A stretch of DNA of 23,647 nt, taken from IMG/VR virus record IMGVR_UViG_3300027833_001444, positions 1-23,647 of that record; one strand, given 5' to 3'. The notes beneath the pieces were generated by a model that was not told the origin of the DNA, ran no database searches, and was given only the letters and a program-made list of their open reading frames with translations. Shown one piece after another: positions 1-23,647 of the stretch; positions within the stretch are counted from its first letter, which is position 1, and every line of letters begins with the position of its first letter. Made by a program: the position numbers and the translations under genes. This stretch comes from a virus.

Positions 1-229
1 GGTCATTTGATAAGACTCTACATTCAAATTCCATGTCATGGGGATGCATTGAGAAGTCACTGAACATATCATCTTCAGGCCCCATGCCTGGCAATGACGT
101 AGGTAAGTTTGCGACTCGTTCTAGTTTGATTTTTCTTAGATAATCATCTATACGGTCAAACCCATTGTAGAAGTCAATAAAGACTTGGGAAGCGTATAGT
201 GAATCTTCTTTTGATAATATTAAAGACAT
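1..229 (-). CDS. Unknown protein, N-terminal part only (runs off left edge)
   Basis: An ORF opens at ATG 229 (residues start MSLILSKEDSLYAS) and stays open for 76 codons to the left edge, so the C-terminus is missing. I do not recognise the family. The visible part is hydrophilic, with no signal peptide or membrane segment; it has a helix-like segment around DFYNGFDRIDDYLRKIKLER and then an acidic, Met-rich stretch. No Shine-Dalgarno sequence precedes the ATG. Instead a near-consensus sigma-70 promoter (-10 TATAAT at 236-241) ends six bases before it, so the mRNA may be leaderless. It sits downstream of hsp20 but has its own promoter, so it need not belong to that unit. Confidence 0.6.
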   Translation of the reverse strand, partial: MSLILSKEDSLYASQVFIDFYNGFDRIDDYLRKIKLERVANLPTSLPGMGPEDDMFSDFSMHPHDMEFECRVLSND

Positions 230-235
230 GTACTT

Positions 236-264
236 ATTATACTGAATAAGCACATGCCTGTAAA
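236..264 (-). promoter_or_regulatory. Sigma-70 promoter, TTTACA-17-TATAAT
   Basis: On the minus strand TTTACA (259-264) and a perfect TATAAT (236-241) are separated by exactly 17 bases. Six bases lie between the -10 box and ATG 229, so the expected start of transcription is on or next to the A of the ATG. Reading by host RNA polymerase, hence early expression, is an inference. Confidence 0.6.
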
Positions 265-272
265 GAGGGTTT

Positions 273-710
273 TTAAGAAATTTTAATTTCTTGAGGCTTA
301 TCTTCTTCGGGTATAATCCTTTCCAAAGATACACTCAAAATACCATTCTTCATATCTGCACCTTTAACGACAATGTCGTCTGCAAGTGTGAATGTTCTTT
401 TGAATGAACGAGATGCAAGTCCTCTATGGACATACTCAAGTTCCTCTCCTTCCTTTTGTTTACCTTCAATTGCAAGAACTTCTTTCTCTTTTGAGATTGA
501 AATATCTTTCTTATCAAATCCAGCTACTGCAAGTTCGATAGAGAAGTTCTCTGCATCGTGTTTTACAATATTGTAAGGTGGATAGTTTGTATTAGTCGGT
601 GACTGATTGGCACGTTCTAATAGTTGAAGAGTTCTGTCGAACCCGATTGCGAATGGGAATGATTTCCCGAAATTGAAGACATCAAAGTCTCCGAGCTGTT
701 TACTTGTCAT
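273..710 (-). CDS. hsp20: Small heat-shock protein, Hsp20/alpha-crystallin family
   Basis: 145 residues, the usual size for phage and bacterial small heat-shock proteins. The N-terminus (FNFGKSFPFAIGFDRTLQLLER) resembles IbpA-like proteins. An alpha-crystallin domain spans about residues 45-135, with YNIVKHDAENFSIELAVAGF, the FKRTFTLADDI segment and the GILSVSLER strand that ends the domain. The family holds unfolding proteins as an ATP-independent chaperone. T4-like marine phages commonly carry one, presumably to help capsid or host protein folding late in infection. A clear AGGAG stands six bases before ATG 710. A T4-type late promoter lies at 771-778. It is last in the row behind the cyclase gene but is separated from it by 95 bases holding its own promoter. 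Confidence 0.93.
   Translation of the reverse strand: MTSKQLGDFDVFNFGKSFPFAIGFDRTLQLLERANQSPTNTNYPPYNIVKHDAENFSIELAVAGFDKKDISISKEKEVLAIEGKQKEGEELEYVHRGLASRSFKRTFTLADDIVVKGADMKNGILSVSLERIIPEEDKPQEIKIS
275..292 (-). repeat. Perfect AT-rich inverted repeat at the hsp20 stop
   Basis: Two 8-base arms, AAGAAATT and AATTTCTT, flank a 2-base centre and cover the last codons of hsp20. No U-run follows in the transcript (it continues AAAAAC), so this is not a canonical intrinsic terminator. It could be an mRNA 3'-end stabilising hairpin or simply chance in AT-rich DNA. Confidence 0.35.
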
Positions 711-743
711 AGTTTTCTCCTTTAAATAAGCAAGTTTGTATTA

Positions 744-766
744 TGCAACCCCTAATGGGCATTGCA
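744..766 (-). promoter_or_regulatory. Hairpin at the predicted 5' end of hsp20 mRNA
   Basis: In the minus strand TGCAA pairs with TTGCA, and inside these CCC pairs with GGG around an ATTA loop, with one bulge. The late promoter at 771-778 would start transcription near 765, so the mRNA would begin in the first arm. Stem-loops at the very 5' end are known to protect bacterial mRNAs from decay; that role here is inferred. Confidence 0.45.
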
Positions 767-770
767 AAAG

Positions 771-778
771 TATTTATA
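771..778 (-). promoter_or_regulatory. T4-type late promoter TATAAATA for hsp20
   Basis: The minus strand reads TATAAATACT, an exact match to the T4 late -10 consensus read by gp55, which is encoded in this window. It lies 60 bases before the hsp20 ATG and about 28 bases beyond the cyclase stop codon. Confidence 0.72.
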
Positions 779-805
779 CATTATATAATGACTTATATAA
801 AAAAA

Positions 806-2662
806 TCAAGAGGTTTTCTGTAACTTTCTTATGGTTCTTTTAAAGTATGGTGCGTAGATAGTAACAGGTTCTTCTTTACCTTTAACTGTTATCTTGTCTA
901 ACTCCTTTGTCTTAACATCTTTGGGTAGTTGGTCTAATGTGTATTGCGAAAGTATAATAGGTGTATCAAATGTTCTTGTTTGCACCTCAAGTCTTGCAGC
1001 TAGATTCACTGCATCTCCTACTACGGAGTAATCAAATCTTGCCTCTGAACCCATGTTACCCACAATACATGGGCCAGTATTGATACCTGTGCCGATTACT
1101 ACGGGTGGTAAATCATATCCCTGTTCTTTAAGTTCCTTGTTCATTTCTTCTGTTAACAGTTCTATTTCCATAGCACTTTTAACTGCCATTTCTGCATGAT
1201 TTGGGCAATCCAAAGGCGCATTCCAAAATGCCATCAAACAATCGCCCATATATTTGTCGATGGTTCCACCATTTGCGAGAACAATTTTTGACATTGCGTC
1301 TAGGAATTTATTGATAAGTTCAACCAATCCTTCGGGGTCATCCCTTTTCATATAACTTTCTGAGATGGGGGTGAACCCAACAATGTCGGCAAAAAGGAAG
1401 GAAAGTTCCTTTCTTTCTCCACCTAATTTCAATAATTCGGGGTTTTTTTGAAGTTGGTCAACCATGTCTGGCGATAAATATTTTTGGAACTGTTTCTTTA
1501 TTTGTTCTTTCAGTTGATACGTAGTGAAGTATTTGTTGAAAGATGCGTGACCAAAAACTAACAATGAGGCAAGAGATGAGTAAAAAACATCGAGCAAAAT
1601 CAAGTTTTCCATCCAAACGTAGTAGCCCATATACGCCTGCAATCCAACGACACCTAGACTCCCTATCCCCGAAAGAACTGTGGGAAGTCTGTAGACCATT
1701 GCCAATATTACTAGAGAAGAAAACAGAACGAGAACAATCTCTAGAAATTCAAGATAGTAGAATCGTTGTATTTGGAATCCTGTCAAGACGGTCTGAATTA
1801 AATTCGCTTGTACTTCATGGGGATACATTGCACCCATTGGGGTTGAAACTGGATTACTCAGACCTGAGGCTGTCAAACCCCATATAAGGATTTTATCAGA
1901 AGGCAGTTCATCAGTAACACTGACTCGTTCAAACTGATTCCAAAATGCAATATTAAAGTCTGCATTTGGTTTTGTTGTGAGTGGGGGTAATCTTCCTATC
2001 CTCACCCACTCAACACCAACTTCGGGTGTTATCTTAATGTTGTAAGACTGTTCCCCATTCATAACTCTCAACACTTCTAGTGCGAGAGATGGGTATATTT
2101 GGTCATTCGCCATCACTACAAGGGGTACAGAACGAACTGTACCGTCTATAGAAGGTGAAGCACTTACAGTACCTACTCCATAAACCGCCTCCTGTAGGGG
2201 TTGTATGGGACTTGAGATACCTTCATATGAGTATAACCAGTTACTAGGGTCACCTCTACCTAACTTTGCGATACCAATGTATGGTGCACTTCCTGTTTCT
2301 TTTTGATTGGTTGGTGAGGCGGAGAGCAGTGTCAATCTATTCCCCAATGTACTTATCAGTTTATCGTCTTGTCTAAATCTATCGGGTTGTGCAAACGTAA
2401 CTGTCAATACAGACGGACTTGTCTCTGGCGTCTTTTCAATCATGTCTGCCCACACTCCTCTAGGGAATGGAAACTGACCGTATTTTTCTAATGCCTTTTC
2501 GTCAATATCAACAAGAACTATATCACTAGCTTTAACTGGTTCTTGTTGTGTTTGTAGGAAATCGAAATAGTTGAGTCGAATTGACTCCATGAGGAATGGG
2601 TCTGAAACACGTAGACCAACTAGAAGAGCGATGGTTACTAGAACCGTCCACCATTTATACAT
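806..2662 (-). CDS. CHASE2-sensor class III adenylate cyclase
   Basis: 618-residue membrane protein. A hydrophobic segment at about residues 5-20 is followed by an extracytoplasmic CHASE2-type sensor (about 30-298, with SDIVLVDIDEKALEKYG). Three membrane helices follow (about 302-322, 328-350, 353-372), then a short linker and a cytoplasmic class III cyclase domain (about 415-605). The active site looks complete: metal ligands D426 (FADIVGF) and D474 (KYMGD), adenine-selecting K470 and D544, and transition-state N553 and R557 (VNLAAR). It should make cAMP from ATP in response to an envelope signal. AGG lies seven bases before ATG 2662, inside the end of the hydrolase gene five bases upstream, so it is the last gene of that row. 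A full sensor cyclase is unusual in a phage. Bacterial operons pairing CHASE2 cyclases with FecR proteins, as I recall them, make the nearby FecR gene a candidate partner. Confidence 0.92.
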   Translation of the reverse strand: MYKWWTVLVTIALLVGLRVSDPFLMESIRLNYFDFLQTQQEPVKASDIVLVDIDEKALEKYGQFPFPRGVWADMIEKTPETSPSVLTVTFAQPDRFRQDDKLISTLGNRLTLLSASPTNQKETGSAPYIGIAKLGRGDPSNWLYSYEGISSPIQPLQEAVYGVGTVSASPSIDGTVRSVPLVVMANDQIYPSLALEVLRVMNGEQSYNIKITPEVGVEWVRIGRLPPLTTKPNADFNIAFWNQFERVSVTDELPSDKILIWGLTASGLSNPVSTPMGAMYPHEVQANLIQTVLTGFQIQRFYYLEFLEIVLVLFSSLVILAMVYRLPTVLSGIGSLGVVGLQAYMGYYVWMENLILLDVFYSSLASLLVFGHASFNKYFTTYQLKEQIKKQFQKYLSPDMVDQLQKNPELLKLGGERKELSFLFADIVGFTPISESYMKRDDPEGLVELINKFLDAMSKIVLANGGTIDKYMGDCLMAFWNAPLDCPNHAEMAVKSAMEIELLTEEMNKELKEQGYDLPPVVIGTGINTGPCIVGNMGSEARFDYSVVGDAVNLAARLEVQTRTFDTPIILSQYTLDQLPKDVKTKELDKITVKGKEEPVTIYAPYFKRTIRKLQKTS

Positions 2663-2667
2663 AGATT

Positions 2668-3168
2668 TTACCTATAGAATATATGGGTATCTAAATGTAT
2701 AGTTTGGTTTAAATGGTCTGCCCAATATGGATGTATGTAATCTGCATGATACCACATTGCACCTTCCGTTAAATCAAAGTAATGACCATCGATTATATCG
2801 TTAGCAATTTCTAAACATTCTGCCCATGTTTTACTGTCTTTTGGTTTATCAGATTTACCATCACAAAACCAAGAGAACTGACACATTCCTAATTGAGGAA
2901 CTTTTTTTCCTGTCCAAGAAACTCTCCATGATTTGGTTTGATAAACCACTCCACAGATATCGTTAGGAAAGTTTTCGTGTTCAACACGATTCATAGTAAC
3001 GTTGGCGACAGCAACCTTACCCGCAAGTGGTTGGTTACCCGCTTCAAAATAGATGTTCTGTGCAAGACAATGAGCATCCATGTTAAGTTCTAATCCGTGT
3101 GCCTTTCCCGAAAAGAATCCCATACAGAACCCAAGAACGACAAGACACATATATTTATATTTATTCAT
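2668..3168 (-). CDS. Secreted SleB-like cell-wall hydrolase (Hydrolase_2)
   Basis: 166 residues with an N-terminal hydrophobic signal of about 25 residues (LVVLGFCMGFFSGKAHG). A SleB/CwlJ-type domain fills the rest. E42 in IYFEAGNQPLAGKVAVANV is in the position of the catalytic glutamate, and GAMWYHADYIHPYWA matches the C-terminal family motif. Members cut peptidoglycan glycan strands as lytic transglycosylases or amidase-like enzymes. With its own export signal it would reach the periplasm through Sec, so it could act as the endolysin without a classical holin. It follows the curli-like genes and precedes the cyclase. AGGA stands eight bases before ATG 3168. A TATAAATA string inside its first codons (3152-3159) looks accidental. 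Confidence 0.88.
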   Translation of the reverse strand: MNKYKYMCLVVLGFCMGFFSGKAHGLELNMDAHCLAQNIYFEAGNQPLAGKVAVANVTMNRVEHENFPNDICGVVYQTKSWRVSWTGKKVPQLGMCQFSWFCDGKSDKPKDSKTWAECLEIANDIIDGHYFDLTEGAMWYHADYIHPYWADHLNQTIHLDTHIFYR

Positions 3169-3217
3169 GAGGCCTATCCTACCATTCCAAGAGGGATTTG
3201 ACTAGAGGGTTTTTTAT

Positions 3218-3889
3218 TTAGGGGGAACCTTGAGTAACGTTAACCGAACAACCACCGACAGTAAAACATGACTGCGTTAAGTTATACGTTTGATTAGTTG
3301 AACCTTGTTGTAATAGATTTAAGGTTGTAGGTTCAGTACCTTGAAGGTTTATTTGTGAATTATGATTGGCATTACCCTTCTGCATAATATCAACCTGTGA
3401 AGCGTCAGCAGTTCCGTAATAGTATGTGTGACTATAATGACTTCCAGTACCTTCTTGCCAATGTTCATGGTCTGTGTCATCCGCATGAATATCTAGGTTA
3501 TGTGTATGATTTCCACTTTGATACACATCGATATCATTATTGTTGCCCCATATGTGTCTACCATAGGTTGCACCATCTAACTGTATAACGTTTTCTGTGT
3601 TACCTGTACCATCAATATCACCACCCCATACTTTACCCGAACCCCAATATGAGACCCAAGAAATTGAGTTACCGTTTCCTGTTTGCGATAAATCAAATGA
3701 GTTACCAGCGTGGGCAAAGGTAAAATCGATATGATTATCGTAACCTATTTGGTCAATGTTAATATTCACGTTATCGCCATCAGCAACTTGTTCTATGTGA
3801 ACATGGTTATGTTCTGGCCCAGCAAAGCACTGTCCTACAAAAAATAAGACAATTACCGCAATTCCTAAATGGGTTCCAGTTATTTTCAT
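3218..3889 (-). CDS. Curlin-like repeat protein, secreted (copy 2)
   Basis: 223 residues with a signal peptide ending near CFA/G (residue 23). The mature part is a chain of imperfect Gln/Asn/Gly repeats of the CsgA/CsgB type: INIDQIGYDNHIDF, FDLSQTGNGNSI, IDVYQSGNHTHNLDI, VDIMQKGNANHNS, LNLLQQGSTNQTYNL, VNVTQG. The Q-x-G-x-x-N spacing suits a curlin beta-solenoid. The centre is rich in His, Tyr and Trp, unlike E. coli CsgA, and there is a C-terminal Cys pair (CFTVGGC). It is the last gene of the curli-like row and overlaps the upstream 41-codon gene by ATGA. It is probably exported through the CsgG-like pore. Whether it forms amyloid fibres or binds a surface is unknown. Confidence 0.78.
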   Translation of the reverse strand: MKITGTHLGIAVIVLFFVGQCFAGPEHNHVHIEQVADGDNVNINIDQIGYDNHIDFTFAHAGNSFDLSQTGNGNSISWVSYWGSGKVWGGDIDGTGNTENVIQLDGATYGRHIWGNNNDIDVYQSGNHTHNLDIHADDTDHEHWQEGTGSHYSHTYYYGTADASQVDIMQKGNANHNSQINLQGTEPTTLNLLQQGSTNQTYNLTQSCFTVGGCSVNVTQGSP

Positions 3890-4011
3890 TTTTGTTGTTT
3901 CCTTAAGAACTCTTCAATTCTCTTTGTTTGTTCAGCAATTGTATCTGCTTGGTCTTTGATTTTCTTTTTTTCAAACATTAGTTTTTCTTTCTGTTGTTGT
4001 GCTGTTGTCAT
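3886..4011 (-). CDS. 41-residue coiled-coil protein, coupled within the curli-like operon
   Basis: A 41-codon ORF (begins MTTAQQQKEKLMFEKKK, ends EEFLRKQQK) fits exactly between two real genes. Its ATG shares the A of the FecR gene's stop (TAATG), and its TGA overlaps the ATG of the next curlin-like gene (ATGA). The product is highly charged, with Leu/Ile/Met at coiled-coil spacing, and has neither signal peptide nor membrane segment, so it should stay in the cytoplasm. I recognise no family. The double coupling strongly suggests it is translated. It may be a chaperone for the curlin-like substrates or a means of passing ribosomes along the message. Confidence 0.6.
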   Translation of the reverse strand: MTTAQQQKEKLMFEKKKIKDQADTIAEQTKRIEEFLRKQQK

Positions 4012-5141
4012 TAGTTTGTTTGACGAATCTCAATTTGAATGGCTTCATCACCACCCATTGTTATCGTACTCTCCTTTTCATTAGTTACTGTATTTATTCG
4101 AGCCATAGCATCTATAGGTAACGTAATACTTATAGTACCTTCAACTTTTCTAAAGAATTTGACAGTGCCACTTCCCGTGTCTACGAAAGTGTTGTATTGA
4201 GTATCTTTGTCGAATCCTATCAAAGTTCCCTCAATACCGTAGGTATTGCTACTTGAACCTGACCTGTTTATACCTACCTTTCTATCAAGTTCTTCTACAA
4301 CATCAAGTAGGTCTTGTAAAAAATCTACATCTAACAAGTCCACATCAAGTTCGGTAAATTCTAAATCACCATCAGAGTCTTTCAATGCATCTACATCAAG
4401 ACCATCGAACTCTAAAAAGTCTACGTCTAGTAATCCACTGTCATTTGATTTAGTTGAAGATTCATCTATAACATTTTGTACATCAGCTGGCGGACTGACA
4501 ATAAACATATTGTTAATTAGGTTTGCTGAGATATTATTGATAACTACGGGTTCTGTTGGATATGAACTTATAGTTGATACCATAGTAGCACTGTAAGCTT
4601 CATTTAATGTTACGTCAATACCCGATTCATTACTAACTACAATCTCACCCGATGCATTACCGTTTGCGTCAGGCAAAAGTATAATGAGACTGCGCCCAAG
4701 CTCATCAATAGTGGTTGTAAAATCTGTTCCGTTAATTGCGATGTTAGCAGTTGGCGTTGATATCGCAATGTTTGATTTATTCATTTTACCCAGTTTACCT
4801 GAAGCAAACCGAGCAGTACCCATTGCCATTCTCATTGTCATTTTTGACAAGTCGGGATTTGGGTCATAATAAACTTCGTCAATAAACACTAACGTATGTT
4901 CTGTTAGTGCAAGTTCTTCTTCGTCTAAGAACTCAATTAACATTCTACCATTACCAGTTTCGGCTTCGTCATATAGGTTGACGCTCGGCAGATTGGTCGT
5001 AGGTATATTCACACCTTCTCTAATGATATTGCCAATACCAGTTTGTTCAACTATTTCCCCTATCGTATCCGCATAAACAGGATACGACAAGAGAACAGCA
5101 CTAATCAGAAGTGTCTTTTTGATTAATCGTGACGGTAGCAT
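4011..5141 (-). CDS. FecR-domain exported protein with LDVD repeats
   Basis: 376 residues. A clear signal peptide (LLISAVLLSYPVYA, cut near residue 24) is followed by a FecR-like beta domain (about 25-160): IGEIVEQTGIGNIIREG, then TRFASGKLGK-like and IAISTPTANIAINGTDFTTTI strands typical of FecR proteins outside iron transport. An acidic section at about 235-287 contains four LDVD units (at 238, 248, 265, 270). A C-terminal beta-rich part with FRKVEGTISITLPIDAM follows. No TonB/anti-sigma membrane helix is seen, so iron signalling is unlikely. It overlaps the upstream curlin-like gene by 41 bases and has no good Shine-Dalgarno, but the signal peptide fixes ATG 5141. A role as export substrate or periplasmic ligand of the CHASE2 sensor is inference. 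Confidence 0.75.
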   Translation of the reverse strand: MLPSRLIKKTLLISAVLLSYPVYADTIGEIVEQTGIGNIIREGVNIPTTNLPSVNLYDEAETGNGRMLIEFLDEEELALTEHTLVFIDEVYYDPNPDLSKMTMRMAMGTARFASGKLGKMNKSNIAISTPTANIAINGTDFTTTIDELGRSLIILLPDANGNASGEIVVSNESGIDVTLNEAYSATMVSTISSYPTEPVVINNISANLINNMFIVSPPADVQNVIDESSTKSNDSGLLDVDFLEFDGLDVDALKDSDGDLEFTELDVDLLDVDFLQDLLDVVEELDRKVGINRSGSSSNTYGIEGTLIGFDKDTQYNTFVDTGSGTVKFFRKVEGTISITLPIDAMARINTVTNEKESTITMGGDEAIQIEIRQTN

Positions 5142-5829
5142 TGTCAGATGTCAAGTCCAAATCAATCTTGCCAGGACATGTGTTGCTTCCACATGAACCA
5201 CTAGACTGAATTATGTCCATGTTCATAGAATCCCCATCAAGTTCCACTACTAAATCGTGGTCTGCGGCATCTATCTGTTTTGTGTCTATATTATTACTGC
5301 TACCAGTAATATCCATTTCCCATTTAGCTTGGTCTGAATCTATATCGATAAAGAACTGGTTTGAACTACCGACTAATGTTAAATCCATGTCCAAATAGTT
5401 GGCACTGGCTGCATAACCTTGGTCATAATCCCAAGTGTTACTGCTACCTGTAACTGATATGTCGATGTCTGAGTTATCAGCGTCACCCACATATCCTATA
5501 TTCCAATCAAAGACGTTACTATCACCAGTAAACGTCATGTCGATGGTACTGCTGTCTAAAATGGCAGGCCCAAATAGTTGGTTGCTGTTACCGATTTGGT
5601 CAAGGTTGAAAGTAATACTTGTACCTGTCAAAATCATATCGGTTGCAACTGAACCATTCGCAATGGTTCCACCAAATTTATTTCCGTAACCAACTTGGTC
5701 GATTGTTAATACTAATGTATCACCCGACTGTTGTAGAAATATCTCGTTATCATCATCAGCTAAAAGGGGCATAACAAACATCGTCATTAAAAGTGCTACT
5801 GCATATTTTAAATTATGATTCTTCTTCAT
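5101..5829 (-). CDS. Curlin-like repeat protein, secreted (copy 1)
   Basis: 242 residues with a signal peptide (LKYAVALLMTMFVMPLLA, then DDDNEI). The mature chain is a series of strand-turn units containing G-x-S-N or G-N motifs: LTIDQVGYGNKFGG, FNLDQIGNSNQLFG, TGDSNVFDWNIG, TGSSNTWDYDQG, VGSSNQFFIDID, TGSSNNIDTKQI. It is strongly acidic. A C-terminal Cys pair (CGSNTC) recalls CFTVGGC in the second curlin-like gene, so the two are likely paralogues. It directly follows csgG, overlapping its end by 17 bases, with GGGGA eight bases before ATG 5829. Likely a substrate of the CsgG-like exporter. It has fewer Gln residues than true CsgA, so amyloid assembly is uncertain. Confidence 0.75.
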   Translation of the reverse strand: MKKNHNLKYAVALLMTMFVMPLLADDDNEIFLQQSGDTLVLTIDQVGYGNKFGGTIANGSVATDMILTGTSITFNLDQIGNSNQLFGPAILDSSTIDMTFTGDSNVFDWNIGYVGDADNSDIDISVTGSSNTWDYDQGYAASANYLDMDLTLVGSSNQFFIDIDSDQAKWEMDITGSSNNIDTKQIDAADHDLVVELDGDSMNMDIIQSSGSCGSNTCPGKIDLDLTSDNATVTINQKDTSD

Positions 5830-6703
5830 TTTCGTTTTCCCCGATGACTATTTCGTCATCATTATAAGGTATGTCTCGGCCCAGTATTCTCCAGTATTTT
5901 CTATCATGTCCTTGATAAATCATTTGAAGAACAGCTGCTTCGATAGCAGACCTTGTTGCAAATGTCACTGACTCATTCTGTGTCACACCGTCCTCAATCT
6001 CGATGAGTTGGGTATCCATATCAACAAATTTGAAAACATCAAATCCTTGAGATACACTTAGTACAGTTTTCTTGGTTTGGACGTTCATAAGAACTTCCCC
6101 AGTCAATGTACTAACTGCTCTTAAGGAAACAACAATCGTATCTCTACGATAAGCAGTTGAGTGTCCTATACCAAGTGTTCTGGCACCTCTACCACCCGTT
6201 TCCATGTTAGTATCATATCCGATGACTCCGCCTTCCAATATAATACCAGCAAAAAGTAGGGGTTGAATTGTAGACTTTTCATCTCCATCCCCTTTAAATT
6301 GTTCTCTCGTACTTCTAACAATCTGTCTTTCACGAACTAGATTGTCAATTCCTTCTCTCTCGACTACACGGAACCATGTTCCACCACCTGCCGTTTTGAG
6401 TGCATCTATCAACATTGCAGTAGCACCTTGAGTGACTGCTGTACTAAATGTTGCGACTCCGTCTTGTCTTTTTCTTTGTCCTGTTAAATCTTGAAACCCA
6501 TAGACTGCAATAACTGGCATAACCTCAGCTGCTGGCAGTTCTAATAATAATGCATACGCAGGCAACTTGATTGCTTCGGGGTCTTCAATACACTCCCCAA
6601 CTGCATTCATTATCAGTGTAGTACAGGAATCCTTCATTACAGGAATACCCGCACAACCAGTCATTAAAAGTACCAGTAAAACTGTGGACAAAATCCCTTT
6701 CAT
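5813..6703 (-). CDS. csgG: CsgG-like outer-membrane curli secretion lipoprotein
   Basis: 296 residues with a lipoprotein signal (LVLLMTGC, lipid on C17). The body aligns with E. coli CsgG: VYGFQDLTGQRKR (VYNIQDETGQFKP in E. coli), FSTAVTQGATAMLIDALK, WFRVVEREGIDNLVRERQI, LEGGVIGYDTNMETGG-GARTLGIG, LRAVSTLTGEVL and SAIEAAV near the end. CsgG forms a nonameric beta-barrel through the outer membrane that exports unfolded curlin subunits. In the constriction loop F86 matches E. coli F56, but the Tyr51 and Asn55 positions are not conserved and the loop seems one residue longer. An acidic tail replaces the usual end. Its ATG overlaps the csgF stop (TAATG), with GGTGGA upstream. Identity is clear; what it exports in infection is not. 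Confidence 0.93.
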   Translation of the reverse strand: MKGILSTVLLVLLMTGCAGIPVMKDSCTTLIMNAVGECIEDPEAIKLPAYALLLELPAAEVMPVIAVYGFQDLTGQRKRQDGVATFSTAVTQGATAMLIDALKTAGGGTWFRVVEREGIDNLVRERQIVRSTREQFKGDGDEKSTIQPLLFAGIILEGGVIGYDTNMETGGRGARTLGIGHSTAYRRDTIVVSLRAVSTLTGEVLMNVQTKKTVLSVSQGFDVFKFVDMDTQLIEIEDGVTQNESVTFATRSAIEAAVLQMIYQGHDRKYWRILGRDIPYNDDEIVIGENENEEES

Positions 6704-7194
6704 TAGAATCCACCAGTCCCTATTGGTATCTCAATCACAGTTGAAGTTCCGTCTGTACCCACAATGGTCATGACTATCCAATCATCACATAAACCATCAG
6801 CATTACATATATTCTTTACTTCATAAGTAATAGTATTGCCCTCTAATGAAAACGTACCATACTGTGCACCTTCTTCATTTGAGAACATATTCTCAACTAA
6901 TTGTTTTGACAGCTGAGCATAAATTCTTGATTCCAAATTTCTAATGAATTTGGCCAGAGTTGTATTATCAGCTTCTCTCTCTGCTTTCAACAGAGCTGCC
7001 TTTATGTCTTCAGCAATCTTATCTGCTCTAGACTTTTCTTGATTTTCAATTGTCAAATAATGAGCGGAAGTTCCCTGTCCACTAAATGACGGATTCTTAA
7101 ATTTGTGGACAAGTTCGTCCGCTTGTGTCGGATAAACGACACATATTAGTAACCACACTATTAATGCAATTTTTGTTCCACTATCAATTTTCAT
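6703..7194 (-). CDS. csgF: CsgF-like curli assembly protein
   Basis: 163 residues with a signal peptide ending near TQA/DEL (about residue 25). Just after it, LVHKFKNPSFSGQG matches the conserved CsgF start (FQFRNPNFGGNP in E. coli). That segment plugs into the CsgG channel and makes its second constriction. A charged helical region (about 50-105) and a beta-rich end (TFSLEGNTITYEV, STVEIPIG-like) follow, as in CsgF, with one Cys pair (CNADGLC) not typical of the family. In E. coli CsgF links the pore to the nucleator CsgB outside the cell. Its order next to csgG is conserved. ATG 7194 overlaps the end of the preceding membrane-protein gene, whose last codons hold AAGGA. Confidence 0.88.
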   Translation of the reverse strand: MKIDSGTKIALIVWLLICVVYPTQADELVHKFKNPSFSGQGTSAHYLTIENQEKSRADKIAEDIKAALLKAEREADNTTLAKFIRNLESRIYAQLSKQLVENMFSNEEGAQYGTFSLEGNTITYEVKNICNADGLCDDWIVMTIVGTDGTSTVIEIPIGTGGF

Positions 7195-7459
7195 TTTTAT
7201 TTTCCTTAGCGTCCTCTATTAATTTTTGACGCTCACGATACTCTAAGACAGTGTTTACCTTTTCTTGTAAACGAAGCATGTCTTGGTCTAACATTCTAAG
7301 TTGGTCTGTCAATTTTATACTTGCGGTGAACATTCTTCCGAGTGCGGGTTTGACTTCTATGGTGATGAATTTCCACACATACCATATAAAGTACCCCATA
7401 CCCATAGACATAACCATTGGGAAACCGAACTCTGCTATTAGTTGAGCAATGTTACCCAT
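7184..7459 (-). CDS. Small membrane protein, paralogue of upstream gene
   Basis: 91 residues: one membrane helix (about 12-33, in IAEFGFPMVMSMGMGYFIWYVW), then a charged helical tail likely to form a coiled coil (LRMLDQDMLRLQEKVNTVLEYRER). The N-terminus lines up with the upstream gene product (LIAEFGFP against FLSEVGIP), so the two are tandem paralogues. One short N-terminal helix with a coiled-coil tail is seen in several small phage membrane proteins, including some holin-like ones, but I recognise no family. It overlaps csgF by 11 bases. AAGGG lies ten bases before ATG 7459. A role in holding or opening the inner membrane next to the CsgG pore is inference. Confidence 0.72.
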   Translation of the reverse strand: MGNIAQLIAEFGFPMVMSMGMGYFIWYVWKFITIEVKPALGRMFTASIKLTDQLRMLDQDMLRLQEKVNTVLEYRERQKLIEDAKENKNEN

Positions 7460-7464
7460 AAAGA

Positions 7465-7758
7465 TTAGTCCCTTCTAGCGTCTATAGTTCCATCCTCAAC
7501 AAAATTTTCTGCACGAGCAACCCTATCAATTGGTGGAGTGAGGTCTAATGCGCTACTGACTAGTAAATCTATTTTAATTATGTCGTTGTTCATTACACGT
7601 GCTCGTGTTTCAAGCATGCCAATGATGTTTTCTGTGGATGCTATCTGACCTAGGACGGACTCAAATATATACTTGAGCGTCAGATAGATAAAGAATGCCA
7701 TCACTACCGCTGTTCCGATAGGGATACCAACTTCACTTAAGAATTGAAATATGTCCAT
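7465..7758 (-). CDS. Small membrane protein, first gene of the curli-like operon
   Basis: 97 residues from ATG 7758. One membrane helix (about 9-33: EVGIPIGTAVVMAFFIYLTLKYI) is followed by a helical soluble tail. An in-frame ATG at 7782 would add eight residues, but that stretch contains a perfect late promoter box (7764-7771), has no Shine-Dalgarno, and goes beyond the N-terminus of the paralogue at 7184-7459. I therefore prefer 7758. No Shine-Dalgarno precedes 7758 at useful distance either; the promoter would start transcription on its A, giving a leaderless message. Family unknown; possibly holin-like or a scaffold for the downstream export genes. Confidence 0.65.
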   Translation of the reverse strand: MDIFQFLSEVGIPIGTAVVMAFFIYLTLKYIFESVLGQIASTENIIGMLETRARVMNNDIIKIDLLVSSALDLTPPIDRVARAENFVEDGTIDARRD

Positions 7759-7763
7759 ACACC

Positions 7764-7771
7764 TATTTATA
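7764..7771 (-). promoter_or_regulatory. T4-type late promoter TATAAATA for the membrane/curli-like operon
   Basis: The minus strand has an exact TATAAATA, then GGTGT and ATG 7758. In T4 late promoters the first transcribed base lies six bases after the last A, which here is the A of the ATG. It stands at the head of the run of genes from 7758 down through csgF and csgG, and probably to the cyclase. Confidence 0.68.
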
Positions 7772-7800
7772 GGTTTGGACATGGTGAGGGTAGTATTTAG

Positions 7801-7844
7801 GGGCAGTTTTTAATGACTATACATTACTGGATAATCCACTGCCC
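7801..7844 (-). repeat. Nested inverted repeats between two membrane-protein genes
   Basis: On the minus strand GGGCAGT (7838-7844) and ACTGCCC (7801-7807) form perfect 7-base arms. Next to the first arm, sharing one base, is the palindrome TGGAT-T-ATCCA (7828-7838). There is no U-run after the second arm, so it is not a normal intrinsic terminator. It lies about 30-70 bases upstream of the curli-like operon's late promoter, where a regulator or a processing hairpin could act. Confidence 0.45.
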
Positions 7845-7851
7845 TTGATAC

Positions 7852-8148
7852 TTATTTTCTGATTTGTTTTATAATCTCAGATTTAGTCTTTGAAGACGTA
7901 ATAACGATGTTATTATTGTTAGCAAACTCAATCAATTCCTTCTTCGTGAACTTCATAAGTTTCTGTGCAGTTGGAGCTTTGAAAGATTTCTCTTTCTTAA
8001 CTTCTTTCTGTACAGGTGGGGTTTCGGCAAATCTACTCGCCCACTCTTCATAAAAACGACCAAGTATATTTTTGTCACTAAAGACTAAAAACAGTGGCAC
8101 CAAGATAATAAGAACTATAAATCCTAAATATACATCAGAAGGTTCCAT
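7852..8148 (-). CDS. Membrane-anchored protein with C-terminal LEM/Rho-N-like motif
   Basis: 98 residues from ATG 8148. An N-terminal membrane helix (about 8-25: GFIVLIILVPLFLVF) is followed by a Lys/Glu/Pro linker and a C-terminal helix-extended-helix segment (about 65-98: KLMKFTKKELIEFANNNN and TKSEIIKQIRK) like SAP, LEM or Rho N-terminal motifs, which often touch nucleic acid. The upstream ATG 8160 would add four residues but lacks a Shine-Dalgarno, while GGAG stands six bases before 8148. It is one of three consecutive small membrane-protein genes between regA and the curli-like row. Function unknown; tethering phage DNA or another protein to the inner membrane is a guess. Confidence 0.62.
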   Translation of the reverse strand: MEPSDVYLGFIVLIILVPLFLVFSDKNILGRFYEEWASRFAETPPVQKEVKKEKSFKAPTAQKLMKFTKKELIEFANNNNIVITSSKTKSEIIKQIRK

Positions 8149-8176
8149 AATATTCTCCATTATTTTTAATTATTTA

Positions 8177-8365
8177 TTACAGTAAATTTTCTTCTTTTGC
8201 AAGAGTCCAAAGACCGAATCCTAATGCTGGCCAAGCCAACAGTTTAACAATAGGTGCAGCTGCTAATACTAACAGTGACATACCAATAATCATAGCACCG
8301 TCCCATGAGGTACGTTCTGCTAATCTTGATTTGACCCATCCTTTTATAAATTCTAAACTGAACAT
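8177..8365 (-). CDS. Small hydrophobic membrane protein
   Basis: 62 residues. A short amphipathic start (FIKGWVKSRLAERTSW) is followed by about 32 hydrophobic residues (GAMIIGMSLLVLAAAPIVKLLAWPALGFGLWTL, broken here by one Lys) that could make one long or two short membrane helices. It ends KEENLL. AGGAG five bases before ATG 8365 supports translation. The neighbouring genes at 8374 and 7852 are also small membrane proteins. No family recognised. Size and hydropathy fit a holin or pinholin as well as many other phage membrane peptides. Confidence 0.66.
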   Translation of the reverse strand: MFSLEFIKGWVKSRLAERTSWDGAMIIGMSLLVLAAAPIVKLLAWPALGFGLWTLAKEENLL

Positions 8366-8373
8366 AAGTTCTC

Positions 8374-8625
8374 CTATTTGCGAGACTGAAGTTTATTGAT
8401 TTCCTTAATGGTAATCTTTGACTGTTCTTCTAATGTCTCTATACGTTTTTTAAGCAGTGGGTATTTCTGACCCCATTTTTGCTCTTGTTTTATAATATCT
8501 AACCCAATCTTATCTTCACACCATTTGTCAAATTTCAATAGTGTAGGCATCATAAAGTTAAATGCGCCAGTTGTTGCCAACTTGACTACAATGTTTTTAA
8601 GTATTGTTATAAAGAAACCAACCAT
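8374..8625 (-). CDS. Small membrane-associated protein with coiled-coil tail
   Basis: 83 residues. The first 30 are hydrophobic (FFITILKNIVVKLATTGAFNFMMP), then comes KFDKWCEDKIGLDIIKQE and a Lys/Glu-rich coiled coil to the end (KKRIETLEEQSKITIKEINK). GAGG lies eight bases before ATG 8625, in a short leader after the late-promoter-like GATAAATA at 8645-8652. It is first of the small membrane-protein row after regA. No family recognised. Confidence 0.66.
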   Translation of the reverse strand: MVGFFITILKNIVVKLATTGAFNFMMPTLLKFDKWCEDKIGLDIIKQEQKWGQKYPLLKKRIETLEEQSKITIKEINKLQSRK

Positions 8626-8644
8626 GATTATATCCTCGTAGGGA

Positions 8645-8652
8645 TATTTATC
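8645..8652 (-). promoter_or_regulatory. Late-promoter-like GATAAATA
   Basis: One base off the TATAAATA consensus, overlapping the regA stop codon. The predicted start would leave a short leader carrying GAGG and ATG 8625. This would separate late membrane genes from the replication genes upstream. The mismatch makes it uncertain. Confidence 0.4.
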
Positions 8653-9071
8653 TAATCAGTGGTCTTATTGTTGCCAATATTGTATTTAGGAGTCAAAACC
8701 CAGTCCTTTTTCTCTTTGAAAGGAATGATTTTGATTTGGGATAGGGGTGCAGTAGGTTCTACAATTGCATTTGGTTTTAGAACCTTCAAGAGGTTCCATT
8801 GCTGAAGAAGATTAATAATGGTATTTCTTCTACCAATATCATTCTCGTCTAGGTTGCTAGGTTTACCGTCCAGTATGAACAGTTCTTTGAAGTGTGTGAT
8901 GTAGTAGTGACCACGTTTGTGTAAGATGTGACAAGACTGATATAACTCTTGGTCTTTTCTAGAGGCGACACCGATTCTAGTGAGGGTCTCACGTATTTTT
9001 AAAAAATCATCTTTTTCGGGAAATGTAACTTCGACTAAGTCTTTGACTTCATTCTCATAACTACTTTCCAT
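8652..9071 (-). CDS. regA: RegA translational repressor
   Basis: 139 residues from ATG 9071 (T4 RegA has 122). It matches T4 RegA along its length: FLKIRETLTRIG, DQELYQSCHILHKRGHYYI, HFKELFILDG, NLLQQWNLL, and IIPFKEKKDWVLTPKYNIGN at the end. RegA binds the start regions of many early phage mRNAs and blocks ribosome entry, switching off replication genes including its own operon. An in-frame GTG 9083 would add four residues; ATG 9071 has AGGTGG eight bases upstream and overlaps the gp62 stop by 11 bases. The order 45-44-62-regA is that of T4. An extra N-terminal segment of about ten residues precedes the conserved region. Confidence 0.95.
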   Translation of the reverse strand: MESSYENEVKDLVEVTFPEKDDFLKIRETLTRIGVASRKDQELYQSCHILHKRGHYYITHFKELFILDGKPSNLDENDIGRRNTIINLLQQWNLLKVLKPNAIVEPTAPLSQIKIIPFKEKKDWVLTPKYNIGNNKTTD

Positions 9072-9456
9072 AATCCTTACCACCTTTTACCATTCTCTTT
9101 TTCAACTCACGGACTTGTTTATCTGTAAGCACATCAGCATATTCTTTTGCCTTTAGATTGCTTACTTTATAATAGTCCTTTATCGTCTCTAACTTATTAC
9201 TACTGTAGGGTTTAGACCAAGATGAAAATCTCTGTCTTTTCCTAAGTATATTTAGATAAAAAAGGTATTGAAGGCGGTTATCCACACCATGACGAATGTT
9301 CATTTCATTTGCAAAATAAACTGCGTCTTGATGATAGGATAATGCTTTGTTAGTTAAGAAGGGGGCGTATTGCTTCTCTTCGATATCATCTACCATGATA
9401 TCTTTTTTAGTATGTGATACTGCCTTTACAAAGTCAAACGGATTAGTTTTCTTCAT
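9061..9456 (-). CDS. 62: Clamp loader small subunit gp62
   Basis: 131 residues, shorter than T4 gp62 (187) and of the type found in marine T4-like phages. Features are the NPFDFVKAVSHTKKDIM start, the YAPFLTNKALSYHQDAVYFA segment with ANEMN, LQYLFYLNILRKRQRFSSW, and a basic end (LKKRMVKGGK). With four gp44 subunits it forms the clamp loader that opens the gp45 ring and places it on primer-template DNA. The ATG overlaps the stop of the 90-codon gene (TAATG), and only a weak Shine-Dalgarno is present, so translation is likely coupled. Identity rests on recalled phage homologues and on the position between 44 and regA. Confidence 0.86.
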   Translation of the reverse strand: MKKTNPFDFVKAVSHTKKDIMVDDIEEKQYAPFLTNKALSYHQDAVYFANEMNIRHGVDNRLQYLFYLNILRKRQRFSSWSKPYSSNKLETIKDYYKVSNLKAKEYADVLTDKQVRELKKRMVKGGKDYGK

Positions 9457-9728
9457 TAAGTTTTTCTCGTATATTGGTCAACAAGTGCATCACCCACTAA
9501 CCTTTTACCAAAGGTACGTATCACCTTACCATTCTGTGAACGGACAATAATGCCAGAATTGTATTCTACATCCGTCACAGAACCTTGTTCAAAATCCGTC
9601 ATAGAGTCTTTAGTTTCATAGTACATAGAAGTCATAGAATGAACATGCAAAGATGTAACACCTTTGGCCCATTCTTCTGCTTCCAACAATAAACGTTGTC
9701 TCTCGACTACTGCATCATGTTCACTCAT
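9456..9728 (-). CDS. Unknown 90-residue protein inserted between genes 44 and 62
   Basis: The gene is coupled at both ends: its ATG overlaps the gp44 stop (ATGA) and its stop overlaps the gp62 start (TAATG). The product starts with an acidic helix (VVERQRLLLEAEEWAKGV) and continues as a short beta-rich domain (SVTDVEYNSGIIVRSQNGKVIRTFGKRLVG). No signal peptide, membrane helix or metal motif is seen. In T4, 44 and 62 are adjacent, so this is an extra gene within the clamp-loader operon. Its coupling suggests it is made in step with the loader. I do not recognise the family. Confidence 0.7.
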   Translation of the reverse strand: MSEHDAVVERQRLLLEAEEWAKGVTSLHVHSMTSMYYETKDSMTDFEQGSVTDVEYNSGIIVRSQNGKVIRTFGKRLVGDALVDQYTRKT

Positions 9729-10666
9729 TTGAATTTACATTCACTCATGATTTCAGTTAAACATGCCACAAGATTAATTTCAATATCAGCTGCGAATGCA
9801 GATTTGTATTGATAGTCTGCTATGATTAGCACACAGGCAGGAATCGATGACGGTTCTAACTTTGTCTCAAGTGCGTTAAAAATCTTTCTATACATTACTG
9901 ATAAATCATTGTCGGAATTTTCTCCAACCCACTTACGCATCTCTCCCCACTTCTTATCTTTAAGAGTGTTTATCAATGGCGTAATCTTCTCTTCAGCAAG
10001 AGTAGAAAGTAATCCAGCATCGATTTCACCCCCGATGCCATATCTTTGCACCTCATTCAAACAACGTCTGAAATCGGGAAAGAACTTCATGATAAGTTCA
10101 ACAAGAACATCTTGATTGAACTTAATATCCTCAGCATGACAAACTTCCATAAGTCTTGCTAAGAATTGACTTGCAAGTTTTGGTTTCTCAGTGTTGGGGA
10201 TTTTGAAATCAATCACAGTACATCTTGAATGTAATGGATTGATAATTCGGTTTTTGTAATTACAGGTCATAATGAATCTGCAATTAGAACTAAACTCTTC
10301 GATGAATCCACGTAAAGCAGGTTGTACAGATTCAGCACTAATGTAGTCTGCTTCGTCTAGAATAACTACCTTTGGGCCGCCAGACAAACTGGTTGTGGAT
10401 GCAAAGTTTTTGATTTTAGTTCTTAAGGTATCAATCAATCGTCCTTCGTCAGAACCATTGATGACAATAAAGTCTGCACCAAGTTCATTACATAATGCTT
10501 TGGCGACAGTAGTTTTACCACAACCCGCAGTACCATTCAATAGTAAGTTAGGTATCTCACCCGTATTTACTATATCTTGAAAGGTGTCTTTGAGTGAAGT
10601 TGGAAGTACGCATTCCTCAATTTTTTGAGGGCGGTACTTCTCTACAAATAAAAATTCTTGTTTCAT
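9725..10666 (-). CDS. 44: Clamp loader large subunit gp44 (AAA+ ATPase)
   Basis: 313 residues from ATG 10666 (T4 gp44 has 319). Starts FVEKYRPQKIEECVLP, with Walker A GTAGCGKT (about 45-52), Walker B VVILDEAD (about 100-107), a sensor-1 TCN and the SRC motif (NPLHSRC) that supplies the arginine finger to the neighbouring subunit. It loads the gp45 clamp at the cost of ATP. An in-frame upstream ATG at 10696 would add MFASFNETYI, but that region holds a hairpin and lacks a Shine-Dalgarno. ATG 10666 has GAG nine bases upstream and matches the family start. A RegA-site-like sequence covers this start. Confidence 0.96.
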   Translation of the reverse strand: MKQEFLFVEKYRPQKIEECVLPTSLKDTFQDIVNTGEIPNLLLNGTAGCGKTTVAKALCNELGADFIVINGSDEGRLIDTLRTKIKNFASTTSLSGGPKVVILDEADYISAESVQPALRGFIEEFSSNCRFIMTCNYKNRIINPLHSRCTVIDFKIPNTEKPKLASQFLARLMEVCHAEDIKFNQDVLVELIMKFFPDFRRCLNEVQRYGIGGEIDAGLLSTLAEEKITPLINTLKDKKWGEMRKWVGENSDNDLSVMYRKIFNALETKLEPSSIPACVLIIADYQYKSAFAADIEINLVACLTEIMSECKFK

Positions 10667-10681
10667 AATATAGGTCTCATT
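10663..10681 (-). promoter_or_regulatory. Candidate RegA operator at the gp44 start
   Basis: The transcript reads AAUGAG, six bases, then AUUAUGA over the start codon. I recall the T4 gene 44 RegA site as AAUGAG GAA AUUAUGA, so both halves are kept with a slightly longer middle. RegA is encoded three genes downstream. Confidence 0.45.
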
Positions 10682-10688
10682 AAAAGAT

Positions 10689-10710
10689 GCAAACACCCCA
10701 CCGTGTTTAC
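10689..10710 (-). promoter_or_regulatory. Hairpin in the 45-44 intergenic region
   Basis: GTAAACAC pairs with GTGTTTGC (8 pairs including one G-U) around a GGTGGG loop, followed by ATCTTTTAAT. The U-run is short and interrupted. It could be a weak terminator, an attenuator reducing gp44 against gp45, or a processing site. The 133 bases between 45 and the chosen gp44 start hold no other gene that I can see. Confidence 0.45.
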
Positions 10711-10799
10711 TGCATGACCCACCCTAGTATGTGATGAGAAGGGTCACTCCCGAAAGTATTACAGAGACTGGCTTAACACTAACACAATATTATATATGC

Positions 10800-11468
10800 C
10801 TATTGAGCAGAGTATGTTGAGTCTGGCTCCAATGCAATAAAATATTCTAGTTCAACATCTTTGTTTTTCCAATGGGAAATACCTTTGGCAGATACCGATA
10901 CATTGTAGTTGCCAGCAAGAACTTTTAAGTTTTCAATTTTAAAGTTCATGGAGAAAGAAGCACCATCGCCTTCCTTAACCATTCGGCTAAATGTATTCGT
11001 TGTTGAGTTCTTCTTATCTTTAACTGTGAACTGTACATTGCCACCAGTTGATTCAAGAACCAAATCATTCACACCTAGTACGCTTGATGCTTTCTGTAAA
11101 TCAGAAAGAAGTGTACTACTCATATCAAAGTTAACTTCTGCTTCAGGCATTGTAATCATCTTCTCTGGCGATGTTACCATACCCTCGGATGCATAAAAGT
11201 ATGACATCGATGAGTTATCATCTGATATCGTCATTGCAGAATCGTTAAACTGAAATTCGGGGTCTTCAAATAGAGAAGTTGCACCCAAGAATTCAGGCAG
11301 ATTATAAACAGAAAATCCCTGTGGGAATTGTTCTGTCACCGTTGCAACTGCAAGAATGTTTTTCATATTTGAAATAGTCTGCAGTTTATTACCAGCATCT
11401 ACTTTGATGCCTGGATTTATAGTTGAGAAGTTCTTTAGAACATCTTTAGTTTTGTTACTTATTTTCAT
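10800..11468 (-). CDS. 45: DNA polymerase sliding clamp gp45
   Basis: 222 residues from ATG 11468 (T4 gp45 has 228). Aligned landmarks are MKISNKTKDVLKNFSTINPGI (T4 MKLSKDTTALLKNFATINSGI), VYNLPEFLG, NLKVLAGNYNVSVSAKG and the ending ALEPDSTYSAQ. The trimeric ring tethers the polymerase and, in T4, also activates late transcription together with gp33 and gp55. A GTG three bases upstream (11471) has better spacing to AGGAG (eight bases) and may be used, adding one Met. It overlaps the DUF3310 gene by 14 bases and is followed by the 133-base gap before 44. Confidence 0.95.
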   Translation of the reverse strand: MKISNKTKDVLKNFSTINPGIKVDAGNKLQTISNMKNILAVATVTEQFPQGFSVYNLPEFLGATSLFEDPEFQFNDSAMTISDDNSSMSYFYASEGMVTSPEKMITMPEAEVNFDMSSTLLSDLQKASSVLGVNDLVLESTGGNVQFTVKDKKNSTTNTFSRMVKEGDGASFSMNFKIENLKVLAGNYNVSVSAKGISHWKNKDVELEYFIALEPDSTYSAQ

Positions 11469-11742
11469 CACTGGTTAGTCTCCTATCATGATTGTTTAGA
11501 GCAAGGAATCCATAATGGATTACTTTCAAAAGGTCTGCTCTGTTATACCCATCCTTTTTTCCGTATCGCTGGGCATATTTCATAATATTCCCGATACAAA
11601 ATCCTTCACCGTGACCACTGTCCATAATAAACTCAGTCGCCTGAAATTTATTATGAGAGTAGTGTTGGTCGTAAGTTTTGTCCACATAAGAAGAGAACTC
11701 CGCAAGGAGTTCGTCTTCATTGTATTTGTAGTTTATACTCAT
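11455..11742 (-). CDS. DUF3310-family small protein
   Basis: 95 residues from ATG 11742. The core EFIMDSGHGEGFCIGNIMKYAQRYGKKDGYNRADLLKVIHYGFLAL (quoted here as one domain, about 42-87) is the DUF3310 signature: a Cys-containing GNIxKYxxRYGKK motif followed by a Lys-rich, Leu-rich helix. Such proteins are frequent in phages and are sometimes labelled nucleotide-kinase-like; I know no firm biochemical role. An in-frame ATG at 11811 would add 23 basic residues lying in the end of the AAA gene, which I reject because the family starts near the shorter form. AGGAAG lies 12 bases before 11742, a long spacing. It sits immediately before 45. Confidence 0.72.
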   Translation of the reverse strand: MSINYKYNEDELLAEFSSYVDKTYDQHYSHNKFQATEFIMDSGHGEGFCIGNIMKYAQRYGKKDGYNRADLLKVIHYGFLALNNHDRRLTSDENK

Positions 11743-11758
11743 ACGTCTATTATACTTC

Positions 11759-13021
11759 CTAGAACTGTGGTTCGTCAATAGGGTTTTCGGAAGTTTCTTC
11801 AACTTCCTCACCCAGTGGATTCACACCAGCATCAATCTTGGTATAGAGGTCAAGGATAGACAATCTAGTCTCTTCATCGAACCTAGAGATACACATTTGA
11901 ATTGACTTAAGTTTGTCACCAAACATTCTGAAAGCATTCACAATGTGAACCAACCTTCTAGTAGTCACGACATCATCTATCGCACCTTCATAGTAGGTCT
12001 TTCTGATAACGTCCGCCCAGTCAACCAACTTCTCACAGAAGTCCATGTCAACATCACCACTCAAAGCCATTTCCTTAGAAAGGATTTTTCTCTCAGTTGT
12101 CACTGGTGGATATTCTTGTTGCATTGTAACCGCAAACCTTTCAAGCATTGCTTCATTCATGATTTGAGTTCCTATGAACTTTCCATCGTCAGAACCTTGA
12201 CCTTTAGTATTTGCAGTAGCAAGGATAGTGAAACCTTTAGCAGGGGTCACCCACTCACCAGTTTTCTTGATGAGGTATCCTTTACCTTCAAGAACTGATT
12301 GTAGACACATCAACTTATTTGAACCCAAGTCAACTTCATCAAGAAGAAGGACAGAACCTTTTCTCATTGCTTTGATGACAGGGCCTTCTCTATAAACAAT
12401 GTTACCATTGACGAGAGTGTGTCCACCCATCAAATCATCTTCATCAGTTTCGATGGTGATGTTGACTCTGAAGAGTTCCTTCTTCAGTTGGGCACAAACC
12501 TGTTCAATCATTAAGGTCTTACCGTTACCACTCAACCCAGTAACAAATACAGGGAAGAAGATTTCAGACTTGATGATGTTCTTGACATCAGCAAAGTGAC
12601 CAAAGGGAACGTAGTTCGACATTTTCTCAGGCACGATTTTTACATCGTCACTCAAAAGATTAATGTCTGCCATCTCAGTCTGAGCAGCAACAGGTGAATT
12701 ATTAGGTTTCACCAAAGCAGGAACAGCAACAGGTTTTACAGGAACCACGGGAAGCGGTTCATATCCACCGTTGTAACCACTCACAACTGCTTCTAGATTG
12801 AAGATAACACCCGAATCGGTTGCTTCTTTGAACGGATACCTTTTGGCATTGTTCATCCAGTAGGGGACAGGCCCCAGTGTTTCAATCTCTTCTTTAGAAA
12901 AGACTGATTGGTCGGGATACTTCCCGACTAGACCGTCAAGGAATTCTTTCCTATCGGGTGTGTAATGGAACGCTTTACCACCAATGGTAATCGATTCCGT
13001 TTTATCATACGATGCACTCAT
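11759..13021 (-). CDS. MoxR/CobS-type AAA+ ATPase
   Basis: 420 residues. The N-terminal part (about 1-80: FHYTPDRKEFLDGLVGKYPD, then PYWM) is followed by a Pro/Val-rich linker (about 88-112) and an AAA+ core: Walker A GLSGNGKT (162-169), Walker B LLLDEVD (225-231), sensor-1 ATAN (268-271) and R295 as arginine finger candidate. Homologues in marine T4-like phages are often annotated cobS after the cobaltochelatase subunit. No other cobalamin gene is here, so that role is doubtful. MoxR-type ATPases act with VWA proteins, and the VWA gene at 13525-15933 has the same promoter repeat. The pair probably remodels a protein target. GGAG stands seven bases before ATG 13021. Confidence 0.88.
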   Translation of the reverse strand: MSASYDKTESITIGGKAFHYTPDRKEFLDGLVGKYPDQSVFSKEEIETLGPVPYWMNNAKRYPFKEATDSGVIFNLEAVVSGYNGGYEPLPVVPVKPVAVPALVKPNNSPVAAQTEMADINLLSDDVKIVPEKMSNYVPFGHFADVKNIIKSEIFFPVFVTGLSGNGKTLMIEQVCAQLKKELFRVNITIETDEDDLMGGHTLVNGNIVYREGPVIKAMRKGSVLLLDEVDLGSNKLMCLQSVLEGKGYLIKKTGEWVTPAKGFTILATANTKGQGSDDGKFIGTQIMNEAMLERFAVTMQQEYPPVTTERKILSKEMALSGDVDMDFCEKLVDWADVIRKTYYEGAIDDVVTTRRLVHIVNAFRMFGDKLKSIQMCISRFDEETRLSILDLYTKIDAGVNPLGEEVEETSENPIDEPQF

Positions 13022-13064
13022 AATTTGTCTCCAGTTATATCGTTATTTCTCATCATCAAGTTAT

Positions 13065-13098
13065 AGGCTAACAAAAAAGTAGGGTCACTGTCAACAGC
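13065..13098 (-). promoter_or_regulatory. Shared promoter repeat, copy 1 (AAA+ ATPase gene)
   Basis: On the minus strand TTGACA (13089-13094), an 18-base spacer ending TGT, and TAGCCT (13065-13070) form an extended -10 promoter. The -35 lies inside CTGTTGACAG, an imperfect palindrome. A leader of about 37 bases would carry GGAG before ATG 13021. It is one of three near-identical copies (others near 15940-15975 and 16139-16174). Confidence 0.6.
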
Positions 13099-13352
13099 TA
13101 TTTGCATGTTTGTAGCAATTTACCCATCTTTTTTTGTTGTTTAGCGTTCAAATCACCACCATTGTTGACCCAAATCCTAAAAGCAAAGCATTCGACTGCT
13201 TCCTCAGCACACTTAGATACCCTAGGGCAGTTATTCGCTACACATGGTGGGTCACCAACATCCATGACTGCATCAGCAAACTTACTGTAATCAGTATTAT
13301 GAGAAATGTAGTAAGCGGGGTCTACCCTTAATTCATTCTTAACCTGTATCAT
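13098..13352 (-). CDS. Small cysteine-rich protein
   Basis: 84 residues. A cluster C37-x4-C42-x5-C48-x6-C55 (CVANNCPRVSKCAEEAVEC) could bind zinc or an iron-sulfur cluster; a fifth Cys is at 83. It continues FAFRIWVNNGG and a basic end. Similar short Cys-rich proteins occur in marine T4-like phages as I recall, with no known role. Its ATG overlaps the stop of the 58-codon gene (ATGA), placing it in the VWA transcript. Its TAG touches promoter copy 1, so the VWA unit ends where the AAA unit begins. Confidence 0.7.
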   Translation of the reverse strand: MIQVKNELRVDPAYYISHNTDYSKFADAVMDVGDPPCVANNCPRVSKCAEEAVECFAFRIWVNNGGDLNAKQQKKMGKLLQTCK

Positions 13353-13525
13353 TTTTCTTCTCCAGTGGATAAAGGGTTCTCTTCCCTAAACAATTTAACT
13401 AAAAAACTATGATTCTTTTCATAGTAATCACTTATCGATGCATATGGTTTTTCACCATGTGCTTTCCGTTCAACACAGTTCTCAGTGAACATATGTTGTA
13501 ACCAATTTTCAAATGCATTGTACAT
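13349..13525 (-). CDS. 58-residue protein coupled to the VWA gene
   Basis: A 58-codon ORF (MYNAFENWLQHMFTENCVER at the start, FREENPLSTGEEK at the end) exactly fills the space between two genes. Its ATG shares a base with the VWA gene stop (TAATG), and its TGA overlaps the start of the Cys-rich gene (ATGA). The product is hydrophilic and mostly helical, with aromatic residues and one Cys. No family recognised. The overlaps on both sides make translation likely; it may belong to the VWA/ATPase complex. Confidence 0.6.
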   Translation of the reverse strand: MYNAFENWLQHMFTENCVERKAHGEKPYASISDYYEKNHSFLVKLFREENPLSTGEEK

Positions 13526-15933
13526 TACGCTATCTCCTTTATAAATTCATTTGTTAAAAATCTTGAACCGACTTTACTGTTTCTGTTTTTCTTGAAGTTA
13601 GAAAGCAGTGTTGATTTCTTAGCACCAATCAAGTCATCCGAAAGTTCTTCATCCACAGTCTTTAGGTTTGCAGAACAGCAGATGAATAATTTTCCGTAAC
13701 CATGTGCTTTAACTACATAACCTTCTTTTCTAATTTTACCCCAAGTCTTCCTGTAGTTGTCATCGTAACCATAGTCTTTTTCAATAGACTGTGAGAGTGA
13801 ACCACAAGAGTTTAGAATATCATAGAAGTCTTGCTTTCTTTCAAGAGCAAAGTAACCAGTAACTGTAACACCCGTTTCTTTTGACAACCAATCTAATAGG
13901 TTAGCAGTTCTTTCCCAATCATTAGAGTTACCTCTATAGTTGTACCCGTCACCTTTTGGCACAGAGTAGGGATAAGTTTTTCTTGAGTAAGGGTCAGTAA
14001 TGAAGATATGTTTTGCAATTTGATTCCAACCCAAATCTTCGGTTTCTCTTATCTCAGTTTCCTGTTCGTAAACTTCTGAAGATTCTTCTCTAGTCAATCT
14101 CAAGTGAGTTGAATCATGACTGAACCCGTCAGTTATTACAGTGAGAATCATTTTCTCTAACTGGTAAGCATTTCTAAAAGCAGGTAAGATTTTTCTCATT
14201 GCTAACAGTGAGTTATTCAGCGGAGTTCCACCAAGTCTCAATTTCTGAGGCGAATCAAGTCTAATCATATTCCAAACACTGAAGTCAAATGACGCACCAT
14301 CAAACCAGTCTTTAATCGTATCTTCAGACTTACTCCAAGACCTAGTATCCGCAGTGATGTAAGCATTGTAAAGAAGACCAAAAAGTCTAATCATATCTCT
14401 TTGAGTTTGTTTCTTCTTACCGTTAGCAAACAGTTCAAGAAGGACATTGTCTCTAGAGTAATCTTCATCACCTCTATACTGGTCGGAGAAAGCATACACT
14501 CTGAAAGGAATGTTTACTTTTCTGCAGAACTCAGCGAGTATCAATGACTGTTCCAAAAGGTTTTTGATTGAACCGTAGATTGAACCACTCCAATCGAGTA
14601 GAACAACTACACCGTGGTTCTTACCATCTGGCAAGTAGGTAACTCTCTTAAAGATATCATCCATAACTTGATACTTAGCAACAGCATTCATATCAAGTTT
14701 TCCAGTTTTACCTTGGAACGCTTTGACGCTTCTCATTGCATTCTGCTTCATCTCAAATTCTTTTGCCATGTGATTGACAAGGGTTTTGTTCTTATCAATA
14801 ATTTTCTTGGCAGAATAATCTGCATACTTGATTAAGTTTTCTGAATCATCATGTTCTGAAAACCACTCATCCATGTAAGATGAAAGTTTCTCAGCAGTAA
14901 CAACCATGTTGTCAATCTCACCACCACTCTCAAACATTTTAGAAATGTTTTTGGTAGTTCTCACAATCGGAGCAGACTCAACAAATGAACCTTCGTTTTG
15001 ATGAGCATTGTACTCGGTGATTGATTCTCTCGCACCATCTTCATCATCAGAGTAGTTACTTGAATTTTTGTTAGAAGAAGTACCACCAGTCTTACTAGCG
15101 ATGTCACCTTGTCCGCCTTCTTCTTCACCGTCTTCACCATCACCTTCACCCTCTTGAGCGTCATCGCTATCTTCACCACTATCGGATGACTCATTACCTA
15201 ACTGAGATGAATCATCATCGTCAGGCAAACCATCATCGTCATCGGACGCAGAAGTGTTCGGGTCAAAGTCGGGTTCCATGAAGTCATCTTCATCCCAATC
15301 TTCATCCATCTCATCGTCACCAACTTCTGGCATAGTGACACCAGCTCTTTGGTCATCTTCATTTCTTGTTTCGTTTTCTTTAGACCACTCATAAATCGCA
15401 GTAGCACACTCAACTACTTCATCCCAAGTAGTACATGCTTCTGACATTTCATAGAATGGTAATTCCTCATCAGTGAATATCACACCAGCAGAAGAACCAA
15501 CCTTAGTTTGAAGGTTGATTTTATCAATCAATGAAAGTGCATTGACATTCTTACCTTTGATTCCAAAGAAGTCTTGAGCAACCAACTCTTTATAAGCAGC
15601 GAAAAAAGACTTGACCAAGCCAGGGTATTTCGCTTTGATTGCTTTCTCAATCCTAACGTCTTCGATAACGTTAAGATATCCTTTAAGTGTTCTATTGTTT
15701 TCCAATGCATTGTGCAGTCCTTCAGCGGGAGTGTTTAATGCATGACCAACTTCGTGACCCATGAATAGGTCATAAAGTTCGGGACTCATATCTTCTTTGA
15801 AGATAGGACAGGCAAGAACCCTGTTCTTAACGTCAAAGTAGGCAGTAGGTATTCTCTTGTGGATAACGGTAAGGTCTTCACCCGCCATTAGTCTCGCAAG
15901 ATTGTCTTTTTGATTTGTTAGTTTCTCATTCAT
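13525..15933 (-). CDS. HExxH metallopeptidase-like and VWA-domain protein
   Basis: 802 residues. The N-terminal domain (about 1-185) has the zinc-protease motif HEVGH (60-64) and downstream LNVIEDVRIEK, whose E91/D92 are suitable as third zinc ligand, as in minigluzincin-type domains. A very acidic linker (about 191-300) and a helical section follow. A VWA domain starts near 440 with the MIDAS motif DWSGS (447-451) and ITDGF later. CobT, NorD and similar MoxR partners combine these features. Related phage genes are called peptidase or CobT-like. It probably forms a machine with the AAA+ ATPase. No Shine-Dalgarno precedes ATG 15933; a promoter -10 box ends six bases before it, suggesting a leaderless mRNA. 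Confidence 0.87.
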   Translation of the reverse strand: MNEKLTNQKDNLARLMAGEDLTVIHKRIPTAYFDVKNRVLACPIFKEDMSPELYDLFMGHEVGHALNTPAEGLHNALENNRTLKGYLNVIEDVRIEKAIKAKYPGLVKSFFAAYKELVAQDFFGIKGKNVNALSLIDKINLQTKVGSSAGVIFTDEELPFYEMSEACTTWDEVVECATAIYEWSKENETRNEDDQRAGVTMPEVGDDEMDEDWDEDDFMEPDFDPNTSASDDDDGLPDDDDSSQLGNESSDSGEDSDDAQEGEGDGEDGEEEGGQGDIASKTGGTSSNKNSSNYSDDEDGARESITEYNAHQNEGSFVESAPIVRTTKNISKMFESGGEIDNMVVTAEKLSSYMDEWFSEHDDSENLIKYADYSAKKIIDKNKTLVNHMAKEFEMKQNAMRSVKAFQGKTGKLDMNAVAKYQVMDDIFKRVTYLPDGKNHGVVVLLDWSGSIYGSIKNLLEQSLILAEFCRKVNIPFRVYAFSDQYRGDEDYSRDNVLLELFANGKKKQTQRDMIRLFGLLYNAYITADTRSWSKSEDTIKDWFDGASFDFSVWNMIRLDSPQKLRLGGTPLNNSLLAMRKILPAFRNAYQLEKMILTVITDGFSHDSTHLRLTREESSEVYEQETEIRETEDLGWNQIAKHIFITDPYSRKTYPYSVPKGDGYNYRGNSNDWERTANLLDWLSKETGVTVTGYFALERKQDFYDILNSCGSLSQSIEKDYGYDDNYRKTWGKIRKEGYVVKAHGYGKLFICCSANLKTVDEELSDDLIGAKKSTLLSNFKKNRNSKVGSRFLTNEFIKEIA

Positions 15934-15939
15934 AAGTAT

Positions 15940-15975
15940 AGGCTACCAAAAAAGTGCTGTCACTGTCAACAGCTC
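15940..15975 (-). promoter_or_regulatory. Shared promoter repeat, copy 2 (VWA gene)
   Basis: TTGACA (15964-15969), an 18-base spacer ending TGG, and TAGCCT (15940-15945) form an extended -10 promoter. Only six bases, ATACTT, separate the -10 from ATG 15933, so transcription should begin at the start codon. This copy differs from the others by AGC for CCT in the spacer, which lets GCTGT pair with ACAGC before a T6 run; a weak terminator for the upstream transcript is possible. Confidence 0.6.
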
Positions 15976-15982
15976 ATTTCGT

Positions 15983-16102
15983 TTATTCGGAGTTTTCTGC
16001 ACATTCTATAGCATATTCTACAGCTTTTTCTTCAGAAAGACCCATTTTTAGTCCTTCTTCATACTTCGCTTCTAGATAACTCTCATAATATTCGCAACTC
16101 AC
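15983..16102 (-). CDS. 39-residue acidic protein with GTG start
   Basis: The ORF begins GTG 16102 (residues MSCEYYESYLEAKYEEGLKM) and ends ECAENSE. AGGAG lies nine bases upstream, and promoter copy 3 would start its transcript about 30 bases before the GTG, so it has promoter, leader, ribosome site and stop in a 120-base space. The product is acidic, helical (GLSEEKAVEYAIE resembles a short helix-turn-helix hairpin) and has two Cys. No family recognised. It lies just before the VWA gene's own promoter. Confidence 0.55.
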   Translation of the reverse strand: MSCEYYESYLEAKYEEGLKMGLSEEKAVEYAIECAENSE

Positions 16103-16138
16103 CGTGTTTCACTCCTGTCTTTTCTCAATTACAGGGGT

Positions 16139-16174
16139 ATTATCGCACTAAAGTAGGGTCACTGTCAACAGCTC
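16139..16174 (-). promoter_or_regulatory. Shared promoter repeat, copy 3 (39-residue gene)
   Basis: TTGACA (16163-16168), an 18-base spacer ending TGC, and GATAAT (16139-16144): the best -10 of the three copies. The 21 bases from 16158 to 16178 are identical to those at 15959-15979 of copy 2. It follows the stop of the 2OG-oxygenase gene. Confidence 0.65.
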
Positions 16175-16181
16175 ATTTGAC

Positions 16182-16754
16182 TTATTTTGAGTCGGGACGC
16201 ATGTCCAGTAGGTTCGTGGTGAACCATAGGGGTAGGGTATATCGGTCATTTCGATACACTTTTGATACGGAATGGTGGAAATCCATCCCTTGAAATAGGA
16301 CTAATTCGCACGCCACGGGGGTGTATTCAAACCCCATGGGTAGAGACTCACATGGTTTAAACCGCAGTTTACCGCCACTGTAGTCATTATTAAGGTACAT
16401 TACACCCGCCCACGTGGTCTGTGGGACAATCGTATCCCCTTCCATGGTGTCATATACATCTATATGCCATGGAATCTCAGACCCATTGGGGTGTCTCATG
16501 ATTTCAGTCTGTTCGGGATAGACCTTCTGTCCTGTTTGACAAGCAATCTCTGCTATCGATAGGTACTCTAATTTCCTCATCAACGTGCGAATCCATCCAG
16601 TTTGAATGTGTTCCATAGGAATTTTTCTCCCATCATAAAGAGGGGAAGAGTCTTCTTGAAGAAGATGTGGATGTTCCTTATGAAACTGAATTAAACTCTT
16701 GGCTTCTTCAATTGTTATAACTTCGGGTATTTGGATTAGGTTAAAATCAAGCAT
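16182..16754 (-). CDS. 2OG-Fe(II) oxygenase, prolyl-hydroxylase-like (copy 2)
   Basis: 190 residues with the double-stranded beta-helix iron site: H97-x-D99 (IPWHIDVYD), distal H161 (MDFHHSVSKV) and R171 (NDRYTLPLWF) for 2-oxoglutarate. Strand YLNNDYSGGKLRF is typical of P4H-like phage enzymes. The family hydroxylates proteins or nucleic acids using O2, 2-oxoglutarate and iron; the substrate here is unknown. It is a paralogue of the preceding gene (shared LIQFHKEHPHL / IIQFHRTHKHL and HIQTGWIR / HIQTPWVR) and overlaps it by eight bases. T4-like marine phages often carry several such enzymes. Confidence 0.86.
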   Translation of the reverse strand: MLDFNLIQIPEVITIEEAKSLIQFHKEHPHLLQEDSSPLYDGRKIPMEHIQTGWIRTLMRKLEYLSIAEIACQTGQKVYPEQTEIMRHPNGSEIPWHIDVYDTMEGDTIVPQTTWAGVMYLNNDYSGGKLRFKPCESLPMGFEYTPVACELVLFQGMDFHHSVSKVYRNDRYTLPLWFTTNLLDMRPDSK

Positions 16755-17343
16755 TCATCATCTCAGCATTAAGAGGCATACATCTATCTACGTTATCAGA
16801 AAACCAAAATGAAATTGTATGTCTTGAGTTTCGTCTCACCTTATGTACACCATGCTTTATATAGATACCTTGAAATAATAATCCAGTGCCAGTTTGAGGC
16901 TCGTATTGTTCCCCGAAAGGAATATATGTTTCACCCCCTTGGAAATTATCATTTAGATATAAGATACAAGTCCACTCTCTTTGGTTTTGTTCTAGGTTAT
17001 CTAAATCTAGCAATGATTCAGCTGAATAAGTATCTAAGTGTGGTTCTTGAAATCCCCCAATCGGCCATTCATTGATTGCAATCATTTCGGGGTAGGTAAC
17101 TTTACCCTGTGTCTTGTATATCTCACATATAAGATTTAGAGCTACTTGTCCAACTAGTTGTCTTACCCATGGAGTTTGGATATGTTGAAGTCTAATACCA
17201 CCGTAATCAGTGGAACTACCTACACTTTGTAAATGTTTATGAGTTCTGTGAAACTGTATTATCTGCTGACATTGATTGTACGTCAGCAAATTTTGCATCA
17301 TTTTTGGCGTGTAAGGCTTCGGCAATTGCTCTTCGTTGTTCAT
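16747..17343 (-). CDS. 2OG-Fe(II) oxygenase, prolyl-hydroxylase-like (copy 1)
   Basis: 198 residues. Iron ligands H102-x-D104 (EPHLDTYS) and H164 (YIKHGVHKV), with R174 (RNSRHTISFWF) for 2-oxoglutarate and the YLNDNFQGGETY strand. Tandem paralogue of the next gene. It overlaps the peptide deformylase gene by 107 bases, an unusually long overlap. Starting at Met15 or Met16 would reduce it, but those lack a Shine-Dalgarno while GAGAATAGAGT precedes ATG 17343, so I keep the long form with reserve. Substrate unknown; modification of a phage or host protein is the family-based guess. Confidence 0.85.
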   Translation of the reverse strand: MNNEEQLPKPYTPKMMQNLLTYNQCQQIIQFHRTHKHLQSVGSSTDYGGIRLQHIQTPWVRQLVGQVALNLICEIYKTQGKVTYPEMIAINEWPIGGFQEPHLDTYSAESLLDLDNLEQNQREWTCILYLNDNFQGGETYIPFGEQYEPQTGTGLLFQGIYIKHGVHKVRRNSRHTISFWFSDNVDRCMPLNAEMMNA

Positions 17344-17845
17344 ACTCTATTCTCTTTGCTCTCTCCTTGGGTCTTGATTTGAGAGCACGTTCAATTTTTA
17401 ACTGTGATGCACGTTGCAAAAATATGATACCATTTAAATGGTCTATTTCATGTTGTACACATCTTGCGCCAAGACCTTCCAAAGCAAGTGAACGTTTCTC
17501 ACCATCTGAGGTTTGGTAATCAAAGACAATTGACTTTGGTCGCTTTAGCATAATATATATGTCGGGAAAAGATAGACACCCTTCCTTCATCATTTCAGTT
17601 TCTTGAGAAATCTGCGTTATGACTGGATTGAAAAAACCAACTATACCCTCGTCTTGAGTTCGCATAACAAACATACTAACATCAACACCAACTTGATTAG
17701 CACTCAATCCAAGACCACCATGTTTTACCATGGCGTCTCTCATGCCAGTTTCCAACTCTACAGCATCGCACTGTGGGTTGTCGAAATTAAACATTTCAGT
17801 GGGGTTGCGTAATACTTTACTCGCTTCTTCAACTAATTCATACAT
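17237..17845 (-). CDS. def: Peptide deformylase
   Basis: 202 residues with all three deformylase motifs: GLGLSANQVG (about 44-53), EGCLSFPD with metal ligand C90, and HEIDHLNG with H132, catalytic E133 and H136. It removes the formyl group from N-terminal Met of new proteins. Marine phages often carry it; in cyanophages it is thought to favour turnover of host proteins. After the domain (about residue 150) there is a basic, helical extension (ERALKSRPKERAKRIEYEQ) and a polar tail encoded in the overlap with the oxygenase gene. No Shine-Dalgarno precedes ATG 17845; the five-base gap after the 446-codon gene is A/T only. Confidence 0.95.
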   Translation of the reverse strand: MYELVEEASKVLRNPTEMFNFDNPQCDAVELETGMRDAMVKHGGLGLSANQVGVDVSMFVMRTQDEGIVGFFNPVITQISQETEMMKEGCLSFPDIYIMLKRPKSIVFDYQTSDGEKRSLALEGLGARCVQHEIDHLNGIIFLQRASQLKIERALKSRPKERAKRIEYEQRRAIAEALHAKNDAKFADVQSMSADNTVSQNS

Positions 17846-17850
17846 ATATT

Positions 17851-19191
17851 TTATTTTTTTGTTAATCCATTATATTTAACTGCTAAATTATAAAACTGTC
17901 CTAGTTTCTTTTTACCAGCGTGACCTGCTTTGTTGGTTCTTACTGACATTTGCATGGTCAATGTAGTATCTCTAGACTGCAAATGAATGAACCAATTCTG
18001 TTTTGAACTTCCCGACTTTTCCGCTTTCAAGAATTTTACAACTGGTAAGAATACACCCAACTCATCATCGTCCGTGACTTGTTCGTATGTGGAACCTATA
18101 CCTTTAATTACCTTCGTAGGTACATCGGGAGCATCTCTTAAGATACTCTCTTTAATGTAATCAAACGACTTACCGCCAACTTTACCATTCTTGTTGAATA
18201 GGTCAATCAACTCGTCTCTTATAATCTCTAACATTTTATCATATAATGATTCGTAGAGTTTGCTGTTCTTTTTATCTAAAGTTTTTAACAGACCTTCTGT
18301 TGTTCTTCTTTCTTTAGAATCATATGTATCAGCAGAAGGCATCCCGTCTATTTTTGAGTACACCTCTTTGTGTAATCTTAAAGATAACTTCTTAACATCT
18401 TTACCTGCTTTGAAGAATTGGAATACTGGATTTACATATGTATTCAGTTTGGGTTCGGATGTTTTCTTTCCACCCGCTTTCAATGACACCCCTAGAATAT
18501 TAGGTTTCTTGCCATCAAACTCAATAAAGATATCGCCTGGATGACCACTTGGAACTCCTGTAGGTTTAGCACGATAACCCCAATATACTTGTTTAATTTT
18601 CTGTGACTTCTCTTCGTCCATTATGTACTTGTGAATACCTATAGCATTCTCAACCTTTTCTTGGAACTTAGATGAATCTTCTGCAAGTCCTATAAACTCA
18701 ACAGCGGCTTTCTTATCTGAACTTGCAACACATTTCAATTTGTCAACATCTTGTTTCAGAATGAAATCATAGAAGTCCGTTACGCTCTTTGGTTTGTAAC
18801 CCTTCTCATGTGCTATAGCGGGAAACAGTTCGGTGATACTTGAGTTCAAAGTTGTTTCATTCATTCCACCCGACTTGGGTTTGAACATAAAGATACATCT
18901 TCCACCTTCCATGCCTTTAACTTCTACAGGGTCAAAACTAGACAAAGAACTTCCAATTACTTCATGTTCTATTCCAGCGTCTTTAAGACTCTTGACAAGT
19001 TCGTCTCTATCCTTGTCTCTATCTGGCGTTTTTATAACAAAAACAGTTGTCCTAGATGATGACTTTTTATGTTTCTCTACAGAAAAACCGTCCAATACTT
19101 CGGGGTCAAAATCAGTTAATTTGACTTCTTCGCTAAGTAATGGTTCTACCGTAGGTATTGATATGTTATTGAACTGCGTGAAAGATTTCAT
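17851..19191 (-). CDS. Unknown 446-residue protein, possible PD-(D/E)xK-like fold
   Basis: No family recognised with confidence. A segment at 216-243 (GHPGDIFIEFDG, then ILGVSLKAGGKK) has the spacing of a PD-(D/E)xK nuclease core with D220 and S236-L-K238, Ser standing where Asp/Glu is usual, as some divergent members allow. E112 could be the N-terminal helix acid. The rest is Lys/Ser-rich, alpha/beta, without signal peptide or membrane helix. It has no good Shine-Dalgarno; GATAAATA lies five bases before ATG 19191. It sits between the di-iron protein and peptide deformylase genes. A DNA-acting enzyme is a weak inference. Confidence 0.7.
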   Translation of the reverse strand: MKSFTQFNNISIPTVEPLLSEEVKLTDFDPEVLDGFSVEKHKKSSSRTTVFVIKTPDRDKDRDELVKSLKDAGIEHEVIGSSLSSFDPVEVKGMEGGRCIFMFKPKSGGMNETTLNSSITELFPAIAHEKGYKPKSVTDFYDFILKQDVDKLKCVASSDKKAAVEFIGLAEDSSKFQEKVENAIGIHKYIMDEEKSQKIKQVYWGYRAKPTGVPSGHPGDIFIEFDGKKPNILGVSLKAGGKKTSEPKLNTYVNPVFQFFKAGKDVKKLSLRLHKEVYSKIDGMPSADTYDSKERRTTEGLLKTLDKKNSKLYESLYDKMLEIIRDELIDLFNKNGKVGGKSFDYIKESILRDAPDVPTKVIKGIGSTYEQVTDDDELGVFLPVVKFLKAEKSGSSKQNWFIHLQSRDTTLTMQMSVRTNKAGHAGKKKLGQFYNLAVKYNGLTKK

Positions 19192-19195
19192 ACTA

Positions 19196-20284
19196 CTATT
19201 TATCTTTCAAAGGTTTCGACAGTTCTTCCCATGATGTTTCGTAGTCTGAGTCTCCATCAGCAAATCCCATCACCCCTAATTTCTCATATTCGGGAACTAA
19301 TGATTCGTGTAACAATCCGATTCTTTTAAGGTTAGGCATAATCCTAGTAAATAGTATACCTTGGAATTGTGTTTGCCAGATGTTCTCTTGATTGTATTTG
19401 TCCGTGTAGTCCAAATCAAATCCGTACTTTTCCCAAACAGGATATGCTTTCATTCTGTTTCGCATAATTGTAGATGCTTCCAAAGCAAACTGTGCTCTGT
19501 CCAACTTTTCTTCTTCAGATAATGTTTCAACAAAATCAGACAGATAAGTCATACCAAATGTTACATGTCTTGCTTCATCTCTAATAATCAAATCTATCAT
19601 ATCTTTAAAGACTTGGTCAGCAGCCATTTGTCTAGTTGCTTGGAAAGCGGCCAATGCTAAACCTTCAATGATGACTTGCATTCCTATGAATTTCAAATCC
19701 CATCGTGGGTCAGTTAGAATTTTATCTAGTAGACTTTTAAGTGGAACAGTAATCGGCCATGTGCGTCCAATACGTGTCTGTAGATACTTATTAAATGCCT
19801 CTACATGTCTTGCTTCATCAAATGTCTGAGAAGCTGCATATAGTTTTGCATTGAATGTTGGTGCACAACTGGCTAATTGAGATGCAACTAACAATGCACC
19901 CTGTTCACCATGTAGATACTGACTTACTGCCCACGAATTCATGTCTATATGAAACTGTACTCGTTCTTCTACAGTAAGTTTATTGTATCCTTCATGAGCA
20001 TCCCACTGTCTATCTTCATTCTTGAACATATCAGTGTCTGCATCTAATTGATGAAACGGTACGTCCCAATCAACATCAACCTCTACATTCCAGTTAAGTT
20101 TTTTGCCTAACTCATAGAGTTTTTTGATACGGTTATCTTGAACATTATAGTCCCAATTGTAAGAACCTGTTAAAGGCGTCTCAAAAATTTCCACAATGTC
20201 CGTGGGGTTTAAGTCCTTTTTAGGGTATTCTCCACTATGTTGGACTATCGATTTTGGTGTCGAGGTTGTTCTAATTACTTTCAT
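19196..20284 (-). CDS. Ferritin-like di-iron carboxylate protein (R2/AurF-like)
   Basis: 362 residues. Two helix pairs supply a classical di-iron site: E127 (LHGEQG), E157 and H160 (FDEARH), E207 (IIEGLA), E237 and H240 (RDEARH), with exactly 30 residues between the members of each pair. This is the pattern of ribonucleotide reductase R2, R2-like oxidases and N-oxygenases such as AurF. It is shorter and different around the site from T4 NrdB, and no R1 gene or radical-Tyr context is visible, so an oxidase/oxygenase is as likely as a nucleotide reductase. The C-terminal part (about 280-362) is family-specific. ATG 20284 follows the gp46 stop by seven bases; GGA lies eleven bases upstream. The substrate is unknown. 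Confidence 0.8.
   Translation of the reverse strand: MKVIRTTSTPKSIVQHSGEYPKKDLNPTDIVEIFETPLTGSYNWDYNVQDNRIKKLYELGKKLNWNVEVDVDWDVPFHQLDADTDMFKNEDRQWDAHEGYNKLTVEERVQFHIDMNSWAVSQYLHGEQGALLVASQLASCAPTFNAKLYAASQTFDEARHVEAFNKYLQTRIGRTWPITVPLKSLLDKILTDPRWDLKFIGMQVIIEGLALAAFQATRQMAADQVFKDMIDLIIRDEARHVTFGMTYLSDFVETLSEEEKLDRAQFALEASTIMRNRMKAYPVWEKYGFDLDYTDKYNQENIWQTQFQGILFTRIMPNLKRIGLLHESLVPEYEKLGVMGFADGDSDYETSWEELSKPLKDK
19197..19204 (-). promoter_or_regulatory. Late-promoter-like GATAAATA before the 446-codon gene
   Basis: GATAAATA, then GTAGT, then ATG 19191: one mismatch to the late consensus and the same five-base distance to the ATG as at 7758. It overlaps the stop of the upstream gene. Single-site evidence, so uncertain. 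Confidence 0.35.
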
Positions 20285-20291
20285 GTTTTAT

Positions 20292-22007
20292 TTATTCCGC
20301 AACTCTAGAAAAGTTTTTATATTTTTCAAATCTCAATACTTGATTAAACTTATCATGCAAGGCATCACCCTTATGACTTATAATAAATGCATTAGTCCTT
20401 TCCGTCAAGGTGTTTAATAGTTTTAAAAAGTCATCTGTACCAGCAGTATCCAATGAACTATCAAATACTTCATCAAGAATAAGTAAGTTAGTATTTACAC
20501 TGTTCTTCATTCTTGCGATTGCTCTCCATGTGAATAGTAATGACAAATCAATTCTCATCTTTTCACCTTGTGAGAAGTTATCATACTTGAATACGTCTCT
20601 GAATCTTGACTTGATGGTTTCTTCAAAGGATTCATCAATCTCAAATCCAACATAGAACTCTAGTTGTGCTAGATACTTATTAATAAGTTTGTTCATGATT
20701 GGGACATATTGTTTGATAATCTTTTGTTTAACACCTTGGTCACGCAATAACATTTGTGCTATATCATAATAATGTGATGTTTCAGATTGTTTCTCTTTCT
20801 TCTGAATCAAAATATCTAGTGTATCTTCAGCATCTAGAATCTTATCTTCTGCATCAGAACCAGCAGTTGCTTCCGTCTTCAAGTCCTCAATCTCCTTTTG
20901 GAGTTTGGTGATATACTTTTGGTTGGAAACAACTTCGGTTTGCAGTAGCGCAATGTTTTTTTGAACCTCTTCTATTCGTCCTTGGACTTCTCTGATTTCC
21001 GCCAATCGATTGGAACAATTACCGACTTTTCCTTCGATTTCGACAAGTGCAGTAACCAACTCCGTCTTCTTGAGTTCCTTTTCTGTAACATGTTTCTTTT
21101 TATGGTCTTCATCTATACCTTGCTCACATGTGGGACAGTTGTCGTTGTCATCATAAAATTTGATTTCTCTAATTGTTTTCTTTCGAGCACCTTCAAGTTG
21201 TCGTTCCAAGTCAAGCAATTCTGTGAGTTGATTTTCTTTAGAATCTTTATCCTTGATACTGGTGGTTTCCGCCACCACATCTTGCGTCTTTTCATCTATT
21301 TTCTCCATGAGGTTGTTGATGTTAGATTGAGTCTCCTCAACCGTGGATTCATACTTAGAGATTTTAGAATCCCTATTCTCACGTAGTACATTAAGTTGTT
21401 CATTCAATCCATGAATCCGTTCTTCCATAATCTTGATATCATGACCAGTCTCTGTAATTTCGTTTTTGTGGGCAGACATTTTGTTTCTTAGTACCTCTTG
21501 CATTGTAGAGAAGATACTAATGTCCAATAGGTCTTCTACTAAGTTACGTCTGTCCTTGGACTTCAACTGCATGAAGGGGACAAAGTTAGCAGAACCTAAA
21601 ATGGCTACCTGTGTAAATGAGCGGAAACTCATTTTCAAAATTTGTTTTTCTAGATGTTCTTGGTAATCTCTTACGTTAGCATCTTGATTGACAAGAACGT
21701 CATCAAGATACATTTCAAACCTGTTCGGTTTTGCACCACGTATTACTTTGTATTGCTTTGTACCAATTGAAAATTCAATCTCAACTAAGAGGTCTCTACC
21801 ATTAATTGAGTTTATTAGTAAATCTTTCTTTAGATTCCTAAATCCTCGTCCGTATAATCCAAAACATAAAGCGTCAAGAAGTGTAGACTTACCACTACCA
21901 TTTTCACCTAAGATAAGAGTGGTTTGGTGTGTGTCTAGTTGGATTTCAGTAAACGTGTTACCGCTTGATAGTAGGTTTTTATATCTTACTTTCTTAAAAT
22001 TTATCAT
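20292..22007 (-). CDS. 46: Recombination endonuclease subunit gp46 (SbcC/Rad50-like)
   Basis: 571 residues (T4 gp46 has 560). N-terminal Walker A LGENGSGKST (33-42), a long coiled coil (about 175-415) broken by the zinc hook CPTC (291-294), and a C-terminal lobe with the ABC signature FSQGEKMR and Walker B LLILDEVFD. With gp47 it resects DNA ends for recombination-dependent replication and helps degrade host DNA. The start ATG overlaps the gp47 stop (ATGA), which couples the two subunits. Confidence 0.96.
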   Translation of the reverse strand: MINFKKVRYKNLLSSGNTFTEIQLDTHQTTLILGENGSGKSTLLDALCFGLYGRGFRNLKKDLLINSINGRDLLVEIEFSIGTKQYKVIRGAKPNRFEMYLDDVLVNQDANVRDYQEHLEKQILKMSFRSFTQVAILGSANFVPFMQLKSKDRRNLVEDLLDISIFSTMQEVLRNKMSAHKNEITETGHDIKIMEERIHGLNEQLNVLRENRDSKISKYESTVEETQSNINNLMEKIDEKTQDVVAETTSIKDKDSKENQLTELLDLERQLEGARKKTIREIKFYDDNDNCPTCEQGIDEDHKKKHVTEKELKKTELVTALVEIEGKVGNCSNRLAEIREVQGRIEEVQKNIALLQTEVVSNQKYITKLQKEIEDLKTEATAGSDAEDKILDAEDTLDILIQKKEKQSETSHYYDIAQMLLRDQGVKQKIIKQYVPIMNKLINKYLAQLEFYVGFEIDESFEETIKSRFRDVFKYDNFSQGEKMRIDLSLLFTWRAIARMKNSVNTNLLILDEVFDSSLDTAGTDDFLKLLNTLTERTNAFIISHKGDALHDKFNQVLRFEKYKNFSRVAE

Positions 22008-23071
22008 AAAAAGTTATGTTCTTCCAATGCCTCATGATACAATGTCTTCATGATTTTGTCTAGTTCTTTTTTCTTACCCTGTATCTCTAGACCGTCAACA
22101 TACTTTGAAAGAATGGTTAGGGTGTCTTCAATGTTCTCAATCTCTTCATCATCAAAGAAATCCATATGCTTATTATCATCTACTATAGATACGTGTAAAG
22201 GATTTACACCGTATAGTTTATCTAAGTATGTGTCAAACCAATAAGGGTTTTCTTTTTCTACTACAATTATTTTGACAAACTTTCCTCTATACTGTTCATA
22301 GTCTGCATCAGAAATGGATTCAAACGACTCATCCGTATCATTGTAGAATGCCTTCTCAAACATCGTTAGAGGATTATGTACAGGCATCATTTCTCTAGTA
22401 TCAGTATCAAAGATGTGAAAGTATTTTTCATCACCAAAGTCTGACCAAGTGAATTGCATTTGAGAACCAACATAACGAATGTTCTCTATATCTGTTTTAT
22501 GGTGGAAGTGTCCGCTATATACTTTCTCGAATCTTTTAAGATACGTTGGACTTAAACCATGCGAACAAACCATAGCAGGGTTCATCATTGCACCTTCAAT
22601 CTCAAAGTGACCGAATGCGATTGCGGATGGTACTGTTTGGAAAAACTCAATAGCGTCTGCATAGTTTTCATTATTAATCCAAGGAACCATAGCAACATCC
22701 AATCCGTCATAGTTTATGACTTGGGGTTCTTCAATTACATTGACACCCTTTTGGTCATACAGTAATAACGCTGGTGCATTAACATCATTAGTATTCTTAT
22801 AATAAGTGTCATGATTACCTATAATCAAATCCATGGTAATTCCACGTTCTTGCATAGGTTTAATGAAGTGTTCGATGTTTCTTTGAAGGGAAGCAAAGTT
22901 GATATACTTACGCCTATCAAAGTAATCACCCATATGAATAATATGCTTGATATCATTTTGGTCTAGATATGGGAAGAATACCTCTTTATAGAAACGTCCT
23001 TGATACTCTGACATTTCAACCATATCATTCCTAACACCACAGTGAGTGTCATTCAGAATAGCTATTTTCAT
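22004..23071 (-). CDS. 47: Recombination endonuclease subunit gp47 (SbcD/Mre11-like)
   Basis: 355 residues (T4 gp47 has 339). The metallophosphoesterase motifs are in order: D8 and H10 (NDTHCG), D49 (HMGDYFDRR), N86-H87-D88 (GNHDTYY), then GHFEIEG and the GHFHHKT pair of His ligands. It is the Mn-dependent nuclease of the gp46/gp47 complex. Its ATG shares a base with the gp55 stop (TAATG), so late sigma factor and nuclease are translated from one message. The C-terminal region is acidic (DFFDDEEIENIED) and ends with a helical segment expected to bind gp46. Confidence 0.96.
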   Translation of the reverse strand: MKIAILNDTHCGVRNDMVEMSEYQGRFYKEVFFPYLDQNDIKHIIHMGDYFDRRKYINFASLQRNIEHFIKPMQERGITMDLIIGNHDTYYKNTNDVNAPALLLYDQKGVNVIEEPQVINYDGLDVAMVPWINNENYADAIEFFQTVPSAIAFGHFEIEGAMMNPAMVCSHGLSPTYLKRFEKVYSGHFHHKTDIENIRYVGSQMQFTWSDFGDEKYFHIFDTDTREMMPVHNPLTMFEKAFYNDTDESFESISDADYEQYRGKFVKIIVVEKENPYWFDTYLDKLYGVNPLHVSIVDDNKHMDFFDDEEIENIEDTLTILSKYVDGLEIQGKKKELDKIMKTLYHEALEEHNFL

Positions 23072-23643
23072 TAACTGTTGTTTTCGCTTAAATCTTGGTC
23101 TAGGTTTGCTTTTGCTTTCCCTGTTTTCTTTTTACTCTTACGGGGATTGTAATCCACATGATTCATATGTTCTTGCATCCATTCCACATTAGTGTTGACA
23201 AATGTTGGGTCATGTGCACCATCTATTGTCGTGAAGGAATCTGTTGTGATACCCGCAGATTCAATTGATTGTTGCTTGATAAAGACTTGTTTCTTTTCCT
23301 TTTGAATTCTTCTTAGGAATGCATAGTAACAAATCTGAGTAACATATGCAAATGCATTGTTAGACTTCTCTACATTAAAGTTGTGAAGATATTGCAAACA
23401 GTTTTCAATGGCGTCACAAATCATTTCATCTCTATAAGTATAGTTGATAAAGTTTGGACGGGTAGAAAGTCTTGTTGCAATTTTATAGATACACTCACCA
23501 ATGTATTCAGACATACGTGGTGGAGTTACATCCTCAGAAATTGCTTTCTTGTAGAGTGCGTTGTGTTCAGCGACTGCAGCTGTAAACTCTTTGTTGTTTA
23601 CATAGTGTTCAGGCTGTTTTTTATCTGTAGTTTTCTTAGTCAT
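23071..23643 (-). CDS. 55: Late-transcription sigma factor gp55
   Basis: 190 residues (T4 gp55 has 185). The conserved core matches T4 gp55: YVNNKEFTAAV (T4 YVNNKELLQAI), a sigma region-2-like segment with RDEMICDAIENCLQYLHNF and AFAYVTQICYYAFLRRIQKEKK (about 115-137). The ends are basic/acidic and variable. gp55 replaces host sigma on RNA polymerase and recognises TATAAATA late promoters, two of which occur in this window at plausible places. The start ATG is four bases from the window edge, so its ribosome site cannot be seen. Confidence 0.94.
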   Translation of the reverse strand: MTKKTTDKKQPEHYVNNKEFTAAVAEHNALYKKAISEDVTPPRMSEYIGECIYKIATRLSTRPNFINYTYRDEMICDAIENCLQYLHNFNVEKSNNAFAYVTQICYYAFLRRIQKEKKQVFIKQQSIESAGITTDSFTTIDGAHDPTFVNTNVEWMQEHMNHVDYNPRKSKKKTGKAKANLDQDLSENNS

Positions 23644-23647
23644 GTAC

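Follow-up and report, generated by a model that had tools for sequence, protein, structure and literature searches.

We propose that the cyclase gene of the window, here the whole 23.6-kb stretch of DNA that we analyzed, probably lies at the promoter-distal end of a phage curli (type VIII secretion) operon that is mobile and expressed late, and that its product would act as an envelope- or curli-sensing receptor cyclase. Phage curli genes were reported by Zaragoza-Solas et al. 2020 (PMC7029224), and the available text of Wittmers et al. 2022 (PMC9599517) describes phage T8SS clusters in myo- and podoviruses that include FecR and an adenylate cyclase (AC), with affinity to the Alphaproteobacteria and, for genes of the curli region, evidence from metatranscriptomes. 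An earlier note on this DNA had suggested that the cyclase would be a new kind of host reprogramming; since the cluster of AC, FecR and curli genes was published in 2022, as far as that text goes, and the copy in phage HTVC008M carries a cyclase annotation, the gene is of a known kind. What we add is a corrected active-site residue, linkage counts, the placement of late promoters, the shuffling of sensor and catalytic halves, and the missing cAMP system in one host order.

The cyclase and its viral setting

The cyclase reading frame (Table 1) runs uninterrupted for 618 codons from an ATG start. Pfam domains and an AlphaFold2 model (30 homologues, mean pLDDT 87) agreed on the layout of a CHASE2 receptor cyclase, with an N-terminal CHASE2 domain, three predicted transmembrane helices and a cyclase domain, upholding the full architecture claimed in the earlier note. 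The model has an N-terminal helix at residues 4-20, a CHASE2 domain of alpha/beta type that extends to about residue 294, long helices at 304-325, 328-353 and 360-392, and the cyclase domain at 416-605. Its best matches among solved structures were adenylate/guanylate cyclases, and the modelled cyclase domain gave a TM(target) of 0.90 against CyaB (3r5g) and 0.87-0.89 against CyaC (1wc1). The whole protein matched phrog_35576 (PHROGs, E 2.4e-182), a family of unknown function.

Six catalytic and specificity residues had been named in the earlier note, and five of them (D426, K470, D474, N553 and R557) were right. The sixth, D544, was misassigned; the second specificity position is S546, two residues downstream of it, as shown by an alignment to CyaB (Thr) and to the guanylate cyclase Cya2 (Glu/Gly), in which the aligned segments read Y-T-I-I-G and Y-G-V-V-G, respectively. 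The specificity pair is K470/S546 in the window cyclase, K/T in CyaB and E/G in Cya2. Serine or threonine at the second position, together with lysine, is the class IIIb adenylate signature; S546 with K470 fits it, so the adenylate prediction stands on a corrected basis. The metal-binding Asp pair (D426, D474) and the transition-state Asn and Arg (N553, R557) are also present, and the predicted adenylate-cyclase site appears intact. Among 106 distinct phage homologues spanning the site, D426, K470, D474 and R557 were invariant, position 546 was S/T in 101 and D in 5, and position 553 was N in 101, the same five having S; these five are of the Melnitz type. The replacement of the transition-state Asn by Ser in these copies counts against the reading that we favor. 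The class IIIb enzymes CyaB (P. aeruginosa) and CyaC (Arthrospira) share the fold, the catalytic residues and the K plus S/T pair with the window cyclase and carry other sensor domains; their activity is proven, whereas the window cyclase is known from sequence and model, which suggest that this phage-borne gene product is probably an active CHASE2 adenylate cyclase.

That a bacterial cyclase locus was joined to phage DNA during assembly has a vanishingly small probability. The window itself is an IMG/VR record of a T4-like phage with clamp loader, sliding clamp, regA, peptide deformylase and gp46-like genes, and in a 94.8-kb relative T4-like replication genes flank the cassette on both sides. 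We exclude a join because isolate genomes and dozens of independent viral contigs show the same arrangement of cyclase neighbours. The cyclase phylogeny points the same way: in a quick tree, with support by SH-aLRT only, the phage cyclases formed one fully supported group, separate from 29 alphaproteobacterial CHASE2 (PF05226) proteins. The recurring viral neighbours and the separate phage clade thus bear out the claim that the cyclase is phage-encoded. Compared with homologues of about 91% identity (L007, L009 and L016), dN/dS was about 0.08-0.15 in all parts of the gene; at values near 0.1 the frame has not been kept by chance, suggesting purifying selection with the catalytic half included.

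The gp46 of the window was nearest to that of Methylophilales phage Melnitz (46.6%; HTVC008M, 44%), and a capsid protein was likewise nearest to Melnitz (67.5%; HTVC008M, 65%); neither the capsid nor tRNA was decisive as a pointer to the host. Cyclase matches under the name of an Acinetobacter phage were set aside, as the stretch inspected in one of them (H7; L004, CAKLQH020000011.1, under the name Acinetobacter phage MD-2021a) proved to be bacterial chromosome. Six phage-like contigs (L085-L089 and L094) had been binned into MAGs of Sphingobacteriales, Flavobacteriaceae, Rhodobacteraceae and Pirellulales; their cassette looks viral, not bacterial. An AurF/aldehyde-decarbonylase-like diiron protein is encoded at 19196-20284 (-) of the window, adjoining the gp46/47-like genes.

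Table 1. Coordinates of the cyclase, its predicted domains, and the surrounding genes and promoter elements in the window
Feature	Position	Strand	Basis
Receptor-type class III adenylate cyclase (predicted), CHASE2 + 3 TM + cyclase, 618 aa	806..2662	-	ORF, Pfam, PHROGs, model, residues
CHASE2 sensor domain, aa 10-319, predicted periplasmic	1706..2635	-	Pfam PF05226, E 1.4e-32, 113.7 bits, far above cut-off; model
Three long helices, aa 304-392, putative membrane anchor and signalling helix	1487..1753	-	AlphaFold2 secondary structure; membrane placement inferred
Cyclase catalytic domain, aa 418-601, with D426, K470, D474, S546, N553, R557	860..1411	-	Pfam PF00211 (Guanylate_cyc), E 5.9e-20, far above cut-off; residue mapping
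T4-type late promoter element TATAAATA	7764..7771	-	5 nt before first operon gene
Late promoter element TATAAATA of downstream Hsp20 gene, separate transcription start after cyclase	771..778	-	Motif
Small membrane/coiled-coil protein, first copy, phrog_18771	7465..7758	-	Start MDIFQF preferred over ATG at 7782
Small membrane/coiled-coil protein, second copy, phrog_18771	7184..7459	-	PHROGs; always directly upstream of CsgF
CsgF	6703..7194	-	PF10614, E 6.8e-16
CsgG outer-membrane curli export pore	5813..6703	-	PF03783, E 1.3e-52
First curlin-like secreted repeat protein (CRL1)	5101..5829	-	Repeat Q-x-G-x2-N; alignment of 22 phage copies
FecR-domain protein, apparent signal peptide	4011..5141	-	PF04773, E 3.5e-6; conserved position
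Second curlin-like secreted repeat protein (CRL2)	3218..3889	-	Position and homology to cassette CRL2
Cell wall hydrolase (Hydrolase_2/SleB-like), apparent signal peptide, 166 aa	2668..3168	-	PF07486, E 6.5e-26; phrog_938 endolysin, 2.5e-20
Hsp20 small heat-shock protein, frequent downstream neighbour	273..710	-	PF00011, E 1.5e-18

The phage curli operon and its late promoters

A cyclase-seeded search of viral contigs yielded at least 475 relatives. The order of the cassette was constant in these loci, P18771-P18771-CsgF-CsgG-curlin1-FecR-curlin2-(hydrolase)-cyclase-(Hsp20), with the cyclase as the last gene of the operon. A second search seeded with CsgG was the fairer test of linkage. Of its loci, 32 extended far enough in both directions; all of these kept the order up to curlin2 as well as the FecR gene, and 31 kept the cyclase, which is absent from L233. 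Podovirus versions of the cluster do not always have AC, according to the available text of PMC9599517. The CRL2 copy of HTVC008M gave a Curlin_rpt match (E 5.2e-8). CsgG relatives were also seen on viral contigs of 217-340 kb (L254, L255 and L235), above known pelagimyophage genome sizes. The cassette is common in the ocean, each scan matching at least hundreds of IMG/VR contigs.

The cyclase of Pelagibacter phage HTVC008M (AGE60353, adenylate/guanylyl cyclase) has the same domain and cassette order as the window and 44% identity over 98%, with 37% in the CHASE2 half and 68% in the catalytic half. Its cassette is without the hydrolase and Hsp20 genes and is flanked by the ssDNA-binding-protein gene on one side and by tail genes on the other, whereas that of the window follows the clamp, clamp-loader and regA genes. 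Melnitz, represented by four isolates, has the same cassette with a cyclase (annotated adenylate/guanylate) of 35% identity over 97%; its catalytic domain belongs to a different class III lineage, with D at 546, S at 553 and a C-terminal extension. Pelagibacter phage Mosig gave no cyclase match. The pelagiphage T8SS/AC/FecR cluster, as described in the available text of PMC9599517, has the gene set and order of the window, including FecR, the second curlin-like gene and AC. The window differs from that description by the hydrolase, and by proteins without a kinase domain at the position labelled 'histidine kinase'.

These proteins, encoded by the two genes before CsgF, are about 91-97 aa in length, each having a single hydrophobic helix and a tail that resembles a coiled coil, and they are paralogous (phrog_18771). 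The pair always opens the phage curli operon (7184-7758 (-) in the window, and homologous loci), and among isolate phages these genes were found only in the cassette carriers HTVC008M and Melnitz. Neither Pfam nor PHROGs detected a HisKA/HATPase kinase domain in either protein. A histidine kinase (HK), sometimes two, stands before CsgF in the published cluster, where the HKs were grouped with short, diverged or paralogous genes (PMC9599517, available text). The phrog_18771 genes are therefore probably the 'histidine kinase' genes of Wittmers et al., and the kinase label deserves re-examination. A holin identity for the small paired proteins was rejected, there being no significant Pfam match.

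The T4-type late promoter element TATAAATA was in excess at three gene starts: 23 of 39 distinct loci had it close to that of the first small gene, against 0.9 expected, 19/40 had it close to that of CsgF (1.5 expected) and 8/14 at that of Hsp20 (0.4 expected). It was found at none of 46 FecR starts or 41 CsgG starts, and its absence from all 68 cyclase starts led us to reject a promoter of the cyclase's own. A further copy at 3152-3159 falls within the hydrolase reading frame and was taken as a coding coincidence. With the element at the operon start but not at the cyclase, the cyclase would ride on the late operon transcript, and expression from that transcript is most likely, as judged from the motif. 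Such late promoters argue against an early take-over role for the cyclase. A gap of exactly 5 nt usually separates the element from the ATG, whether of the first operon gene or of CsgF (7759-7771 (-) in the window; 7549-7562 in L002), and at that spacing the late mRNAs would be leaderless or nearly so.

Late expression also enters a reading, which we consider unlikely, in which the operon is a lysis or envelope-permeabilizing device, the cyclase serving to report damage to the envelope or to help set the timing. A CsgG/CsgF pore, small membrane proteins and a secreted hydrolase would be suitable components, two small proteins with one helix and a coiled coil always head the operon, the secreted cell-wall hydrolase lies inside the cassette in the window subclade, and phage CsgGF has been suggested to act in lysis (PMC9004378). 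However, the hydrolase is found between curlin2 and the cyclase mainly in that subclade and is missing from most cassettes, the small proteins do not significantly match any holin family, and lysis has no evident need for cAMP.

Histories of the sensor and catalytic halves

The two halves of the phage cyclases differed in identity from pair to pair. HTVC008M and Melnitz are 58% identical in CHASE2 and 36% in the catalytic half, whereas Melnitz and L088 are 35% and 80% identical, respectively; the window and L014 share 88% in CHASE2 and 66% in the catalytic half, and L014 and L018 share 54% and 86%. These values indicate that the sensor and catalytic halves have had different histories and have been shuffled between phages with the adenylate signatures persisting, which has apparently not been discussed before and is absent from the published cluster description in the available text of PMC9599517. 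The Melnitz-type replacement catalytic domain carries K and D, an adenylate-type pair. Repeated exchange with the chemistry retained would mean that the product itself, and not the mere presence of the protein, has been selected.

Synonymous codons were more conserved than expected at the CHASE2/helix boundary in the window subclade (about 1628-1897, codons ~256-345), possibly the trace of a recombination joint; across 23 independent pairs an excess (z 4.5) was seen at codons 301-325 only. An antisense ORF of 114 codons at 1543-1887 (+) overlaps the conserved stretch and was not retained, the excess being modest over the 23 independent pairs.

The association of a CHASE2 receptor cyclase with a nearby FecR gene is known from bacteria. 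In Sinorhizobium meliloti, the CHASE2 cyclase gene cyaD1 lies near clr (CRP family) and the FecR gene SMc02177, which is dispensable for plant-signal perception, and CyaD1 without CHASE2 makes cAMP constitutively (PMC5498481); Campylobacterota CHASE2 cyclases also cluster with FecR (PMC9239204). These systems resemble the window in the FecR-cyclase pair and differ from it in being bacterial, with no curli genes described, and, in S. meliloti, in having the cyclase near its CRP-family receptor gene. Among 20 sampled alphaproteobacterial loci, nine had a FecR gene within about 5 kb of the CHASE2 cyclase. The close Parvularculaceae-type loci had the pair in 4/4, with a CRP-family gene downstream in all three loci long enough to show one. 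Three clear csgF-csgG curli loci were found in 289 alphaproteobacterial genomes, none with FecR or a CHASE2 cyclase within about 10 kb, and on this count we rejected a curli-CHASE2 linkage in the sampled Alphaproteobacteria as the source of the module. The lack of linkage in these genomes suggests that the union of curli with the FecR-cyclase pair was made in phages or was taken from an unsampled donor.

Proposed sensing and output of the cyclase

In the reading that we favor, the cyclase would be a class III adenylate cyclase of receptor type, working as a homodimer in the inner membrane with CHASE2 facing the periplasm. Together with the periplasmic FecR of the operon, CHASE2 would read the state of the envelope, or curli export or assembly, late in infection, and once the sensor is engaged the cytoplasmic domains would be free to pair and to form cAMP from ATP. 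Where the host has a CRP-like regulator, the cAMP would act through that regulator; in SAR11-type hosts, where no canonical receptor was found, a non-canonical or a phage target must be supposed. The envelope sensor proposed in the earlier note is a reasonable idea, given the predicted periplasmic CHASE2, the FecR gene in the operon and the bacterial FecR genes beside CHASE2 cyclases. From its gene neighbourhood, FecR may be read as a candidate partner of the cyclase; the dispensability of SMc02177 for plant-signal perception in S. meliloti counts against this.

Related ocean viruses with the cassette include SAR11 infectors, according to the available text of PMC9599517. Neither a class I nor a class III cyclase was found at the HMM level in 97 genomes of the SAR11 order. 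We reached this order through one class-sample genome with 16S probe sequences that we take to be those of SAR11. Matches to the cNMP-binding domain occurred in 6 of the 97 genomes, all weak and five of them in 870-aa frames; the one protein that we read was long and acyltransferase-like by eye, not CRP. At the HMM level, at which other cyclic-nucleotide receptors could escape, no CRP-type receptor was seen in the 97 genomes. One genome of the SAR11-sample order (G110, C1:324111-325130) encodes a CHASE2 protein in a 683-aa frame without a cyclase domain. A phage-encoded cAMP receptor was also rejected: the complete HTVC008M and Melnitz genomes and six phage fragments had no cNMP-binding domain (PF00027), HTVC008M, Melnitz and several phage fragments had no GAF domain, and cNMP matches appeared only in a bacterial MAG (G004), where the checked contig was not the phage's. 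That these 97 genomes show no class I or III cyclase and no CRP-type receptor, and the two complete phage genomes no such receptor either, has apparently not been discussed before.

These results leave the claim of the earlier note that the phage raises host cAMP and so reprograms transcription through the host CRP network doubtful, as it is unsupported for SAR11 hosts, and we regard it as decidedly unlikely overall. In bacterial relatives a CRP-family gene does accompany the FecR-cyclase pair, and the host of the window phage might have CRP; against this stand the counts from the SAR11 order, one known host group, and the late promoters, which imply expression after host take-over.

The lack of a receptor in phages or SAR11 could also mean that the FecR-cyclase pair is an inherited passenger, captured with the curli genes from a bacterium and hitchhiking with its product unused. 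We hold this to be very improbable, since the catalytic half appears to be under strong purifying selection, active-site residues are kept in 106/106 homologues, the exchanged catalytic domain is again adenylate-type, and the 289 alphaproteobacterial genomes showed no case of curli genes together with CHASE2 genes.

Our favored reading, an envelope- or curli-sensing cyclase of the late operon, has a missing output, because the SAR11-order hosts of the relatives are without a detected cAMP receptor or cyclase. We tentatively raise, as possible although not probable, a private second messenger of some marine phages, in which the late phage sensor and cyclase would make cAMP in cells of a lineage with neither a cAMP cyclase nor a CRP receptor, a signal that is orthogonal to the host and acts on an unrecognised phage or host target, with sensors swapped like tail fibres and the chemistry kept.

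If active, the cyclase would make cAMP in bacteria, some of them of a lineage seemingly without cAMP signalling, and any cAMP in infected SAR11 cells could then be measured directly and would point cleanly to phage signalling. The cyclase also offers a handle on the purpose of phage curli.
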